Positions 1-64,000 of a stretch of DNA of 64,000 bases are shown here, one piece after another. The DNA comes from Luteitalea sp. TBR-22. Lineage in GTDB: Bacteria > Acidobacteriota > Vicinamibacteria > Vicinamibacterales > Vicinamibacteraceae. Both the position numbers and the translations under genes were made by a program. Location of the stretch: positions 5,602,501 through 5,666,500 of the forward strand of contig NZ_AP024452.1 in the NCBI RefSeq assembly GCF_016865485.1, written 5' to 3'. The notes under the pieces were generated by a model that did no database searches, was not told where the DNA came from, and worked only from the letters and a program-made list of their open reading frames with translations. Each line of letters opens with the position of its first letter. Within the stretch, counting starts at the first letter, position 1.

Positions 1-446
1 GTGCTGAAGGCGTACACGGGCAGGTCGGGATGGGCCCTGGCGATCTCGTCGAGCACGGCGAGCCGCGCGAGCGCCGTCGGCTCGTCGACGCCGTGCACGC
101 GCGAGGCGACCAGCCCCCCGTACGCCAGCATGTCGATGGAGACGATCAGCGCGTCGACCCGCGACCAGTCCTGCGCGCGCAGCCAGCGCGCCACGGCGAC
201 AGTGTCCCCGGGCGTGGTGAACCGGCCCAGCGTCCCGATCGGCGGCGCGACCACCTCCGCGTACGCGAGCGGCGCCATCATCTGCGGGTACTGCAGGCAC
301 ACCGGCCGGTCGTCGAGCGGGACCAGCGCGATGCGCAGCTTCTTCGGCATCGGCGGCGCCTCGGTCGGCTGCGCCGCGAGGGGCCACGCCCACAGCAGCG
401 CCAACAGGAGCCACGCGACGCGCCCCACGCGCTGCAGTGTCGGCAT
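1..446 (-). CDS. DUF4127 family protein, N-terminal part (runs off the window)
   Basis: Reading the minus strand from an ATG at 446 gives about 148 residues with no stop before the window edge. It opens with a signal-peptide-like stretch (MPTLQRVGRVAWLLLALLWAW, then an Ala-rich cleavage region). The sequence RIALVPLDDRPVCLQYPQ follows near residue 38 and is the hallmark N-terminus of DUF4127 proteins. Later segments (LIVSIDMLAYGGLVASR) also fit the family. The biochemical function of DUF4127 is not known to me. A TACAAT box ends 7 nt upstream and no ribosome-binding site is visible, so the mRNA may be leaderless. The 3' end is missing because of the window boundary, not because of a mutation. 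Confidence 0.82.
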   Translation of the reverse strand, partial: MPTLQRVGRVAWLLLALLWAWPLAAQPTEAPPMPKKLRIALVPLDDRPVCLQYPQMMAPLAYAEVVAPPIGTLGRFTTPGDTVAVARWLRAQDWSRVDALIVSIDMLAYGGLVASRVHGVDEPTALARLAVLDEIARAHPDLPVYAFS

Positions 447-453
447 CGGCGCG

Positions 454-459
454 ATTGTA
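454..459 (-). promoter_or_regulatory. -10-like box for a leaderless DUF4127 transcript
   Basis: TACAAT on the minus strand ends 7 nt before the ATG at 446, placing the expected transcription start at or next to the start codon. Confidence 0.5.
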
Positions 460-513
460 CGAGATCGAAAAGGACGCCAGTCGGTCATCGTCACCCGGTG
501 CCCGGTGCCCTGA

Positions 514-519
514 TAGCAT
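514..519 (+). promoter_or_regulatory. -10-like box for a leaderless dehydrogenase transcript
   Basis: TAGCAT ends 7 nt before the ATG at 527. No Shine-Dalgarno sequence lies between. The 80-bp gap is divergent, with a second such box facing the other way. Confidence 0.5.
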
Positions 520-526
520 CATCCCC

Positions 527-1393
527 ATGCGCATCGCCTTTCTCGGCCTCGGCATCATGGGCGGCCCGATGGCTGGCCACCTCCAGCGCGCCGGGCACGA
601 CGTCACCGTCTTCAATCGCACCGCGGCGAAGGCCGAGGCCTGGGTCGCCGAGTACGGCGGGCGCGCCGCTGCGACCCCGCGCGAGGCAGCCGCCGGTTGC
701 GACGTCGTGTGCGCCTGCGTCGGCGCCGACCACGACGTCCGCGAGGTGACCATCGGGCCCGACGGCGCGTTCCACGGCATGAAGCCCGGCGCGATCTTCG
801 TCGACCACACCACGGCCTCGGCCGCCGTCGCGCGCGAGCTGCACGCCGACGCGAAGGCACGTGGACTGCACTTCATCGACGCACCGGTGTCGGGTGGACA
901 GGCCGGCGCGCAGAAGGGGCAGCTGAGCGTGATGTGTGGCGGCGACGCCGAACCGTTCGCGACGGTCGAGCCGGTGCTGCAGGCCTACGGCAGGATGGTG
1001 GCCCGCATCGGCGACAGCGGCGCCGGCCAGTTGTGCAAGATGGTCAACCAGTTGTGCATCGCGGGGCTCGTGCAGGGGCTGGCCGAGGCGCTGCACTTCG
1101 CGCAGCGCGCCGACCTCGACGTTCCCGCCGTGATCTCGGTCATCTCCAAGGGCGCGGCGCAATCGTGGCAGATGGAGAACCGCTGGCAGACGATGGTCGA
1201 CGGCAAGTTCGACTTCGGCTTCGCGGTCGACTGGATGCGCAAGGACCTCGGCATCGTGATGGACGAGGCGCGCCGCAACGGCGCGCGCCTGCCCGTCGCC
1301 GCGCTGGTCGATCAGTTCTACGCGCAGGTGCAGGCCCGCGGCGGCAACCGCTGGGACACGTCGAGCCTCATCGCGCTGCTCGACGACAAGTGA
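527..1393 (+). CDS. NAD(P)-dependent beta-hydroxyacid dehydrogenase (HIBADH/GlxR family)
   Basis: A 288-residue protein with an N-terminal Rossmann fold (GLGIMGGPMAGHL, residues 7-19), the substrate-binding stretch DAPVSGGQAGAQKG, and the catalytic-lysine helix GAGQLCKMVNQ. This matches 3-hydroxyisobutyrate dehydrogenase and tartronate-semialdehyde reductase family members in length and motif order. These enzymes oxidise or reduce short beta-hydroxyacids with NAD(P). The exact substrate cannot be read from sequence. The frame is open upstream of 527, but residues before this ATG do not look like the family; starting here gives the canonical MRIAFLGLG. It is a stand-alone gene, divergent from the DUF4127 gene. 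Confidence 0.9.
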   Translation: MRIAFLGLGIMGGPMAGHLQRAGHDVTVFNRTAAKAEAWVAEYGGRAAATPREAAAGCDVVCACVGADHDVREVTIGPDGAFHGMKPGAIFVDHTTASAAVARELHADAKARGLHFIDAPVSGGQAGAQKGQLSVMCGGDAEPFATVEPVLQAYGRMVARIGDSGAGQLCKMVNQLCIAGLVQGLAEALHFAQRADLDVPAVISVISKGAAQSWQMENRWQTMVDGKFDFGFAVDWMRKDLGIVMDEARRNGARLPVAALVDQFYAQVQARGGNRWDTSSLIALLDDK

Positions 1394-1516
1394 GTGATGG
1401 TGGGTGACCCGACGTCCTGACGTTTAGGGGGCAGACGTCACCGGTCCGGCTTGCGGTGCGAGGCCTCGTGCGGTACTGTACGACGCTCTCCTCGGGGTCT
1501 CGCCACTCCCTTCGCC

Positions 1517-2053
1517 ATGCATGAGCCTCCAGAGGCACCTCCGTTCGCGCAGCTCCCCGTGTCCCTGGACCGGGACGTCTTCCTGCGCAAGCTGATCCGC
1601 CACCTGGCCGGCGCCCTGCAGGACGTGGTCGGGCTGGAGGAAGCCGCAGGGTTCGTCTCGATCGTCGGACAGCGGATGGGCGACGAGATCGGCGACGCCT
1701 ACAAGGCCGCCCTCGACACGTCACACCTCGACCGCAACGCCGTGCGCGACGTCTGCCTCGACCTCAAGCGCCGAATCGAGGGCGATTTCTACGTGATCGA
1801 GGAAGACGACGAGAAGATCGTCTTCGGCAACCGCGCCTGTCCCTTCTCGGAGCAGGTGATCGGGCGCGGCGCCCTCTGCATGATGACCAGCAACGTGTTC
1901 GGCACCATCGCCGCCCAGAACCTCGGCTACGGCAAGGTGGTGCTCGAAGAGACGATCGCCAACGGGGATGGTCGCTGCCGGGTCGTGCTCTACCTTCAGC
2001 GGAGCGCGACATCCGACGCCGCTGACGGTCGCGAGTACCTGCGCGCCGATTGA
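1517..2053 (+). CDS. metOD1 (methanogen output domain 1) protein, probable sensor
   Basis: A 178-residue soluble protein. The C-terminal half carries the metOD1 pattern: NRACPFSE, then ALCMMTSNVFGTIAAQN, then YGKVVLEETIANGDGRC near the end. The conserved cysteines (ACPF, LCMM, GRC) could bind a ligand or metal; that is inference. The start was taken at ATG 1517 because upstream codons look non-coding. The stop codon overlaps the first codon of the next gene (TTGA), so the protein is translationally coupled to a hybrid histidine kinase and is probably its input partner. No strong ribosome-binding site is visible. Confidence 0.75.
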   Translation: MHEPPEAPPFAQLPVSLDRDVFLRKLIRHLAGALQDVVGLEEAAGFVSIVGQRMGDEIGDAYKAALDTSHLDRNAVRDVCLDLKRRIEGDFYVIEEDDEKIVFGNRACPFSEQVIGRGALCMMTSNVFGTIAAQNLGYGKVVLEETIANGDGRCRVVLYLQRSATSDAADGREYLRAD

Positions 2054-3675
2054 TCGTGCCCGTGCACGATTCGGCCCTCCGGTTGCTGCGAGCCCTCCCG
2101 GACGCGGCGGTCCTCCTGGACACGCAGGGCATGCTCCTTGCCGAGAACCGGGCCGCGAGAACCGTGCTCGGCGGCCAGGCACGAGCCGACGGGCCATTCC
2201 CCATCAACCCGGACGACGCCGCCGCGTTCTCCGGATTGCTCCGGCAGTGGAGCCGCTCCACCGAACCCACACCCGGGTCGTTCGCAATCGCCGGCCCGTC
2301 GGGCCCGGTCACGTTCAGCGCCCGTGGCGCGCTCGCCGTTGCGGCCTCCGACAGGGAACCCGCCGTCCTCTTCGTGCGCTTCTGGCCCCGCAACGACGCG
2401 AATCCGTTCCTGCTGCTCAACCAGAAGATCACCGAGTTGCACGATGAGGTGGCGCGGCGGGTGCAGGTCGAAGAGGCGCTGCGGCGCAGCGAGGCCGCAC
2501 TCCAGGAGCGCGTCGCCGAATCGGAGGCCCTGCACCGCGCCAAGGACGAGTTCCTGGCGATTGCGTCGCACGAACTGCGCACCCCCCTGCACGCGATCAT
2601 GGGGTGGGCAGCCGTGCTGCGGATGCCCGGCACGCACGAGCAACGCGAGAAGGGCCTCGACGTCATCCAGCGCAACGCGTCGGCGCAGGCCAAGCTGGTC
2701 GACGACATCCTGGACGTGTCGCGCATCATCACGGGCAAGATGCGCCTCGAGACGCGACTGTGCGACCTGGGCGCGCTGGTCGACAACGCGGTCGACGTGG
2801 TCCGCCCGTCGGCGGCAGCCAAGGGGCTCGACCTGCAGGTCGAGCGGCCACCGGAGCCGTGCTGGCTGGTCGCCGATCCCGACAGGATGGGCCAGATCAT
2901 CTGGAACCTGCTGTCCAACGCCGTCAAGTTCTCCGATCGGGATCGCTCCGTCCACGTCGCGCTGACGAGGCAAGGCTCGCAGTACACGCTGGAGGTGCGC
3001 GACCAGGGGATTGGCATCGAGGCCGACTTCCTGCCCTTCGTCTTCGACCGCTTCAGGCAGGCCGACAGCTCGACGACGCGCCGGGCCGGCGGGCTCGGTC
3101 TGGGACTCGCACTCGTTCGTCACATCGTCGAACTGCACGGGGGCACGGTGCAGGCGCGGAGTGATGGGCCTGGGACCGGCGCGAGCTTCACGTTGACCCT
3201 CCCGATCCGGGCGGTTGCGGAGTGGCCGGCAGTGGCGTCCCCGGCCGTCGGCGTCGTGGCCGATGCGCCCCCGGCCGCCGTCGTGCGGTCGCTCCACGGC
3301 GTGCGCGTGTTGGTAGTGGATGACGAAGCGGACGCCAGGGAACTGCTCGCGGCAGCATTGACCCACGCCGGCGCCCACGTGCACGCCGCGGCCTCGGCGG
3401 GCGAGGCCTTCGACGCGCTGGGGCGCGTCGTCCCGCACGTGCTCGTCAGCGACATCGGGATGCCGGGCGAGAACGGCTACTCGCTGCTGCGGCGGGTGCG
3501 GGCCACCGGTCCGACCGCGAGCCGGGCGCTGCCGGCGCTGGCGCTGACCGCGTACGCGCGGGGCGAAGATCGGGAGAGCGCCCTCGCGGCAGGGTTCACC
3601 GCGCACCTCGGCAAGCCGGTCTCGCCCGAGGCACTGATCGCCATGGTGGGCGCGCTGGCCGAGTCGTGCAGGTGA
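2050..3675 (+). CDS. hybrid sensor histidine kinase / response regulator
   Basis: A 541-residue cytoplasmic protein. An N-terminal PAS-like region (about 1-120) leads into a short coiled coil. The HisKA H-box ASHELRTPLHAIMGW follows (phospho-acceptor His about 174). The HATPase domain has N-box NLLSNAVKFS, G1 DQGIGIE, F-box FDRFRQAD and G2 GGLGLGLALVR. A C-terminal receiver domain (about 418-538) has VLVVDDEADA and the phospho-accepting Asp about 468 in SDIGMPGENGY, with the switch lysine in GKPVSPE. No membrane segments are seen. It starts with TTG overlapping the metOD1 stop; GTG at 2056 is an alternative. The metOD1 partner probably supplies the signal. No output regulator is adjacent. Confidence 0.93.
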   Translation: MIVPVHDSALRLLRALPDAAVLLDTQGMLLAENRAARTVLGGQARADGPFPINPDDAAAFSGLLRQWSRSTEPTPGSFAIAGPSGPVTFSARGALAVAASDREPAVLFVRFWPRNDANPFLLLNQKITELHDEVARRVQVEEALRRSEAALQERVAESEALHRAKDEFLAIASHELRTPLHAIMGWAAVLRMPGTHEQREKGLDVIQRNASAQAKLVDDILDVSRIITGKMRLETRLCDLGALVDNAVDVVRPSAAAKGLDLQVERPPEPCWLVADPDRMGQIIWNLLSNAVKFSDRDRSVHVALTRQGSQYTLEVRDQGIGIEADFLPFVFDRFRQADSSTTRRAGGLGLGLALVRHIVELHGGTVQARSDGPGTGASFTLTLPIRAVAEWPAVASPAVGVVADAPPAAVVRSLHGVRVLVVDDEADARELLAAALTHAGAHVHAAASAGEAFDALGRVVPHVLVSDIGMPGENGYSLLRRVRATGPTASRALPALALTAYARGEDRESALAAGFTAHLGKPVSPEALIAMVGALAESCR

Positions 3676-3705
3676 CGCCCTTCTTCCCCGGAATGGACCT
3701 CTCCG

Positions 3706-3728
3706 CTCATGAGCCCCGACTCATGAGC
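3706..3728 (+). promoter_or_regulatory. two direct copies of palindromic CTCATGAGC
   Basis: CTCATGAGC occurs at 3706-3714 and 3720-3728, 14 bp apart, just before the transglycosylase start at 3737. Each copy is itself a near-perfect palindrome. This could be an operator; no regulator is identified. Confidence 0.25.
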
Positions 3729-3736
3729 AATGAGGC

Positions 3737-4879
3737 ATGATGAACGAGATGCCCATCCTCGTGCGTCGAGCGGCGCTCGCGACGCTGCTGCTCTGCTCGT
3801 CGGTCGCGTCCCAGGCGCAGGCACCGGCTCCTGCGACATCGGCCACGGTCGTTTCGTCGCCCGGCGGGACGGCGGTCACGCCCGTGCTGCCACCGTTTCC
3901 CGAGTGGCTGCAGGGCGTGCGCGAGGAGGCGCTCGCGCGCGGCATCACGCCGGCGACCATCGAGGCGGCGCTGCGCGACGTCACCCCCGTCGAGCAGATC
4001 CTGAACCGCGACCGCACCCAGGCCGAGTTCAAGGAAACGCTGTCGGAGTACCTGTCGCGACGCATCGGGGTGCCGACCATCCGCCTGGGTCGGCAGCAGC
4101 GCGACGCGCACGCGGCGCTGCTCGGCAAGGTGCAGGACGCGTACAAGGTGCCGCCGCACGTGCTGGTCGCCGTGTGGGGTCTCGAGTCGAACTTCGGGCG
4201 GTTCAGCGGCGTGCGGCCGATCATGCCGACGCTGGCGACCCTGGCCTACGACAACCGGCGCAGCGCGATGTTTCGCGGCCAGCTGTTCGACGCACTCACG
4301 ATCCTCGACGCCGGACACATCGACCTGCCGCGCCTCAAGGGCTCGTGGGCCGGCGCGATGGGCCAGCCGCAGTTCATGCCGTCGAGCTATCTGAAGTACG
4401 CCGTGGACTTCGACGCCGACGGCCGCCGCGACATCTGGTCGTCGCAGGCCGACGTGTTCGCGTCCATCGGCAACTACCTGGCGATCAACGGCTGGGTGGC
4501 GGGACAGACATGGGGGCGCCGCGTGAAGCTGCCTGCGTCGACGAGCGGGCTGGCGGCCGCGGCTCCCCTGCGCGCCGTCGGCTGCCGCGCCGCCAGGGAG
4601 ATGACCGAGCAGCGCTCGCTCGCCCAATGGCAGGCGCTCGGCGTACGCAGCGAGGACGGCGGCGATCTGCCCCGGGCCGACATGGCCGCGTCGCTCCTGC
4701 GCAGCGACGCCGGGGACTACCTCGTGTACCAGAACTACGAGGTGTTCCTCAGCTACAACTGCGCCCACGCCTACGCGATGGCGGTGGCGCGCCTGTCCGA
4801 TCGCATCGCCGACACCGACCCGCTGCCGGAACCGGCGAAGAAGAAGGCGCCGGCGAAGAAGAAGAAGAGATCGAGGTAG
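3737..4879 (+). CDS. mltB: lytic murein transglycosylase, MltB/SltB type
   Basis: A 380-residue secreted protein that cleaves peptidoglycan glycan strands to 1,6-anhydro-muropeptides. The first 28 residues form a signal peptide ending in SQAQA. There is no lipobox cysteine, so it is probably soluble in the periplasm, unlike the E. coli MltB lipoprotein. The catalytic Glu is about residue 150 in WGLESNFGRFSG. The family motifs TLATLAYDNRRS and WAGAMGQPQFMPSSYL follow, then FDADGRRDIW and SIGNYLAINGW. The C-terminus is a lysine-rich tail. ATG at 3740 is an equally possible start. The TAG stop lies inside a GGTAGGGCGC repeat end. Confidence 0.92.
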   Translation: MMNEMPILVRRAALATLLLCSSVASQAQAPAPATSATVVSSPGGTAVTPVLPPFPEWLQGVREEALARGITPATIEAALRDVTPVEQILNRDRTQAEFKETLSEYLSRRIGVPTIRLGRQQRDAHAALLGKVQDAYKVPPHVLVAVWGLESNFGRFSGVRPIMPTLATLAYDNRRSAMFRGQLFDALTILDAGHIDLPRLKGSWAGAMGQPQFMPSSYLKYAVDFDADGRRDIWSSQADVFASIGNYLAINGWVAGQTWGRRVKLPASTSGLAAAAPLRAVGCRAAREMTEQRSLAQWQALGVRSEDGGDLPRADMAASLLRSDAGDYLVYQNYEVFLSYNCAHAYAMAVARLSDRIADTDPLPEPAKKKAPAKKKKRSR

Positions 4880-4975
4880 GGCGCGGTGTCCCACCGCGCC
4901 GTTCTTTCCCCGATCGACTAACGGCGCGGTCGGAGACCGCGCCCTACCTGTTCTGGTCGGAGACCGCGCCCTACC
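4875..4975. repeat. intergenic repeat with GGTAGGGCGC / GCGCCCTACC ends (family C)
   Basis: Starts with GGTAGGGCGC at 4875-4884, which contains the mltB stop codon. GCGCCCTACC closes it at 4939-4948 and again at 4966-4975. Internal hairpins of the type GCGCGGTGTCCCACCGCGC are present. Similar elements occur near 31.6, 36.6, 49.6 and 63.0 kb. It fills the convergent gap and could terminate transcription from both sides. Confidence 0.6.
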
Positions 4976-4990
4976 CGGTTTGGACCAGCC

Positions 4991-5485
4991 CTACTTCTGT
5001 GCGTTGAGCCCGCAGATGGCCCCTGCCGACGACGCTTCGGCCAGCCAGGGCTTCTCCTCGATGCGGATGTCGACAACCACCCCATCGTCGACGATGGCGG
5101 CGTAGCGCTGCGAGCGGAACCCCTCGCCGACGACGCGCGCGTCGAGTTCCATGCCCGCGGCGCGCGTGAACTCGAGGTTGCCATCCGACAGCATCAGCAC
5201 CTTGCCGACGGCGTCGTTCTGCTCGGCCCACGCGCCGAGCACCCAGGCGTCGTTGGTGGAGAGGCAGGCGATGATGTCGATCCCACTGGCCTTGATCGCC
5301 TCGTAGTTGCGGACGTAGCCCGGCAGGTGTACCTGGCTGCAGGTGGGCGAGAAGGCCGCGGGGACGGCGAAGAGCACCACCTTCTTGCCGGCGAACACGT
5401 CGGCCGTGGACAGCGTGAGCGGGCCCTCCGGCGCGGGTGTGCGGAAGGTCGCGTCGGGCAGGCGGTCACCAATCTTGAGCGGCAT
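4991..5485 (-). CDS. peroxiredoxin, Prx5 type
   Basis: A 164-residue thiol peroxidase. The peroxidatic Cys is residue 49 in AAFSPTCSQVHLPGY, the Prx5 form of the PxxxTxxC motif. Prx5-type markers CLSTNDAWVLGAWA and GFRSQRYAAIVDDG are present. It reduces hydrogen or alkyl peroxides using thiol donors in the cytoplasm; no signal peptide is seen. Start ATG at 5485 is preceded by GGAG 4 nt away, and a TAGACT box overlaps the stop codon of the upstream VPS10-like gene, so it may be co-transcribed or have its own promoter. Length is typical of the family. Confidence 0.92.
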   Translation of the reverse strand: MPLKIGDRLPDATFRTPAPEGPLTLSTADVFAGKKVVLFAVPAAFSPTCSQVHLPGYVRNYEAIKASGIDIIACLSTNDAWVLGAWAEQNDAVGKVLMLSDGNLEFTRAAGMELDARVVGEGFRSQRYAAIVDDGVVVDIRIEEKPWLAEASSAGAICGLNAQK

Positions 5486-5496
5486 GATCTCCGAGT

Positions 5497-8400
5497 CTAC
5501 CGCAGCCCCTCGGCCTGTTTCTCGATGGCGGCCAGGTCGGCCCGCAGGTCGTCGAGGCGCTGCACCGCATCGCGGCCCGGCCGCTGGTCGGCCTGGTTGG
5601 CCATGCGCCAGACGTTGGCGAGCTGGTCGATGAGCATGGGCTGCGGGTAGTTGCCGCCCGCCGTGACCAGCTTTGCGCGGAGGGCGGCAGCCGCGCCGGC
5701 CCTGCCGGCATCGGCGCCGCGCGCGACCTCGCCAAGCCGGCCCGCGATCTCGACGGCCCGCCTGGTCGCGTCCCGTACGCCGGCCAGGAGCTCCGCCTGC
5801 GCCTGCAGGTCGGCCTGCGTGACGCCGTCGGCCACGACGCGTGGGTCGAGCCGCACCTTCAGCGGCTGCGTGCCCGCCACGACGCCGTCGACGGTGAGGC
5901 GCACCGCGTAGGTGCCAGGGACGACCATCGGCCCGAATGCCCCGCCCTCGGGATTGCCCGCGCTCGGCAGCCCCGGCAACCGCATGTCCCACGTGAACCG
6001 GTGCGTCCCCTTCGTGCGACCCACTCGGGGAGCGCCGAGCGTCCGCCGGCCCGGCGCTCGCATGGCCTGCGTCGGCGTGGTCGACGTGCCGGGCCCCTCG
6101 CTCGCGTAGGTGCGCAGCACGCCCCCCTTCGCGTCGAGGATGTCGATCGAGACCGCCTGCGCGTCGGCGGGCAGCGCGTAGTCGATGGTGGCGACCGCCC
6201 CGGGATAGTCGGGCGTCTTCGACGTCGCGGGACTGGTGGCCAGGCGGGCCCGCGTGGCCTCTCGCGGCGCGAACAGTGTGGGGCTCGACGGCGCCCCCTT
6301 CCACTGGTGCAGTCGCGACACGTCGTCGAGCACCCAGAACCCGCGGCCCATCGTCGAGATCACGAGATCCTTGCGATGCAGGCGCATGTCGGTGATTGGC
6401 GTCACCGGCAGGTCGAGCTGCCAGCGCTGCCACGTCGCGCCGTTGTCCCACGACAGGTACATGCCGAACTCGGTGCCGGCGTACAGCAGCCCCGCGCGAT
6501 CGGGGTCCTCGCGCACGACGCGCACGGGCGTGTCGGCGGGGATGCCGTTGCGGCCGTCGGTGAGGCGCGTCCACGACCTGCCGTAGTCGTCGGTGCGGTA
6601 CACGTATGGCGCCCAGTCGCCGAGCAGGTAGCGGTAGTACGCGATGTAGGCCGAGCCCTTGCGATGCGGCGACGGATCGATCTGCTGTACGCGCCCGCCC
6701 GGCGGCAGGTCCTTCGGCGTCACGTCGTTCCAGGTCCTGCCATCGTCGCGCGACACGTGGACGGGGCCGTCGTTGGCGCCCGACCACAGCACGCCCTTCT
6801 CGAGCGGCGACTCCTCGAACGCGTAGATGGTCGCGTAGACCTCCTCGCCGGTGATGTCGCGGGTGATCGGCTCGCCGGAGATGCCCTGGCCCTCGGGCAG
6901 GTTCGCGGTGAGGTCCGGGCTGATCACCTCCCAGGTCTTCCCCTCGTCGCGCGTGCGGTGCACGACCTGCGACGTGTGGTAGATGACCTTCGGGTCGTGC
7001 GGCGAGATCTCGAACGGCGACGTGCGCTGGAAGCGGTACCGGATGTCGCGCGACGCGTGCCCGTACCGGTTCTGCGGGTACACCCAGTAGTGCTGCTCCT
7101 GTCCCGTCGCGAGGTTCAGCCGGCTGAACTCGCCCTTGCACACGCCGTAGACGATGCGCGGGTCGTCGGGCTTCGGCTTGATCGGGCCGGTCTCGCAGCC
7201 GGCGCCCTGCATCCACCACTGGAGGGTGTCGTCGGGCGGCGTCGAGAGGGGCGCGTTGCTCGGCACGATCACCGTGGTGTTGTCCTGCTGCGCGCCGTAC
7301 ACGCGATACGGGTACTGGTGATCGACGTCGACCTGGTAGATCTCGGCGGTGGGCTGGTTGAACTGCGTGGTCCAGGTGCGCCCGCCGTCGCGCGACACGT
7401 TGGCGCCGCCGTCGTTGGACTGGATGAACAGATCGGCGTCGTCGGGGTTGATCCACATGCCGTGGTTGTCGCCGTGCGGCGTGGCGACGCTGCTGAACGT
7501 CGCGCCGCCGTCGGTCGACTTCCACATCGACAGGTTGTTCACCCACACCACGTCGGCGTTCTTCGGGTCGGCGTCGACGTACGTGTAGTAGAACGGCCGC
7601 GCGATCAGCCGGCTGTCCTTGTTCACCTGTGCCCACGTCGCGCCTGCATCGTCGCTGCGGTAGAGGCCCGCCTTGTCGCCGACGGCCTCGACGATCGCGT
7701 AGAGGCGCCTCGGGTTGGCGCGGGAGACGTCGATGTCGATCTTGCCGAGCAGGTCTGTCGGCAGGCCCTGCGAGGTGCGCGTCCACGTGCTGCCGGCGTC
7801 GGTCGAGGTGTAGATGCCGTTCTCGGCCGCCGGACCGCCGCTGATGATCGTCCAGGGCTTGCGCTGCCCGCGCCAGGCCGCGGCGTACATGCGGTCGGGA
7901 TTGGACGGATCGAACACGAGCGAGAACACGCCGGTGCGATCGTTGATGAAGAGGACCTTCTCCCAGGTCTTGCCGCCGTCCTTCGAGCGGAACACGCCGC
8001 GCTGGGGCCCATCCACGAACACCGGACCGACGGCCGCCACGTACACGACGTCGGGGTTGGACGGGTGCACGCGCACCGCGCCGATCGCGCCGACGTCGCG
8101 CAGGCCGACGTGCGTCCACGTCTTCCCCGCGTCGGTCGACTTGTAGACTCCGAGGCCCTTGATGACGTTGCTGCGGATGGCGGCGCTACCGGTGCCGACG
8201 TAGATGACGTCGGGATTGGACTCGGCGACCTCAATCGCACCGATCGACGCCGTTTCGAAGAAGCCGTCGGAGACGTTGTTCCACGACTGGCCGTAGTCGG
8301 TGGACTTCCACACGCCGCCGCCGGTCGCGCCCATGTAGAAGGTGCCCGGCTGGCGCCGATGCCCGGCGACGGCGGTGACGCGTCCGCCGCGGTGCGGTCC

Positions 8401-8556
8401 GATGTGCCGCCAGTGGAAGCCGCCGAACGGATCGAGGGCCTGCGCGGCGGGCGCCTGGGCGCTCAGGGGCGCCGTCGAGAGCACGGTGGGCAGCGACGCC
8501 GCGGCCGAGGCCAGCAGCGCGATCAGCGCGAGACGGGAGATGGACGCGAGTCGCAT
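5497..8556 (-). CDS. secreted VPS10/sortilin-like beta-propeller protein
   Basis: A protein of 1019 residues from ATG 8556, or 1024 from ATG 8571. A signal peptide precedes a propeller beginning GFHWRHIGPHRGGRVTAVAGH. Asp-box/BNR-type repeats recur (GVWKSTDYGQSWNNV, GVYKSTDAGKTWTHV, GVFRSKDGGKTWEKV, GIYTSTDAGSTWTRT). This pattern is annotated as VPS10-domain or sialidase-like glycosyl hydrolase in Acidobacteriota and Bacteroidota. The C-terminal 250 residues hold a beta-sandwich region and a helical tail. No catalytic residues can be assigned, so hydrolase activity is unproven. It is likely periplasmic or extracellular. Confidence 0.88.
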   Translation of the reverse strand: MRLASISRLALIALLASAAASLPTVLSTAPLSAQAPAAQALDPFGGFHWRHIGPHRGGRVTAVAGHRRQPGTFYMGATGGGVWKSTDYGQSWNNVSDGFFETASIGAIEVAESNPDVIYVGTGSAAIRSNVIKGLGVYKSTDAGKTWTHVGLRDVGAIGAVRVHPSNPDVVYVAAVGPVFVDGPQRGVFRSKDGGKTWEKVLFINDRTGVFSLVFDPSNPDRMYAAAWRGQRKPWTIISGGPAAENGIYTSTDAGSTWTRTSQGLPTDLLGKIDIDVSRANPRRLYAIVEAVGDKAGLYRSDDAGATWAQVNKDSRLIARPFYYTYVDADPKNADVVWVNNLSMWKSTDGGATFSSVATPHGDNHGMWINPDDADLFIQSNDGGANVSRDGGRTWTTQFNQPTAEIYQVDVDHQYPYRVYGAQQDNTTVIVPSNAPLSTPPDDTLQWWMQGAGCETGPIKPKPDDPRIVYGVCKGEFSRLNLATGQEQHYWVYPQNRYGHASRDIRYRFQRTSPFEISPHDPKVIYHTSQVVHRTRDEGKTWEVISPDLTANLPEGQGISGEPITRDITGEEVYATIYAFEESPLEKGVLWSGANDGPVHVSRDDGRTWNDVTPKDLPPGGRVQQIDPSPHRKGSAYIAYYRYLLGDWAPYVYRTDDYGRSWTRLTDGRNGIPADTPVRVVREDPDRAGLLYAGTEFGMYLSWDNGATWQRWQLDLPVTPITDMRLHRKDLVISTMGRGFWVLDDVSRLHQWKGAPSSPTLFAPREATRARLATSPATSKTPDYPGAVATIDYALPADAQAVSIDILDAKGGVLRTYASEGPGTSTTPTQAMRAPGRRTLGAPRVGRTKGTHRFTWDMRLPGLPSAGNPEGGAFGPMVVPGTYAVRLTVDGVVAGTQPLKVRLDPRVVADGVTQADLQAQAELLAGVRDATRRAVEIAGRLGEVARGADAGRAGAAAALRAKLVTAGGNYPQPMLIDQLANVWRMANQADQRPGRDAVQRLDDLRADLAAIEKQAEGLR

Positions 8557-8608
8557 GACAATCGCGCCCATCGTAACGCCTAACGTCGACACCTGACGCC
8601 ACCCGACG

Positions 8609-8672
8609 TGTAGCCGTCGCCCTCGGGCGACGGTCTGCGCGCCGAGCGCCGGCCAAGGCCGGCGCCTACACG
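8609..8672. repeat. two palindromic repeats (family B)
   Basis: GTAGCCGTCGCCCTCGGGCG with the completing ACGG is a hairpin at 8609-8634. A second palindrome, GCGCCGGCCAAGGCCGGCGC, follows at about 8646-8665. Both lie in the gap between two minus-strand genes. Confidence 0.55.
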
Positions 8673-8678
8673 TTTCGC

Positions 8679-9620
8679 TTACGCCGCGACGGGCGCACAC
8701 GCCGCGGCGATCGCCTCGACGTGGCGGTGGTCGGTGCCGCAGCAGCCGCCGAGCACGGTGAGCTGTGGCAGGCGCTGGCGGAGCTCGGCGTAGGTTGCCG
8801 CCAGGGCCACCGGATCGCCGGTGTCGAGCCCGGCGGCGTCGTTCAGCTCGGCGTGGCTGCGGCACGAGGCGTTGGCACGGATGCCGCGGATGCGACGCAC
8901 CCACGACTCGCGCGGGTCGAGCAGGTGCGCGAAATGCGACGGGTGCGCGCAGTTGACCATGTAGTACGACGGGTACCCGCTGGTCGCCGCGTCGACGATG
9001 CGGATCGCCGAGCCGAGCGACTGGCCGGTGGGCAGCCGCCCGTTGGTCTCGACCGTGAAGGAGATTGCAATCGGCATCGCGGCGAGCCTGGCGGCGTGCG
9101 TGATCCCGACCGCCTCCTCCACGTAGTTCAGGGTCATCGCCGTGAGCATGTCGGCGCCCGCGTCGGCGAGCGCGTCCACCTGCGGCTGGTGATAGGCCTC
9201 GGCGCCGCGCACGGTCATCTGCGTGCCGGGCACGTACCCGTCGCCGCGCGGGCCGAGGCACCCGCTGATCACGACCGGCACCGGCGCGAACTCGTCGCGC
9301 AACTCCTCGAGCAGCGCGACGGCCCGGCGGTTGATGCGCACCATGTCGGCGGCCGACAGGCCGCTGAGGGCGCCCCAGTCGGCACTGGCGCGCCACGTCA
9401 GCGTGTCCAGAATCAGGCCCGTGCCGTGCCGCCGCGCGATCGCGGCATACGGGCGGAAGTAGTCGCGCACGAGGGCCTCGCCCTCGTAGGTGTCCAACAG
9501 GTGGAAGGACGCGAAGTCTGGCAGCGCAACGCCCTGTTGGTGAATCAGGAACGTCTCGAGGCCGCCGTCGGTGAGGAACAGCCGATCATGGAGCTGGGGA
9601 AGAGAGCGCGAGCGTGGCAT
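8679..9620 (-). CDS. homocysteine S-methyltransferase family protein
   Basis: A 313-residue cytoplasmic protein of the zinc-dependent methyltransferase barrel. It begins with the family signature FLTDGGLETFLI. Zinc-binding cysteines are visible in MVNCAHPSHF and GGCCGTDHRH. These enzymes move a methyl group from S-methylmethionine, betaine or a similar donor to homocysteine. The start at ATG 9620 is preferred over GTG 9632 because GGAGG lies 5 nt upstream. Length is typical of the MmuM-like subgroup, though the donor cannot be named. The 188-bp upstream gap shows no recognised SAM or SAH riboswitch. Confidence 0.9.
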   Translation of the reverse strand: MPRSRSLPQLHDRLFLTDGGLETFLIHQQGVALPDFASFHLLDTYEGEALVRDYFRPYAAIARRHGTGLILDTLTWRASADWGALSGLSAADMVRINRRAVALLEELRDEFAPVPVVISGCLGPRGDGYVPGTQMTVRGAEAYHQPQVDALADAGADMLTAMTLNYVEEAVGITHAARLAAMPIAISFTVETNGRLPTGQSLGSAIRIVDAATSGYPSYYMVNCAHPSHFAHLLDPRESWVRRIRGIRANASCRSHAELNDAAGLDTGDPVALAATYAELRQRLPQLTVLGGCCGTDHRHVEAIAAACAPVAA

Positions 9621-9808
9621 GACAACCTCCACGTGCGCGGCGCGCTCGTGCGCCTGGCGACACGTGCATCAGGAGACGGAGCGTGCCGTTCCGTCGTTCC
9701 CAAGGCCGAGGTCCCGGCGACTCGTCACCACGACATGGCCGCCGCGTCGTTCGGTCGGTGCCAGCGCAGCGTTGTCGGTGTTGCGATTCAGGCCTGTCGC
9801 GTCGGCCC

Positions 9809-10393
9809 TCAGGACAGCTCGCCCCGCCACTTGGGGGTCGGGTTCGGCGCCCATCCCTCCAGCGCGGCCAGCAGCTCGTCGATGCGGTCGGCCGACGACA
9901 CGATCGCGCGGTGCTCCTCGCGCACCAGGCGTGCGGCGCGAGCGTGGTCGATGAAGGCCAGCAGCCCGTCGTAGAAGCCGGCGACGTTCAACAGCCCGAC
10001 CGGCTTGCGCTGCAGATCGAGTTGCGTCCAGGTGATCACCTCGAAGAACTCCTCGAAGGTGCCGAAGCCGCCGGGCAGCGCGATGAACGCGTCGGCGCGG
10101 TCGGCCATCGCCGCCTTGCGGGCGTGCATGCTCTCGACCACGAGCAGCTCCGTCACGCCCGTGTGGTGGACCTCGCGGGCCTGCAGGAACGCCGGGATCA
10201 CGCCCACCACCTCGCCGCCCGCCGCCAGCGCCGCGTCCGCGACCATCCCCATCAGGCCGACCCGCCCGCCGCCGTACACGAGCCTGATGCCGCGCCTCGC
10301 CAGCGTCGTGCCGACCGTACGCGCGGCCTCGGCAAAGCGCGGGTCGGCGCCCAGGCTCGACGCGCAGTACACGCACACCGAGCGCAACGTCAT
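9809..10393 (-). CDS. LOG family protein (TIGR00730; nucleoside-monophosphate phosphoribohydrolase)
   Basis: A 194-residue Rossmann-like enzyme. It starts [11 protein letters not shown] and has the two LOG signatures, GGGRVGLMG and [13 protein letters not shown]. Characterised LOG proteins hydrolyse the N-glycosidic bond of (cytokinin or adenine) nucleoside 5'-monophosphates, releasing base and ribose 5-phosphate. Bacterial members have broader or unknown roles. Its ATG overlaps the stop of the DUF6933 gene upstream (ATGA), so the two are co-translated. A second, longer LOG protein is encoded at 55216-56085. Confidence 0.93.
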
Positions 10394-10974
10394 CGCTTCT
10401 TCCGGGCGGACTTCGCGGTCCTGGGGCTCGTCGCGCCCGCCTTCGGTGCCGTGGCGGTCCCGCGTGCGCGCGCCGCCGGGCGGGCCGTCAGCAGGGCAAC
10501 CGCCGTGCTGGCCGCCGACGCCACGTCGCGGCCACGCGGGCGGTACTCGCCCAGGTGCGTATAGAGCTCCGCCACGTCCACCGGTCCGTCCTCGGCCTCC
10601 AGCCACGCGCGCGTCCGCCGCGCCAGCGCCCGCATCGCCGCCATCACGGCGCGGTCGCGGGCCGGGCCCACCTCGCCGCTGGTCATCGCGTCGATCTCGC
10701 GGGCCACTGCCGGCCGCGGCACGTCGAGGCGGTGGAGCACGCCGACCACCGCCACCGCAAGCCGCTCGGGCAGGTCCTCGAGGTCCTCGGCGGGCAGCAC
10801 CACCGAGAGGAGGCTCCGGTCGCTGGTGCACAGCAGCAGCTCACGTCCGGCGGCCGCGAGCGGGGCGACGTACCAGTCGCCGAGTCGGGTGGTCGGCGCC
10901 TCACCGATGGTGGCCACCTCGGAAGGCTCGGCGACCTCGCGGAGCAGGGCGCGGGGGAAACGCAGGGTGTACAT
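10390..10974 (-). CDS. DUF6933 domain protein with basic C-terminal tail
   Basis: A 194-residue protein. The N-terminal 120 residues fit DUF6933: [14 protein letters not shown], then [20 protein letters not shown] and SLLSVVLPA. The last 40 residues are Ala/Lys/Arg rich (SARKKR end) and may bind nucleic acid or be disordered; that is inference. Function is unknown. It is coupled to the downstream LOG gene by a 4-nt overlap. TAGACT lies 6 nt before the ATG and no ribosome-binding site is seen, so the pair is probably expressed from a leaderless transcript. Confidence 0.75.
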
Positions 10975-10980
10975 GGGGGG

Positions 10981-10986
10981 AGTCTA
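10981..10986 (-). promoter_or_regulatory. -10-like box for leaderless DUF6933-LOG transcript
   Basis: TAGACT on the minus strand ends exactly 6 nt before the ATG at 10974; the six bases between are all C. Confidence 0.5.
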
Positions 10987-11047
10987 CAGAAGGGCCGGGG
11001 ATCGGCGACCGGTGTTCTGTCTCCCCTTCGCCAACGTTCTCACCGTC

Positions 11048-11629
11048 ATGGCAAGCTCCCCGGTGGCCATCACCCTGACCCACGCGACGCTGGACGAACT
11101 TGCGGCCTGCCTGCCGGACATCCGGCAGGCCCCGACCGACCACGGCGTCGTGGCCATGGTCGTGCGTCGGCCTGCGGAGGGCGCGAGGGACGTGCTGGGT
11201 GAGGGCATGTTCAGCGAGGACGACGGGCTCGCCGGCGATACCTGGCGCCAGCGGAGGTCGCGCCGGTCTGCCGACGGCTCGCCGCACCCGGACATGCAGG
11301 TCACGTTGATGGGCACCCGCGCGATCCGCGCCATCACGCCCGACGAGTCACGCTGGCCGCTCGCCGGCGACCAGCTCATCGTCGACCTCGACCTCACCTA
11401 CGCGAACCTGCCGCCCGGCACGCGGCTGCAGGTCGGGCAGGCGATCCTCCAGGTGACCGACCAGCCGCACACCGGGTGCGACAAGTTCATCGCCCGCTTC
11501 GGCGTCGACGCGATGAAGTGGGTGAACTCGCCCGAGGGACGCGCGCTCAACCTGCGCGGCATCTACGCGAAGGTCGTGGCGCCGGGCGCGGTGCGGCCGG
11601 GCGATACCGTGCGCAAGCTGGCAATTTGA
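11048..11629 (+). CDS. MOSC domain protein
   Basis: A 193-residue protein related to the C-terminal domain of molybdenum cofactor sulfurase. MOSC features visible are SEDDGLAGDTWRQRR, QVTLMGTRAIR, LAGDQLIVDLDLT and QPHTGCDKFIARFG. The conserved Cys in HTGC is the expected sulfur or Mo-cofactor ligand. It probably handles Mo-cofactor sulfur chemistry or a related detoxification, but no molybdoenzyme lies nearby. The start was chosen at ATG 11048, after a divergent gap with the DUF6933 gene. Its last codons and stop lie in an AT-rich inverted repeat. Confidence 0.85.
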   Translation: MASSPVAITLTHATLDELAACLPDIRQAPTDHGVVAMVVRRPAEGARDVLGEGMFSEDDGLAGDTWRQRRSRRSADGSPHPDMQVTLMGTRAIRAITPDESRWPLAGDQLIVDLDLTYANLPPGTRLQVGQAILQVTDQPHTGCDKFIARFGVDAMKWVNSPEGRALNLRGIYAKVVAPGAVRPGDTVRKLAI

Positions 11630-11748
11630 CATTCGAAATTCGAAATTCCGTGGCGAGGGCCTTCGGCCCCTCGCCTCGGGGCGCTGCGAGCGGCGGAGGC
11701 CGGAGGCCAAGCCGCCGAGAATTTCAAATGTCAGATTTCAAATTGCGG
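11622..11748. repeat. AT-rich inverted repeat spanning the ends of two convergent genes
   Basis: The left arm (11622-11650, CAATTTGACATTCGAAATTC...) and right arm (11717-11748, ...CAGATTTCAAATTG) are imperfect inverted copies. They stand out as AT-rich in GC-rich DNA. The stop codons of the MOSC and VOC genes lie inside the arms. It may be a miniature transposable element and may act as a bidirectional terminator. Confidence 0.5.
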
Positions 11749-12111
11749 GTTCTCGATCAGGCCGATGACGTTGCCGAAGGGATCGGCGACCCGCGCCACC
11801 TTGATCCCCTCGCCGACGTCAGTGGGTGAGGCGACGAGCGTGGCGCCCACCATCACGAAGTGCTCGACGGCCGCATCGACGTCCAGCACCCGCCAGTAGG
11901 CGACACTCCCTCCGGGACCGGGCTGTCCCTCGCTCAGGTCGGGATGCAGGCCGAGTTCGTACCCGCCAATGGAGAAGCCGACGTAGAACGGCTGATCGAA
12001 GTAGGGCTGCTGCGCGAAGGCCTGCGCGTACCACGCCTTCGCGTGCGCGAGGTCGGGGACCTGGTAGATGACGGTTGCCAGGCCGAGGCTGGTGGGGGCG
12101 AGTGCGTTCAT
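11731..12111 (-). CDS. VOC (glyoxalase/bleomycin-resistance) family protein
   Basis: A 126-residue single-module protein with two beta-alpha-beta-beta-beta units: LATVIYQVPDLAHAKAWYAQAF and YWRVLDVDAAVEHFVMVGA, ending VADPFGNVIGLIENP. The PFGN..G.IENP end is typical of VOC metal-dependent enzymes and binding proteins. The reaction is not predictable. It overlaps the upstream epimerase gene by 4 nt (ATGA), so the two share a transcript. The final residues (QFEI) are encoded by the AT-rich repeat, which suggests that the C-terminus was altered by the repeat. Confidence 0.87.
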   Translation of the reverse strand: MNALAPTSLGLATVIYQVPDLAHAKAWYAQAFAQQPYFDQPFYVGFSIGGYELGLHPDLSEGQPGPGGSVAYWRVLDVDAAVEHFVMVGATLVASPTDVGEGIKVARVADPFGNVIGLIENPQFEI

Positions 12112-13178
12112 CGTGTCTCCGCGAGGGCGGCCAGCGCGGCTGGATCGACGGGCCGGAGCTTCTCCACCAGCGTTCGACGTGGGTGCTGGCGCAGCAGTTC
12201 GCGCTCGCCGCGGATGGTGTCGCGCCACATGGCGGCGACGTCGCGATACTGCCAGCCGAGGTCCTGCTGTGCGCGCGCGCTCGAGAACGCCAGATCCGCG
12301 CGCACCGTCATCACGATGTCGCGCGACAGGAACGTCGGCAGTCCCATGGCGCGCTGCAGCGGCTCGAGTGACCAGTTGTTGAGCCAGGCCACCGGCCACG
12401 GCAGGTACAGGCCAATCCGCATGGCTCCTGGCGCCGACCACCAGTGCGACAGATGGGCCTCCACCGTGTCCACGTTCCCGGCGAGCAGGTACGTCCTGCC
12501 CGGTGCCCCCCGGCCGGCAGCCAACGCGATCCCCTCCGCCACGTCCTCGACGTGCACGCAGGAGATCAGCCGGCGCCGGCCCCAGCCGATCGGCGGCAGG
12601 CGTCGGGCGAGATAGAGCCGCAGCAGGTAGCCGAAGAACGCGTGGTCGTTGGCCCCGACCACGGCACCCGGGCAGACGATCACGACCGGCGCGCCCGCAG
12701 CCTGGTGGCGCACGGCGATGGCGTGGGCCTCCGTCTTGGTCTGCTCGTAATGCGACACGGGGGGACGCTGACGGACGAACGACTCGTCGACGATCCCGTG
12801 CCCGGCCGTCCCGCCCAACGCCATGATCGACGAGACGTGCACGATGCGGCCGATGCCGAGTGCGCGCGCGGCATCGAGCACCACCTCGGTGCCGCGCACG
12901 TTGATCGACGTCATGCGCGCCTTCGCCTCGCCGCTCACGCCGTACTCGTAGTGCCCGGCGTTGTGCACCACGACATCGGCGCCGCGCATGGCGGCGCGCA
13001 CCGACTCCGGGTCGGTCGCATCGCCCTGCGCCAGGTGCACGCCGAACGACTGCACGGTGCGCGCCGTGGTGGCGTCGGGGCGACGCACCAACGCCGTGAC
13101 GCGCCAGCCGCGGCGCCGCAGCGCACGGGTGAGCGGCTGGCCGATGAAGCCAGTGGCGCCCGTCAGGAAGACCCGCAT
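12108..13178 (-). CDS. NAD-dependent epimerase/dehydratase (extended SDR)
   Basis: A 356-residue Rossmann-fold protein beginning FLTGATGFIGQPL (TGxxGxxG). The active-site Tyr-Lys is in VSHYEQTKTEAH and the Ser in HVSSIMALG. This is the classical extended short-chain dehydrogenase layout used on nucleotide sugars or other hydroxy compounds. The C-terminal third (WPVAWLNNWSLEPL onwards) resembles dihydroflavonol-reductase-like bacterial members. The substrate is unknown. It is first in a two-gene unit with the VOC protein. CAGGAT lies 6 nt before the ATG, in line with the leaderless pattern. Confidence 0.9.
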   Translation of the reverse strand: MRVFLTGATGFIGQPLTRALRRRGWRVTALVRRPDATTARTVQSFGVHLAQGDATDPESVRAAMRGADVVVHNAGHYEYGVSGEAKARMTSINVRGTEVVLDAARALGIGRIVHVSSIMALGGTAGHGIVDESFVRQRPPVSHYEQTKTEAHAIAVRHQAAGAPVVIVCPGAVVGANDHAFFGYLLRLYLARRLPPIGWGRRRLISCVHVEDVAEGIALAAGRGAPGRTYLLAGNVDTVEAHLSHWWSAPGAMRIGLYLPWPVAWLNNWSLEPLQRAMGLPTFLSRDIVMTVRADLAFSSARAQQDLGWQYRDVAAMWRDTIRGERELLRQHPRRTLVEKLRPVDPAALAALAETR

Positions 13179-13184
13179 GTGCGC

Positions 13185-13190
13185 ATCCTG
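13185..13190 (-). promoter_or_regulatory. -10-like box for a leaderless epimerase transcript
   Basis: CAGGAT on the minus strand ends 6 nt before the ATG at 13178. It is a weaker match than the TA-starting boxes elsewhere. Confidence 0.35.
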
Positions 13191-13264
13191 CGCCTTCCAG
13201 CGCTGGAGTCAAGCAGGATCGCGCCGCCGCCGTCCCGGACTACACTCCCGCGCGAGGTGTTCCC

Positions 13265-15025
13265 GTGACCACTGCCCGCTCCCGCACCCTCCGTCTTGCC
13301 GGCGGCCTCTGCGCCGCGACCTTCATGGCCGGTGCCCTGATCCACGTGGCGCCCGAAGCGGCACAGTCGACCGGCGTCCGCGTCCGCGTGTCGTTCCCCG
13401 CGTCGCTCGAGCCGCAACGCCTCGACGGGCGCCTGCTCGTGATGCTCTCGACCGACCCGAAGGCCGAGCCGCGGTTCCAGATCACCGACGACGCCGGGAC
13501 CCAGCTGGTGTTCGGCGTCGACGTCGACGGCATGGCGCCGGGCACGCCGGTCAGCGTGGACGCTGCCGCATTCGGCTATCCGGTGCGCAGCCTGCGCGAC
13601 GTGCCGCCCGGCACCTACACCGCGCAGGCGCTGCTGCACCGCTACGAGACGTTCCGGCGCGCCGACGGGCACGTCGTCAAGCTGCCGATGGACCGCGGCG
13701 AGGGCCAGCAGTGGAACCTCGCGCCGGGCAACCTCTACTCCACGCCGGTGCAGGTGACCATCGGCAAGGACGCCGCGGTCGACATCACGATGGACAAGGT
13801 GATCCGGCCGATCGCCGATCCGCCGACCACGAAGTACATCCGTCACGAGCGGATCCGCAGCGAGAAGCTGTCGAAGTTCTGGGGCCGCGACATGTACCTC
13901 GGCGCGCACATCCTGGTGCCCGAGGGCTTCGACACGCATCCGGAGGCGCGCTACCCGCTGATGATCGACCACGGGCACTTCCCGTACACGTTCGGCGGCT
14001 TCCGCGAGGAGAAGCCCGATCCGGACCTGAAGCCAGACTACAGCGCGCGCTTCGGCATGAGCGGGTACAACCGCTACCAGCAGCAGGCCGCGTACGACTT
14101 CTACAGGGAGTGGACGAGCAGGGACTTCCCGCGCGTCCTGATCATCCAGATCCAGCACCCGACGCCGTTCTACGACGACTCCTACGCGGTGAACTCCGCC
14201 AACGCCGGCCCCTGGGGCGACGCGATCGTCGAGGAGTTGATTCCCTACATCGAGAAGAAGTACCGGGGCATCGGCCAGGGGTGGGCGCGCTTCATGTATG
14301 GCGGCTCCACCGGTGGCTGGGAGGCGCTGGCGGCGCAGGTGTTCTACCCGGATGCATTCAACGGCGCCTACGCGGCGTGCCCCGATCCGATCGACTTCCG
14401 CGCGTACACCGTGGTGAACCTGTACGAGGACCGCAACGCGTACTACGTCGACTCGAAGTGGAAGAAGACGCCCCGGCCCGGCCACCGCAACTGGCTCGGG
14501 CACGTCAGCACGACGCTCGAGGACATGAACCTGCGCGAGCTCGCGCTCGGCACGAAGACGCGATCGGGCCAGCAGTGGGACGTGTGGGAGGCGACGTACT
14601 CACCGGTCGGCGCCGACGGCTACCCGAAGCGCATCTGGGACAAGGTGACCGGCGAGATCGACAAGGACGTGGCGGCGTACTGGAAGGAGCGCTACGACCT
14701 CGTGCACATCATGAAGCGCGACTGGGAGAAGGGCCTCGGCAAGAAGCTGGCCGGCAAGGTCAACCTGTACGTCGGCGACATGGACAACTACTACCTGAAC
14801 AACGCCGTGTACCTGGCCGAGGACTTCCTGCGCGCGACCACCGCGCCGTGGTTCGACGGCGAGATCACCTACGGCGACCGCGCCGAGCACTGCTGGAACG
14901 GCGACCCGGTGCGGCCCAACTACGCCTCGCGACTGCGGTACCACCAGATGTACGTGCCCAAGGCCGTCGCGCGCATGGAGAAGACCGCGCCCAGGGGCGC
15001 GGATCTCACGAGCTGGCGGTACTAG
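13265..15025 (+). CDS. secreted alpha/beta-hydrolase, putative esterase
   Basis: A 586-residue protein. A signal peptide (residues 1 to about 33) is followed by a beta-rich N-terminal domain of about 180 residues and then an esterase-type alpha/beta-hydrolase domain. The nucleophile elbow is MYGGSTGGWEALAAQ (GxSxG form), and the late His region is DRAEHCWNG. The substrate is unknown; family relatives include ferulic-acid and trehalose-corynomycolate-type esterases. The start is GTG 13265 with GAGGTG about 10 nt upstream, and a TACACT box sits 18 nt further up. The gene is divergent from the epimerase. Confidence 0.8.
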   Translation: MTTARSRTLRLAGGLCAATFMAGALIHVAPEAAQSTGVRVRVSFPASLEPQRLDGRLLVMLSTDPKAEPRFQITDDAGTQLVFGVDVDGMAPGTPVSVDAAAFGYPVRSLRDVPPGTYTAQALLHRYETFRRADGHVVKLPMDRGEGQQWNLAPGNLYSTPVQVTIGKDAAVDITMDKVIRPIADPPTTKYIRHERIRSEKLSKFWGRDMYLGAHILVPEGFDTHPEARYPLMIDHGHFPYTFGGFREEKPDPDLKPDYSARFGMSGYNRYQQQAAYDFYREWTSRDFPRVLIIQIQHPTPFYDDSYAVNSANAGPWGDAIVEELIPYIEKKYRGIGQGWARFMYGGSTGGWEALAAQVFYPDAFNGAYAACPDPIDFRAYTVVNLYEDRNAYYVDSKWKKTPRPGHRNWLGHVSTTLEDMNLRELALGTKTRSGQQWDVWEATYSPVGADGYPKRIWDKVTGEIDKDVAAYWKERYDLVHIMKRDWEKGLGKKLAGKVNLYVGDMDNYYLNNAVYLAEDFLRATTAPWFDGEITYGDRAEHCWNGDPVRPNYASRLRYHQMYVPKAVARMEKTAPRGADLTSWRY

Positions 15026-15029
15026 GAAC

Positions 15030-15163
15030 GGCAGTCGGCAGTCGGCAGTCGGCAGTCCGTCCATGTGTGGCCGTCAGCCGTCTGTCGTGCGTAGCCATCG
15101 GCCGTCTGTCGTGCGCAGCCGTCGGCCGTCTTTCGTGCGTAGCCGTCGGCCTTGGCCGACGGG
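15030..15163. repeat. tandem GGCAGTC units plus GCCGTCGGCC repeats
   Basis: Four GGCAGTC-type units (15030-15058) are followed by four spaced copies of a GTAGCC[G/A]TCGGCC unit. The last forms the hairpin GCCGTCGGCCTTGGCCGACG at about 15142. It fills the convergent gap between the esterase and the M42 peptidase. Confidence 0.55.
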
Positions 15164-15166
15164 CAG

Positions 15167-17323
15167 TTACGGCGTCCGCGCCACCGCGACGATGAGGCGC
15201 GTCAACGCATCGAGATCGCGCAGGTCGAGCACTTCGCCCGGTGAGTGACTGTAACGGCCGGGCCACGACAACCCCTGGTTGGGCGCGCCCCAGAAGGTGA
15301 ACGTCGTGCCGTCGGTGCCGCCCTGCGTCAGGCCGATCTGCAGTGGAATGCCGGCCGCCTCGGCGGCGCGACGCGTGCGCTGCCGCTCGGCGTCGGGCGA
15401 GATGCTGGAGCTCTCGATGGCGCGCAGCACCGGCCCCTTGCCGAGCGGCGCGTACGCGAAGTGCGGCGACTCGAGCGGCGTATCAGACGACACGAACGTG
15501 TCGATCGAGTACACGCGCGCCACGGTGCGCCCCATACGACGCGCCATCGCCGCGGCGCCGTCGAGGCCGCCTTCCTCGTGCACGGACCACGCGAAGACCA
15601 CTCGCCCGGGCAGACTCTCGGGATCGATACGGGACATGGCACGCAGCAGCGCCGTGGTGCCCGCGCGATCGTCGAGCGCGCGGGCGGTGAAGCGCGTGCG
15701 GCCCAGTCGCAGCGCTTCCTTGTAGCTGGTGACCTGCATGCCGACCGTGACACCGCGCGCGGCCAGGCCGGCGGCGTCCAGGCCGAACCAGGCCTGCATC
15801 ACCTCAGGGGTCTTCCTGTCGGCCGTGGATCGGATCCGGAAGACGCCACGCAACGGCGGGGGGGCGCTGGCCGAGAGCGATCCCGCCTTCCAGCGTGCGT
15901 CGGTGTCGGCGCCGCGTCCGGTGCTCGTGCTCGGCGCGCCCGGCGGATCGAAGTGCACCAGAGCGGTCTGGCCTTCCCATGCCGTCGCGGCCACGCCGCC
16001 TTGCGCCTTCAACGTCGCGGTGCCGTCGGCAGCGATCGACTCGATCAGGTAGCCCACCTCGTCGAGGTGCGCGATGAACATCGTCGCCGGGCCAACGGGG
16101 CCCACGGTCACGGTGATGTTGCCGATGTCGTCGACCACGGCGCGCTCGCGCGCCCACGCCGGCATTGCCTCGAGGACCGCACGCCGCACCGACCACTCGT
16201 GACCCGACACGCCATGTCGCTCGACCAGGGTGGTCAGCATCGCTGACGACTCGTCGAAGGTCGCCTCGGCCTGCGGGCGCACCCACGGCGCGGGGGGAGG
16301 CGCCGCCACCCAGGCCTGATCTGCCGGCAGCGTGAGCCCCAACGTGCCGGCGGCCTCGTCGAGCAGCCACCGCGCCTCGGCATCGCGCACCACTTCCAGG
16401 TGCGCGCCCGCCTGCATGACGGCCGGCGCCAGCCAACGGACCGTCTTCAGGCCTGACGCGGCCAGCACCTCGCCGAAGTCGGCAAGCGCGGCGGCGGGCC
16501 GTTCGGTCGAGACGCGCGCCTCCTCGCCGGGCGCGAGGATCGTGAGGCGATCGACGACGCCCGCGCGCGCGACGAGCGCCGAGAGCCCTACCCAGCCCAT
16601 GCCCTCCTGGGCGCTCAGCACGAAGGTCGTGCGCCCTGTCGGCGGGCGGTTTCGCGCCGAACGGGCCAGCGTGACGAGCGCGGCGCACCCGACCCGCCGC
16701 CCGGCCTCCGGTCCCGCGACGCCACCCGCAATCGGCCATGCCGGGACGTGGCGCGTGATCGGGTCGAGGAGCTCGATGCCGAGCGCCGCCACGTCGGCGC
16801 GCGACTCGGCGCCGACGTCCACCCACAGGTCGTCGGCCGTCACCACCGCCGTCTCCCGGCGATGCTGCTGCGCGAAGTGGGCGTTCGAGCGGGCCACGAC
16901 GCCCGTCACCGGTCCGGTGGCGGTGAGCACGCGCACCTGCTGCGCCTCGAACTGCTGATCCCAGAGCGGATGCCGTGAGCCGCGGCCGATCCGGTGCACA
17001 CGCAGGTATCCCTGATCGGTGATCTGAGTGATCGCGTACCCGGGGCTGTCGAGTGCGCACGCCACGACGTGATGAGGCGAACCGGACCCGATGGTGGTCG
17101 AAACGTTGCCGAATCCGTCGGTCGTCCAGCCGCCGAGTGCGGTGGCGAGCATCGGCGCGATGCGCGGCTCGTAGCCGGTAGCGGCATCGGCCGAGACCCA
17201 CGCGGCCATCGCGCCGAGGTCGCGTTCGGACACCTGCGCCGCCGCGGCCAGCGGCCACGCCCCGTGACACACGGCGGCGAGGCCGAACGCGAGCGGCCAC
17301 TGGAAGATGGAGCATCTCGGCAT
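15167..17323 (-). CDS. secreted tandem M42-type metallopeptidase
   Basis: A 718-residue protein: a signal peptide, then two M42/M20-like halves. The C-terminal half has the metal-ligand set expected of a dinuclear aminopeptidase: MFIAHLDEVGYLIES (His, Asp), ARALDDRAGTTALL (Asp), SVHEEGGLDGA (Glu-Glu), YSIDTF (Asp) and GRYSHSPGE (His). The N-terminal half copies the order (ACALDSPGYAIT, GVAGPEAGRRVGCAAL, SAQEGMGWVGLSAL) but has lost the His of the AHLD motif and the Asp of DDR. It is therefore probably inactive and structural or regulatory. Expected role: peptide trimming outside the cytoplasm. TACACT lies 7 nt before the ATG. Confidence 0.82.
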   Translation of the reverse strand: MPRCSIFQWPLAFGLAAVCHGAWPLAAAAQVSERDLGAMAAWVSADAATGYEPRIAPMLATALGGWTTDGFGNVSTTIGSGSPHHVVACALDSPGYAITQITDQGYLRVHRIGRGSRHPLWDQQFEAQQVRVLTATGPVTGVVARSNAHFAQQHRRETAVVTADDLWVDVGAESRADVAALGIELLDPITRHVPAWPIAGGVAGPEAGRRVGCAALVTLARSARNRPPTGRTTFVLSAQEGMGWVGLSALVARAGVVDRLTILAPGEEARVSTERPAAALADFGEVLAASGLKTVRWLAPAVMQAGAHLEVVRDAEARWLLDEAAGTLGLTLPADQAWVAAPPPAPWVRPQAEATFDESSAMLTTLVERHGVSGHEWSVRRAVLEAMPAWARERAVVDDIGNITVTVGPVGPATMFIAHLDEVGYLIESIAADGTATLKAQGGVAATAWEGQTALVHFDPPGAPSTSTGRGADTDARWKAGSLSASAPPPLRGVFRIRSTADRKTPEVMQAWFGLDAAGLAARGVTVGMQVTSYKEALRLGRTRFTARALDDRAGTTALLRAMSRIDPESLPGRVVFAWSVHEEGGLDGAAAMARRMGRTVARVYSIDTFVSSDTPLESPHFAYAPLGKGPVLRAIESSSISPDAERQRTRRAAEAAGIPLQIGLTQGGTDGTTFTFWGAPNQGLSWPGRYSHSPGEVLDLRDLDALTRLIVAVARTP

Positions 17324-17330
17324 GCCGCGG

Positions 17331-17336
17331 AGTGTA
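17331..17336 (-). promoter_or_regulatory. -10-like box for a leaderless M42 peptidase transcript
   Basis: TACACT on the minus strand ends 7 nt before the ATG at 17323. Confidence 0.5.
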
Positions 17337-17478
17337 CGCCACGGCCGAGTTGCGAAGGAATCAAGTTACCACTTGTACGGTTCAGCTATTGCGCGTAGGG
17401 TCGCCGCAGTCCAACTCAACTGGTTCGGGCACCCTCCATCCCGGGGGACCTTCCCGAAAAAGAGGACCGGAGGGGCCT

Positions 17479-18306
17479 ATGAACAGGATTCTGTCGGGGC
17501 TGACGGTCGCGCTGTGTCTCGGCGCGGCTGAAGGCAGCGCGCTGGCACAGGCGGCGCAGCCCGAGTACCACGTGGTGCTCACCTACATCAAGACCGCACC
17601 GGGCATGCAGGACGCCTACCGCGACCACCTCGTGAACGTGTCGTCGAAGTTCTACGGGGAACTGCTCAAGGAGCAGCCGAACCTGATGGGCTGGAGTGCC
17701 GCCAGCGCGATGTTCGACGGCGTCGACTCCCGGTACGACTACGTGACGGCCACGATCTACAGCGGGCTGCCGCCCGAGCCGAGCACGCCTGCCGACGCCC
17801 TCTACCAGCGGGCTGCCGGCATGACCCGCGCCGAGTACGTCAAGAAGCTGGCGACGATGCGCACCGTCGTCGGCACCGAGTTGCTCTCTTCCATCAGCCG
17901 ATCGATGGCACCCGGGACGGCCAGGGTCGGGGACTTCCGCGTGACCCAGCAACTCAAGGCCAAGCCGGGCATGGGCAATGAGGTCACCGACCTGCTCCGC
18001 ACCCGACTGCATCCGATGATGGACATGCGGCGCACCGCCGGCGAGCTGAAGTCCTGGGGCGCCTGGGCACGGCAGTTCCCTGGCGGCACCTCGTCGACCT
18101 ACGACGTGCTCCTGGTGAACACCTACAAGGACATGGCCAGCGCCCTGAAGGGGCTCGACGCCTCGAAGACCGCCGACGTGTTCGCCAAGGCGAACCCCGG
18201 CAAGAGCTACGCGACCTACGTCAACGACGCGCGCGATTACGCCGAGGTGGCCGTGCGAGGCCTGACCCGCGTCGTGGCGCTCGTCGAGCGGCCCGCCGCT
18301 CAGTAG
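17479..18306 (+). CDS. secreted protein of unknown function (duplicated module)
   Basis: A 275-residue protein with a signal peptide (MNRILSGLTVALCLG, cleavage near ALAQ). Two regions look alike: YHVVLTYIKTAPGMQDAYRDHL near residue 30 and FRVTQQLKAKPGMGNEVTDLL near residue 155. This suggests two ferredoxin-like (ABM or NIPSNAP-like) halves, which is inference. The start at ATG 17479 is supported by GGAGGGG 4 nt upstream. It stands alone between divergent and convergent neighbours. I do not recognise a named family. Confidence 0.65.
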   Translation: MNRILSGLTVALCLGAAEGSALAQAAQPEYHVVLTYIKTAPGMQDAYRDHLVNVSSKFYGELLKEQPNLMGWSAASAMFDGVDSRYDYVTATIYSGLPPEPSTPADALYQRAAGMTRAEYVKKLATMRTVVGTELLSSISRSMAPGTARVGDFRVTQQLKAKPGMGNEVTDLLRTRLHPMMDMRRTAGELKSWGAWARQFPGGTSSTYDVLLVNTYKDMASALKGLDASKTADVFAKANPGKSYATYVNDARDYAEVAVRGLTRVVALVERPAAQ

Positions 18307-18319
18307 GTCGGCACGTCGA

Positions 18320-18347
18320 GCAGCCGTCGCCCCTCCCCGACGGCTGC
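18320..18347. terminator. bidirectional hairpin between convergent genes
   Basis: GCAGCCGTCG and CGACGGCTGC form a perfect 10-bp stem with an 8-nt loop, sitting between stop codons at 18306 and 18349. There is no clear U-tract. It is related to the family B palindromes. Confidence 0.5.
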
Positions 18348-18348
18348 C

Positions 18349-19425
18349 TCAGCGCGACGCGATGCCCCGCCGTGAAGTGAGGTAGACGGCGAACGTGCCG
18401 AGCCAGTGGCCACCGGCGTAGTGCGCCCCGGTGACGGCCTTCAGGCCGACCTCCCGGTGGCGTTCCGCGGCGGCGTGGAGCGCGGGCAGGCGCGGGTCGT
18501 TGTCGGCCAGGGCCTGCTCGATGCCCTCGAGCATCCACGCCCGACTCAGGTTCAGGCCGTCGAGGTGCGCCAGCTTGCCATCCGTCGCGTCGAGCACTAC
18601 GCCGGGCTCGAGCCACGAGGCATCCGCCTTCGTCCCCCTGGGAATATCTGGCAGGAACGTCGTGAGCCAGCGCGAGAACTCCGCCGGCGGCAACACGCGC
18701 CGCATCAGGTCGGCTTCGGCGAGGCAGGGCGAGACGAAGTCCTGTCCCGACGGCTCATAGGCCATGGGGCACGCGCGGTCGCTCATGTAGAACGCCTTCG
18801 AACGTTCCACGAGCAGCTGCTCGAATGCCGTGTGCTTCGCCTGCCGCGCCCAGTCGAGCGCGAGCCCGAACGCGAACGCCGTCTGTGAATGCTCACCCGT
18901 GCGAATCGGCCTGGTGAGCTTCGGCAGCCAGTCCATGAAGCGCTTGACGGCCTCGTCCTCGAGCGGCGCGAGCACCCGGGCCCACTCGCGCGACTGCGGG
19001 CTGTCCCATTCCCGCAGCTCCTGCGTCACCTGCAGCAGCCACGCCAGGCCGTACGGCCGCTCGAACTCCTGCCGCCCGGGGGCCCGCAGGTACGCGAGTT
19101 CGCCGGCCACCCGTTGCGCCGTGAAGTTTCTCGCCAGTGCCGCCTCGGCCTTCGCGGCCAGCGGCGTGCCCGGGTAGAGCCGCGCCACGCGCGCCAGCAG
19201 CCAGTGGCCGTGCACGGCCGAGTGCCAGTCGAAGCACCCGTAGAACACCGGCGTGAGGTCGCGCGGCGCCTTCGCGTCGGCGTCGGACGCCATCGTGTGC
19301 GCGATCTTGTTCGGGTACTCCTGGTGCACGCACGCCAGCGCGAGCGCCGCCAGCTTCTCGGCCTGGGCAAGGTCCATCGTGGGGGTTCCTGCAGCCTGGA
19401 TCGTCAGCAAGAGCGCCAGCAGCAT
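18349..19425 (-). CDS. DUF2891 family protein
   Basis: A 358-residue protein. A short hydrophobic N-terminus (MLLALLLTIQAAGTPT) suggests export. The body carries the DUF2891 features YGCFDWHSAVHGHWLLAR and RPYGLAWLLQVTQEL, plus GEHSQTAFAFGLALDWA and FVSPCLAEADLMRRVL, consistent with an alpha-helical toroid. The conserved His and Glu suggest metal binding, but no activity is assigned. The start was chosen at ATG 19425; upstream codons are only the 7-bp minisatellite. TAGACT ends 7 nt before this ATG. Confidence 0.87.
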   Translation of the reverse strand: MLLALLLTIQAAGTPTMDLAQAEKLAALALACVHQEYPNKIAHTMASDADAKAPRDLTPVFYGCFDWHSAVHGHWLLARVARLYPGTPLAAKAEAALARNFTAQRVAGELAYLRAPGRQEFERPYGLAWLLQVTQELREWDSPQSREWARVLAPLEDEAVKRFMDWLPKLTRPIRTGEHSQTAFAFGLALDWARQAKHTAFEQLLVERSKAFYMSDRACPMAYEPSGQDFVSPCLAEADLMRRVLPPAEFSRWLTTFLPDIPRGTKADASWLEPGVVLDATDGKLAHLDGLNLSRAWMLEGIEQALADNDPRLPALHAAAERHREVGLKAVTGAHYAGGHWLGTFAVYLTSRRGIASR

Positions 19426-19432
19426 GGGGAGC

Positions 19433-19438
19433 AGTCTA
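19433..19438 (-). promoter_or_regulatory. -10-like box for a leaderless DUF2891 transcript
   Basis: TAGACT on the minus strand ends 7 nt before the ATG at 19425. The 7-bp minisatellite lies immediately upstream and occupies the -35 area. Confidence 0.5.
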
Positions 19439-19440
19439 GA

Positions 19441-19513
19441 CGGGAATCGGGAGTCGGGAGTCGGGAGTCGGGAGTCGGGAATCGGGAGTCGGGAGTCGGG
19501 AGTCGGGAGTCGG
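19441..19513. repeat. 7-bp minisatellite GGGAGTC/GGGAATC (family A)
   Basis: About ten tandem heptamers, mostly GGGAGTC with GGGAATC variants. The same unit recurs near 26.97, 45.54 and 58.92 kb. On the other strand it reads as a spurious PDSRLPT repeat. Confidence 0.85.
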
Positions 19514-19818
19514 CATCCTCCCTGGCGAGCCCTGACCGTCGCCCAAGGGCGACGGCTCATATGGAGGACCTCTTCGCAAGGGCTTGTGCGGCCCTGGTGA
19601 GATCAGCGCCCCCGTCGAGGTCGGCAGGTCGCGAGTGATCACGCTCATATGCGCGGGTTGGGTACCGCAGGGCGCGGATCCGATCGCGGGCGGCCTCGCT
19701 CTACGTGCGCGAGTTCCCGGACATGTCCGGTGATCGCATAGCCGTCTCGAGGGTGCCCAGCGGACGGGCCTCGGACGGGGGCGCTCACCTCACCAGGGGC
19801 CACGGCCCCGCCATCGAC

Positions 19819-20931
19819 CTACCCGGCCGCCGGCGCCTCCAGCCGGTAGGCCGCCCACACAAACCCCGCCAACTCGCGCGCCACGGCCGTGGTCGCCACC
19901 GTCGCCCGCTTGCCGCGCCGGGTCAGCGTCTGCATCTTGTGGTGCAGGCGCTCCTGCGCCCGCCACGCCAACGCGCAGGCCTCCGGGGCCTGGCCGGCGT
20001 GGCTGCGTCGCAGCCGCGCCCCCACCAGCGGTTTGAAGCGGTAGTGCCACGCGGCTTCGCTCAGCACCCGCCGTAGATGCGTATTGCCCATCTTACTGAT
20101 GCCGCCCTGCCGGCGCCGCGCGCCACTGGACCACTCCCAGCACGTCAGCCCGGTGTAGTGCATGAACGCCCGCGCCGTCGGGAAGCGACGGCCATCACCG
20201 ATCTCGGCGGCGATCATCAACGCACTCAGGCGGTCGATGCCGCGGAAGCACGTCAAGGTCTGCACCGGCGCCGCCATCGTCGCCGGCACCGGCCACGCCA
20301 GCAGCTGCGCATCGAGATCCGCCAAGCGCGCCTCGGCACTCTCCAGCGCCGCCAGGTATGTCCGGCACACCACGGCGACGCCAGGCTCCGGCCACGCCAG
20401 CGCGCGCACCCACGTCCGGTACGCGCGCGTCCACGGCTTGCTCTGCGTCCAGCGCTGCCCGTGCCGCAGCAACAGCTTGCTCACCCGGTGCCGCGTCCGT
20501 ACCACATCGCGCTGCAACTGCTGCCGCGCCCGCGTCAGCTCCCGCACCGCCTCGTCGGCCTCGGTGGGGACCGTCACCGCCGTCAGGGCGCCGTCGCGCA
20601 GATAGCGCACCAACTGGGCCGCATCGCGCCGATCCGTCTTGATGCGCTGGCGGCGGCCGCCCGCCACCTGGGGAATCAACGAGGGGGCGACCACGGTGCA
20701 GCGCACGCCCGCCGCCTGCAGGGCCCGCACCAGCGGATACCCACACGGCCCCGCCTCATACGCGACGTGCACCGGGCGCCCGGCCGCCGTCCGCACGACC
20801 CAGCGCACCAGCTTGGGCACTTCCACGGGCGCCGGACCGACGACCGGCGCCGACGCCCCGGGCGCCCACACCGCCGCCATCACCGAGGCCTGATGCACAT
20901 CCAACCCGATGAACGTCGTAGACTCCCCCAT
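19819..20931 (-). CDS. IS110-family transposase (DEDD/serine recombinase)
   Basis: A 370-residue transposase. The N-terminal RuvC-like DEDD domain shows D11 (FIGLDVH), E59 (YEAGPCGY), and D100 and D103 (KTDRRDA). The C-terminal Transposase_20 domain has the helix-hairpin-helix FRGIDRLSALMIAAEIGDG, then YTGLTCWEWSSGARRRQGGISKMGN with the expected catalytic serine. IS110 enzymes cut and join DNA under guidance of an element-encoded bridge RNA. The frame is open upstream to 21027, but ATG 20931 gives the canonical N-terminus. The gene looks intact. Confidence 0.95.
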   Translation of the reverse strand: MGESTTFIGLDVHQASVMAAVWAPGASAPVVGPAPVEVPKLVRWVVRTAAGRPVHVAYEAGPCGYPLVRALQAAGVRCTVVAPSLIPQVAGGRRQRIKTDRRDAAQLVRYLRDGALTAVTVPTEADEAVRELTRARQQLQRDVVRTRHRVSKLLLRHGQRWTQSKPWTRAYRTWVRALAWPEPGVAVVCRTYLAALESAEARLADLDAQLLAWPVPATMAAPVQTLTCFRGIDRLSALMIAAEIGDGRRFPTARAFMHYTGLTCWEWSSGARRRQGGISKMGNTHLRRVLSEAAWHYRFKPLVGARLRRSHAGQAPEACALAWRAQERLHHKMQTLTRRGKRATVATTAVARELAGFVWAAYRLEAPAAG

Positions 20932-21037
20932 GACCGACCTCCCCTCGCTTTGCGGCTCTGCGCCGCGGGCTCTTTGCGGAACCTCAGCGTAACCCGCGCA
21001 TACGCGTCGCGGGGGTCGGTCCTCCATAAGCGTCTAC
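20932..21037 (-). ncRNA. candidate bridge RNA in the IS110 leader
   Basis: The 106 nt upstream of the transposase fold into a closed multibranch shape. The outer stem is GACCGACC (20932-20939) with GGTCGGTC (21014-21021). Inside are hairpin GCGGC-TCTGC-GCCGC (20952-20966) and hairpin CCCGCG...CGCGGG (20993-20998 with 21008-21013). In IS110 elements such as IS621, the non-coding end upstream of the transposase encodes the bridge RNA. Assignment is by position and foldability only; the guide loops were not matched to the flanks. Confidence 0.5.
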
Positions 21038-21119
21038 GTCCGGTGAAGGTGTCCGGCGTCCAGCGTTGGCACTTCGGTGACCGGTGCCCGGAGCCCGGTT
21101 CCTGTGCGATGCTCTCCTC

Positions 21120-21995
21120 GTGCCTCAATCCAGACGGACCTTCCTCGCCCTCGGCGCGGCCGGACTCGTGTCGGCTGCTCGGCCCCTGACTGCTGCCATC
21201 CGCGCTGCGCAGCCGCCGAAGTTCCGGGTCGGCGTCACCGACTGGAACCTGCGGAGCGAGGCCAACCCGGCGTCGTTCGCGCTGGCCAAGAAGCTGGGGT
21301 TCGACGGCGTGCAAGTGAGCCTGGCCAGCGGCCGTGGCGCCGAGCGCGCGCCGATCACCGACGACGTGGTGAAGCAGTACCTCGCGCAATCGAAAGAGCA
21401 CGGGCTGCCGATCACGTCGACGTGCCTGAACATCCTGCACACCAACTACCTGAAGTCCGACCCGCTCGGGCCGAAGCGCGTCGCCGAGGGCATCGCCCTC
21501 ACGAAGGCGATTGGCGTCGAGGTGATGCTGCTGCCGTTCTTCGGCGACGGCGCGATGAAGACCGAGGCGGAGATGGACCGCGTCGGCGACATCCTCCGCG
21601 AACTCGGCCCCGAGGCGCGCAAGGCGGGCGTGATCCTCGGACTCGAGGACACGATCTCGGCCCGCGACAACGTGCGGATCATGGAGCGCGCCAAATCGCC
21701 CGCGGTGCTGACGTACTACGACGTCGGCAACTCGACCGGCAACGGCTTCAAGGTCATCGACGAGCTGCGCTGGCTGGGCCGCGACCGCATCTGCGAAGTG
21801 CACCTGAAGGACAACCCGCACTTCATGGGTGAGGGAACAATCGACTTCCCGGGGATCATCGACGCGCTGGCCGACATCGGCTTCGCCCGCTGGGCCGTGC
21901 TCGAGACGAGCAGCCCCACGAAGATGCTCGAGGACGACATGAGAAAGAACCTGGCGTTCACCCGCGGGCTCGTCACGGCCCGCGCGAAGGCGTGA
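21120..21995 (+). CDS. sugar phosphate isomerase/epimerase family protein, Tat-exported
   Basis: A 291-residue TIM-barrel protein (AP endonuclease 2/xylose isomerase-like). It starts PQSRRTFLALGAAGL, a twin-arginine signal. Barrel features are VGVTDWNLR, LGFDGVQVSLA, GVILGLEDTIS (metal-ligand Glu), LTYYDVGNSTGNG, ICEVHLKDN (His) and WAVLETSS (Glu). The start at GTG 21120 puts SRRTFL near the N-terminus; GTG 21084 is an alternative. It overlaps the next gene by 4 nt (GTGA), linking it to a haem-containing dehydrogenase. It probably acts on an extracytoplasmic sugar or polyol; the substrate is unknown. Confidence 0.85.
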   Translation: MPQSRRTFLALGAAGLVSAARPLTAAIRAAQPPKFRVGVTDWNLRSEANPASFALAKKLGFDGVQVSLASGRGAERAPITDDVVKQYLAQSKEHGLPITSTCLNILHTNYLKSDPLGPKRVAEGIALTKAIGVEVMLLPFFGDGAMKTEAEMDRVGDILRELGPEARKAGVILGLEDTISARDNVRIMERAKSPAVLTYYDVGNSTGNGFKVIDELRWLGRDRICEVHLKDNPHFMGEGTIDFPGIIDALADIGFARWAVLETSSPTKMLEDDMRKNLAFTRGLVTARAKA

Positions 21996-24700
21996 AGCGC
22001 GCGGCCCTCGTCGCGGCGTGCACGCTGGTCGCGGCCATCGGCACGCACGGGCAGGCACCGCAGCCGCGGCCGAGCCTGCCTCGCCTGTCGGCGACGACGA
22101 CGATCCCGCTGGCGCTGTTCAAGGCCCCGGAGGGCTTCGAGGTGACGTTGTGGGCGGGGGCCGACCTGGTCCGCAACCCGACCAACATGGACGTCGACAA
22201 GGACGGCCGCCTGTGGGTGGCCGAGGGCGTCCGCTACCGCAAGCACTTCGATCGCCAGCCCGCCGGCGACCGCATCGTCGTCGTCGAGGACACCAACGGC
22301 GACGGACGCGCCGATGCCTCGCACACGTTCGTGCAGGAGCCGGCACTGGTCGCGCCACTCGGCGTCGCGGTGATCGACAACAAGGTCGTGGTGTCGCAGC
22401 CGCCGGACCTCATCGTCTACACCGACGTCGATCGCAACCGGCGCTTCGACCCGGCCGTCGATCGGCGCGAGGTGCTGCTGACCGGCTTCCAGGGCAAGAA
22501 CCACGACCACTCGCTGCACTCGGTGACCGTCGGGCCGGACGGCAAGTGGCTGTTCAACTCCGGCAACATGGGCGGTCGATTCACCGATCGCTCGGGCCGC
22601 ACGTTCACGTCGTTCAGCTCGTACAAGGCCGACCCGATCGGGCCGTTCACCTTCCCGCACGACTCCACGAAGCTGATGGGCGCGCGCAGCGACGACGGGC
22701 ACGTGTACGTCGGCGGCTTCATGGTGCGCATGAACCCCGATGGCACGCAGGCGGAGGTCATCGGCCACAACTTCCGCAACAGCTACGAGCAGTCGATCAC
22801 GTCGTTCGGCGACATCTTCCAGAGCGACAACGACGACCCGCCCGCCTGCCGCGTCAGCTGGGTGATGGAGCACGCCAACTTCGGCTTCTCGTCCAACGAC
22901 GGGCAGCGCACCTGGCAGGCCGACCGGCGCCCTGGCCAGTCCGTGCCGATGGCCGAGTGGCGACAGGACGACCCCGGCATCGCACCCGCCGGCGACATCT
23001 ACGGCGGTGGCTCGCCGACCGGCACCGCGTTCTACGAGGACGGCGCACTCGGCGACGCGTGGCGCGGCACCTTCTTCGCGGCCGAACCCGGACGCAACGC
23101 CATCTTCGCGTACCAGCCGGTGCGCGACGGGGCCGGCTTCCGGCTCGAGCGACGCACGTTCCTCTCCGTGAACGACGAGGAGAAGTGGGCCGGCACCGAC
23201 TTCAGTGGTGGTCCCGGCACCACCACCGCCGAGATCTCCACGCTCTTCCGTCCTTCCGACGTCGTCGTCGGCGCCGACGGCGCGCTCTACGTGAGCGACT
23301 GGATCGACCCGATCATCGGCTTCCACGAGGACCTGGACGACGCGGTGTCGGGGGCGATCTACCGGATTGCACCGCGCCGGTTCGAGTCGACGCCGACAAC
23401 CATCGACCCGGCCAGCATCGCCGGATTGATCGGCGCCCTGCGCTCGCCCGCGGTGAATGTGCGCGCGATCGGCTTCGAGGGCCTGAAGTCGCGTGGCGCA
23501 CCAGCCGTTCCCGACGTCGCCCGGTTGCTCGACGACGAGAACCCGTACATCCGGGCGCGCGCCGTGTTCCTGCTGGCCCAGATGGGTGCCGAGGGGCGGG
23601 CGCGCCTCGGCGCGCCGTCAGCGCTTCGCGACGCCGACATGCGGATCGCCGCGTTCCGTGCACTGCGCCGTGCGGGTCTCGACGTCACTGCCGAGGCCGC
23701 GACGCTGGCGGGCGACCCCGACGCGGGCGTCCGCCGCGAGGTGGCGCTGGCGATGCGCGACAGGCCCGCGCAGGTCGCCGTCCCCATCCTTGCGAAGGTG
23801 GCGGCAGGGTTCGACGGAACGGACCGCAGCTACCTCGAGGCGCTGGGGACGGGCGCCTCCGGCAAGGAAGCAACGCTCTACGACACCCTGAAGCGGACGA
23901 TGGGCACAGGCCCGTCGAGTCGCTGGTCCGACGCCTTCGCGTGGATCGCCTGGCGCCTGCACCCGCCGACGGCAGTGGATGCACTCGCCACGCGTGCGTC
24001 GGCGGCCACGCTCTCGCTGGAGCGCCGGCGGCGAGCCATGGACGCGCTCGCATTCATCGACACCAGGGCTGCGTCGGCCGCGATGATCGACATCGCGACG
24101 ACGCGCGGGCCGTTGAAGGAAGCGGCGACCTGGTGGGTGCTCAACCGGCTGTCGAACGACTGGGCCGATCACGACCTGCTGCCCATCCTCAAGCAGCGAC
24201 GCCTCTACGATCCCGACACCATCACCCTGCAGACGGCCGTCGTGCCCGAGCGCGGGCCCGCCTCGTCGCTGCTGCGGGTGGATGACGTGGTGGCGCAGCA
24301 GGGCGTGGCCGCTCGCGGCGAAGCGCACGCGACGCGCTGCCTGATGTGCCACGCGATCGCGGGGGTCGGCGCCGACGTTGGGCCGGCACTCGACGGCTGG
24401 ACGCGCGGCAAGTCTCCCCGAGTCATCGCCACCGCGATCGTCGACCCGGACGCGGGTATCGCGCACGGCTACGGCGCCGTGACGGTGCGCACGAACGACG
24501 GCGTGACCATCCAGGGCCTGGTGATCAAGGAAGGCGACCCGCTGATGCTGCGCAGCATGGGCGGCGTGACCCAGATCGTGCCTGCGGCGCGCGTGAAGTC
24601 GCGCGAGCGGATGCGCCGTTCGCTGATGATGGACGCCGCGCAGCTCGGCATGTCGGCGCAGGACGTGGCCGACGTGATCGCCTACCTGCGCGAGCACTGA
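21992..24700 (+). CDS. PVC-type haem-binding dehydrogenase (propeller + HEAT + cytochrome c)
   Basis: A 902-residue secreted protein. A signal peptide leads to an N-terminal six-bladed propeller of the soluble glucose dehydrogenase type (FKAPEGFEVTLWAGADLVRNPTNM onwards; VYVGGFMVRMNPDG; DIYGGGSPTGTAFYEDG). Helical HEAT-like repeats lie around residues 470-760. A C-terminal cytochrome c domain has one CxxCH motif, CLMCHAIAGVGADVGPALDG, near residue 780. Such three-part proteins are abundant in Planctomycetes and Acidobacteriota and are thought to oxidise sugars with haem electron transfer; that role is inference. It is coupled to the isomerase by a GTGA overlap. Confidence 0.9.
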   Translation: MKRAALVAACTLVAAIGTHGQAPQPRPSLPRLSATTTIPLALFKAPEGFEVTLWAGADLVRNPTNMDVDKDGRLWVAEGVRYRKHFDRQPAGDRIVVVEDTNGDGRADASHTFVQEPALVAPLGVAVIDNKVVVSQPPDLIVYTDVDRNRRFDPAVDRREVLLTGFQGKNHDHSLHSVTVGPDGKWLFNSGNMGGRFTDRSGRTFTSFSSYKADPIGPFTFPHDSTKLMGARSDDGHVYVGGFMVRMNPDGTQAEVIGHNFRNSYEQSITSFGDIFQSDNDDPPACRVSWVMEHANFGFSSNDGQRTWQADRRPGQSVPMAEWRQDDPGIAPAGDIYGGGSPTGTAFYEDGALGDAWRGTFFAAEPGRNAIFAYQPVRDGAGFRLERRTFLSVNDEEKWAGTDFSGGPGTTTAEISTLFRPSDVVVGADGALYVSDWIDPIIGFHEDLDDAVSGAIYRIAPRRFESTPTTIDPASIAGLIGALRSPAVNVRAIGFEGLKSRGAPAVPDVARLLDDENPYIRARAVFLLAQMGAEGRARLGAPSALRDADMRIAAFRALRRAGLDVTAEAATLAGDPDAGVRREVALAMRDRPAQVAVPILAKVAAGFDGTDRSYLEALGTGASGKEATLYDTLKRTMGTGPSSRWSDAFAWIAWRLHPPTAVDALATRASAATLSLERRRRAMDALAFIDTRAASAAMIDIATTRGPLKEAATWWVLNRLSNDWADHDLLPILKQRRLYDPDTITLQTAVVPERGPASSLLRVDDVVAQQGVAARGEAHATRCLMCHAIAGVGADVGPALDGWTRGKSPRVIATAIVDPDAGIAHGYGAVTVRTNDGVTIQGLVIKEGDPLMLRSMGGVTQIVPAARVKSRERMRRSLMMDAAQLGMSAQDVADVIAYLREH

Positions 24701-24715
24701 TCGCCTGGCGTTCCT

Positions 24716-24793
24716 GACCGCCGGCCAGGGTCGGCGGCTACAGGCGCAGATCTGCCGCAGTCAGGTGTAGGCGTCGACCTTGGTCGACGCAAC
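24716..24793. repeat. family B palindromes
   Basis: Two units: GACCGCCGGCCAGGGTCGGC at 24717-24736 and TAGGCGTCGACCTTGGTCGA from about 24766. They fill the gap before the alcohol dehydrogenase gene. Confidence 0.5.
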
Positions 24794-24797
24794 CGGC

Positions 24798-24803
24798 TAA
24801 GCT
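24798..24803 (+). promoter_or_regulatory. -10-like box upstream of the alcohol dehydrogenase
   Basis: TAAGCT ends 8 nt before the ATG at 24812; no ribosome-binding site lies between. Confidence 0.4.
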
Positions 24804-24811
24804 GTGCGCCC

Positions 24812-25915
24812 ATGACACCCACGCGTGCCGCCATCGCCGACGGGGTCGGCTCCTTCACGATCGACACCGTCGAAGTGGGAAGCCCGCTGGCCGACGAGGT
24901 GCTCGTCGAGATCCGCGCGGCCGGGATCTGCCACACCGATCATGCCTCGCTGTCGTGGAAGCGACCGCTCGTGATGGGCCACGAAGGCGCCGGCGTGGTG
25001 CGGGAGGTCGGCCCGGGCGTGACGCATGTGCGGCCGGGCGACGCCGTGGTGCTCAACTGGTGCATCCCGTGCGGCGCCTGCCCGCAGTGCGAGCGCGGCG
25101 ATACGGTGCTGTGCGAGGTCAGCAAGCCGGCGCACGTGATGGCGCCCTCGCGCGGGCACGCGCACGCGGCGGGGACGCGATGGCGCGGTTCTCCCATCGA
25201 CCGCTCCTTCAACATCGGCACGCTGTCGGGTCTTTCCCTGGTGCGCAAGGAGGCCGTGACGCCGATCCCGGCGTCGGTGCCGTTTCCCGTGGCAGCGATC
25301 ACGGGCTGCGGTGTGATGACGGGTTTCGGGTCGGCGGTGAACGTCGCGCGCGTGCAGCCCGGCGATTCGGTGGCCGTGCTCGGCTGCGGCGGTGTCGGCC
25401 TCAACGTCATCCAGGGCGCGCGGGTGGCCGGGGCGACGACGATCATCGCGATCGACACCAACGCGGAGGCCCTGGAACGGGCCCGCGCGTTCGGCGCCAC
25501 CCACGCCCTGCTCGCCGGCCGCGACGACCCGGAGTTAGAGGCGATGGCGGCGAGCGTGCGGCAGCACACCGACGGACGCGGGGCCGATCACGCGTTCGAG
25601 GCGACCAGCGTGCCGGCGCTCGCGTTCGCGCCGCTCCGCCTGGTGCGCGACGGCGGGCAGGCGCTGCAGGTCAGCGGCATCAACGACGCGGTGTCGGTGC
25701 CGATGCCGTGGTTCATGTGGAACAAGCGCTACGTCACGCCGCTGTACGGCGGCTGCGTGCCGTCGCGCGACTTCCCGCGCATCTTCGAGCTCTACGCCAA
25801 GGGCGCGCTGCAGCTCGATGCGCTCGTCACGCGCACGTACACGCTCGACCAGCTCGGCCAGGCCATCGACGACATGCTCACGGGGCGGAACGCGAAGGGA
25901 GTAATTCTGTTCTGA
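24812..25915 (+). CDS. zinc-dependent alcohol dehydrogenase (class III-like MDR)
   Basis: A 367-residue medium-chain dehydrogenase. Catalytic zinc ligands are Cys in AAGICHTDHA, His in MGHEGAGVV and a later Cys in TGCGVMTGFG. Structural zinc is held by CGACPQCERGDTVLC. The NAD-binding motif is VAVLGCGGVGLNVIQGA, followed by Asp in IAIDTNAEA (NAD preference). The arrangement is that of S-(hydroxymethyl)glutathione or aryl-alcohol dehydrogenase relatives. The physiological substrate is unclear. Length is typical and the gene is monocistronic between repeat-filled gaps. Confidence 0.92.
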   Translation: MTPTRAAIADGVGSFTIDTVEVGSPLADEVLVEIRAAGICHTDHASLSWKRPLVMGHEGAGVVREVGPGVTHVRPGDAVVLNWCIPCGACPQCERGDTVLCEVSKPAHVMAPSRGHAHAAGTRWRGSPIDRSFNIGTLSGLSLVRKEAVTPIPASVPFPVAAITGCGVMTGFGSAVNVARVQPGDSVAVLGCGGVGLNVIQGARVAGATTIIAIDTNAEALERARAFGATHALLAGRDDPELEAMAASVRQHTDGRGADHAFEATSVPALAFAPLRLVRDGGQALQVSGINDAVSVPMPWFMWNKRYVTPLYGGCVPSRDFPRIFELYAKGALQLDALVTRTYTLDQLGQAIDDMLTGRNAKGVILF

Positions 25916-25916
25916 G

Positions 25917-26091
25917 ACGGCCTTCGTCATTCGGCCGTCGGCCTTCGGCATGCGGCCGTCGGCCTTCGGAGCATCCACCTGGCCGTAGCCGTCAGCTCCG
26001 TCCCTTTCTGTAGCCGTCGACCTTCAGGTCGACGGTCAGTCGAACCCGTCCTCCGTGTGTAGCCGTCGCCCTGGGGCCGACGGTCAGTGAT
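25917..26091. repeat. repeat-filled gap: GGCCTTCGG units and family B palindromes
   Basis: 25917-25970 holds repeated GGCCGTCGGCCTTCGG-like units. 26012-26040 holds TAGCCGTCGACCTTCAGGTC and its completion. 26060-26087 holds a further GTAGCCGTCGCCCTGGGGCC palindrome. Confidence 0.5.
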
Positions 26092-26100
26092 GCCTCGCGA

Positions 26101-26922
26101 ATGACCACGTTCGACCGCATTGGATCCATGGCTGAATTCCGCACGATCTGCATCTCCGACCCCCGCTTCGAGCACGACGGCCTGCGTCACGTCACCGTGA
26201 AGAGTGCCTCCCTGCGCGGCCGCGGCGACGTGACGGTGTGGGCGCCGCAAGTCGACGAGCCACCCGCCGGGCTCGTGATCCTGTTGCACGGCGTGTACGG
26301 CAGCCACTGGAGCTGGGCGCTCCAGGGCGGCGCGCACCGCACGGCGGCGCGACTGGTGGCAGCCGGTGACATCCCGCCGTTCGCGCTGGCGATGCCCTCC
26401 GACGGCCTGCGCGGCGACGGCTCGGGCTACGTGCGACACGGCGACGGATTCGACGCTGCGCGGTGGGTCGTCGACGAGGTGCCGCGCGCCGCGCGGGAGG
26501 CGATCCCCGGCCTGTCGCCCGAGGCACCTCGCTTCATCGCCGGCCTGTCGATGGGCGGCTTCGGCGCGCTCAGGCTCGGCGCGACGCATCCCGGCGCATG
26601 GCGAGCCGTGTCGGGACACTCGTCGATCACGCACCTCTCGCAGATGGCGCAGTTCATCGAGGAGGACGTGGCGTCGCTCGGCGCGGCATCGGGCGATGTG
26701 TCGGTGCTGGATGCAATGGTCGGCGCCGGCGACCGGCTGCCGGCCGTGCGGTTCGACTGCGGCGTGGACGACCAGTTGATCGAGGAGAACCGCGCGCTCC
26801 ACCGGGCGCTCGCCGAGCGCGGCATCCCGCACGTGTACGAGGAGTTCCCCGGCGCGCACGCGTGGGAGTACTGGGAGAGGCACCTCGAGGACTCCCTGCG
26901 CTTCTTCGCCGCCCGCGTGTAA
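26101..26922 (+). CDS. esterase family alpha/beta-hydrolase
   Basis: A 273-residue protein of the esterase (PF00756-type) family. The oxyanion-hole strand is LVILLHGVYGSHWSW. The nucleophile elbow is FIAGLSMGGFGALRLG (GLSMGG), the acid region is DCGVDDQLIEEN and the catalytic His is in PGAHAWEYWERHL. The order and spacing match S-formylglutathione hydrolase/tributyrin-esterase relatives. No signal peptide is seen, so it is probably cytoplasmic. It follows the class III-like alcohol dehydrogenase, which would fit formaldehyde-type chemistry, but a repeat-filled gap separates the two and the link is only suggestive. Confidence 0.87.
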   Translation: MTTFDRIGSMAEFRTICISDPRFEHDGLRHVTVKSASLRGRGDVTVWAPQVDEPPAGLVILLHGVYGSHWSWALQGGAHRTAARLVAAGDIPPFALAMPSDGLRGDGSGYVRHGDGFDAARWVVDEVPRAAREAIPGLSPEAPRFIAGLSMGGFGALRLGATHPGAWRAVSGHSSITHLSQMAQFIEEDVASLGAASGDVSVLDAMVGAGDRLPAVRFDCGVDDQLIEENRALHRALAERGIPHVYEEFPGAHAWEYWERHLEDSLRFFAARV

Positions 26923-26970
26923 GGCAGTACGGCTTACGGCTTGCGACTCAACGAAACGAGCGCCAGGTTC

Positions 26971-27021
26971 CGACTCCCGATTCCCGACTCCCGACTCCCG
27001 ACTCCCGACTCCCGATTCCCG
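26971..27021. repeat. 7-bp minisatellite, inverted orientation (family A)
   Basis: About seven heptamers of GACTCCC/GATTCCC, the reverse complement of the 19.4 kb array, between two convergent genes. Confidence 0.8.
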
Positions 27022-27762
27022 TCATGCCGACTGGCGCCTGAGCACCACCGTCCCGGCACCGCGATCGTGCGCGAGTCGGCGGTTCGGATCGCGCCACAGA
27101 TCGGTGAGGCCCGTGAAGAGCGTGCCGGGCACCGACGCGTAGCCGCCGAAGCGGTCGAACGCCGTGCCGAGCGTCATCGGCTGGCCGTCGATGCGGCGAA
27201 TCTCGAGGCCGAGCAGGCGCTTGCCGATGCTCCCCCACGGCGTGAGGCCGAGCAGCGTGAAATACAGCGCCGGGACGCCGAACAGGGCCGCCCAGCGCGC
27301 GAGGTCGGGCACGAACTTCGCCACCGGCACGCGCACGTGCCCCGGCTTGACGGCCCGCGCATCGTCACTGAACGTGAGCGACAGCTCCATGTCGACGTCC
27401 TTCATGTACGCGGCGCCGTCGCGCGGGCGGCCGGCGTGCACGGCGGTGATCGCCTCGAGCGGTAGTCCCTGCGCGCCGATGTCCACCAGCGTCGGGAGCA
27501 GGGCCGTCATCGCGTCGAGCGACTGCGCCTCGGTGCGCACCCGACCATCGAGGATGGCGCGCAGGGCATCGTAAGCGGGCCTGTCGCTCACGCGCAGCGC
27601 GAGCGCCGACCACAGGATTGCCGCGATCACGGTCGGCACGGCGATCAGCGCCACGTCGATGCCGAACGCCAGCAACCGCCGCAGCGGCGGCGCGAGTTCG
27701 CGCCCCAGCAACGAGTCGTCGACCACCTGGTGCGTCACCAGGTCGAACGTGCGTCCGGCCAT
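27022..27762 (-). CDS. RDD family membrane protein
   Basis: A 246-residue inner-membrane protein. RDD features are LRRLLAFGIDVALIAVPTVIAAILW (first helix with Arg and Asp), WAALFGVPALYFTLLGLTPWGSIGKRLLGL, and a C-terminal LWRDPNRRLAHDRGAGTVV, where the conserved Arg and Asp residues lie. A long loop of about 90 residues lies between helix pairs and is probably periplasmic. RDD proteins may be ion antiporters, but most are uncharacterised. AGGAGCAGGC precedes the ATG. The stop abuts the minisatellite. Confidence 0.85.
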   Translation of the reverse strand: MAGRTFDLVTHQVVDDSLLGRELAPPLRRLLAFGIDVALIAVPTVIAAILWSALALRVSDRPAYDALRAILDGRVRTEAQSLDAMTALLPTLVDIGAQGLPLEAITAVHAGRPRDGAAYMKDVDMELSLTFSDDARAVKPGHVRVPVAKFVPDLARWAALFGVPALYFTLLGLTPWGSIGKRLLGLEIRRIDGQPMTLGTAFDRFGGYASVPGTLFTGLTDLWRDPNRRLAHDRGAGTVVLRRQSA

Positions 27763-27813
27763 GCCTGCTCCTGCGATACGAGTGACGGGATGCCGTCCTG
27801 GCCCAGCCTGCGC

Positions 27814-28350
27814 TCACTGCGGCACCCGTGTCTTCCGGGGCATGGTCAGGGCGCGCATCAGGAACACGGCAAAGCCGAGGAAGCCGCTGAGCGCATACAG
27901 CAGCTTCGCGACGCTCGACAACCCGGGGACGAGGACGGCGTTGGCGGGGTCGGCCGGGTCGACGTACACCTGCACCTGCTGGCCTTCGGGAAAGCGGTCC
28001 CCGAACCGTCGCAGGCTGTCGCCACTGGTCATGCCGAAGGTGCCCGCCTGGATGCGGTCGCCCTGGTAGGCCTGACCGTCCACCTCGTAGCGATACACGA
28101 GGTGCAGGAACTGCGACGGCCGGCTCGTCCGGCGCGTCGACGTCGATCGCTGGTTCGTCGAGCTGACACCACGGGAGATGATCTCGCCGGGCACCGGCCT
28201 GAAGTCTCGCGTCCGCCAGGCCTGCCAGGTGGAGAGGGCGGCCGCCGCCAGCACGGCGAGGAAGACCGACGTGAACACGGTGCGCATGACGCGCAGCGTG
28301 CGCGTGGGGTTGCCGGGCGACCGGCCTGCGAGCCTCGCACGATGGGCCAT
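27814..28350 (-). CDS. DUF3592 membrane protein
   Basis: A 178-residue protein with one helix near the N-terminus (TVFTSVFLAVLAAAALSTW) and one near the C-terminus (LLYALSGFLGFAVFLMRAL). Between them is a beta-rich DUF3592 domain: VPGEIISRGVSS, FLHLVYRYEVDGQAYQGDRI, FPEGQQVQVYVDPADPANAVL. The YVDPxDPxxAVL segment is diagnostic. Function is unknown. It lies 51 bp upstream of the RDD gene on the same strand, so the two may be co-transcribed. Confidence 0.85.
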   Translation of the reverse strand: MAHRARLAGRSPGNPTRTLRVMRTVFTSVFLAVLAAAALSTWQAWRTRDFRPVPGEIISRGVSSTNQRSTSTRRTSRPSQFLHLVYRYEVDGQAYQGDRIQAGTFGMTSGDSLRRFGDRFPEGQQVQVYVDPADPANAVLVPGLSSVAKLLYALSGFLGFAVFLMRALTMPRKTRVPQ

Positions 28351-28415
28351 CAGGGGACTACAACGTCGGCAGGCCCGATAGCGCACGGACGAGGCGCGCC
28401 TCGACCGGGAGGCCA

Positions 28416-28421
28416 TAGGAT
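28416..28421 (+). promoter_or_regulatory. -10-like box for a leaderless propeller-protein transcript
   Basis: TAGGAT ends exactly 6 nt before the ATG at 28428. Confidence 0.5.
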
Positions 28422-28427
28422 ACCGAC

Positions 28428-29684
28428 ATGCGCTCGGCGGCGATGGCACTCCTCGCGGGCCTGGGACTGGCCCTGCAACCGACCTCGGCGGACTGGCACG
28501 TGACCGTGTCACAACTGACCCGCGGGCCTCGGCACCACTTCTTCGGCTATATCGGGCAGGCGCGCACGATCCCGTGGAGCGGGGACGGGCGCTACGTCCT
28601 CGCGCTTCGGACCGGCTTCCAGGACCGCATGCCAGGGCCGGCCGATGCGGCGGACGTCACCGTCATCGACACCGCCCGGGCCGACCGCGTCGTCCCGCTG
28701 ACGGAGTCGCGCGGGTGGAATCCCCAACAGGGCACGATGTTCTACTGGGATCCCCTCGCACCCGCCACGCGGTTCTTCTTCAACGACCGCGACCTGACGT
28801 CGGGCAAGGTGTTCACCGTCCTCTACGACCTCGCGGCGCGCCGCCGCGTGCGCGAGTTCCGGTTCGACGACACGCCAGTGGCCAACAGCGGCGTCGCCCA
28901 GCGCGGTGGACGCTACCTGGCGATCAACTACGCGAGGCTGGCTCGTTTGAGGCGCGTGACCGGCTATCCGGGCGCCCACGACTACACCGACGGCGTGCTC
29001 CACCCGCGCGACGATGGCATCCACGTGGTCGACACGGCCAACGGCACGCGACGGCTGCTGGTGTCGTATGCGCAGTTGGCGGATCTGGTGCGGCCGGTGC
29101 GGCCCGACGTCGCCGGCAAGGCCCTGTTCATCAACCACACGCTCTGGAGCCGCGACGACAGTCACATCTACTTCTACGTGCGCGCCGACTTCGACGACCC
29201 GCGGCAGCGGATCGACATCCCGTGCACCATCAGGCCCGACGGGACGGGGCTGACGATGCACGAGTACCTGGGCGGCCATCCCGAATGGCGCGATGGGACG
29301 CGGATGATCGGCGTCAAGGACGGGCGCCAGGTCGTCTACGACGTCACGACGCGCCAGGTGGTGGCGACCATCGGCGGGCCCGGTGTGTTCCCCCAGCCAG
29401 GTGGCGACATCGCGCTCTCGCCGGATGGCCGATGGTTCGTCAATGGCCACAGCACGGGCGGCAGCAACGGCTACACCGTCTTGCGGTTGGCCGACCAGAC
29501 ATGGGCGCGGACGCCGGAGATGACGAGGGGCCGATTCACCTCGGGCGACCTCCGCATCGACGGATCGCCGGCCTGGAACCGGTCGAGTGATGCGTTCCTG
29601 TTCCCTGGACTCGACGCGAGTGACGGCACGCGGCAGATCTTCGTCGCTCGCATCTCGCCCGGGCAGTCGCCCGCGAAGCCATGA
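28428..29684 (+). CDS. secreted beta-propeller protein
   Basis: A 418-residue protein with a short signal peptide (MRSAAMALLAGLGLALQPTSA). The body is made of WD40/TolB-like blades: IPWSGDGRYVLALRTGF, NQQGTMFYW-type blades, NHTLWSRDDSHIYFYVRADFD, LGGHPEWRDGTRMIGV, GDIALSPDGRWFVNGHS and GSPAWNRSSDAFLFPGLD. Oligogalacturonate-lyase-like propellers have a similar layout, but I cannot confirm catalytic His residues. It is probably periplasmic, with the role unknown. The next gene starts 13 nt downstream and is likely co-transcribed. Confidence 0.72.
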   Translation: MRSAAMALLAGLGLALQPTSADWHVTVSQLTRGPRHHFFGYIGQARTIPWSGDGRYVLALRTGFQDRMPGPADAADVTVIDTARADRVVPLTESRGWNPQQGTMFYWDPLAPATRFFFNDRDLTSGKVFTVLYDLAARRRVREFRFDDTPVANSGVAQRGGRYLAINYARLARLRRVTGYPGAHDYTDGVLHPRDDGIHVVDTANGTRRLLVSYAQLADLVRPVRPDVAGKALFINHTLWSRDDSHIYFYVRADFDDPRQRIDIPCTIRPDGTGLTMHEYLGGHPEWRDGTRMIGVKDGRQVVYDVTTRQVVATIGGPGVFPQPGGDIALSPDGRWFVNGHSTGGSNGYTVLRLADQTWARTPEMTRGRFTSGDLRIDGSPAWNRSSDAFLFPGLDASDGTRQIFVARISPGQSPAKP

Positions 29685-29697
29685 GAGGCGTCGCGCC

Positions 29698-30861
29698 GTG
29701 ATCCGCACGCTTGCCGTCGCCGACTACCGCTCGCTGCGCGAACTGGTGCTGGGGCTGCAGCCGCTGACGCTGGTCACCGGGCCGAACGGCAGCGGCAAGT
29801 CGAACATCTACCGCGCGCTGCGCCTGCTCGCCGACGCGGCGCAGGGGCAGCTCGTGCCGGCGCTGGCGCGCGAGGGCGGACTGTCGTCGACGCTGTGGGC
29901 CGGCCCCGAGCAGCCGTCGCGGGCGGTGCGCGCCGGCGACCACCCGGTGCAGGGCACCACCCGCAAGCAGGTGGTGAGCCTGCGCCTCGGCTTCGCGGGC
30001 GAGACGTTCTCGTACGCGGTGGACCTCGGCCTGCCGTCGCCTCGCAAGACGGCGTTCTTCCGCGATCCCGAGATCAAACGCGAGGTGATCTGGACGGGTT
30101 CGACCTTCCGCCTCTCCTCGGTGCTCCTCGACAGGCGCGCCAACCTGGTGCTGGGTCGCACACCCGAGGGCGAACTCGACGCGCTGCTGCAGGACCTGGC
30201 GACCTTCGACACGATGCTGACCCACTGCGCCGATCCGCTGCGCGCGCCGGAGGCGTTGCTGATCCGCGAACAGATGCGCGGCTGGCGCTTCTACGACCAC
30301 CTGCGCACCGATCGCGACGCGCCGGCCCGCCGCCCGCAGGTCGGCACGCACACGCCCGTGCTCGATGACGAAGGCGCGTCGCTGGCGGCGGCTTGGCAGA
30401 CCATCGACGAGATCGGCGACGCCGAGGCGCTGCACGGCACCGTCGAGGATGCCTTCCCGGGCGCCCGCGTCGAAGTCGTCGAGGCGGAGGGCACGTTCGA
30501 GCTCACGCTCCGCCAGCATGGCCTGCTCCGCCCGCTGCGCGCCGCGGAGCTCTCCGACGGCACCTTGCGCTACCTGCTGCTCGCCGCCGCGCTGCTCACG
30601 CCGCGTCCGCCGGAACTGCTCGTGCTGAACGAGCCGGAGACGAGCCTGCACCCCGACCTGCTGCCGGCGCTCGCACGCCTCATCACCACCGCCTCACGCG
30701 CCACGCAGGTCATCGTCGTCTCGCACGCCCCGCGCCTCATCGACGCGCTCGCCTCGGAGCCCGACTGCCATGTCGTCGCCCTCGAGAAACGCCACGGCGA
30801 GACCGTCGTCGCCAACATCCCCTGGCAGGACCAGCCGGTGTGGAAGTGGCCGGGGCGCTGA
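29698..30861 (+). CDS. AAA family ATPase (RecF/AAA_21-like)
   Basis: A 387-residue ABC-type ATPase. Walker A is VTGPNGSGKSNIYRAL (residues about 25-40). The signature-like region is AAELSDGTLRYLLLAAALL. Walker B is PELLVLNEPETSLHPDLLPAL, and the switch His is in VIVVSHAPRLIDAL. The overall form is that of a stand-alone RecF/SMC-type ATPase with a short middle domain. Relatives act in DNA repair or as parts of defence systems, but no nuclease or toxin partner is adjacent. Start GTG 29698 is 13 nt after the propeller gene. Confidence 0.87.
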   Translation: MIRTLAVADYRSLRELVLGLQPLTLVTGPNGSGKSNIYRALRLLADAAQGQLVPALAREGGLSSTLWAGPEQPSRAVRAGDHPVQGTTRKQVVSLRLGFAGETFSYAVDLGLPSPRKTAFFRDPEIKREVIWTGSTFRLSSVLLDRRANLVLGRTPEGELDALLQDLATFDTMLTHCADPLRAPEALLIREQMRGWRFYDHLRTDRDAPARRPQVGTHTPVLDDEGASLAAAWQTIDEIGDAEALHGTVEDAFPGARVEVVEAEGTFELTLRQHGLLRPLRAAELSDGTLRYLLLAAALLTPRPPELLVLNEPETSLHPDLLPALARLITTASRATQVIVVSHAPRLIDALASEPDCHVVALEKRHGETVVANIPWQDQPVWKWPGR

Positions 30862-30864
30862 CGT

Positions 30865-30957
30865 GGCCTTGGGCCTTGGGGCTTGGGCCTTGGGCCTTGG
30901 GCCTTGGGCCTTGGAGCTTGCCATGAGCCATGAGCCCTGAGCCATGAGTCACGACCT
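30865..30957. repeat. tandem GGCCTTG and GCCATGA units
   Basis: 30865-30917 holds repeated GGGCCTTG units. 30918-30957 holds repeated GAGCCATGA/GAGCCCTGA units. They fill the gap upstream of the PAP2-like gene. Confidence 0.6.
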
Positions 30958-30961
30958 CCGC

Positions 30962-30967
30962 TAGAAT
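30962..30967 (+). promoter_or_regulatory. -10-like box for a leaderless PAP2-like transcript
   Basis: TAGAAT ends exactly 6 nt before GTG 30974. The -35 area is occupied by the GAGCCATGA repeats. Confidence 0.5.
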
Positions 30968-30973
30968 CCACCG

Positions 30974-31588
30974 GTGCCGAAGGCTTCCTCCCGTCCCCGC
31001 TGGATCCTGCCGCTCGTCCTCATCGCGCTCGTGCTCCCGTTGGCGATGTTCGTGCCGCGATGGCCGTACGACCCCGAGGTCGCCCGGTTCATCCAGCGGC
31101 TGCCGCTGCCGGTCGGCTTCGCGGCGTGGCTCACGTCGCTGGCCGCCAAGCCCGTCGTGTATGGCGTGCTCGGCACCGGGCTGCTCCTGGCCACGTGGCG
31201 CGGACGCCTGAAGGGCCTGGTGACCACGGCCGTGCTGATGCTGATCTGGTGGTACGGCGGCGAGCCGCTCAAGGAAGTCGTGCACCGCGCGCGGCCGACG
31301 GCGGAGTTCGTCGAGGTGGTCCGCCCGGCCTCGGGGTTCTCGTTCCCCTCGACGTTCGCCACCACCTGGTTCAGCGCCTGGATGCCGCTGGCCATCTACG
31401 CCTTCCGCACGCGCCAGCGCGACGCGGGACTCGCCATCTCGATCGTCGCGTGGCTGCTCGTGCTCCTCGGCGCCTGGGCCCGGATCCGCATGGGCGCGCA
31501 CTGGCCCAGCGACCTGCTCATGACCATCGCGCTGGTCTGGTCGACGTTCGCCCTCATCGAACTCGTGGTCGACCGCCTCGACGGCTAG
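30974..31588 (+). CDS. PAP2-like membrane protein with altered active site
   Basis: A 204-residue protein with about five membrane helices. PAP2 signature C1 is intact (KEVVHRARP). C3 keeps the nucleophile and acid (ARIRMGAHWPSD). C2, normally SFPSGHA, reads SFPSTFATT, so the proton-donating His is replaced by Phe, and the Ser of C3 SR is Ala. Intact PAP2 enzymes dephosphorylate lipid phosphates at the membrane surface. This one may be weakly active, have changed chemistry or be a pseudoenzyme. The start is GTG 30974. Confidence 0.82.
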   Translation: MPKASSRPRWILPLVLIALVLPLAMFVPRWPYDPEVARFIQRLPLPVGFAAWLTSLAAKPVVYGVLGTGLLLATWRGRLKGLVTTAVLMLIWWYGGEPLKEVVHRARPTAEFVEVVRPASGFSFPSTFATTWFSAWMPLAIYAFRTRQRDAGLAISIVAWLLVLLGAWARIRMGAHWPSDLLMTIALVWSTFALIELVVDRLDG

Positions 31589-31605
31589 CGGGGCACCGTG
31601 CCCAG

Positions 31606-31686
31606 GGTAGGGCCGGGTCTCCGACCCGGCCGCTGGGCGCGCGGCGAGGTATCCGACAGCGGCGCGGTGGGACACCGCGCCCTACC
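31606..31686. repeat. family C repeat (GGTAGGG ... GCGCCCTACC)
   Basis: Opens with GGTAGGG at 31606 and closes with GCGCCCTACC at 31677-31686. It contains two hairpins (GGCCGGGTCTCCGACCCGGC and GGCGCGGTGGGACACCGCGC). Confidence 0.6.
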
Positions 31687-31710
31687 TTTTCCGAACTCTC
31701 GGAGTCGACC

Positions 31711-33231
31711 ATGACCACGTTCGGGCGTCGAGACTTCCTTGGCCGCGTCGCGGCCGCATCAGCCTTCACCATCGTCCCCCGCCGCGTGCTCGGCGGCCGG
31801 GGCCACATCGCACCGAGCGACATGGTGGTGCTCGCGCAGGTCGGGTGCGGCACCCAGGCCATGCGGCAGGTCAACACGAACCTGGTGCGTCGCCCCGACC
31901 TTCAGTTCGTCGCCGTCGTCGATCCCAATCGCAACAGCGACGACTACGTGGACTGGAGCCCCTTCGGCGTCCGTGCGGCCATCCGCAAGTTCCTCGACGA
32001 CCCGACGTGGGGCGAGGGCGACCGTGCGACCCGCTGCGGACGCGAGGTCGCGAAGTCGGTGATGGAGACCTGGTACCGCAAGCAGGGCCGGCCCGCCGCC
32101 GGCATCCGCGCGTACGAGGACTTCCGCGAGATGCTCGAGCGCGAGACCGACATCCAGGGCATCGTCAACATCACGCCCGACCACCAGCATGGGCCGATCA
32201 ACATCGCGGCGTTGCGCAGGAACAAGGCGGCCATCTCGCACAAGCCCGTCGCCGCGACGCTGCACGAAGTCCGGCGCACGCTCCTGGCGGCGCGCGAGAG
32301 CACCGCGCCCTCGCACCTGCTCGCCTACAGCAACCGGCCCGACCGACACACGCTCGCGGCGTGGATCGCGGCAGGCGCGATCGGCACCGTGCGCGAGGTA
32401 CACAACTGGACGAACCGGCCGTTCTGGCCGCAGGGCATGCAGGAGTACCACGCGTCGGGTCCGCCCGTGCCAGACGGCTTCAACTGGACGCTGTGGCAGG
32501 GCCCGGAGCCGGATCGCCCATATCATCCGGCCTACACGTTCTCCGTATATCGCGGCTGGTACGCCTACGGCACCGGCTGCCTCGGCGACATGGGCCATTA
32601 CAGCCTGTGGCAGCCGTACCGCATCCTCGGCCTCGGCGTGCCGGAGTGGGTCGAGGCGCGACCGAACAACGACGCCTGGGTCGATGGCACACGGGTCAGC
32701 AAGGGCGGCCACGTGTCGAAGGTGGCCTTCCCCAAGTCGAGCACCATCCGCTGGCGGCATCCGGCGACGACGACGCGCCCGGCGGTGGACACCTACTGGT
32801 ACGACGGCGGCATGAAGCCGGCGACACCCGACGAACTGCTCGAGGACGGCGAGGACTTCGCCGACGAGGGGATGCTGATCGTCGGCGACGCGGGCAAGAT
32901 CCTGTGCGACTTCCGGGCCAATGCCCCTCGGCTCCTCCCGAAGAAGCGCCAGCAGGCCTTCGCCGGGTCGGTCGTGGTGCCGGAGTTCGACGCGACGAGT
33001 CCTGACGATGAATGGGTGAACGCCATCAGGCAGGGGAAGTCCTCGAAAGGCAGCTTCGCGGCCGTGGCGCCACTGGCCGAAGCCGTCGCGCTGGCGGGCA
33101 TCGCGCTGCGCGTGCCCTACAAGCGCCTGCTGTGGGATGCAGCGCAGACCCGATTCACCAACTCGGACGAGGCCAACGCGCTCATCCGCCGCGCCGCGTA
33201 CCGGCCGGGGTGGGAGGCGATCATCGGTTAG
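31711..33231 (+). CDS. Gfo/Idh/MocA family oxidoreductase, Tat-exported
   Basis: A 506-residue protein. A Tat signal (FGRRDFLGRVAAASAFTIV) precedes a Rossmann domain (MVVLAQVGCGTQAMRQV) and the family EKP-type segment, seen here as NKAAISHKPVAATLHEVR. The C-terminal beta-sheet domain contains GTGCLGDMGHYSLWQPYRILG. NAD(P) would be carried across the membrane with the folded protein, as in glucose-fructose oxidoreductase. The substrate is probably a sugar or cyclitol; it is not identifiable further. The length is above the 340-400 norm, matching the Tat-exported acidobacterial/planctomycete subgroup. The start is ATG 31711. Confidence 0.88.
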   Translation: MTTFGRRDFLGRVAAASAFTIVPRRVLGGRGHIAPSDMVVLAQVGCGTQAMRQVNTNLVRRPDLQFVAVVDPNRNSDDYVDWSPFGVRAAIRKFLDDPTWGEGDRATRCGREVAKSVMETWYRKQGRPAAGIRAYEDFREMLERETDIQGIVNITPDHQHGPINIAALRRNKAAISHKPVAATLHEVRRTLLAARESTAPSHLLAYSNRPDRHTLAAWIAAGAIGTVREVHNWTNRPFWPQGMQEYHASGPPVPDGFNWTLWQGPEPDRPYHPAYTFSVYRGWYAYGTGCLGDMGHYSLWQPYRILGLGVPEWVEARPNNDAWVDGTRVSKGGHVSKVAFPKSSTIRWRHPATTTRPAVDTYWYDGGMKPATPDELLEDGEDFADEGMLIVGDAGKILCDFRANAPRLLPKKRQQAFAGSVVVPEFDATSPDDEWVNAIRQGKSSKGSFAAVAPLAEAVALAGIALRVPYKRLLWDAAQTRFTNSDEANALIRRAAYRPGWEAIIG

Positions 33232-33382
33232 CTGGGGTCCCGGCCGACCGAGTGGCCGCGACGAAAATCGCTTGACGCTGCTGGACGTCGGCGCGACAGT
33301 AGAGCTGCGTCAGGTCCTCTGGCGCATGTCGCGACGCGCCGCCTGACTTCCGCCTCTCCCGGTCGCCGCAGCGGGGGTTCCC

Positions 33383-36300
33383 ATGTGTCGACGATGCGTC
33401 GTCCTGGGGCTGCTGGCTGTGCTTGGCTGCTCCACTCTCGTGTCCGGGCAGGCATACCTCATGTCGAGGGCCCCGGACCGGTCGCCGGCCAACCACGATT
33501 CCTACCAGCCGCGCGTGAGCGCCGATGGCCTGCGAATCGTGTTCACGTCGAAGGCCTCCAACCTCGTCGCCAACGACACCAACGGCAAGGAAGACATCTT
33601 CCTGTGGGACGGGCGTGCGAATCCGGCCGTCATCGTCAGGCTCAGCGTGTCCACCGGTGGCGCGCAAGCCAACGGGCCGTCGGAGAACCCGTCGATCTCG
33701 CCGGACGGCAACGTCGTGGCCTTCAACTCGACGGCCACCAACCTCGGTGCACCGGAGACCAGCGGGTGGTCCAACGTCTACGTCAGGCGCATCGCAGGTG
33801 CCCAGGCCACGTGGAGCACCACGTGGGTCAGCCGCACCTGGCCCGGGGCGACGCTGCGCGTGCCCAACTCGCATTGCGGCCGGCCGTCGATGTCCAACGT
33901 CGGCCTCGTCGCGTTCGAGTGCCTGGCCGGGAACATGGTGGCCAACGACACCAACGGATCCACCGATGTGTTCGTCGTCGGGCTCGATGGCACCGGCATC
34001 GAGCGGGTGAGCACGAGGCCGGGCAACGTCGAGGGGAAGAACGGCTACAGTCAGTACCCGTCGATCAGCGCCGACGGGAACCTGGTGGCCTTCGAGTCGT
34101 ACTCGAACACGCTCGCGACAGGAGCGGCCGCCGGCGACGACAACAACTGCCCGGACGTCTTCGTGAAGAACCGGGCCACGGGTGACCTGCGCCGCCTGAA
34201 CGCCTTCCACGACATCCAGCCGAAAGGCTCGAGCCTGCGCCCGTCGATCAGCGGCAATGGCCGGTTCGTCGTCTTCGAATCGCAGGCGTACAACATGTCG
34301 TCGGAGCCCACCCCGAAGACGTTCTGGGAGATCTACCGCTACGACCTGACGCTGTCCCTGCAGGACCCTGATGCGGTGGTGCTGGTCAGCACCGCCGAGT
34401 TCGGAGGCTACAGGGCCGCCATCAACCACACCGGCTCGAAGGTGGCCTATGAGATCGCGGACCAGATCTACCTCTGGGACGAAGGGTCCACCGACAACCA
34501 CCTGAACCTGCAGGCCTCGGGGACGGTCACGGCCGAAGTGACCAACGGGCTCGCGATGCAGGCGGCGCTGGCGCCTGCGACGCCGGAGTTGGACGTCGTC
34601 GTCTTCTCGTCCAATGCGTCCAACCTCGACGACCCCACCAACGGCAGGTTGAACGTCTTCGGCCGCATGATCTCGAGATCCGTTCAGGACATGACGCCGA
34701 CCACGGCGATCGCTACGCCGGCATCGCCGAGTCCGCCGACGCCTGGACGCCCGATCTACAGCAACGTCGAACTCGGGTTGGACGATCATGCCGATCAGTA
34801 CTCGGAAGCGATGGTCACGATGTGCTTCCTGTACTCGATCGGCGTCTTGCCCGAGCCGCTCTCGGCGCCGCCCGCGCCGCCCACCGTGACCGTCGGAGGC
34901 GTGGCCGCCAAGGGCGTCTCGACGCCGAACGCGCACACCGTGCGATTTTCGGCCCCACTGCTGGCCGACGGCAGCAGCAACCTCGTCATCGTCAGGTTCG
35001 CCGACGGCGAGGTCATGAAGGTGCCGGTGCGCCTGAAGGCCATGGCCCTGGTCCCCGGCTCGTCGACCGACACCGACCACGACACGCTGCCCGACTGGTG
35101 GGAACTGACCTACGGGCTCGATCCCAACGACGCCACCGATGCGAGCACGGTCAACGGCAATGGCCTGACGCCCCTTCAGTCACTCGCGCAACAGCACCAT
35201 CCCACGGCCACGGCGTACCGTCACCTGGCCGAAGGCGCGACGGGCAGCCTGTTCCAGACGAGGATCGCGCTCGCCAACCCGAACGTGCTGCCCGCCATGG
35301 CCTTGCTGCGTTACCTGAAGCCGGACGGGACGGTGCAGGCCCAACCCCTGTCGGTGCCAGCGATGGGACGCGCCACCGTGGACGTGGAGACCGTCGCGGG
35401 CATGGACACGGCGGAGTTCTCGACCTCGGTGGAGTCGGACCTCCCGCTCATCGTCGATCGCACGATGCGCTGGGGTGGCAGCCAGTCCTACGGCGCGCAC
35501 ACGGAGACCGCCCTGGCCGCACCGGCGCTCACGTGGTACCTGGCCGAGGGCGCCACGCACAACGCGTTCAATCTCTTCTACCTGCTGCAGAACCCCAATT
35601 CGGCCGAGTCGCAGGTGCGCGTCCGGTTCCTGCGACCGACAGGGGCACCGCTCGAGAAGACATACACGCTGCCCGCGAACTCCCGGACCAACATCTGGGT
35701 GGACCTGGAGACCTTCCCGGGCCTCGGCCAGGCGCTCGCCAACACGGACGTCTCGGCCGTGTTCGACGTGCTCAACGGCCGCCCGATCATCGTCGAGCGG
35801 GCGATGTACGCCGACGTGCCAGGACAGACGTTCGGGGCAGGCCACGAGAGCGCGGGTGTCACCGCGCCAGCGCTGGAGTGGTTCCTCGCCGAAGGGGCAA
35901 CCGGACCCTACTTCGACCTGTTCGTCCTGGTGGCCAACCCCGGGGGCACGGCGGCGGCCATCGAGGCGACGTACCTCCTGCCGGACGGCCGCACGCTGGT
36001 GAAGCACTACAACGTCGCGGCGACCAGCCGCTTCAACATCTGGGTGGATTACGAGGATGCGGTCCTGGCCGACACGGCGGTGTCGACAACCATCCGGTCG
36101 ACCAACGGGGTGCCGATCATCGTGGAACGGGCGATGTGGTGGCCGCAGGCTGCATGGTACGAGGCGCACAACTCGCCTGGCGCGACCACGACCGGCACGC
36201 GGTGGGCACTGGCGGAGGGCGAGGCGGGCGGCTCGCTCGGCGTGGAGACCTACATCCTGATCGCCAACACGTCGGATGTGCCGGCCACCGTCAGGGTGAC

Positions 36301-36541
36301 GCTGCTCTTCGAGGACGGCACCAATGCCGAGCAGACCTACGCCGACCTCCCGGCCAGGAGCCGCTTCAACGTGCCCGTCGGTGGATTCTTTCCCGAGGCT
36401 GCCGGGCGACGGTTCGGCGCGATCGTCGAGAGCCTTGGCGCGACGCCGGCCCGGATCGTGGTCGAACGGGCGATGTACTGGGATGCACCGGGCCAGCCAT
36501 GGGCCGCAGGCACGAATGCCCTGGCGACCAGGCTCCAGTAG
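33383..36541 (+). CDS. large secreted protein: propeller, Ca-binding linker, four LAEGAT repeats
   Basis: A 1052-residue protein. The signal peptide ends near VSGQA; LGCSTL could be a lipobox with Cys16. Residues about 30-430 form PD40/TolB-type blades (YQPRVSADGLRIVFTSKASN, NPSISPDGNVVAFNSTATN, YPSISADGNLVAFESYSN). A beta-sandwich (about 480-560) and a calcium-binding type-3-like linker DTDHDTLPDWWELTYGLDP follow. Four tandem modules of about 105-116 residues then start near 611, 717, 833 and 941, each with LAEG(A/E) at the front and VERAMYW-type ends. It is likely a cell-surface or matrix protein. The 150-bp upstream gap shows no clear regulatory site. Confidence 0.82.
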   Translation: MCRRCVVLGLLAVLGCSTLVSGQAYLMSRAPDRSPANHDSYQPRVSADGLRIVFTSKASNLVANDTNGKEDIFLWDGRANPAVIVRLSVSTGGAQANGPSENPSISPDGNVVAFNSTATNLGAPETSGWSNVYVRRIAGAQATWSTTWVSRTWPGATLRVPNSHCGRPSMSNVGLVAFECLAGNMVANDTNGSTDVFVVGLDGTGIERVSTRPGNVEGKNGYSQYPSISADGNLVAFESYSNTLATGAAAGDDNNCPDVFVKNRATGDLRRLNAFHDIQPKGSSLRPSISGNGRFVVFESQAYNMSSEPTPKTFWEIYRYDLTLSLQDPDAVVLVSTAEFGGYRAAINHTGSKVAYEIADQIYLWDEGSTDNHLNLQASGTVTAEVTNGLAMQAALAPATPELDVVVFSSNASNLDDPTNGRLNVFGRMISRSVQDMTPTTAIATPASPSPPTPGRPIYSNVELGLDDHADQYSEAMVTMCFLYSIGVLPEPLSAPPAPPTVTVGGVAAKGVSTPNAHTVRFSAPLLADGSSNLVIVRFADGEVMKVPVRLKAMALVPGSSTDTDHDTLPDWWELTYGLDPNDATDASTVNGNGLTPLQSLAQQHHPTATAYRHLAEGATGSLFQTRIALANPNVLPAMALLRYLKPDGTVQAQPLSVPAMGRATVDVETVAGMDTAEFSTSVESDLPLIVDRTMRWGGSQSYGAHTETALAAPALTWYLAEGATHNAFNLFYLLQNPNSAESQVRVRFLRPTGAPLEKTYTLPANSRTNIWVDLETFPGLGQALANTDVSAVFDVLNGRPIIVERAMYADVPGQTFGAGHESAGVTAPALEWFLAEGATGPYFDLFVLVANPGGTAAAIEATYLLPDGRTLVKHYNVAATSRFNIWVDYEDAVLADTAVSTTIRSTNGVPIIVERAMWWPQAAWYEAHNSPGATTTGTRWALAEGEAGGSLGVETYILIANTSDVPATVRVTLLFEDGTNAEQTYADLPARSRFNVPVGGFFPEAAGRRFGAIVESLGATPARIVVERAMYWDAPGQPWAAGTNALATRLQ

Positions 36542-36601
36542 CGTGAGCCGCCCGTCCGGCGGCGGATCGGCCGGGGTTGGGGGAGCTGATCGGGTGACAG
36601 C

Positions 36602-36666
36602 GGTAGGGCGGCGTGTCCCACGCCGCCGCTATCCGACGGCGGCGCGGTGGGACACCGCGCCCTACC
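36602..36666. repeat. family C repeat
   Basis: GGTAGGGCGG at 36602-36611 and GCGCCCTACC at 36657-36666 bracket two hairpins (GGCGGCGTGTCCCACGCCGC and GGCGCGGTGGGACACCGCGC). Confidence 0.65.
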
Positions 36667-36697
36667 TCGATGCAGCATTTGGAGCGACAATGAAGGG

Positions 36698-37762
36698 ATG
36701 TCGAGGGCGACGGGTCCCGAGTCGGGCGACGCTGGGCGCAGTACCGCGCCGGTGGTCGAGCGCCAGTTCGTGGCCGACCGCGGCGACGAGCGCCTGCGCC
36801 TCGATCAGGCGGTGATGCGCCACCTGGCCGACGAGCCGGGCGTGTCGCGCACCCGCGTGCAGCGCTGGCTCGACGCCGGCCTCATCTCGGTGAACGGCCG
36901 CGAGGGCCGTCGCGCCTCGTCGTCCCTCCGGCAGGGCGACGAGGTGGTCGTCACGCTCCCCACGCCGCGCGTCCGCAGGGTGCACGCGCCAGAGGCGCTC
37001 GACGTCCCCGTGCTCTACGAGGACGAGTGGCTCGTCGTCGTCAACAAGCCTGCCGGCATGGTGGCGCATCCCACTGGACGGCTGCAGTCGGGCACGTTGT
37101 TCAACGCGCTGCTCCACAAGGCGCGCGACTGGGAAGACGCGACGGCGCGGCCCGGCCTCGTCCACCGGCTCGATCGCGACACATCCGGCGTGCTGCTGGT
37201 GGCCAAGTCGCGCAGCGTCCACGCGCGCGCCGCGCGCCTGCTCGCCACCGATCACGCCTCCAAGACCTACCTGGCCGTGGTGATCGGCAAGCCACCCGAG
37301 GACGCGACGATCACCTACCCGCTGGGGAAGATCGGCGAGCGGCCACCGCAGGTCGGCGTGGTGGACGAGGGCTGGCCGTCGATCACGTACGTGCAACGCC
37401 TGCGTTCGACGTGGCCGATGCCCGACGGCCTTGCGTTGCTCGAGTGCACGTTGGGCACCGGACGCCTGCACCAGATCCGCGCGCACCTGCTGGCCGCCGG
37501 CTGGCCGATCGCCGGCGACCCGATCTACCGCAGCGCCAAGGCCGAGGCGAAGCTTCCGCCGATGACGAAGGCGCAGGTCGATGCGCTCGACGGACAGGCG
37601 CTGCACGCGTGGCGGCTGGTGATGCCCCACCCGATGACGGGCGAGTTGCTCGACGTGACGGCACCGATCCCGGCGCGCCTGCAGGCGTTGGGCGTCAACC
37701 CCGGCGGCACCTGGGATGCCAGCGTCGCTCGACCTCGTCCGGCCACCACGCCGCACGCCTGA
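36698..37762 (+). CDS. RluA-family pseudouridine synthase
   Basis: A 354-residue enzyme that isomerises uridine to pseudouridine in rRNA or tRNA. An N-terminal S4 RNA-binding domain (about 25-95: RLDQAVMRHL, VSRTRVQRWLDAGLISVNG) precedes the catalytic domain. The catalytic Asp is in GLVHRLDRDTSGVLLVAK. KTYLAVVIGKP and LLECTLGTGRLHQIRAHLLAAGWPIAGDPIY follow. The layout is that of RluD (large-subunit helix 69), but paralogues look alike, so no symbol is given. The start is ATG 36698, with GAAGGG directly before it and a GACAAT box 6 nt upstream. Confidence 0.92.
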   Translation: MSRATGPESGDAGRSTAPVVERQFVADRGDERLRLDQAVMRHLADEPGVSRTRVQRWLDAGLISVNGREGRRASSSLRQGDEVVVTLPTPRVRRVHAPEALDVPVLYEDEWLVVVNKPAGMVAHPTGRLQSGTLFNALLHKARDWEDATARPGLVHRLDRDTSGVLLVAKSRSVHARAARLLATDHASKTYLAVVIGKPPEDATITYPLGKIGERPPQVGVVDEGWPSITYVQRLRSTWPMPDGLALLECTLGTGRLHQIRAHLLAAGWPIAGDPIYRSAKAEAKLPPMTKAQVDALDGQALHAWRLVMPHPMTGELLDVTAPIPARLQALGVNPGGTWDASVARPRPATTPHA

Positions 37763-37802
37763 ACCATGGCGGCCCGCGCCGCCGACCGCCCCTCGAGGTG
37801 CC

Positions 37803-39059
37803 ATGAAACGTGCCGCGCCACTCATCGGACTTGCCGCAAGTCTGCTGCTGATGGCGGAGGGCCTGCCGTCGGCCGCCGGACCGCGCGTGATCACCCCGCC
37901 GGGCGTCACGGTGATCGGGCCGTACAGCCCCGGCATCCTCGCTGGCGACTTCCTCTACGTGTCCGGCCAGGGCGGACGCGATGCCGCCGGGCGCTTGCCT
38001 GACAGTTTCGAGGGCCAGGTCCGCCAGACGCTGCAGAACGTGAAGGCCGTGGTGGACGCCGCGGGACTGACGCTCGCGCACGTCGCGTACTGCCAGGTCT
38101 ACCTGACCGACATGGCGCAGTACGACACGATGGACCGCGTGTGGCAGGAGTTCTTTCCGACGGCGCCTCCGGCGCGCGCCGTGCTCGGTGTGCATCGACT
38201 GCCGACCGACATCGGGGTCGAAATCAACGCCGTCGCCTTCCGCGACCTCGCGCGGCGGACGCCTATCGCGCCGCCCGGCCTTCGACCGCGGTCGTGGTCG
38301 CCAGCGGTGAGGGCCGGCAACCGGCTGTTCCTGTCGAGTGCCCTGGGCGCCGACGAGGTCACCGGCGTCGTCCCCACCGACCCAGACGCGCAGGTGCAGC
38401 TCGCGCTCGACAACATGCGGCGCGTCCTGTCTGCGGCCGGCCTCGATTTCCGCCATGTCGTGTTCGTGAACCCCTACCTCACGAGCACCGCCTCGCGGCG
38501 GATGAACGACATCTACGCGCGGCACTTCGCGTTCGGCAACACGCCGGCCCGCGCCACCATCAGCGTCACCAGCCTGCCGGGCGGCACGACGATCGCGTTC
38601 ACCGGCGTGGCGATTGCGGATCTGTCATTGCGTCGCGCCTACCGACCGAAGAACATGAAGCCGAGCGCCACGGCCAGCCCCTGCGTGCTGGCCGACGACA
38701 CGTACTATTGCTCCGCCAAGGGACCGTTCACGCCGGGTCCGGCAGCAGGACCGGGTACCCTGCAGGGCATCTGGGTCGGCAGCGTGGAGGCGCAGGTGCG
38801 GCAGACGATGCGGAACCTGCTCGACGGCCTCGAGGAGGCGGACTTCGCGCTCACCGACGTGGTGGCCACCAACGTGTACCTCGACGACATGCAGGACTTC
38901 GCGCGCATGAACCGGGTCTACGCGCAGTACTTCCCGACCGACCCGCCGGCCCGCACCACCGTGGCGCAGGTCGCGCCGATCGACCGCACCCCCCGCAACG
39001 AGGACACCTTCCCGGGCCTGGAGCAGATCTCCCTGATCGCCGTGAGGCAGAAACCATGA
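37803..39059 (+). CDS. secreted protein with three tandem RidA (YjgF/Rid) domains
   Basis: A 418-residue protein. A signal peptide (MKRAAPLIGLAASLLLMAEG) is followed by three Rid modules at about 28-140, 155-280 and 295-410. Each shows the family hallmarks: VSGQGG-type turn or equivalent, QVRQTLQNVKAVVDAAGLTL helix, YLTDMAQYDTMDRVWQEFF and an Arg in PPARAVLG, TPARATIS and PPARTTVA. RidA enzymes hydrolyse reactive imine/enamine products of PLP enzymes. A three-domain exported form is unusual. It overlaps the following PLP enzyme gene by 4 nt (ATGA), which supports a paired function. Confidence 0.88.
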   Translation: MKRAAPLIGLAASLLLMAEGLPSAAGPRVITPPGVTVIGPYSPGILAGDFLYVSGQGGRDAAGRLPDSFEGQVRQTLQNVKAVVDAAGLTLAHVAYCQVYLTDMAQYDTMDRVWQEFFPTAPPARAVLGVHRLPTDIGVEINAVAFRDLARRTPIAPPGLRPRSWSPAVRAGNRLFLSSALGADEVTGVVPTDPDAQVQLALDNMRRVLSAAGLDFRHVVFVNPYLTSTASRRMNDIYARHFAFGNTPARATISVTSLPGGTTIAFTGVAIADLSLRRAYRPKNMKPSATASPCVLADDTYYCSAKGPFTPGPAAGPGTLQGIWVGSVEAQVRQTMRNLLDGLEEADFALTDVVATNVYLDDMQDFARMNRVYAQYFPTDPPARTTVAQVAPIDRTPRNEDTFPGLEQISLIAVRQKP

Positions 39060-40702
39060 CCGACTTCCGAGACGACGGCGTGACTCGCCGGGAACTGCTG
39101 CAGATGAGCCATGCCCTCGCCGTGCCGGCGCTCGTCGCAGGCGCGGCCACGCACGCCGCGGGCGCGACGGCGGCCGGTCCCCTGAAGCCGGGTCCCGACA
39201 TCTACCAGTCGATCGGCGTCGAGCCGGTGATCAACTGCCGCGGGACGTTCACGATCATCGGCGGGTCGATCGAGCGTCCCGAAGTGCGGGCGGCGATGGA
39301 CGCGGCCAGCCGGCACTTCGTGCAGATCGACGAGCTCGCCATGGCCGTCGGCCAGCGGTTCGCCGAGCTGACCGGCGCCGAATGGGGCATGGTGTCGGCG
39401 GGCTGCGCCGCCGGGCTCAAGCACGTCACCGCGGCATGCGTGACGGGCGGCAACCCGGAGCGTCTCGTCCGCATCCCGAATCTTGCCGGCTTCGACAAGA
39501 CCGAGGTGGTGAGCCCGCGCTACTCACGCAACGTCTACGACGCGGCCATCCGCAACATCGGCGTGACGATGATCACGGTGGACACGGCGGAGGAGTTCGA
39601 GCGGGCGCTCGGTCCGCGCACCGCGATGATCTACCTCAACGCCGGCGAGGGCTCGACCTCCGGGCCGCTGTCGCTGGAGAACGTGGCGCGCATGGCGCGG
39701 CCGCGCAACATCCCCATCCTGATCGACGCCGCCGCCGAGATCCTCACCGTCCCCAACGTGCACCTCCAGCAGGGCGCCACCGTCGTCGCCTACAGCGGCG
39801 GCAAGGCGCTGTGCGGGCCGCAGTGCGCAGGGCTGCTGCTCGGTCGCAAGGACCTGCTGCTCTCGGCGTGGCAGGCCAGCGCGCCGCACCACGGTCCGGG
39901 CCGCGACAACAAGGTCGGGCGCGAGGAGACGCTCGGCATGCTGGCCGCGGTCGAGGCGTGGGTGACGCGCGACCACGACGCGGACTGGAAGACCTGGCTC
40001 TCGTGGCTCGACACGATCAGCGCGCGCGTTTCGACCGTGACTGGGGTGAAGACGTCGGTGCAGTTGCCGACAGGGCTCTCCAACCGCAGCCCGGCGCTCA
40101 CGATCTCGTGGGATCCGTCCGCCCTGCACATCACCGGCGAGGATGTCGCCGAGTTGCTGGCGAGCACGAAGCCGCGCATCGCGGTGGGCGCCGGCGGCCG
40201 GGGCCGCCAGGCCGATGCCGACGCCACCTCGATTTCGGTGACCGCGTGGATGATGCAGCCGGGCGACGCGCGGATCGTCGCCGACCGCATCCATGCCGTG
40301 CTCACGGCCAAGCGCGAGCCGCGATCGACGGCCATGCCGGCGCCGTCGACGAGCGTTGCCGGACGGTGGGACGTCGACATCGCGTTCTCGAGCAGCACCG
40401 GCCGGCATACGCTGTCGCTCGAGCAGGATGGCAACTGGCTGCGGGGCACGCACCAGGGCGAGTTCTCGACCCGCGACGTCGTGGGCACCATCGAGGGCGC
40501 GAACGTGACGCTGCGGAGCGTCGAGCGGACCCTCGGCAGTGCGGTCACCTTCACGTTCTCGGGTACGGTGTCGGGCGACGCCCTTGCCGGCTCGATCCAC
40601 ATGGGCGAGTACCTCACGGCGACGTTCACCGCGAAGAAGCACGCCTACACGCAGCCGCGCACGCGCGTCGTGGTCCCGAAGGGCCCGCCGCTGGCGACGT
40701 AG
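39056..40702 (+). CDS. Tat-exported SelA-fold PLP enzyme with C-terminal beta domain
   Basis: A 548-residue protein. The N-terminus VTRRELLQMSHALAVPALVAG resembles a Tat signal. Residues about 45-420 match the SelA/D-glucosaminate-6-phosphate ammonia-lyase family: INCRGTFTIIGGS, WGMVSAGCAAGLKH, ILIDAAAEILTVPN, and the PLP lysine about 250 in AYSGGKALCGPQCAG. Residues about 440-530 are an extra beta-rich domain (GRWDVDIAFSSSTGRHTLSLE). It probably eliminates or deaminates an amino-sugar acid or hydroxy-amino acid. The adjacent RidA protein would clear enamine products; that is inference. Confidence 0.85.
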   Translation: MTDFRDDGVTRRELLQMSHALAVPALVAGAATHAAGATAAGPLKPGPDIYQSIGVEPVINCRGTFTIIGGSIERPEVRAAMDAASRHFVQIDELAMAVGQRFAELTGAEWGMVSAGCAAGLKHVTAACVTGGNPERLVRIPNLAGFDKTEVVSPRYSRNVYDAAIRNIGVTMITVDTAEEFERALGPRTAMIYLNAGEGSTSGPLSLENVARMARPRNIPILIDAAAEILTVPNVHLQQGATVVAYSGGKALCGPQCAGLLLGRKDLLLSAWQASAPHHGPGRDNKVGREETLGMLAAVEAWVTRDHDADWKTWLSWLDTISARVSTVTGVKTSVQLPTGLSNRSPALTISWDPSALHITGEDVAELLASTKPRIAVGAGGRGRQADADATSISVTAWMMQPGDARIVADRIHAVLTAKREPRSTAMPAPSTSVAGRWDVDIAFSSSTGRHTLSLEQDGNWLRGTHQGEFSTRDVVGTIEGANVTLRSVERTLGSAVTFTFSGTVSGDALAGSIHMGEYLTATFTAKKHAYTQPRTRVVVPKGPPLAT

Positions 40703-40800
40703 GCCGGGTTCCGGGCACCGGGCACCGGGTTCCGGGCACCGGAAAGGCGGGCGCCGGGAAGGCCGGGTGTAGGCGTCGCCCTTGGGCGACGCTCCGGACG
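40703..40800. repeat. tandem CCGGGCA/CCGGGTT units and a family B palindrome
   Basis: 40705-40742 carries repeated CCGGGTTCCGGGCACCGGGC-type units. 40768-40795 carries GTAGGCGTCGCCCTTGGGCG with its completion. Confidence 0.6.
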
Positions 40801-40865
40801 ACCCGATCCTCCCCTGACGTGCCCCTGACCGTCGCGCAAGCGCGCCAGCTACGTCCGGCGAGGCG

Positions 40866-42767
40866 TCAGCCCAGGTGGATCCTCGGGCGCCACTGCGGGT
40901 CGGGCTCGATCTGCCGCAGCACCTCGCGCGTGACCGGGGCGGTGTCGCCCTCGCCGAACGCCATGAACTTCAGCAGGTAGGCGATCGGGTTGCCCTCGGT
41001 CCAGCCGAAGTAGGCGTGGGGCACGCGACCGGTCGCGTCGCGCACGTGCAGCAGCAGCGCCGCGATCGCGTTGGGCACCGCCGGGCTCTTGCAGCGCAGC
41101 ACGCGATACGGCCCGATCTGCACGCCGGTCACCTCGAGCACGTCGTCGACGAACTCGGACGCGTCGCCCGGCTGCACCTCGAGGAACAGCACGTTGTTGA
41201 GGCTCTCGATGTGGTGGCTGCTGCGCGCCTCGCGCCACTTGGCCGCGTACTCGGCCTCCACACCCTTGTCTGGCCGGTTGGCGATCACGCGCACGGTCGG
41301 CGCGGTCAGGGAGGCCAGCCAGGCGCCGGCCGCCTCGTCGAACTTGACGTGCTTGATGCGCAGCTCGGTGGAGCGAAGCACGCGCGAGAGCAGCGACGTG
41401 CCGATGATCGACGCGATGAAGAAGCTGGCGATCTTGATGCCGTCGGGCCGCTCGATGACGTTGACGACCGTCGTGTAGGCGAAGACCAGGGTGATCGCGC
41501 CGAAGGCCCACGCCAGGCCGCCGGTGCGGCGCGCGTGGATGGTCGTGGCCAGCGCGGCGGAGGTCATCAGCACGAGGACGCCCGTGGCATAGGCCCCACC
41601 CTGCGCCTCGACGTCGGCCTGGAAGATCAGGGTCACCGCGCAGGTCACGGCCAGGATGATCAGCACCAGCGGCCGCGTGGCGCGCACCCAGTCGGGCGCC
41701 ATGCCGTAGCGCGGCAGGTACTTCGGGATGAGCGTCAGCAGGCCGGCCATCGCCGACGCGCCGGCGAACCACAGGATCGCGATCGTCAGGATGTCGTAGG
41801 CCGTGCCGAACACGTGGCCGAGGTCGCGGTGGGCAAGGTAGGCGAGCGCGCGCCCACGGGCCTCGCCCCCTTCCTCGAATGCCGATGCCGGGATGTTGAG
41901 CGTCGTGGCGAGGCTGCTGGCCAGGAGCAGGACGCTCATGATCAGGGCAGCGCTCGTGAGCAGGCGCCCGGTGCCACGGATGCGCCCCGTCGGCTGCGCC
42001 TCGGTCTCGCCGGGGTCGCCCTGCACCAGCGGCATCACCGCGACGCCGGTCTCGAACCCCGACAGGCCGAGCGCCAGCTTCGGGAAGAGGAACAAGGCAA
42101 CGGCCACCATCATCACGGGATTGCCGTGAGCGGCCAGCAGGGCCGTACGCCAGTTCGAGAAGTATTCGGGGTGGTGGAGGATCGCCCACAACTCGACGAG
42201 CAGCACGACGACGTTGACGGCGAGGTAGCCGAGCACGATCACCACGGCCAGGCCGATCGCCTCGCGGAAGCCCTTCAGGAACACGGCGCCGAGCATCACC
42301 AGCAACAGCAGCGTGAGCCACACGGGGTGGTCGAGCCAGTGGGGGGCGAACGGGTTGTGGATGATGTGCTCGGTCGCGTCGGCGGCAGACAGCGTGATGG
42401 TGATCACGAAGTCGGTCGCCGCAAAGCCCAGCAGGATGAGGACCAGGGCCTTGCCCCGCCAGCGCGGGAGCAGTTGCTCGAGCAGCGCGACGCTGCCCTG
42501 CCCGTGGGGGCTCAGGGCGGCGATGCGGCGGTACACCGGCAGCGCCCCGAGGAGCGTGAGCGCGATGAGGACCAGCGTCGCCAGCGGCGACAGCACGCCG
42601 GCGGCCAGGAAGGCGATGCCGGGCTGGTAGCCGAGGGTCGAGAAGTAGTCGACCCCGGTCAGGCACATCACCTTCCACCAGGAGGCGGTGTGGATCGGGG
42701 CGTGGCCGGCAGCGGCGTCCGGTTCGAGGTCCGCGAGGAGCCAGTCCCGGAGAGGTGTCGTGGTCAC
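40866..42767 (-). CDS. APC-superfamily permease with cytoplasmic C-terminal domain
   Basis: A protein of 633 residues from GTG 42767. It has about 12 hydrophobic helices, beginning near WWKVMCLTGVDYFSTLGYQPGIAFLAAGVLSPL, a typical APC TM1 break region. FKLALGLSGFETGVAVMPL-type TM6 features and a hydrophilic C-terminal domain of about 150 residues (FDEAAGAWLASLTAPTVRVIANRPDK onwards) follow. It likely imports amino acids or related cations; the substrate is unknown. An ATG at 42932 would add 55 non-hydrophobic residues and collide with the ilvE leader, so GTG is preferred. It is divergent from ilvE. Confidence 0.82.
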   Translation of the reverse strand: MTTTPLRDWLLADLEPDAAAGHAPIHTASWWKVMCLTGVDYFSTLGYQPGIAFLAAGVLSPLATLVLIALTLLGALPVYRRIAALSPHGQGSVALLEQLLPRWRGKALVLILLGFAATDFVITITLSAADATEHIIHNPFAPHWLDHPVWLTLLLLVMLGAVFLKGFREAIGLAVVIVLGYLAVNVVVLLVELWAILHHPEYFSNWRTALLAAHGNPVMMVAVALFLFPKLALGLSGFETGVAVMPLVQGDPGETEAQPTGRIRGTGRLLTSAALIMSVLLLASSLATTLNIPASAFEEGGEARGRALAYLAHRDLGHVFGTAYDILTIAILWFAGASAMAGLLTLIPKYLPRYGMAPDWVRATRPLVLIILAVTCAVTLIFQADVEAQGGAYATGVLVLMTSAALATTIHARRTGGLAWAFGAITLVFAYTTVVNVIERPDGIKIASFFIASIIGTSLLSRVLRSTELRIKHVKFDEAAGAWLASLTAPTVRVIANRPDKGVEAEYAAKWREARSSHHIESLNNVLFLEVQPGDASEFVDDVLEVTGVQIGPYRVLRCKSPAVPNAIAALLLHVRDATGRVPHAYFGWTEGNPIAYLLKFMAFGEGDTAPVTREVLRQIEPDPQWRPRIHLG

Positions 42768-42934
42768 GGGGTTCGAGGCACGCCCGAAGAGGAACCGCGG
42801 GCGTGCGGCAAACGTCAACACTACGCCGCTTGTCGGTGCCCGGCAAGCTACAATCGGCGCAATCGGCGTCGCACGCGCCCGGCCCGCCTCGGGCAGGGTC
42901 GGGGGCGGGATGCGACGCGGAGGAGGCTCCACCC

Positions 42935-44017
42935 ATGTCCGTCAGTGCGTCTGCCCCCGTGATCCCGGTCACCCGGACCTCGTCGCCCCGTCCCCGCCCG
43001 GCGGAGGACGCCCTCGGCTTCGGCAAGCACTTCGCCGACCACATGCTGGTGGTCGATTACGTCGAGGGACAGGGCTGGATCGCCCCGCGCATCGTGCCCT
43101 ATGGCCCCCTGTCGCTCGATCCCGCAGCGTCGGTGCTGCACTACGGGCAGGCGATGTTCGAGGGCCTGAAGGCGTACCGGCAGGCCGACGGGCGAATCGC
43201 GCTGTTCCGCCCCGACCGTAATGCGCACCGCATGGCCACCGGGGCCGGGCGGCTGTCGATTCCGGCCATCGACGAGCAGTTGTTCGTCCAGGGCATCGCG
43301 CAGCTCGTCAACGTGGATGCCGACTGGGTGCCGTCGGCGCCCGGCACGGCGCTGTACATCCGGCCGACGATCATCGCGACCGAGCCGTTCCTGGGCGTGC
43401 GCGCCTCGAAGACCTACACGTTCTTCGTGATCACGGGGCCGGTGGGCGCCTACTACGCCGGCGGCCTCAAGCCGGTGCGCATCTGGGTCGAGAAGGAGCG
43501 CGTGCGCGCGGTCAAGGGCGGCATCGGTGCGGCCAAGGCGGCGGCCAACTACGTGGCCAGCCTCCAGGTGGCCGAGGAGGCCCGCGCGCGCGGCTGCGAC
43601 CAGGTGCTCTGGCTCGACGCCATCGGGCACCAGTACGTCGAGGAGGTCGGGACGATGAACCTGTGCCTGGTGATCGACGGCACGCTGGTCACCCCGCCGC
43701 TCGGGGGCAGCATCCTTCCCGGCATCACGCGCGAGACGGTGCTGACGATCGCCCGCGACTGGGGCATGCCCGTCGAGGAACGGCTCGTGTCGATCGGCGA
43801 GGTGCGCGAGGCACACGCGAAGGGTTCGCTGCAGGAAGTGTTCGGCGTCGGCACGGCTGCCGTGGTGTCGGTGGTCGGCACCCTGGCCAGCGAGGATGGC
43901 GACATGGTGATCAACGGCGGCGACCCGGGGCCGATTGCCAATCGCCTCTACGACGCGATCACGCGCATCCAGTACGGCCTCGATCCGGACCCACGCGGCT
44001 GGCGGGTGGTCATCTGA
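42935..44017 (+). CDS. ilvE: branched-chain amino acid aminotransferase
   Basis: A 360-residue fold-type IV PLP enzyme. It makes or degrades Leu, Ile and Val by transamination with 2-oxoglutarate/glutamate. Motifs are LHYGQAMFEGLKAYR, LYIRPTIIATEPFLGV, the PLP lysine about 201 in GGIGAAKAAANYVASL, YVEEVGTMNLCLV and LGGSILPGITRETVL. The length and N-terminal extension match the BCAT type II (eukaryote-like) subgroup. GGAGGAGG precedes the ATG, and a TACAAT box lies about 85 bp upstream, so this gene has a normal leader. Its stop overlaps the phzF-like start by 1 nt. Confidence 0.94.
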   Translation: MSVSASAPVIPVTRTSSPRPRPAEDALGFGKHFADHMLVVDYVEGQGWIAPRIVPYGPLSLDPAASVLHYGQAMFEGLKAYRQADGRIALFRPDRNAHRMATGAGRLSIPAIDEQLFVQGIAQLVNVDADWVPSAPGTALYIRPTIIATEPFLGVRASKTYTFFVITGPVGAYYAGGLKPVRIWVEKERVRAVKGGIGAAKAAANYVASLQVAEEARARGCDQVLWLDAIGHQYVEEVGTMNLCLVIDGTLVTPPLGGSILPGITRETVLTIARDWGMPVEERLVSIGEVREAHAKGSLQEVFGVGTAAVVSVVGTLASEDGDMVINGGDPGPIANRLYDAITRIQYGLDPDPRGWRVVI

Positions 44018-44814
44018 TGCGCCTGCCGATCTATCAGGTCGACGCGTTCACGGGGGAGGTGTTCCGCGGCAACCCGGCCGCGGTGGTGCCGCTCGAGACC
44101 TGGATCGCCGATGCCACGATGCAGGGCATCGCCGCCGAGAACAACCTGGCCGAGACGGCCTTCTTCGTGCCGACCGGCCCCGCGCACTACCACCTGCGCT
44201 GGTTCACGCCGGAGGTCGAGGTCGACCTCTGCGGCCACGCGACGCTGGCCGCGGCAGCCGTCCTGTACGAGCACCTCGGGCAGGATGCGCCAGCCGTGAC
44301 GTTCGACACGCGAAGCGGCCCGCTGGTGGTCGCTCGCGAGGGCGGCGCGTACACGATGGACTTCCCCGCCCGCCGGCCGCGCCCGCTGCCCCGCGACCGG
44401 CAGGTCGCGGTGGCGCTCGGCGGTGAGCCCAACGAGCTGTGGCTCGCCCGCGACTGCATGGCTGTATTCGAGACCGAGGCCGAGGTGCGGGCGCTGGTGC
44501 CCGACATGGCCAAGGTCAAGGCGCTGGGCGTCTTCGCGATGATCGCCACCGCGCCGGCCGACCCGGCGTTGTCGCCGGGCGCCGACTTCGTGTCGCGGTT
44601 CTTCGCCCCGGCGGCAGGCGTCGCCGAGGACCCGGTGACCGGCTCGGCCCACTGCACCCTGGTGCCCTACTGGGCTGATCGCCTCGCGAAGACCACGCTG
44701 GAGGCGCGGCAGGTCTCCAGGCGGGGCGGCGCACTCCGCTGCACGATCGACGGTGACCGCGTGCGGATGACCGGCCAGACGGTCTGCTATCTCGAAGGCA
44801 CGATCACCGTCTAG
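44017..44814 (+). CDS. PhzF-family isomerase
   Basis: A 265-residue protein of two similar alpha/beta-barrel halves. Features are YQVDAFTGEVFRGNPAAVVPL, NNLAETAFFVP (the conserved Glu acid/base), LRWFTPEVEVDLCGHATLAAA and FFAPAAGVAEDPVTGSAHCTL. PhzF proteins catalyse a proton-shift isomerisation in phenazine synthesis, but most genomic members, as here without other phz genes, act on unknown substrates. Start and stop overlap with ilvE (TGATG) shows that the two are co-translated, hinting at an amino-acid-derived substrate. Confidence 0.92.
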   Translation: MRLPIYQVDAFTGEVFRGNPAAVVPLETWIADATMQGIAAENNLAETAFFVPTGPAHYHLRWFTPEVEVDLCGHATLAAAAVLYEHLGQDAPAVTFDTRSGPLVVAREGGAYTMDFPARRPRPLPRDRQVAVALGGEPNELWLARDCMAVFETEAEVRALVPDMAKVKALGVFAMIATAPADPALSPGADFVSRFFAPAAGVAEDPVTGSAHCTLVPYWADRLAKTTLEARQVSRRGGALRCTIDGDRVRMTGQTVCYLEGTITV

Positions 44815-44848
44815 CCCCGGGCCCTACCTGCCCTGTCCGACAGCCTGC

Positions 44849-44854
44849 TAGCAT
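44849..44854 (+). promoter_or_regulatory. -10-like box for a leaderless transcript
   Basis: TAGCAT ends exactly 6 nt before the ATG at 44861. Confidence 0.5.
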
Positions 44855-44860
44855 TTCCGG

Positions 44861-47398
44861 ATGCTCGACGGTACCCAGGCTCCGCAGGTGAAGGGTCGCG
44901 CCACGGTCGGTTGGCTCCTGCCCCTGCTCCTGACCCTCTTTTTCCTGTCCGGGTTCTGCGCCCTCATCTACCAGACCCTCTGGCTCCGGCTGCTGGCGCT
45001 GGTGTTCGGCGTCACCGTCTACGCCGCCAGCACCGTGCTCGCGAGCTTCATGAGCGGCCTGGCCATCGGCAGCCTGATCGCCGGCTACGTGGCGGAGCGC
45101 ACCAAGCACCCGCTGCGCCTCTTCGGCATCGCCGAGCTCCTCGTCGGCATCACCGCCCTGCTCACGCCGTGGGCCCTCGACGCCGTCACGCGGCTGTACA
45201 TGGGGTGGTACCCGTCGCTGGCCGGCAATCTCGGCCAGCTCACGCTGGTTCGCTTCCTCCTCTCGTTCGCGGTGCTGCTGCTGCCGACGGTCCTGATGGG
45301 GTCGACACTGCCGCTGGTGTTGAAGTCCGCGCTGGGCGGCAGCCGCGACGTCGGCCAACGCATCGGCCTGCTCTATGGCATCAACACCACCGGCGCCATC
45401 GCCGGCGCGCTGCTGGCCGGCTTCGTGCTCATTCCGGGCATCGGCCTGCAGGCCGCGTTCAGGCTGGCGGCGTCGCTCAACGCGCTCATCGGCATCGCCG
45501 CCATCGTCGCCAGCACGAGGACCGACAGTGCTCACTGGAGTCGGGAATCGGGAATCGGCAATCGGACGTCGCCGGCCACGCCTGACGCCGTCGCCCCACC
45601 CCAGTCCGTAGCCGTCGGCCTGGGCCGACGGTCAGCCAACGCCGACACCGCGGCCGAATCCAGCGCCGCCCAGGGTCGACGCCTACGTGATGGTGACGTC
45701 GAGGCCTCCACCTTCACGCGCGTCGCGGTGCTGCTCGTGTTCGGGCTCTCGGGCGCCGTGTCGCTCGCGCTCGAGGTGCTCTGGTTCCGCGTCCTCGTGA
45801 TCTTCCTGCGCCCGACCACGTACTCCTTCACGCTGATGCTGGGCACGGTGCTCTCGGGCATCGCGATCGGCAGCTACCTCGCCTCGCCGATCCTCAAGCG
45901 CGGCCGCAATCTCCTGGCGTGGCTGGCCGGGCTCGAGCTCGGGATCGCGGTGCTCGCCCTGTCGTCGTTCCAGGGCCTCGGGATCACCGTGTACTCGATG
46001 GGCTGGCTGCGGCGCACGCTCACCGACTCGCCCGTCGTGGCCTACCTGTCGCCGCTGCTGGTGGCCAGCCTGCTCGCCATCCTCCCGACGGCACTGCTGC
46101 TCGGCATGGCCTTCCCGATCGGCCTGCGCGTGTGGGCGGGGACGGCAACCGACGATGGACGCGCCGCCAAGCTGGCGGGCATCTTCTACTCGATCAACGT
46201 GTGCGGGGCGATCGTCGGGGCCGCCGGGGCGGGCTTCGTGCTGATTCCCACGCTGGGCAGCACCGGCACGCTGCTCACCCTGGCCAGCGTGACCCTCGCG
46301 GGCGCATTGTTGCTCGTCATGTCGCTGTGGAAGACGCAGCGGCGCGCCGCCCTGACGATGACCGTCGTCGCCCTGGGCATCTTCGGCACCCTCGCCGCGC
46401 TGCAGGTCGACCCGTTCGAGGTGGCGCTCGTGAACTTCCACCGCAACGAGCGCCGCATCTGGCGCGAGGAGGGCGTGCAGACCAGCGTCGCCATCCACGA
46501 GCGACGCACCGGCCCGCGCCCGCAGGACCGCATGCGGATCATGTACCTCGACGGCATGCACCAGTCCAACGACATGCGGTCGACGATCTTCGGCCACAGC
46601 CGCATCGGCTTCCTGCCGACCGCGCTGCACCCGAACCCGACGCGGGCGCTCGTGGTGGGCCTCGGCGCGGGGACCACGCCCGGCGCCATCGCGATGTTCC
46701 CCAACGTGCAGGTCGACGTCGTCGAGCTCTCGGGCACCGTCGTCAAGGGCGCCAGGTTCTTCCGCATGGCGAACCGCGACGTGCTCACGAAGCCCAACGT
46801 GCACCTGCGCGTCGACGACGGCCGCAACTTCCTGCTCCTGAGTCCGCCCAGGCAGTACGACATCATCACCGCCGACGTGATCCTCCCCCGCCACGCCGGG
46901 GCGGCCAACGTCTACTCGGTGCAGTACTTCGAGCTGGTCAAGCGGGCGCTCAAGGACGATGGGATCGCGCTGCAGTGGAACGGCGGCGACACGGCGACCG
47001 AGTACGCGCTGATCCTGCGGACGTTCCGGCAGGTGTTCCCCGAGATGACGCTGTGGGGCGACGGCAGCCTGATGATCGGCATGAAGGGGCGGCTGAAGGT
47101 CGACCTCGACGCCTACCGCCGCAAGCTGGCCGATCCCGTGCTGCGGAAGGTGCTCGAGGGGTTCAACCTCGACGCCGAGGAGAAGCTGCTCAAGCAGTTC
47201 GTCGGCTCGCCGGAGGACGCGCGCGCGCTGGTCGGCGACGGCCCGGTCACCACCGACGACCACCCGCTGGTGGAGTACTTCCTGTCGCGGCCGCAGGGCG
47301 AGAAGCCGATGGACCTGAGCAACGTGTACGGCGACGTGCGGCCGTTCATCAAGTCGGCGGCACCAGTGACCTTCGTGCCGCCGGGACGAGCCAGGTGA
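44861..47398 (+). CDS. fused multi-pass membrane / spermidine-synthase-like protein
   Basis: An 845-residue protein. Two similar membrane halves (about 18-220 and 285-500) each start with a FLSGFCALIYQTLWLRLLAL or FGLSGAVSLALEVLWFRVLV segment, the usual SpeE-fusion transporter pattern. The C-terminal methyltransferase-like domain has ALVVGLGAGTTPGAIAMFPN, VDVVELSGTV, VDDGRNFLL and DVILPRHAGAANVYS. The decarboxy-SAM-binding Asp pattern is not clearly conserved, so polyamine synthesis is unproven. About 50 residues between the halves (SRESGIGNR... to ...GRRLRD) are encoded by intergenic-type repeats that have inserted in frame. Leaderless-type promoter. Confidence 0.85.
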   Translation: MLDGTQAPQVKGRATVGWLLPLLLTLFFLSGFCALIYQTLWLRLLALVFGVTVYAASTVLASFMSGLAIGSLIAGYVAERTKHPLRLFGIAELLVGITALLTPWALDAVTRLYMGWYPSLAGNLGQLTLVRFLLSFAVLLLPTVLMGSTLPLVLKSALGGSRDVGQRIGLLYGINTTGAIAGALLAGFVLIPGIGLQAAFRLAASLNALIGIAAIVASTRTDSAHWSRESGIGNRTSPATPDAVAPPQSVAVGLGRRSANADTAAESSAAQGRRLRDGDVEASTFTRVAVLLVFGLSGAVSLALEVLWFRVLVIFLRPTTYSFTLMLGTVLSGIAIGSYLASPILKRGRNLLAWLAGLELGIAVLALSSFQGLGITVYSMGWLRRTLTDSPVVAYLSPLLVASLLAILPTALLLGMAFPIGLRVWAGTATDDGRAAKLAGIFYSINVCGAIVGAAGAGFVLIPTLGSTGTLLTLASVTLAGALLLVMSLWKTQRRAALTMTVVALGIFGTLAALQVDPFEVALVNFHRNERRIWREEGVQTSVAIHERRTGPRPQDRMRIMYLDGMHQSNDMRSTIFGHSRIGFLPTALHPNPTRALVVGLGAGTTPGAIAMFPNVQVDVVELSGTVVKGARFFRMANRDVLTKPNVHLRVDDGRNFLLLSPPRQYDIITADVILPRHAGAANVYSVQYFELVKRALKDDGIALQWNGGDTATEYALILRTFRQVFPEMTLWGDGSLMIGMKGRLKVDLDAYRRKLADPVLRKVLEGFNLDAEEKLLKQFVGSPEDARALVGDGPVTTDDHPLVEYFLSRPQGEKPMDLSNVYGDVRPFIKSAAPVTFVPPGRAR
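45539..45690. repeat. intergenic repeats of families A and B inside a coding region
   Basis: Heptamers GGGAATC/GGCAATC (45542-45565) and the palindrome GCCGTCGGCCTGGGCCGACG (about 45611-45630), plus a GGGTCGACGCCTACG unit near 45674, are all in frame in the spermidine-synthase-like gene. Confidence 0.75.
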
Positions 47399-47632
47399 CA
47401 AGGGACACGTACGCGAGTCACAAGGGCGTTCGAGGGACCAGGGACCAGGAAGAGCCAGGCGACAAGGGACGAGAAGTTCCGTGAACGGCGCGGCATCCAC
47501 CTCGGGGCGTGCAGGCCACTGGGCGACTCTGATGGTTCGGGCCTCCTTGTCCCTTGTCCCTGCCGTTCCTCGCCCCTTGTCCCTTGCCTCCCTTGTGACT
47601 TGCGTACTGGTCCCTTGTCCCTCGGCTAGAAT
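47399..47632. repeat. fold-back element rich in ACAAGGGAC / GTCCCTTGT
   Basis: GTACGCGAGTCACAAGGG at 47409-47426 is the inverse of CCCTTGTGACTTGCGTAC at 47590-47607 (17 of 18). Many ACAAGGGAC copies lie on the left and GTCCCTTGT copies on the right. The central part (about 47470-47540) looks unrelated. No gene is supported in this gap. Confidence 0.6.
47627..47632 (+). promoter_or_regulatory. -10-like box for a leaderless NamZ-type transcript
   Basis: TAGAAT ends exactly 6 nt before GTG 47639. Confidence 0.5.
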
Positions 47633-47638
47633 CGCCCC

Positions 47639-48805
47639 GTGCCCGTCACGCTCGGCCTCACCCGCCTGCTCGCCTCCGGACGCCTCGACGGCCTCCGCGT
47701 CGGGCTCGTCGCCAACCCGTCGTCGGTCGACACCCGCTTCGTGCATGCGGTCGACCAGGTCGATCAGGCCGCCGGGGTGACGCTCGGGGCGATCTTCGGG
47801 CCCCAGCACGGGTTCCACTCGAACCTGCAGGACAACATGATCGAGACGCCGCACGCCGAGGATCCGGCGCGGCGCGTGCCGGTCTACTCGCTGTACAGCG
47901 AGACGCGCGAGCCGACCGAGGCGATGCTCGAGGGCCTCGACGCCCTGGTGATCGACCTGCAGGACGTCGGCACGCGTGTCTACACGTTCATCTACACCAT
48001 GGCCAACTGCCTGAAGGCGGCCGCCCGCAGGGGCCTGCCGGTCTTCGTGTGCGACCGGCCCAACCCGATCGGCGGGCGGGTGGTCGAGGGCCCGATGCTG
48101 ATCCCGGGCTACGAGTCGTTCGTCGGGCTCTATCCCATCGCGCTGCGGCACGGCCTGACGATTGCGGAGCTCGCGCGCCTCTTCAACGAGCAGTTCGGCA
48201 TCGGTGCGCAGCTCGAGGCCGTGACCATGCAGGGCTGGGATCGTGGCCAGTGGTGGGACGCGACGGGCGTGCCCTGGGTCATGCCCTCGCCGAACATGCC
48301 GACGCTCGAGACCGCCATCGTGTATCCGGGCATGGTGCTGTTCGAGGGGACGCTGCTCTCCGAAGGGCGTGGCACGACGCGCCCGTTCGAACTGGTCGGC
48401 CATCCTGGCGTGGACGCCGAGCGGCTGGCCGCGCGCCTCAACGCGCACGGCCTGCCCGGCGTGCACTTCCGGCCCGCGTACTTCGAGCCGACCTTCCAGA
48501 AGCACGCGCGCGTGACCTGCGGCGGCTGCCAGTTGCACGTCACCGATCGCGACAGGTTCCGATCGGTGGACGCGGCCATCGCGCTGCTGTGCGAGTTCCG
48601 CGACGCGCTCCCCGGCCGGCAGCTCCCGTGGCGTCCGCCGCCCTACGAGTACGAGTACGAGAAGATGCCGATCGACATCCTCGCGGGGTCGGACGTGCTC
48701 CGCACCGCGGTGGATGCCGGCGCCACGCCCATGGAGGTCAGCGTGGCGTGCCGACTCGACGCCAGCTCGTTCAACGCGCTGCGATCGAGCTGCCTGATGT
48801 ACTGA
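47639..48805 (+). CDS. DUF1343 / NamZ-type exo-beta-N-acetylmuramidase
   Basis: A 388-residue protein of the family founded by NamZ, which removes terminal MurNAc from peptidoglycan fragments. Family segments are [79 protein letters not shown] and [21 protein letters not shown]. The conserved Glu in LSEGRGT is a likely active-site residue. No signal peptide is seen, so a cytoplasmic recycling role is plausible. The start is GTG 47639 with a leaderless-type box. The length is normal. Confidence 0.9.
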
Positions 48806-48930
48806 CACAGGACGGCCTTCGGCCTTCGGCCCCGGGCCTTCACATCCCGCCGCGACGTCGTTGGCCGGCCTGCCGGCATTCGGCATCACGGCATCGCAGC
48901 ATCGACCGTTTCCTTCGCCAAGGAGTTGCC

Positions 48931-49599
48931 ATGCATCGTCGTACCGCCCTGCTGTCCACCCTCGCCCTCGCCGCCGTCATGACCGTGCCGGCGCGCGCCC
49001 AACAGGCCGAGGCCGGCTTCACCCCGCTGTTCGACGGCAAGACCCTGAACGGCTGGACGCTCATCGGCGGCCACGGCGACGGCTACATGGTCAAGGACGG
49101 GATGATCGTCTGCGCCAAGGGGGGCGGCGGCAAGCTGCTCACCGACAAGGAATACAGCGACTTCGTGCTGCGTTTCGAGTTCCGCCTGCCGCCCGAAGGA
49201 TCCAACAACGGCCTCGGCATTCGCGCCCCGAAGGAAGGCGACGCTGCGTACCAGGGCATCGAGCTGCAGATCCTCGACGAGAAGGCCGCGCTCGCCGAGA
49301 AGTGGGGCAAGCTCAAGGACTCGCAGTTCCACGGCAGCGTGTACGACGTGATCGCCGCGAAGAAGGGCGCACAGAAGCCCGGCGGGGAGTGGAACGTGCA
49401 GGAGGTGACGGCCAGGGGCAAGCGCATCACCGTCGTGCTCAACGGCCAGACGATCCTCGACGCCGACCTCGCGACGGTCACCGACCCGGCCGTGCTCAAG
49501 AAGCACCCGGGCCTGCTGCGCACCAGCGGCCACATCGGCTTCCTTGGCCACAACGATTACGTCGAGTTCCGCAACATCCGTATCAAGGAACTGAAGTAG
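48931..49599 (+). CDS. secreted DUF1080 (3-keto-disaccharide hydrolase-like) protein
   Basis: A 222-residue protein. A signal peptide ([23 protein letters not shown]) precedes a single concanavalin-like jelly roll: [91 protein letters not shown] and [21 protein letters not shown]. This is a textbook DUF1080 domain. Some members hydrolyse 3-keto-glycosides; others are binding modules. AAGGAG lies 5 nt before the ATG. The TAG stop touches a degenerate family C repeat. Confidence 0.92.
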
Positions 49600-49639
49600 G
49601 CGAGAGGCGCGCACCTTGCCCTGAGCGAAGTCGAAGGGC

Positions 49640-49649
49640 GCGCCCTACC
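49640..49649. repeat. family C repeat end GCGCCCTACC
   Basis: One terminal sequence of the family C element; the stop codon of the minus-strand gene at 49645 lies inside it. Confidence 0.45.
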
Positions 49650-50157
49650 TCTGTGCTGGCCTGGCGCCCGCCTCCTCGATGCCGAGGAAGGCCGCCAGGC
49701 CGCCGTGCAGCGCATCGGCGCCCCACACCCCGCGGTACACCTCGATCAGTTGCTCGCGCGCCACCACCCGCATCGCCACGCGGTTGGCCAGCTCCTCGGT
49801 CTGCAGGTAGGGGTGGTGGGTGTAGATCCAGACGTGCCCGAGCTCGTGCGCGAGCGCCGCCTCGAGTTGGGCCCCGCCAAGGCCTTCCACGAAGTCACGC
49901 TGGACCGTCAGGGAGAAGGTGCGCCCGTCGGCTGCATCCCGGCGGATCGAGACCAGCCGCGGGTCGCGCTCGACAATCGACACCGTCACCGCGGCACTGA
50001 TGCCCAGCCGCTCGCGCAGATCGTCCACCACCCGCTGCAGCGTGTCCTCGCGCGTACCCGCCCCGGCGGTCACGCCAGCGCAGAGCCCCAGGCACAGCAG
50101 CACCGCACGGACGAGGAAATTCCTTCCACCGGACCAGCAATTCTTACGCGACGCCAC
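49645..50157 (-). CDS. secreted protein with an HExxH motif (putative metalloprotease-like)
   Basis: A protein of 170 residues from GTG 50157, or 199 from ATG 50244. A hydrophobic segment (FLVRAVLLCLGLCAGVTAGAG) suggests export. The sequence AALAHELGHVWIYTHHPYLQTEELANRVAMRVV holds a zincin HExxH motif followed by a Glu that could be the third ligand. The N-terminal part (LQRVVDDLRERLGISAAVTVSIVERDPRLVS) is a plausible substrate-binding beta-alpha region. I do not recognise a named family. The start is uncertain because both candidates lack a strong ribosome-binding site. Confidence 0.65.
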   Translation of the reverse strand: MASRKNCWSGGRNFLVRAVLLCLGLCAGVTAGAGTREDTLQRVVDDLRERLGISAAVTVSIVERDPRLVSIRRDAADGRTFSLTVQRDFVEGLGGAQLEAALAHELGHVWIYTHHPYLQTEELANRVAMRVVAREQLIEVYRGVWGADALHGGLAAFLGIEEAGARPAQR

Positions 50158-50355
50158 GTCCTGCCCGCGGCACCCGCCACGGTCGCGCTCATCGCGCAAG
50201 CAGTTGATGACCAGTGACTTGCGCCAATCCGCACGAACGGGCATGGGCCTTGCCTTCAGAAGTGGCAGGTACCGGGCGGAACCGGACCTGACACGGAAAC
50301 GATGGACGCCCCGCTCGGGCGTCCACGGATGCGCGACATACACGGAGGCAACATC

Positions 50356-50790
50356 ATGAAGAAGCTCACCAGCACCTTCGCCACGCTCGTCGTCGTGACC
50401 GCCCTCGGGGCCCCGGCATTCGCCCAGGCGCCCACCACGACCACACCGCTGCCGGCGCCGCAGCAACCGACGACGCAGCAGGAGCCGACGACCGAGCAGC
50501 CGAAGCCGTCGATCGGCGTGACGCCGCTCGAGGACGACGCCAAGGCCGAGGCCAAGACCCTGACGGGGCGGCTCGTGCGCGTCGACAGCGACGGCATGGC
50601 CATCTTCATCAAGGGCGCAGACGACAAGGAACAGCGCTTCCGCTACACCGACGCCACCAAGGTCGTCGGCGCGCAGGAACAGGTGTCGGGCCTGGCGACC
50701 AAGGCCGGCTCGCTCGTGACCGTGCACTACACCGAGGGGGCGGGCGACGTGCTGATCGCCACCAAGGTGCAGTTCGACCAGAAGAAGTAA
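50356..50790 (+). CDS. small secreted protein with a Pro/Thr/Gln-rich linker
   Basis: A 144-residue protein. A signal peptide ends at AFAQA. A low-complexity linker (TTTTPLPAPQQPTTQQEPTT, residues about 27-46) follows, then a compact beta domain (TLTGRLVRVDSDGMAIFIKG, QRFRYTDATKVVGAQEQVSG, LVTVHYTEGAGDVLIATKVQF). The beta domain resembles small OB-like or DUF5666-type modules that bind ions or walls; that is inference. GGAGG lies 7 nt before ATG 50356. It is divergent from the HExxH protein gene across a 198-bp gap, in which I see no clear promoter. Confidence 0.72.
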   Translation: MKKLTSTFATLVVVTALGAPAFAQAPTTTTPLPAPQQPTTQQEPTTEQPKPSIGVTPLEDDAKAEAKTLTGRLVRVDSDGMAIFIKGADDKEQRFRYTDATKVVGAQEQVSGLATKAGSLVTVHYTEGAGDVLIATKVQFDQKK

Positions 50791-50844
50791 CGTCACCGTA
50801 CGGTGACGCATGAGGTACACGGCGCAGTCGCACCTGCGCCAGGG

Positions 50845-50876
50845 ACGGGCTCTGCCTCGCACGAGGCGGAGCCCGT
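50845..50876 (+). terminator. strong hairpin downstream of the small secreted protein gene
   Basis: ACGGGCTC-T-GCCTC, loop GCAC, GAGGC-G-GAGCCCGT: a 13-bp stem with one mismatch. No clear U-tract follows. It separates convergent genes. Confidence 0.45.
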
Positions 50877-50924
50877 TCCGCATTATGCGGATGGCTCCAC
50901 GAAGGACACAAGCACAGCAGGGAC

Positions 50925-51404
50925 TTACCTCGCCTGCTCGACGCAACGCGGCTGCGGCGTGGTCCCCCACAGGCCACGCGCGGCAGAGCGCGCCTCCGCC
51001 TCGGCGCGAAGCAGCAGAGGGTCGCGGCTGTACTTGCGATACACGCACGCGAGTCCGGCGCGCACCAGCGACACGCTCAGGTCGGCGCCCTCCCTCGTCA
51101 CGCGCGCCACCAGGCGCCCGTAGCGGTCGACGTCGGTTCCGCGAACGCGAACGGTGCGCCCGAACGACTCGGCCCGTGTGAACCGCGTCGCTGCCGACGA
51201 AAAGGGCTCGCCGCGCTCCGGCGTGTCGATGCCATCGAGCCGGATGCGGATCGTCGCGTGCCCACCGGCCCGGCGCACGTCGATCGTGTCGCCATCGACG
51301 ACCTTCGCCACCAGCGCGTCGAACGTCTCGCCGGGCACCTGCGCCATCGACGGCGACGGGCACACCAGTGCCGCCACCACGAGGCACCGCAGCGCCGTCT
51401 TCAC
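50925..51404 (-). CDS. secreted thermonuclease (SNase-like)
   Basis: A 159-residue protein with a signal peptide ending near PSMAQ. The SNase OB-fold core is visible: LVAKVVDGDTIDVRRAGGHATIRIRLDGIDTPERGE holds the Asp and Arg-Glu active-site signatures. VDRYGRLVARV, LSVSLVRAGLACVYRKY and AEAEARSAARGLW complete it. It cleaves DNA and RNA outside the cytoplasm with calcium. Its GTG overlaps the stop of the zinc-ribbon gene by 4 nt, so it is the last gene of the chain that begins with LOG and sigma-like proteins. Confidence 0.92.
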   Translation of the reverse strand: MKTALRCLVVAALVCPSPSMAQVPGETFDALVAKVVDGDTIDVRRAGGHATIRIRLDGIDTPERGEPFSSAATRFTRAESFGRTVRVRGTDVDRYGRLVARVTREGADLSVSLVRAGLACVYRKYSRDPLLLRAEAEARSAARGLWGTTPQPRCVEQAR

Positions 51405-51622
51405 TGGTCCTGCGCGTCGCGGGCGATCTGCCTCACCGGGTCGGGCAGCAGCCGGGTCGCGAACTTCCAGCACGTGCCGCACTCGGGGCAATCGTAGAAG
51501 TGGATGGGCATCTGCGGCATCGACACGGCCTGCGTCCGGAACGCGCCCGAGCCGACCTCGGTGTGCACATGCACGAGCGGCTCGCCGCAGTCGGGACAGT
51601 CGTGGGAAGGGATGGGAGTCAA
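51401..51622 (-). CDS. small zinc-ribbon protein
   Basis: A 73-residue protein with two CxxC knuckles, HDCPDCGEPLVHVHTE and YDCPECGTCWKF, about 37 residues apart; this is a rubredoxin-like zinc ribbon. It starts with TTG overlapping the upstream stop (TTGA) and its own stop overlaps the thermonuclease start (GTGA). It could bind nucleic acid or protein. Its function is unknown, and its place in the chain ties it to the Lon-like protein. Confidence 0.75.
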   Translation of the reverse strand: MTPIPSHDCPDCGEPLVHVHTEVGSGAFRTQAVSMPQMPIHFYDCPECGTCWKFATRLLPDPVRQIARDAQDQ

Positions 51623-53403
51623 TACGGAAAGTACCTCGCCACGTACGTCGCCGGGGTGAGGCCACCGGCGGCGCGCATGAGGTGATCGACGATGCCCGGC
51701 TGGAGCCTGCCGAGGTCGTCGAGGGCCAGTTGCGCAGCGGCATCATCCGCGGCCGCCAGCGCGTCGTCCATGCGCACGAGCGCGTGCGCCACCTGTGACG
51801 CGTGGGGATGGGTCGATCGACGGTCCTGGGCCACGGCGGCCTCGCGCGCCAGCATGCCGCGGAGCGCTGCGGCGGCCGGCGCCGCCGGGTCGGTGGCGCG
51901 CAGCCAGGCGCGCGCTGCGGCCCATCGCACGTGCTGGGGACCGGCGGCATCACCGGCCAGTCCGGCCAGCACGGCGCGCGCGGGCTCACGGTCGGGCACG
52001 CCCAGGGCCAGCGCGGCGCGCGAGCGCGCGAGGTCGATGTAGGCCTGGCCCTGGAAGCCGAACGGCCCGAGCGGCAGGATCGAGGCGAGCATCGCGTCGG
52101 CCCGCGCGAACGCGTCGTGGTCACCGGTGGCGCCTGCCAACCGGAACCACTCGGCGAGCGGAAACGAGATGTCGCGGTAGAGCAGCGCCTCGTAGTACGT
52201 GCGCGCGAGGGCCTCCTGCCGTCGGAGTGCCTCGATCGGCCGCCCCGTGACCGCGAGCAGGCGGGCGCGGGCGCCCTCGACGCGCCAGGCCATCGGGTGA
52301 CCCTCGTGCAGGTCCGGCTGCGCGAAGCGATCCAGCAGCGGCACGAGCGTGTCGGGGGCCGGCGTGCCGCTGTCGGCCGACTGCTGGACGAGGTGCGCGA
52401 GCAGATGGAGCCGCAGGTGCGCGGGCCGGGCCGCCAGCTGCGCGGGTGAGGGCACCGGCAACGAGCCGGCGTTGAACTCGTGGCGCTCGGCGATGCCGAG
52501 TGCGAACGCCAACTGGAAACGCTGATCGGCGGTGAGGTCGGGCCACTGCGCGAGGGCGCGCGAGGCCGCCGCGGCGATGGGCGACCAGTCGACGAGCTCG
52601 CCGCGCCCTTCCAGCGCGAAGCGGAAGAACCACTCGCACAGGCTGCGTCGGCGCTCTCCGTCGAGGCCTTCCTGCAGCAACAGGCCGGCCAGGCGATCTC
52701 CGAAGACGTGCTCGAGTGCCTGCGACGTGCCATGCACGCCGATCACCTCGAGAGGTCCCGCATGGCGCTCGGCGTCGCTGACCTGGGACGCCGCCACCAG
52801 CACCCGGGTGACGCTCGGCAGGAGCGCGCGTATCGTGGCGAGCTTCACATCGAGCCCGTCCACCTCTTCGACGCGCCCGTCGGCCGCCACGGCGGCGCTG
52901 GCCACGAGGTCCCCCGGCAGCGACACGCGGAACACGAGCGACGCCTGCAGGAGGAACAGCGCGAGGCCGAAGGAAGGGCCGGACACCACGTCGCACGGCG
53001 GCGCCTGCCCGGGCTCGGTGAGGTGCGCGCCGACAGGCAGGAGGTGCAGCGCGCCGGCGTGCGCGGCGTTCACCGACTGCCACAACAATGGCACCGAGCG
53101 CGGCAGCGCGAGCGACGCGGCGTCCCACGACTGGCGAGTGGTGGTGCCGACCTCCGGCCCTCGCCGTAACGCGGCGCCGGTGTGCAGGATCCACGCAAAG
53201 CCGCAGGTGCGCTCGACGCTCAGGCCGGCGATGGTGCCGATCGCCGCCGCGGGAGGCGACGGCAGTCCCGTGATGTCGCGAGCGAGGGCCGCGGCCGGCG
53301 ACGCGGCATCGGTCGGCCAGCACCAGGGGCCGATCCCGAGCACGGGGCGCAGCCGCGCGCGAGCCGCGCGGTCCGCGCGCCCGCGAACGAGTTCAGGCAG
53401 CAA
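51619..53403 (-). CDS. AAA-less Lon-type (S16) protease domain protein
   Basis: A 594-residue protein. Residues about 90-240 match the Lon proteolytic domain: VVSGPSFGLALFLLQ aligns with DGPSAG, placing the catalytic Ser at 144. DGRVEEVDGLDVKLATI aligns with the Lon GG(L/I)KEK stretch, placing the Lys at 187. The 43-residue spacing equals that of S679 and K722 in E. coli Lon. TRVLVAAS and a VHGTSQALEHVF tail also fit. No AAA+ or SAVED domain is present. Residues 260-594 are helical and repeat-like. The start is TTG, overlapping the upstream gene by 11 nt. A regulatory protease is the best guess. Confidence 0.75.
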   Translation of the reverse strand: MLPELVRGRADRAARARLRPVLGIGPWCWPTDAASPAAALARDITGLPSPPAAAIGTIAGLSVERTCGFAWILHTGAALRRGPEVGTTTRQSWDAASLALPRSVPLLWQSVNAAHAGALHLLPVGAHLTEPGQAPPCDVVSGPSFGLALFLLQASLVFRVSLPGDLVASAAVAADGRVEEVDGLDVKLATIRALLPSVTRVLVAASQVSDAERHAGPLEVIGVHGTSQALEHVFGDRLAGLLLQEGLDGERRRSLCEWFFRFALEGRGELVDWSPIAAAASRALAQWPDLTADQRFQLAFALGIAERHEFNAGSLPVPSPAQLAARPAHLRLHLLAHLVQQSADSGTPAPDTLVPLLDRFAQPDLHEGHPMAWRVEGARARLLAVTGRPIEALRRQEALARTYYEALLYRDISFPLAEWFRLAGATGDHDAFARADAMLASILPLGPFGFQGQAYIDLARSRAALALGVPDREPARAVLAGLAGDAAGPQHVRWAAARAWLRATDPAAPAAAALRGMLAREAAVAQDRRSTHPHASQVAHALVRMDDALAAADDAAAQLALDDLGRLQPGIVDHLMRAAGGLTPATYVARYFPY

Positions 53404-54454
53404 GGGCCCACCACGCGCCGGGGTCCTTCAGCCCGGCGCGCCTGAGGCGCTCGTCCTGCAGGCCCGATCCATGCGGGATGGCGAGGCCGAGCAGGAAGCC
53501 GGCGCGATCGACCTCGACGAGCGCCAGCCTGAGATCGTCGGCAGCGCTGGCAGCATCGAGCAGCACGAGCACGGCCTCGAGGTCGTCGCGCCGGTGTGCC
53601 AACGCCCTCACCTCGTCGTCCCAGCCGGGCGCCGACGCGTGGACGTCGTCCTCGACGTCCTCGATGTCCAGGCAGAGCGACGCGCACTCGGCGACGGCCT
53701 GGCGCGAGAGGGCAGCGCGGTCGTCGGCCGACAACGAGGCGGCCCAGCGACGCGGCGCGACGACGCTCGCGTCGGCACGGCCGGCGCGGACGTCAGCCAG
53801 CCAGGCGCGGGCCTCGGTTGCATCGGCAGGCGTGGCAAGACGGGCCAGCATGCCGGCGGCGACGACGTGCGTCCACGGGTCGCCCGACGTGGCCAGCGGC
53901 GCGACCTGCTCGGCGAGCCAGCCGTCCCGGCACGCCCCGGCCCACGTCTCCACCGAGGGCATGGACTGCAGTGGCGACAGGCAGGCCTCGGGTGGCGTCA
54001 CGCCGTGCACGGACACGCCGTCGTTGGTCAGGCGCAGCAGGACGGCGTCGGCGCCAGCCCGCACGATCACCGCTGCGGCACGCGCCAGGTCGACGTAGGC
54101 GGTACCCGCGTCCTCCTCGGGCACGTATTGCACCTCGTCGCGGGCGACGCCTGCCGGCACATGGACGTGCAGGTCGAGGTCGGCCGGCGCGGACAGGCGG
54201 ATCACGCCGAGGGCGGGCGAGGAGATGGCGGCATCGAGGCGGCCAAGGGTGCCGTGCCTGACGTCGGCGAAGGGCACGTCGACGAAACCGGTCGCCGCCA
54301 GGGCCGAGAAGGCCAGCGCGGCGACGTCGCCCTTCCCGAGCGCCTGACTCTGCGTGGAGGTGGCCCACTGCAGGTGCGTGCCCTCGTCGGCGAGGGTCAG
54401 TCCGGGCAGGCCGAGGAGGGCGAGGGCGTCGTGCGGGGTCGTCGTGGTCGTCAT
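53393..54454 (-). CDS. unknown protein between sigma-like factor and Lon-like protease
   Basis: A 353-residue soluble protein with no signal peptide or membrane helix. The N-terminal half (about 1-150) is probably beta-rich (LGVIRLSAPADLDLHVHVPAG, DAVLLRLTNDGVSVHGV). The C-terminal half is helical (DDRAALSRQAVAECASLCLD, DDLEAVLVLLDAASAADDLR). I do not recognise a family. It overlaps the sigma-like gene by 4 nt and the protease gene by 11 nt, so the three are made together. A role as the protease substrate or anti-sigma factor is an inference from gene order only. Confidence 0.7.
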   Translation of the reverse strand: MTTTTTPHDALALLGLPGLTLADEGTHLQWATSTQSQALGKGDVAALAFSALAATGFVDVPFADVRHGTLGRLDAAISSPALGVIRLSAPADLDLHVHVPAGVARDEVQYVPEEDAGTAYVDLARAAAVIVRAGADAVLLRLTNDGVSVHGVTPPEACLSPLQSMPSVETWAGACRDGWLAEQVAPLATSGDPWTHVVAAGMLARLATPADATEARAWLADVRAGRADASVVAPRRWAASLSADDRAALSRQAVAECASLCLDIEDVEDDVHASAPGWDDEVRALAHRRDDLEAVLVLLDAASAADDLRLALVEVDRAGFLLGLAIPHGSGLQDERLRRAGLKDPGAWWALAA

Positions 54455-55212
54455 CGCTGTTCACGCTGGGCCGCGCGGGCGGCCTCCTTGGCGCTGGACG
54501 CGCGGCGATGCAGGAAACTGACACAGCCGCGCAACCGGTCGGCTTCCTCGGCCGTGAGCCTGCCGGCGGCCGCCTCGGCGGCGATGAAGTCCGCCAGCCG
54601 GACGCGGGCCCGCTGGTGACGCTTGTGGACGGTCGCCTCGGCGGCCGCGCCGGTGCGGCCGGTGGCCTCGAGCACCACGTCGTCGATCGTCGTGGTCTTG
54701 TAGGCGAGCGCCCGCATCTGGGTGACGGCGACGACGAAATCGCGCCGCGCCTGCGGCTGCTTGAAGGTCTCCGCGCAGGCGGGCACCACCTGCTCGACGA
54801 AGCGCTGCTCGATGGCGAGGGCCTCGCGCATGAGGTCCGGCTGGGTGAGCGCCTCTTCTGCGCTCAGCGCGAGGTCGACAAGCGCGATCGGGTGATCGCC
54901 GTCGTCGATGGTGTCCTCGGCCAGCGAACGCCGTGCGCGCCAGAGCTGGACGGCCATGTGGTAGAAGGAGCGGCGCAGGAATCCGCGTACGCGCGCGTCG
55001 GAATCGCACTCGAGGGCGCCCGAGGTGCGCGAGCCGCCGTAGAGCATGTTCATGGCCGTCTCGGCGAAGGCGTCCTCCCGGATGCCGTCGTCGAACGTGA
55101 ACCTGCGTGAGAGCCGCTCGAGTTCCTCGTACACCACCTCGAAGGCGGCCGCCGCCGTGGGGTTGCCGTCGGTGTCCGGAGAGAGCGCGCGGAACGCCTC
55201 GAGCAGGGTCAT
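54451..55212 (-). CDS. ECF-like sigma factor (divergent)
   Basis: A 253-residue protein. Residues about 45-110 resemble sigma region 2 (DDGIREDAFAETAMNML, then ARVRGFLRRSFYHMAVQLWRARRS). Residues about 155-215 resemble region 4 (RRDFVVAVTQMRALAYKTTT, then TGRTGAAAEATVHKRHQRARVRLADFI, the helix-turn-helix). A 40-residue C-terminal tail is extra. It would direct RNA polymerase to a special promoter set. Similarity is weak compared with classical ECF factors. It lies 3 nt after the LOG gene and overlaps the next gene (ATGA). Confidence 0.65.
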   Translation of the reverse strand: MTLLEAFRALSPDTDGNPTAAAAFEVVYEELERLSRRFTFDDGIREDAFAETAMNMLYGGSRTSGALECDSDARVRGFLRRSFYHMAVQLWRARRSLAEDTIDDGDHPIALVDLALSAEEALTQPDLMREALAIEQRFVEQVVPACAETFKQPQARRDFVVAVTQMRALAYKTTTIDDVVLEATGRTGAAAEATVHKRHQRARVRLADFIAAEAAAGRLTAEEADRLRGCVSFLHRRASSAKEAARAAQREQR

Positions 55213-55215
55213 CGA

Positions 55216-56085
55216 TCACCCCCGGGTCTTGGCGATGTCGGGCTTGCGGGGCCCCGCCTGCGGCAGTTCCGGCCGCAGATGGTGCGTCTCGAGGTGCTCG
55301 CGCAGCACCTGGAACGCGCGGCGCGGCGTGTCGACGCGATCCATCAGCTTCAGGTCGTCCTGGTGGATCGCGCCCCACTCGACGAGCGGCTTGAAGTCGA
55401 GAATCTGGTCCCAGTAGTCGGTGCCGTACAGGATCACCTTCAGCTCCTTCGAGAGCTTCTGGGTCTGCACCAGCGTGAGCAGCTCGAAGACCTCGTCGAG
55501 CGTGCCGAAGCCACCGGGGAACACCACGAGCGCCTTGGCGAGGTAGGCGAACCAGAACTTCCGCATGAAGAAGTAGTGGAACTCGAAGTGCAGGCGGTCG
55601 CTGACGAAGGGGTTGGGCCCCTGCTCGAACGGCAACTTGATGTTCAGGCCGATGCTCTTGCCGCCGGCCTCGTGCGCGCCGCGGTTGGCCGCCTCCATGA
55701 TGCCGGGGCCGCCGCCCGAGCACACCACGAACCGGTGCATCTCGGTGTCGAGCTCCGCGGTCCACTCGGTGAGCAGGCGCGCCAGCGTCCGCGCATCCTC
55801 GTAGTACCTGGCCCACTCGACGGCCTTCTCGGCCCGCCGGATCTCGTCCCGGGTGGCGCGGGCCTGCGCCGTCGACTTGCCACGCACCTTGAGCAGTTGC
55901 AGCTCGCGTCTGGCCTCGGCGCGCGCCTTGACCCGCGCCGACCCGAAGAACACGACCGTGTCCTTGATGCCCTCCTCGGTGAACCGGCGGTGAGGCTCGA
56001 AGTACTCCGACAGGATGCGCAGGGGACGCGCATCGTCGCTCTGCAGGAATTCGGCGTTCAGGTACGCGAGGGGTTGGCTGCTCAT
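55216..56085 (-). CDS. LOG family protein, long form
   Basis: A 289-residue protein. The LOG Rossmann core has VVFFGSARVKA, VVCSGGGPGIMEAANRGAHEAGG, VVFPGGFGTLDEVFELLTLVQT and VILYGTDYWDQIL. An N-terminal 90-residue helical extension is typical of the larger LOG/PpnN-like group. LOG enzymes cleave nucleoside monophosphates to base and ribose 5-phosphate. In this chain it could tune a nucleotide signal, which is speculative. The sigma-like gene begins 3 nt after its stop. A 78-bp gap separates it from dapE upstream, so read-through from the lysine operon is possible. Confidence 0.92.
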   Translation of the reverse strand: MSSQPLAYLNAEFLQSDDARPLRILSEYFEPHRRFTEEGIKDTVVFFGSARVKARAEARRELQLLKVRGKSTAQARATRDEIRRAEKAVEWARYYEDARTLARLLTEWTAELDTEMHRFVVCSGGGPGIMEAANRGAHEAGGKSIGLNIKLPFEQGPNPFVSDRLHFEFHYFFMRKFWFAYLAKALVVFPGGFGTLDEVFELLTLVQTQKLSKELKVILYGTDYWDQILDFKPLVEWGAIHQDDLKLMDRVDTPRRAFQVLREHLETHHLRPELPQAGPRKPDIAKTRG

Positions 56086-56163
56086 AGGGCTGCGGCTACA
56101 GGCTACAGGCGACCCGAGCCGGAGCGCCAGCGCGCCCCGGCCGTGCCGGATCCCTGCCGGTCG

Positions 56164-57165
56164 TCAGGACGCGAGAAGCGCCCTGGCGATGCGCTGATAG
56201 TCGTCGACGGCGCGGTGGAGATCGGCGATGGCCACCGACTCGTGATCGGTGTGCGCGACGTGGATCGAGCCGGGGCCGTACATCAGCCGCGTGCCCCAGG
56301 CGTTGAGGAGCGGCGCATCGGTGGTGTACCCCACGACCTCGCTCTCGAAGCCCTCCAGCGTCGCCATGTGCAGGAACGGCACGTGATAGACGTACTCGAC
56401 GTCGACCAGCGGCCGGATCGGCTCGAGCGCGGCCATCACCTGCTCGTGCGGCGTGACGATGCGGAACAGCAGGTCGGCGGTCGCCTCGGGCGCGATCACG
56501 TTGGGGGCCAGGCCGCCGGCAATCGCGCCGATGTTGACCTGCGTGGGCCCGAGCACCGCATCGACGGGCAGGTCCATGGCGCGGACCTGCGCCAGCGCGT
56601 CGAGCAGCTTCTCGATGGCCGACTCGCCGAGGTGCGGGTAACCGGAGTGCGCCGCGCGCCCCTTCGCGTGCAGCTTCACGCGGACCACGCCGCGGTGGCC
56701 GAGCGCCAGCTTGCCCTCGGTCGGCTCGCCGTTCACGAGGTAGCGCGTCACCCCCGTCGACAGGCGGTCGGCGATCATGGCGCCATCGCTGCCGCGCTCC
56801 TCGCCGACCACGAACAGCAGGCCGACGCGCGTCTCGCCTGCGGCACGCAAGGCTTCCGACGCAGCGAGCTGGCTCACGAGGATGCCCTTGGCATCGCAGC
56901 TGCCGCGCCCGTGGATGCGCTCGCCCTCCAGCCGGCTCGGCGAGAACGGCGGCACGCAGTCCATGTGCGTCGAGAACACGACCTCCGGCGTCCCGACGGT
57001 GGCCAGGATGTTGACCCGCCGGTCGGTGACCACCTGCCGCGTCACGGCATAGCCGCGGCGCTCGAGTTCCTCGCCGACCATCGCGCACACCACGGCCTCC
57101 TGCCCCGTGGTGCTCTCCACGTCCACCAGCCGCCGCGTCAGGGCGACGACGTCTAGCGGATCCAT
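56164..57165 (-). CDS. dapE: M20 deacylase, probable succinyl-diaminopimelate desuccinylase
   Basis: A 333-residue dinuclear zinc hydrolase. Ligand motifs are VFSTHMDCVPPF (His, Asp), GRGSCDAKGI (Asp), VVGEERGSDGA (catalytic Glu pair) and a late His in VAHTDHE. The insert dimer domain carries GHRGVVRVKLHAKGRAAHSGYPHLGESAI. M20 enzymes include ArgE and DapE. Position after dapD, with a 13-nt overlap, points to removal of succinate from N-succinyl-LL-diaminopimelate, the step before DapF. It is the last gene of the lysine operon. Confidence 0.85.
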   Translation of the reverse strand: MDPLDVVALTRRLVDVESTTGQEAVVCAMVGEELERRGYAVTRQVVTDRRVNILATVGTPEVVFSTHMDCVPPFSPSRLEGERIHGRGSCDAKGILVSQLAASEALRAAGETRVGLLFVVGEERGSDGAMIADRLSTGVTRYLVNGEPTEGKLALGHRGVVRVKLHAKGRAAHSGYPHLGESAIEKLLDALAQVRAMDLPVDAVLGPTQVNIGAIAGGLAPNVIAPEATADLLFRIVTPHEQVMAALEPIRPLVDVEYVYHVPFLHMATLEGFESEVVGYTTDAPLLNAWGTRLMYGPGSIHVAHTDHESVAIADLHRAVDDYQRIARALLAS

Positions 57166-58004
57166 CGCTCGAGCTCGGTCCGCGTGTCGGTGCGGCTGTC
57201 GCGGTACTTGACGATGACGGGCGTGGCCAGCGAGAGCTTCCACTCGACGCCGGGCCCCTCGGTGACGGCACGCGCGCCGGGCACGACGACGGCCCCCTCG
57301 GGGATCACCAGGGGCTGGCCGTCCTCGGGCCTGATGACGCGGCCGTTGGGCAGGTCGTACACCGGGGTCGAGCCGGTGATGATGGTGCCGGCACCGATGA
57401 CCGCGCGGGCCTTGACCACCGCGCCCTCGTAGATGCCGGTGTTGCCGCCGACCAGCACCTCGTCCTCGATGATCACCGGCAGCGCGCCGACCGGCTCGAT
57501 GACGCCACCGATCTGCGCCGCGGCGCTGACGTGGACCCGCGCGCCGACCTGCGCGCACGAGCCGACCAGCGCATGCGAGTCGATCATCGACCCTTCGCCG
57601 ACGTAGGCGCCGATGTTGACGTACATCGGCGGCATCGCGATCACGCCCGGCGCCAGGTACGCGCCGTCGCGCACCGACGACCCGCCGGGCACCAGGCGCA
57701 CGCCGCTGCCGGCGTCGAACGACCGCAGCGGCAGGGTGTCCTTGTCGAAGAACGGCCACTTGCCGTGATCCATCGACGCGTTGACCAGGTCGCCGAACCG
57801 GAAGCCGAGCAGGATGCCCTGCTTCACCCAGCTGTTGACGGCCCACCCCGTGGGAGAGGCGGCATCGGGCGCGGCCGCCCTGACGATACCTGCCGACAGC
57901 GCGGCGCGCAGCCGCGCGAACACCTCGCGGCCCTCTTCCTTCGACGCCGCGGCGCCGGCGGCCCACAGCCGCTCGACGTCGTGGCGCAATGTCTCGATGC
58001 TCAT
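57153..58004 (-). CDS. dapD: tetrahydrodipicolinate N-succinyltransferase
   Basis: A 283-residue hexapeptide-repeat acyltransferase that adds succinyl-CoA to tetrahydrodipicolinate. An N-terminal helical domain is followed by a left-handed beta-helix from about residue 110: VIAMPPMYVNIGAYVGEGSMIDSHALVGSCAQVGARVHVSAAAQIGG, then VIIEDEVLVGGNTGIYEGAVVKARAVIGAGTIITGS. These are the DapD signatures. ATG 58004 overlaps the dapA stop (ATGA). Presence of dapD and dapE shows that the succinylase branch of diaminopimelate synthesis is used. Confidence 0.95.
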   Translation of the reverse strand: MSIETLRHDVERLWAAGAAASKEEGREVFARLRAALSAGIVRAAAPDAASPTGWAVNSWVKQGILLGFRFGDLVNASMDHGKWPFFDKDTLPLRSFDAGSGVRLVPGGSSVRDGAYLAPGVIAMPPMYVNIGAYVGEGSMIDSHALVGSCAQVGARVHVSAAAQIGGVIEPVGALPVIIEDEVLVGGNTGIYEGAVVKARAVIGAGTIITGSTPVYDLPNGRVIRPEDGQPLVIPEGAVVVPGARAVTEGPGVEWKLSLATPVIVKYRDSRTDTRTELERWIR

Positions 58005-58909
58005 GCGGACGTGGTCTCTGCCAGCAGGCCCAGGTCGAGGGCGATGCGGCGCAAGGTCTGGAGGGTGTGGCTCGTCGGCGCCACCATGGGCAGGCGATAC
58101 ACCGGGTCGAGCAGGCCCGCGAGCGCCATCACGGCCTTGACGGGGCCGGGGTTGGACTCGAGGAAGTTGGCCTGCAGCAGCGGCAGCAGGCGTTCGTGGA
58201 TGACGCGCGCTGCGGCGAAGTCGCCGCGCTCGCACGCCTCGACCATCCGCGCCATGTCGGCCGGCACCTCGTTGCTCGCCACCGAGATCACGCCCTCGCC
58301 GCCGATGGCCATCAACGGCACGGTGAGCGTGTCGTCGCCCGACAGCACGAGGAACTCCTTCGGGACGCGGCGACGGACGTCGGCCATCTGGAACACGTTG
58401 CCCGACGCTTCCTTGATCCCGACGATCTGCGGCAACTGCGCGAGGCGTTCGGTCGTCGCCGGCTCGATGTTGCTGCCCGTGCGGCCCGGCACGTTGTAGA
58501 GCACGATCGGCAGGTTGGTGTTGGCCGCAATCGACGCGTAGTGCTGGTAGATGCCTTCCTGCGTCGGCTTGTTGTAGTAGGGCGACACCGACAGGATCCC
58601 CTGGGCGCCGGCGTCGGCCGCGGCATGCGCGGCCTCGATCACCTCGGCGGTGTCGTATCCGCCCGCGCCGGCCAGCACCGGGACGACGCCCTTCACCTCG
58701 TCGACGACCGCGGCGATCACTGCCCGCTTCTCGGCGGCCGACAGCGTCGGCGCCTCGCCCGTCGTGCCGACCGGGACCAGGAAGTGGATGCCGGCCTCGA
58801 CCTGCCGTCGAGCCAGGCGGCGCACCCCGGCCTCATCGACCCGGCCGTTGGCGGTGAACGGCGTGACCAGGGCAGTGCCACAGCCGGTGAAGGGACGTCG
58901 TGGGGTCAT
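58001..58909 (-). CDS. dapA: 4-hydroxy-tetrahydrodipicolinate synthase
   Basis: A 302-residue TIM-barrel aldolase that condenses pyruvate with aspartate semialdehyde. Features are GTALVTPFTANG, VPVGTTGEAPTLS, SVSPYYNKPTQEG, the catalytic Tyr138 in VLYNVPGRTG and the Schiff-base Lys166 in IVGIKEASGN. The length is typical. It overlaps dapD by 4 nt. The gap to dapB upstream (102 bp) holds a family A minisatellite, the only real break in the operon. Confidence 0.97.
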   Translation of the reverse strand: MTPRRPFTGCGTALVTPFTANGRVDEAGVRRLARRQVEAGIHFLVPVGTTGEAPTLSAAEKRAVIAAVVDEVKGVVPVLAGAGGYDTAEVIEAAHAAADAGAQGILSVSPYYNKPTQEGIYQHYASIAANTNLPIVLYNVPGRTGSNIEPATTERLAQLPQIVGIKEASGNVFQMADVRRRVPKEFLVLSGDDTLTVPLMAIGGEGVISVASNEVPADMARMVEACERGDFAAARVIHERLLPLLQANFLESNPGPVKAVMALAGLLDPVYRLPMVAPTSHTLQTLRRIALDLGLLAETTSA

Positions 58910-58923
58910 GGGGGTAAGGATAA

Positions 58924-58980
58924 CGGGAGTCGGGAGTCGGGAGTCGGGAGTCGGGAGTCGGGAGTCGGGAGTCGGGAGTC
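58924..58980. repeat. 7-bp minisatellite between dapB and dapA (family A)
   Basis: Eight tandem copies of GGGAGTC. The following bases carry GTTAACGTCAAACGTTAAACG, an AT-rich inverted-type repeat, just after dapB. Confidence 0.85.
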
Positions 58981-59011
58981 ACGGTTAACGTCAAACGTTA
59001 AACGTTAACCG

Positions 59012-59695
59012 TCAGATCCCCAGCACGTCCTTCATCGAGTACCACCCGGTGCGGCCCTGCACCCAGCGCGCGGCGCGCAGCGCACCGTGGGCGAAGGTCG
59101 CGCGGTCGCGCACCAGGTGCGTCACGGTGACGGCTTCGGTCGGCCCGTCGACGCCGACGGTGTGCGTGCCCGGGATGTGGCCGGCGCGCGTCGCCGACAC
59201 GTCGACGTGGCGCGTGAGGCCGGCCTGCCGCATCGCGCCGAGCAGCTGCAGGGCCGTGCCGGAAGGCGCATCGCGCTTCTTTGAGTGATGCGCCTCGTGC
59301 AGGAAGGGCTCGTAGTCGTCGAGGGACTCGATGGCCGGCGCCAGGGCCCGCACCGCGGCTTCCATCAGGTAGGCGCCGACCGAGAAGTTCGACGCGGCCA
59401 CCACGCCCCGGCCGTGCTGCTGCGCGATGGCGCGCGCCTGCGGCTCGAACGCGCCCCACCCCGTGCTGCCCAGCACCAGGGTCGGCGCCAGGCCGCACAG
59501 CCGTTCGAGGTTGGCCTCCAGCGCCTCTCCGGTGGCGAAGTCGATGACGACGTCGGCGCCCGCGCCGGCCGCGGCGGCCCAGTCCTCGGGCGTGCTGCGG
59601 CTGGTGATCACGCCCACGACCTCGCCGTCGTGATCGGCAGCATGCACGCCCACGAGGCGACCCATGCGGCCATGCCCGAACAGGATGATGCGCAT
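59012..59695 (-). CDS. dapB: 4-hydroxy-tetrahydrodipicolinate reductase
   Basis: A 227-residue NAD(P)-dependent reductase. The dinucleotide motif is ILFGHGRMGRLV. The conserved substrate region EAHHSKKRDAPSGTAL contains the catalytic His and Lys, and RAGHIPGTHTVGVDG follows. It is somewhat shorter than E. coli DapB (273), as in many non-proteobacteria. ATG 59695 overlaps the lysC stop by 1 nt (TGATG), so the two are translationally coupled. Confidence 0.95.
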   Translation of the reverse strand: MRIILFGHGRMGRLVGVHAADHDGEVVGVITSRSTPEDWAAAAGAGADVVIDFATGEALEANLERLCGLAPTLVLGSTGWGAFEPQARAIAQQHGRGVVAASNFSVGAYLMEAAVRALAPAIESLDDYEPFLHEAHHSKKRDAPSGTALQLLGAMRQAGLTRHVDVSATRAGHIPGTHTVGVDGPTEAVTVTHLVRDRATFAHGALRAARWVQGRTGWYSMKDVLGI

Positions 59696-61083
59696 CAGGC
59701 CACCGCCTCGGGCACCGGCGCGGGCTCGAGGCAGAACCGCTCGTGCACGCGCGCCATCGCCGCCTGCAACTGGGCCTGCGGCAGCACCACCGTGAGGTTC
59801 CGCCGCGCCCCTGCCTGCGACACCATCCGCAACGGGAACTCGTCGAGGGCGCCGAGCACGCGCGCCGCCAGGCCGGCCTCGAGCCGCAGGCGCTCGCCCA
59901 CGGCGCACAGCAGCGCCATCTCGTTCTCCACGCCCACCTCCGCGAACGCCGACAGGTCGGCGACGATGCCCTCGATGGCGCGCCGGTCCTCGATCGTGAT
60001 CGAGACGCTCACCTCGGAGGTCGTGATCACGTCGACCGAGGTCCGGTGTCGCTCGAACACCTCGAAGACGCGCCGCATGAACCCGTAGGCAGCCAGCATC
60101 ATCGTCGACCGGATGTCGACCACCGTGATGTCGCGCTTGCAGGCCAGGCCGGTGAGCGGGGCCTCGGGAAGCGGCGGGTTGGCGGTGATCGTCGTGCCGG
60201 CGACCTCGGGCCGGTGCGAGTTCAGGATCCTGACCGGGATGCCGTCGGTCACCGCCGGCGCAATCGTGCTCGGGTGCAGCACCTTGGCGCCGAAGTACGC
60301 CAGCTCCGACGCCTCGGCGAACGACAGCGACGGCAGCGGCCGCGCGCCCTGCACCACGCGCGGATCGGCAGTGAGCATGCCGTCCACGTCGGTCCAGATC
60401 TGGATCTCGGCCGCCTTGAGCCCGGCGCCGAAGAGCGACGCCGAGTAGTCGGAGCCGCCGCGGCCGAGCGTCGTCGTGATGCCGTCGGCGGTGGCGCCGA
60501 TGAAGCCCCCGAGCACGGGCACGAGCCCCTCGCGCACCAGGGGCAGCACGCGCTCGTGCAGCCGCGCGGCGGTCGAGGCCTGGTCCGGCTGCGCCATCCC
60601 GTGGTCGGCGCTGGTGACCAGCACCGTCCGTGCATCCACGAAGCGGGCCGGCGTGCCGAGCTCGGTGAGCGCGGCGGCCACCAGCTGCGAGCTGGCCAGC
60701 TCGCCCATCGCCACCACCGCATCGCGCGACCGCGGCGACACCTCGCGCAGCACGGCCATGGCGTGGAGGATCTGCGCCGTGTCCCGCCACTGCCGCTCGA
60801 GCGCGTCGATCACCTCGTCGCGCACGTCGCCCCGCGTCAGCAGCGCCTCGGCCGCCGCGCGATGGCGGTCCCGCATGACGGTCACCTTCTGCGCGGCGCC
60901 GGGGGCATCGCCGCGCTCGACGGCCGCGACCGCGTCGAGCAGTTGGTCGGTGATGCCCGACATCGCCGACACCACCACCACCGGCGTGCCCGTGCGTGCC
61001 TGCTCGCGGGCAACGATGGCGGCGAGGCGCGCGATGGCCTCCCGATCCTTGACCGACGTACCGCCGAACTTCATGACGACCAT
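59695..61083 (-). CDS. lysC: aspartate kinase
   Basis: A 462-residue enzyme that phosphorylates aspartate, the first step to Lys, Thr and Met. The kinase domain has VMKFGGTSVKD, VVVVSAMSGITDQLL, GFIGATADGITTTLGRGGSDYSAS and QIWTDVDGMLTADPRVV. Two C-terminal ACT domains (about 310-450; SVDVITTSEVSVSITIED is typical) give allosteric control. The length matches the monofunctional LysC type rather than ThrA fusions. Start ATG 61083 has GGAGG about 9 nt upstream. No homoserine dehydrogenase is fused or adjacent, though the operon leader is threonine-sensing in form. Confidence 0.96.
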   Translation of the reverse strand: MVVMKFGGTSVKDREAIARLAAIVAREQARTGTPVVVVSAMSGITDQLLDAVAAVERGDAPGAAQKVTVMRDRHRAAAEALLTRGDVRDEVIDALERQWRDTAQILHAMAVLREVSPRSRDAVVAMGELASSQLVAAALTELGTPARFVDARTVLVTSADHGMAQPDQASTAARLHERVLPLVREGLVPVLGGFIGATADGITTTLGRGGSDYSASLFGAGLKAAEIQIWTDVDGMLTADPRVVQGARPLPSLSFAEASELAYFGAKVLHPSTIAPAVTDGIPVRILNSHRPEVAGTTITANPPLPEAPLTGLACKRDITVVDIRSTMMLAAYGFMRRVFEVFERHRTSVDVITTSEVSVSITIEDRRAIEGIVADLSAFAEVGVENEMALLCAVGERLRLEAGLAARVLGALDEFPLRMVSQAGARRNLTVVLPQAQLQAAMARVHERFCLEPAPVPEAVA

Positions 61084-61094
61084 GGCGCGTCCTC

Positions 61095-62141
61095 CTACAC
61101 CAGGCCCTGGGCCTGCATCAGTTCCGCGTTGAGCAGGGCCGCGCCGGCCGCGCCACGCACGGTGTTGTGGCCGAGGGCGACGAACTTGTGCTGCAGCACG
61201 GGACACGGCCGCAACCGTCCCAGGAACACCGCCATGCCGCCGTCACGCTCGACGTCGAGCCGCGGCTGCGGCCGGTTCTCCGCCTCCAGGTACACCAGCG
61301 GCTGCTTCGGCGCCGACGGCAGGCCGAGTTCCTGCGGCACGCCGCGAAACGCCTCGAAGGCGGCGCGGATGTCGGCCGCCGCCACGGTGCGGTCGAAGCC
61401 GACCGAGATCATCTCGGAGTGGCCGTCGATGACCGGCACGCGCGTCGTGTGCGCGCTGACGACGACGGGATGCGGCTCCACGTGGGTGCCGGCCAGGCTG
61501 CCGAGGATCTTCTGCGGCTCGATCTCGAGCTTGTCCTCCTCGCCGCCGATGAACGGGATGATGTTGCCCAGGATGTCGAGCGACGGCACGCCCGGGTAGC
61601 CTGCGCCCGACACGGCCTGCAGCGTCACCACGTTGCACGTCGTGAGGCCGAACTGCCGCAGCGGCGCCAGCGCCATCGCCAGGAACATCGTCGAGCAGTT
61701 GGAGTTGGTGACGATGCCGCCTTTCCAGCCGTAGGCCTCGGCCTGCTTCGGCACCAGCTGCAGGTGGTCCGGGTTGATCTCGGGGATCAGCAACGGGACC
61801 AGCGGGTCCATGCGGTAGTTGCGCGCGTTGCTCACCACCAGGTGACCGGCTGCCGCGAAGGCCTTCTCGATGTCGCCGGCGACGTTGGCGTCGAGGGCCG
61901 AGAAGACGAGCCTGGGACCCTGCCCCGGCACCGGCTCCTGCACGACCCTGGCGGCTGCCGCGTCGGGCATCGGCGTGGAGAGCTTCCAGTTGCAGGCCTC
62001 GGCGTACTTCCGGCCCGACGAGCGCTCGGATCCGGCCAGCCACGTGGCCTCGAACCACGGATGGTTGGCGAGCAACCGCACGAACTGCTGGCCCACCGTG
62101 CCGGTGGCGCCGAGGACGCCCACTGCTACTCGAGACGACAT
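61095..62141 (-). CDS. asd: aspartate-semialdehyde dehydrogenase
   Basis: A 348-residue enzyme that reduces aspartyl phosphate to aspartate semialdehyde. The NADP motif is VGVLGATGTVGQQFV. The nucleophile Cys149 is in GIVTNSNCSTMFLAMAL, and the acid/base His in VVSAHTTRVPVIDGHSE. The sequence, with GAGYPGVPSLDILGNIIPFIGGEEDKLE, belongs to the archaeal/fungal-like Asd subgroup. It is the first structural gene of the lysine operon, placed just after the leader terminator. The gap to lysC is 11 nt. Confidence 0.96.
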   Translation of the reverse strand: MSSRVAVGVLGATGTVGQQFVRLLANHPWFEATWLAGSERSSGRKYAEACNWKLSTPMPDAAAARVVQEPVPGQGPRLVFSALDANVAGDIEKAFAAAGHLVVSNARNYRMDPLVPLLIPEINPDHLQLVPKQAEAYGWKGGIVTNSNCSTMFLAMALAPLRQFGLTTCNVVTLQAVSGAGYPGVPSLDILGNIIPFIGGEEDKLEIEPQKILGSLAGTHVEPHPVVVSAHTTRVPVIDGHSEMISVGFDRTVAAADIRAAFEAFRGVPQELGLPSAPKQPLVYLEAENRPQPRLDVERDGGMAVFLGRLRPCPVLQHKFVALGHNTVRGAAGAALLNAELMQAQGLV

Positions 62142-62171
62142 CGATTCCTCGTTTCGTCCGCCTTCAACGAC

Positions 62172-62206
62172 AAAACCCGCCTGCGCGGGCCGCGCGGCGG
62201 GTTTTT
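62172..62206 (-). terminator. attenuator terminator of the asd-lysC-dap operon
   Basis: On the minus strand: AAAAACCCGCC-GCGCG, loop GCC, CGCGC-A-GGCGGGTTTT. That is a 10-bp plus 5-bp stem with one bulge, ending in a TTTT tract, about 30 nt before the asd start. It is a good intrinsic terminator placed inside an operon leader. Confidence 0.85.
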
Positions 62207-62243
62207 GTGGAGCACGTACGCTTGTTGATGAGAGCTGCTCAGC

Positions 62244-62327
62244 TCAGGACGCGTACACGAGCCACCCGCGCGCGGAATCGAGTTCCCGCTTTCGAGTGGT
62301 CACGGTAATGGTAATGGTGCGCGTCAT
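62244..62327 (-). CDS. threonine/isoleucine-rich leader peptide (attenuator)
   Basis: A 27-residue frame starting MTRTITITVTT and ending in TGA. Six of codons 2-11 are Thr and two are Ile, resembling the E. coli thr leader peptide, which is also rich in Thr and Ile. Codons for SARG (CCGCGCGCGGGT, 62264-62275) can pair with the 5' arm of the downstream terminator. A ribosome stalled at Thr codons would therefore allow the antiterminator to form, while a ribosome at the stop would block it and permit termination. This is a regulatory ORF, not a structural protein. The ribosome-binding site is weak. Confidence 0.8.
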   Translation of the reverse strand: MTRTITITVTTRKRELDSARGWLVYAS

Positions 62328-62361
62328 GGGAGCGAGCCGTCGCGTGCGCGACAGCTCGAAT

Positions 62362-62391
62362 AGGGTACGCGGCCCGCGCAACCGGTTGCAA
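62362..62391 (-). promoter_or_regulatory. promoter of the lysine operon leader
   Basis: TTGCAA (62386-62391) and TACCCT (62362-62367), 18 bp apart on the minus strand. The expected start is near 62355, about 28 nt before the leader-peptide ATG. Confidence 0.5.
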
Positions 62392-62405
62392 GGGCGGGCG
62401 CGTGT

Positions 62406-62411
62406 CATACT
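62406..62411 (+). promoter_or_regulatory. -10-like box for a leaderless SRPBCC transcript
   Basis: CATACT ends 7 nt before the ATG at 62419. Confidence 0.4.
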
Positions 62412-62418
62412 CCGGCCG

Positions 62419-62922
62419 ATGAGCCGCACGACCTCGCCCGACCCCGCCGCGTTCGACTGCGTGGTGGAGATCGCGGCCCCGCCAGAGGCGGTGTTCGCGG
62501 CGTTCTTCTCGCCCGACGACCTGCAGGCCTGGTGGGACGTGCTCAGGTCGGTGACCTCGCCACGGCCGCTCGGCATCTACGCGCTCGAATGGGCGACCAC
62601 CGGGCACGCCGACCCGCTGCTCGGCCCCCTCGGCGGCGTCTTCCACGGCACGGTCATCGACGTCCGTCCGGGCCGCGAGTTCTTCCTGGCCGACGCCTAC
62701 TGGCTGCCGCCGACGCGCGATCCCGTCGGCCCGATGGCGCTGCAGGTGCTCTGCGAGCCAATCGCAGCGGGCACGCGCCTCCGCTTCCAGCTCGATGGCT
62801 GCGACGACAGCCCCCGCTGGCGGCGCTTCTACCGCATCGTGAACGCCGGCTGGAGCGCGGCCCTGGGCTCGCTGAAGGCGCTGGTGGAACGGCGTCAGTC
62901 CGGCGAAGACGCGCCTCGATAG
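62419..62922 (+). CDS. SRPBCC / AHSA1-type START-domain protein
   Basis: A 167-residue single-domain protein of the helix-grip fold. It begins FDCVVEIAAPPEAVFAAFFSPDDLQAWWDV, the usual AHSA1 N-terminus. Core strands are GGVFHGTVIDVRPGREFFLADAYW and ALQVLCEPIAAGTRLRFQLDG, and the end is the helix WSAALGSLKALVERR. Such proteins bind hydrophobic ligands or assist chaperones; the ligand is unknown. It is divergent from the lysine operon. Confidence 0.85.
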   Translation: MSRTTSPDPAAFDCVVEIAAPPEAVFAAFFSPDDLQAWWDVLRSVTSPRPLGIYALEWATTGHADPLLGPLGGVFHGTVIDVRPGREFFLADAYWLPPTRDPVGPMALQVLCEPIAAGTRLRFQLDGCDDSPRWRRFYRIVNAGWSAALGSLKALVERRQSGEDAPR

Positions 62923-62946
62923 GACCGCGTTGGGGCTGTTGAGCCA

Positions 62947-63067
62947 GGTCGGGCGGGGTGTCCCCTTGGACGCCGCTCAGGGCAAGCCACCCCGCCGTTG
63001 GCTGGCTGACGGCGCGGTCCACCTCCGCCAAGGCTCCGGTGGGACAAGTCGGAGAGGGCGCCCTACC
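62947..63067. repeat. degenerate family C repeat
   Basis: It ends with GCGCCCTACC at 63058-63067 and carries GTGGGACAAGTCGGAGAGGG-type internal sequence. The left end (near 62947) is degenerate. Confidence 0.45.
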
Positions 63068-63072
63068 TGCGG

Positions 63073-64000
63073 TCAGCCGACGCGGCGGATCCGCAGGAAG
63101 TTGGCGTCGCCGCGGGTCAGGTCGGCGTTGATGCTCACGAACACGATCGACGTGCCCGCCCGCAGCACGCCCCGCTCGAGCAGGTACCGCTCGACCTGGG
63201 CTTCGGCACCACCGGGGTTGCCGAGCAGGTCCGGGCCGACGGCGATGGGCTCCACCCCGCGGTGCAGCATCAGGCGGTGCGCCACGCGGTCGTCGGCCGT
63301 GACGGCGTAGACCGGCGTCTCCGGGCGCAAGGCCGCGAGCACGCGCGCCGTCTTGCCCTCACGGGTCACGGCGACGATCGCGGCGGCGTCGCCGGCGCGC
63401 GCGAGCGTGACGGCGGCCTCGCAGAGCGCGCGGTTGTGCGGCACGCCGAGCACGCCGGCGTTGAAGGTCGCGCGCGGCTTGACGCCCGTGCGCTCGGCGT
63501 CGCGGATCACGGCGTCGAGCACCTTGACGGCCTCCACCGGGTACTGCCCGCTGGCCGTCTCGCCCGACAGCATCACCGCGTCCACCGAGTCGTCCACCGC
63601 GTTGGCCGCATCGCTCACTTCGGCACGCGTCGGGCGTGGGTTGGTGCGCATCGACTCGAGCACCTGGGTGGCCACAATGACCGGCTTGCCCGCCTCCTGG
63701 GCGAGCTGCGTGATCACCTTCTGCGCCCGCGGCACGCTGTGCAGCGGCACCTCGTTGCCCAGGTCGCCTCGCGCCACCATCACGCCATCGCAGTGCGGCA
63801 GCAGCGACTCCAGGTGCTCGACGGCCTGTGGCCGCTCGATCTTGGCGATGAGTGAGGTCGCCGGGGCGCCGGCAGCGGCCAGGGCGGCGCGCGTCTGCGT
63901 GAGGTCCTCGGGCGTCTGCACGAAACTGAGCGCCACCAGGTCGACGCCGATCGAGGCGCCGAAGCGCAGGTCGGCGACGTCCTTCTCGGTGAGCGCCGAG
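63073..64000 (-). CDS. pyk: pyruvate kinase, C-terminal part (runs off the window)
   Basis: About 309 residues, open at the window edge. The barrel part has LTEKDVADLRFGASIGVDLVALSFVQTPED, the catalytic Lys in SLIAKIERPQAVEHL, GVMVARGDLGNEVPLHSVPRAQKVI, TQVLESMRTNPRPTRAEVSDAANAV and AVMLSGETASGQYP. The C-terminal regulatory domain follows (ARAGDAAAIVAVTREGKTARVLAALRPETPVYAVTAD). It converts phosphoenolpyruvate and ADP to pyruvate and ATP. The missing N-terminus is due to the window boundary. Confidence 0.96.
   Translation of the reverse strand, partial: SALTEKDVADLRFGASIGVDLVALSFVQTPEDLTQTRAALAAAGAPATSLIAKIERPQAVEHLESLLPHCDGVMVARGDLGNEVPLHSVPRAQKVITQLAQEAGKPVIVATQVLESMRTNPRPTRAEVSDAANAVDDSVDAVMLSGETASGQYPVEAVKVLDAVIRDAERTGVKPRATFNAGVLGVPHNRALCEAAVTLARAGDAAAIVAVTREGKTARVLAALRPETPVYAVTADDRVAHRLMLHRGVEPIAVGPDLLGNPGGAEAQVERYLLERGVLRAGTSIVFVSINADLTRGDANFLRIRRVG

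What the first reader, a model, noticed from the sequence alone, without database searches (positions are those of the whole stretch)
51401..55212. Candidate new signalling/defence module: sigma-like factor, unknown protein, AAA-less Lon protease, zinc ribbon
Four consecutive minus-strand genes overlap by 4-11 nt. A divergent sigma factor, an unfamiliar 353-residue protein and a protease in that order match the logic of a protease that frees a sigma factor by cutting its inhibitor. The CRISPR-associated CalpL-CalpT-CalpS triad (SAVED-Lon protease, inhibitor, ECF-like sigma) works this way. No SAVED domain or CRISPR is visible here, so the trigger would differ. A LOG nucleotide hydrolase precedes the set and a thermonuclease follows.
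Basis: inference. Interest (0 to 1): 0.85.

Follow-up and report, generated by a model that had tools for sequence, protein, structure and literature searches.

The report
Portable protease–sigma-factor defence switch
Three genes that travel together (a transcription start factor, a protein that probably holds it in check, and a protease that probably cuts the holder) look like a portable alarm switch that soil bacteria keep near, and perhaps wire to, different antiviral defences.

Summary
LOG and zinc ribbon are bystanders: in a sister genome they adjoin, with no trio between.

Twelve trio loci turned up in 11 genomes. u353 precedes the protease in 12 of 12; sigma precedes u353 in 11 of 11 readable loci. 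Neighbours differ: type III CRISPR genes, a NACHT-like/Sel1 protein, an SMC-like ATPase, DISARM, a MADS-like set.

Five of five sister (type-2) loci carry GTCAGAC-N15-CGTC before sigma. Genome-wide, the pattern has seven further, independent sites in five genomes against one for the reversed control; two stand 42-63 bp before BREX and DruE operons.

Best reading: regulated cleavage of u353 frees sigma, which switches on defence genes. It works like CalpL-CalpT-CalpS but lacks SAVED, so it is not a member. Not shown: inhibition by u353, the cleavage, the trigger, and what the window's own, diverged sigma controls.

The parts
54451..55212 (-). Divergent ECF-type sigma factor, 253 aa
   Evidence: ORF; family profile: 6 PDB hits, all sigma factors, best E 8e-4; 4 of 8 members match Sigma70_r2, and a further member, G466, at 3.8e-7
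53393..54454 (-). u353: unknown 353-aa protein, proposed sigma inhibitor and protease substrate; predicted beta-rich N-terminal part and helical C-terminal part
   Evidence: ORF; no Pfam match, no PDB sequence match worth naming; model pLDDT 75.6; no clear fold match; directly before the protease in 12 of 12 loci
51619..53403 (-). AAA-less Lon-type protease, 594 aa (TTG start; a later start at 53343 is possible)
52690..53331 (-). Lon proteolytic domain, about residues 25-238
   Evidence: Foldseek best E 5.2e-7; VIA Z 20.5 to 6x27_C, 178 aligned, rmsd 2.5, model residues 21-246
52972..52974 (-). Catalytic Ser144 codon (GPSFG)
   Evidence: Ser in 12 of 12; aligned with the Ser of 1z0c
52843..52845 (-). 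Catalytic Lys187 codon, 43 residues after Ser144
   Evidence: Lys in 12 of 12; aligned with the Lys of 1z0c
51619..52686 (-). Helical C-terminal half (residues 240-594), proposed regulatory or sensor part, in the place of SAVED in CalpL
   Evidence: DSSP on the model: no strand after residue 225; a profile of this half (A7) matches only trio proteases, in 9 of 193 class genomes
51603..55215 (-). Approximate extent of the insert between LOG and the zinc-ribbon gene
   Evidence: site without the trio in G001 and G002; the other two sister genomes could not be read across this site

Best explanation
The trio is a portable transcriptional alarm switch. At rest u353 holds the ECF sigma. On a signal, received by the helical C-terminal half of the protease or passed on by a partner encoded next door (type III CRISPR complex, NACHT-like/Sel1 protein, SMC-like ATPase), the Lon domain becomes active and cuts u353. 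Freed sigma transcribes its own operon and defence genes, including unlinked operons such as BREX. Shown here: the three families, an intact catalytic dyad, fixed gene order, differing neighbours, insertion as a unit, and a conserved ECF-like promoter before sigma and before two defence operons in the type-2 lineage (the second copy in this genome and its sister-species counterparts). Inferred: u353 as inhibitor, its cleavage, the trigger, that the motif is read by this sigma, and that the window copy works the same way.
For: Fixed order with junctions of -11 to +78 nt in all readable loci. u353 full-length hits fall in the same 5 of 396 phylum genomes as the full-length protease. Pairwise identities of the three proteins correlate at 0.94-0.96 over 55 pairs (species relatedness not removed).

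Same-strand partners: Cas10, a Cas5-IIId-type and four Csm3/Cas7-type genes after the protease in G275, CRISPR array on the same contig; a Sel1-repeat protein with a weak NACHT match 17 nt after the protease in G097; SMC-like ATPase in the type-2 loci (gene calls in five of five; Pfam run on two).

G464 and G466 are 97.7% identical over 11.3 kb covering trio and flank, then carry MADS-like versus DISARM genes.

Promoter: GTCAGAC-N15-CGTC before sigma in 5 of 5 type-2 loci, chance 5e-5 to 6e-4 per region, not corrected for choosing the motif on these regions; a close variant before sigma in G464-G466. GTCAGACN15CGTYT: 13 sites in 5 genomes, 1 for the reversed control. Six of the 13 were known when the pattern was set (five sigma sites, one vWA site), so the fair count is 7 to 1. 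Of these 7, two lie 63 and 42 bp before the first gene of operons with BrxC, PglZ, BrxD, BrxHI and with DruE.
Against: No interaction or cleavage was tested. u353 has no recognised anti-sigma domain or fold. The motif belongs to the type-2 sigma, 23-27% identical to the window's; the window has 4 sites at up to 2 mismatches where shuffles give 10.9, none before its sigma. Of the 7 independent motif sites, three precede genes not known for defence (dnaB, a VOC protein, a lipoprotein), one precedes ARPP-1, and one lies inside a gene. The gene nearest the motif in the DruE operon matches no family. In G464 and G466 the nearest cassette genes run towards the trio, so they are not one operon. No defence cassette was recognised by eye beside the window copy or G465. 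The NACHT match is just under Pfam's cut-off. No Cas10 palm match in the own genome.
Confidence: 0.6

Rival explanations
1. The protease is the killing or disabling effector of several defence systems. u353 is its substrate or chaperone, and sigma only drives expression of the module.
For: Proteases serve as effectors in other type III and STAND systems (recalled). In G097 and G275 the trio sits next to a possible sensor and could be its effector arm.
Against: u353 lies between sigma and protease in every readable locus and no toxin-like domain was found in it. Sigma-type promoter sites stand before two unlinked defence operons, which argues for a regulatory output.
Confidence: 0.15
2. The protease destroys the sigma itself, with u353 as adaptor or shield, so the module switches defence genes off rather than on.
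For: Housekeeping Lon degrades a sigma factor, sigma-T (PMC10662116, search listing and start of abstract only). The same gene linkage would be expected.
Against: A protease without AAA+ is not expected to unfold folded proteins (general knowledge), so site-specific cutting as in CalpL is more natural.
Confidence: 0.12
3. An ordinary ECF stress regulon that merely resides in defence islands; the neighbours are hitchhikers.
For: No cassette recognised by the window copy and G465; convergent neighbours in G464 and G466; some motif sites before genes not known for defence.
Against: Same-strand placement with three unrelated cassettes, with gaps of 17 nt (G097), 126 nt (G275) and from overlap to about 715 nt by called starts (type-2 loci); motif 63 bp before BREX and 42 bp before a DruE operon.
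Confidence: 0.1

Closest known systems
CalpL-CalpT-CalpS (type III CRISPR SAVED-Lon protease, anti-sigma, ECF sigma)
   Same: Three-gene logic; N-terminal Lon domain with a second, C-terminal domain (PMC11417357, passages read); ECF sigma; one relative (G275) inside a type III CRISPR locus
   Different: C-terminal half predicted helical, no SAVED; u353 shows no detected relation to CalpT; 11 of 12 loci are not known to adjoin CRISPR genes; other neighbours are four other kinds of cassette or none; PADLOC CRISPR-Lon model only E 0.11
Csx29-Csx30-CASP-sigma (type III-E)
   Same: Defence protease that cuts a sigma inhibitor encoded with an ECF-like sigma (PMC10028731, passages read)
   Different: TPR-CHAT protease in complex with Cas7-11; here a Lon-type protease
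CapH-CapP, CapW/BrxR and CapK-CapS
   Same: Small regulators encoded beside diverse immune operons (PMC13373217, abstract and introduction read)
   Different: They act through DNA-binding repressors; here an activator (sigma) is proposed
LonA/LonB proteases
   Same: Proteolytic domain and Ser-Lys dyad 43 residues apart
   Different: No AAA+ domain found; helical C-terminal half instead

Membership tests
CalpL-CalpT-CalpS | Lon protease domain with Ser-Lys dyad | tested here: met
CalpL-CalpT-CalpS | C-terminal SAVED domain | tested here: not met
   Model (mean pLDDT 90) has no strand after residue 225, whereas SAVED is alpha/beta (recalled); no Pfam match at E up to 1
CalpL-CalpT-CalpS | Adjacent ECF sigma gene | tested here: met
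CalpL-CalpT-CalpS | Adjacent CalpT-like anti-sigma cleaved by the protease | tested here: inconclusive
   u353 has no PDB sequence match worth naming and no clear fold match; a missing match does not exclude it; cleavage cannot be tested here
CalpL-CalpT-CalpS | Encoded in a type III CRISPR locus | tested here: not met
   Window genome: no Cas10-Cmr2_palm2 match at E up to 0.001. Met in one relative, G275
Csx29-Csx30-CASP-sigma (type III-E) | TPR-CHAT protease | tested here: not met
   Protease domain has the Lon fold
Csx29-Csx30-CASP-sigma (type III-E) | Cas7-11 effector in the locus | not tested
   No scan for Cas7-11 was run on the window; none recognised by eye in the gene list
LonA/LonB protease | AAA+ ATPase domain in the same chain | tested here: not met
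   No Pfam match; residues outside the protease domain are predicted as a helical half with no room for an AAA+ fold
ECF sigma factors | Sigma region 2 detectable by profile | tested here: met
   not reached by the window protein alone
ECF sigma factors | Sigma region 4 detectable by profile | tested here: inconclusive
   No region-4 family among those listed for 8 members; a conserved basic stretch near the C-terminus was seen by eye
CapH-CapP / CapK-CapS regulators | DNA-binding repressor with protease or kinase partner | tested here: inconclusive
   No such Pfam match in the three proteins, but single-sequence scans missed even the sigma domain, so absence is weak

The most novel reading that the evidence does not exclude
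A mobile three-gene sigma/anti-sigma/protease module that is not tied to one defence system. It plugs into adaptive (type III CRISPR) and innate (NACHT-like/Sel1 protein, SMC-like ATPase) sensors, sits beside DISARM and MADS-like sets, and through its sigma controls a genome-wide defence regulon that includes unlinked BREX and DruE-type operons.
Probability: 0.42. Interest if true: 0.88.

Novelty: new variant of a known kind. Interest (0 to 1): 0.77.

Why it matters
Sigma factors released by a defence protease are described for two kinds of type III CRISPR locus. A version without the second-messenger domain, found beside several unrelated defence systems and apparently commanding unlinked BREX and DruE-type operons, would show how bacteria join separate defences into one inducible response. 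It gives concrete, testable promoters and a testable cleavage step.

Tried and rejected
Zinc ribbon, LOG and thermonuclease were considered as parts and rejected. In G001 the matched LOG and zinc-ribbon stretches are 45 nt apart and the trio is missing; in G002 the zinc ribbon follows dapE and LOG is not there. In G003 and G004 the match stops at or before the LOG end and I did not follow those contigs, so the empty site rests on 2 of 4 sister genomes. The thermonuclease part of the query has no match at that place in G001-G004; not followed.

A single-sequence protease query gave no relative in genome contigs, viral contigs or plasmids; the 7-sequence alignment gave none in viral contigs; the sigma gave none in phages. 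Its phylum was not surveyed.

One search counted 275 of 396 genomes with matches. Six loci in 5 genomes are full-length relatives; the other printed matches cover only the protease-domain columns and were dropped as ordinary Lon (judged from the printed rows; the unlisted rows were not seen). Two weak partial u353 matches (G070, G038; 2e-4 and 8e-4) lie in ORFs of 518 and 532 aa that look like trehalose-phosphate synthases by eye; dropped.

Fold search of u353 gave only weak rows (best Z 6.5), so no fold is claimed. The C-terminal half of the protease was not folded or searched alone. CalpL was not recognised in the printed rows; that proves nothing. The motif was found by eye in the regions on which its chance figures were then computed.

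Literature: eight searches in the open PMC library; only the top 1 to 25 rows of each were seen, and none described this trio. Subscription papers and bioRxiv are not held. In PMC12839542 and PMC11229360 passages were read; PMC7159879 was searched for 'Lon' and 'sigma' with no occurrence.
Full report
What is there. A codon-usage gene caller trained on neighbouring genes keeps all four, with a later protease start at 53343. Upstream on the same strand lie LOG and genes that look like a lysine-pathway cluster (by eye); downstream lies a nuclease with an SNase domain.

The sigma. No sigma family rings for the window protein alone. A profile of 8 relatives has 6 PDB hits at E up to 10, all sigma factors, 5 of them named ECF, best E 8e-4. 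Four of the 8 members reach Sigma70_r2 in Pfam at E up to 1, best 4.2e-5; of two further members, G466 matches at 3.8e-7 and G465 only at 0.076. No region-4 model rings. It is a divergent ECF-type sigma.

The protease. A profile of 8 relatives finds 47 PDB sequences at E up to 1, 46 Lon-type and one RadA, best 1.3e-6. AlphaFold2 with 9 sequences gives mean pLDDT 90.0. Model residues 21-246 match a Lon proteolytic domain: Foldseek best E 5.2e-7, VIA Z 20.5, 178 aligned, rmsd 2.5. Ser144 and Lys187, 43 apart, are kept in 12 of 12 members and align with the Lon dyad. No AAA+ domain was found. After residue 225 only helices are predicted. That half takes the place of SAVED in CalpL, which has an N-terminal Lon and a C-terminal SAVED domain (PMC11417357, passages read).

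u353. No Pfam, NCBIfam, PADLOC or PDB sequence match worth naming. The model (pLDDT 75.6) has a beta-rich N-terminal part and a helical C-terminal part and no clear fold match.

Relatives. Searches with the protease: own genome, 100 relatives (6 of 100, own genome included), 396 of the phylum (full-length in 5 of 396, two loci in the own genome), 193 of the class with the C-terminal half alone (9 of 193), 41 of the class of G275 (1 of 41), and a scan of genome contigs (one new locus). These sets overlap. Together 12 loci in 11 genomes: the window and a second copy in the own genome; G001, G002, G003, G004 (same genus); G097; G275; G464, G465, G466; and a Planctomycetota MAG (L056). I call the second copy and its G001-G004 counterparts type 2. 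u353 directly precedes the protease in 12 of 12. Sigma precedes u353 in 11 of 11; L056 begins inside u353. Junctions run from an 11-nt overlap to a 78-nt gap. u353 searched on its own over the same 396 genomes has full-length hits in exactly the same 5 genomes. Two further weak partial hits were dropped.

A unit that moves. All three window proteins are closest to those of G097 (identities 48, 39 and 40% for protease, u353 and sigma) and not to the second copy in their own genome (39, 27 and 23%); for u353 the lead is slight (G464 38%). In G001 the matched LOG and zinc-ribbon stretches lie 45 nt apart; in G002 the zinc ribbon follows dapE and LOG is missing. The other two sister contigs were not readable across the site. 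So the trio is most simply an insert of about 3.6 kb, and LOG and zinc ribbon are bystanders. G+C does not betray it (0.74 against 0.71).

Changing company. G275: a 378-aa protein with a homologue before sigma in G097 (27.7% identity, E 2e-12; DUF3800-like by eye, no Pfam match) and a helicase lie upstream. Downstream on the same strand, 126 nt after the protease, are Cas10 (PADLOC 1.8e-52, GGDD present), a Cas5-IIId-type gene (2.4e-34) and four Csm3/Cas7-type genes; the subtype III-D is suggested by the best models only. A CRISPR array with 12 regular units lies on the same contig. G097: a 1600-aa protein with Sel1 repeats (2.5e-40) and a NACHT match just under Pfam's cut-off (6.5e-6) starts 17 nt after the protease, then a helicase; RmuC-like and type-IV-restriction-like genes lie nearby. 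Type-2 loci: an ATPase gene follows in five of five gene lists. Two were scanned and match SMC_N (3e-17, 3e-15); the best PADLOC model for one is LmuB (1.3e-24). Small genes including DUF3293 follow in those two. G466 and G464 are 97.7% identical over 11.3 kb that holds the trio and one flank. Beyond a break about 355 nt after the protease stop they share no further blastn match in the fetched stretch: DISARM-type genes (DrmD E 0, DrmMI 4.5e-41, cut by the locus edge) with an Hsp70-TPR and a UvrD-like gene, against mad7-like (9.7e-56), mad8-like (7.9e-31) and SspF-like (3.7e-13) genes. There the nearest cassette genes point towards the trio, so this is neighbourhood, not an operon. Beside the window copy and G465 I recognised no cassette by eye.

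A promoter and a regulon. The regions before sigma in the five type-2 loci do not align well, yet each holds GTCAGAC-N15-CGTC with the same 15-nt spacer, 58-169 nt before the start. In first-order Markov shuffles one such site arises in 5e-5 to 6e-4 of regions; the motif was chosen on these regions, so this is not corrected for choice. G465 has GTCAGAT-N15-CGTCT, and G464 and G466 have GTCAGAT-N14-CGTC as I read the alignment. CGTC is a usual ECF -10 element (recalled). The pattern GTCAGACN15CGTYT occurs 13 times in the five whole genus genomes; the reversed control occurs once. Five sites are the sigma promoters and one (a vWA gene next to the second copy) was known when the pattern was set, which leaves 7 against 1. 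I looked at all eight non-sigma sites. Seven lie 23-70 bp before a called start: the vWA gene (a looser match also stands before its G003 counterpart); BrxC-PglY, PglZ, BrxD, BrxHI in the own genome (PADLOC E 0, 1.3e-245, 9.6e-208, 2.8e-292); an operon in G002 whose first gene matches nothing and whose next genes match DruE (4.7e-185) and DrmD (1.3e-96); ARPP-1 in G001 (1.5e-93); a dnaB-like gene and a VOC-like gene in G004 (by eye); and a lipoprotein-like gene in the own genome (by eye). The eighth lies inside a gene next to a HerA-like ATPase. So a defence regulon is likely but not clean. This concerns the type-2 sigma. The window's own sigma is 23-27% identical to it, and the motif does not stand out in the window (4 sites at up to 2 mismatches, 10.9 expected).

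How it most likely works. A signal activates the protease, directly through the helical half or through the encoded neighbour. The protease cuts u353, and sigma is freed and drives its own operon and defence genes. Families, dyad, gene order, differing neighbours, insertion and promoter motif are shown. Inhibition, cleavage, trigger and the reading of the motif by this sigma are inferred, by analogy with CalpL/CalpT/CalpS and Csx29/Csx30/CASP-sigma (PMC10028731, passages read).

Known or new. It works like those two but is a member of neither: no SAVED, no CHAT, no fixed tie to CRISPR. Regulators shared by diverse immune operons are known (CapW/BrxR, CapH-CapP, CapK-CapS; PMC13373217, abstract and introduction read) but act through repressors. 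The listings showed no description of this trio. I file it as a new variant of a known kind. The organism is an acidobacterium, judged from the record titles of the contigs that match G003 and G004; the genus name Luteitalea is my recollection from genome size and comes from no call.

Noticed in passing
L109:5090-7574: In G275, between the CRISPR array and the cas genes, a vWA-like, a kinase-like and an FHA-like gene (by eye) lie in a row; a vWA gene also lies near the second trio copy of the window's genome (L009:12051-12725, Pfam VWA).
   Followed up: partly
L109:1716-2780: A 354-aa protein that looks like a CARF-type effector by eye (no family scan run) lies near the CRISPR array of G275.
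   Followed up: no
L068:12373-12675: A 100-aa unknown protein, divergent from sigma, is also called in G464 and, with 99 aa, in G465; no Pfam match.
   Followed up: partly
window 50925-51404: A gene with an SNase domain follows the zinc ribbon; no DNA match at that place in the four sister genomes, so it may be a separate arrival.
   Followed up: no
L009:11160-11974: After the SMC-like ATPase come a 129-aa protein (weak DUF6197, under the cut-off) and a DUF3293 protein; similar genes follow in G002 (L021); role unknown.
   Followed up: partly
L053:318-2539: A gene pair downstream of the cas genes of G275 resembles a MotA-like plus OmpA-like (Zorya-like) pair by eye; Pfam gave only weak matches for the one scanned.
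   Followed up: no
window 19819-20931: An IS110-like transposase by eye; no scan run.
   Followed up: no
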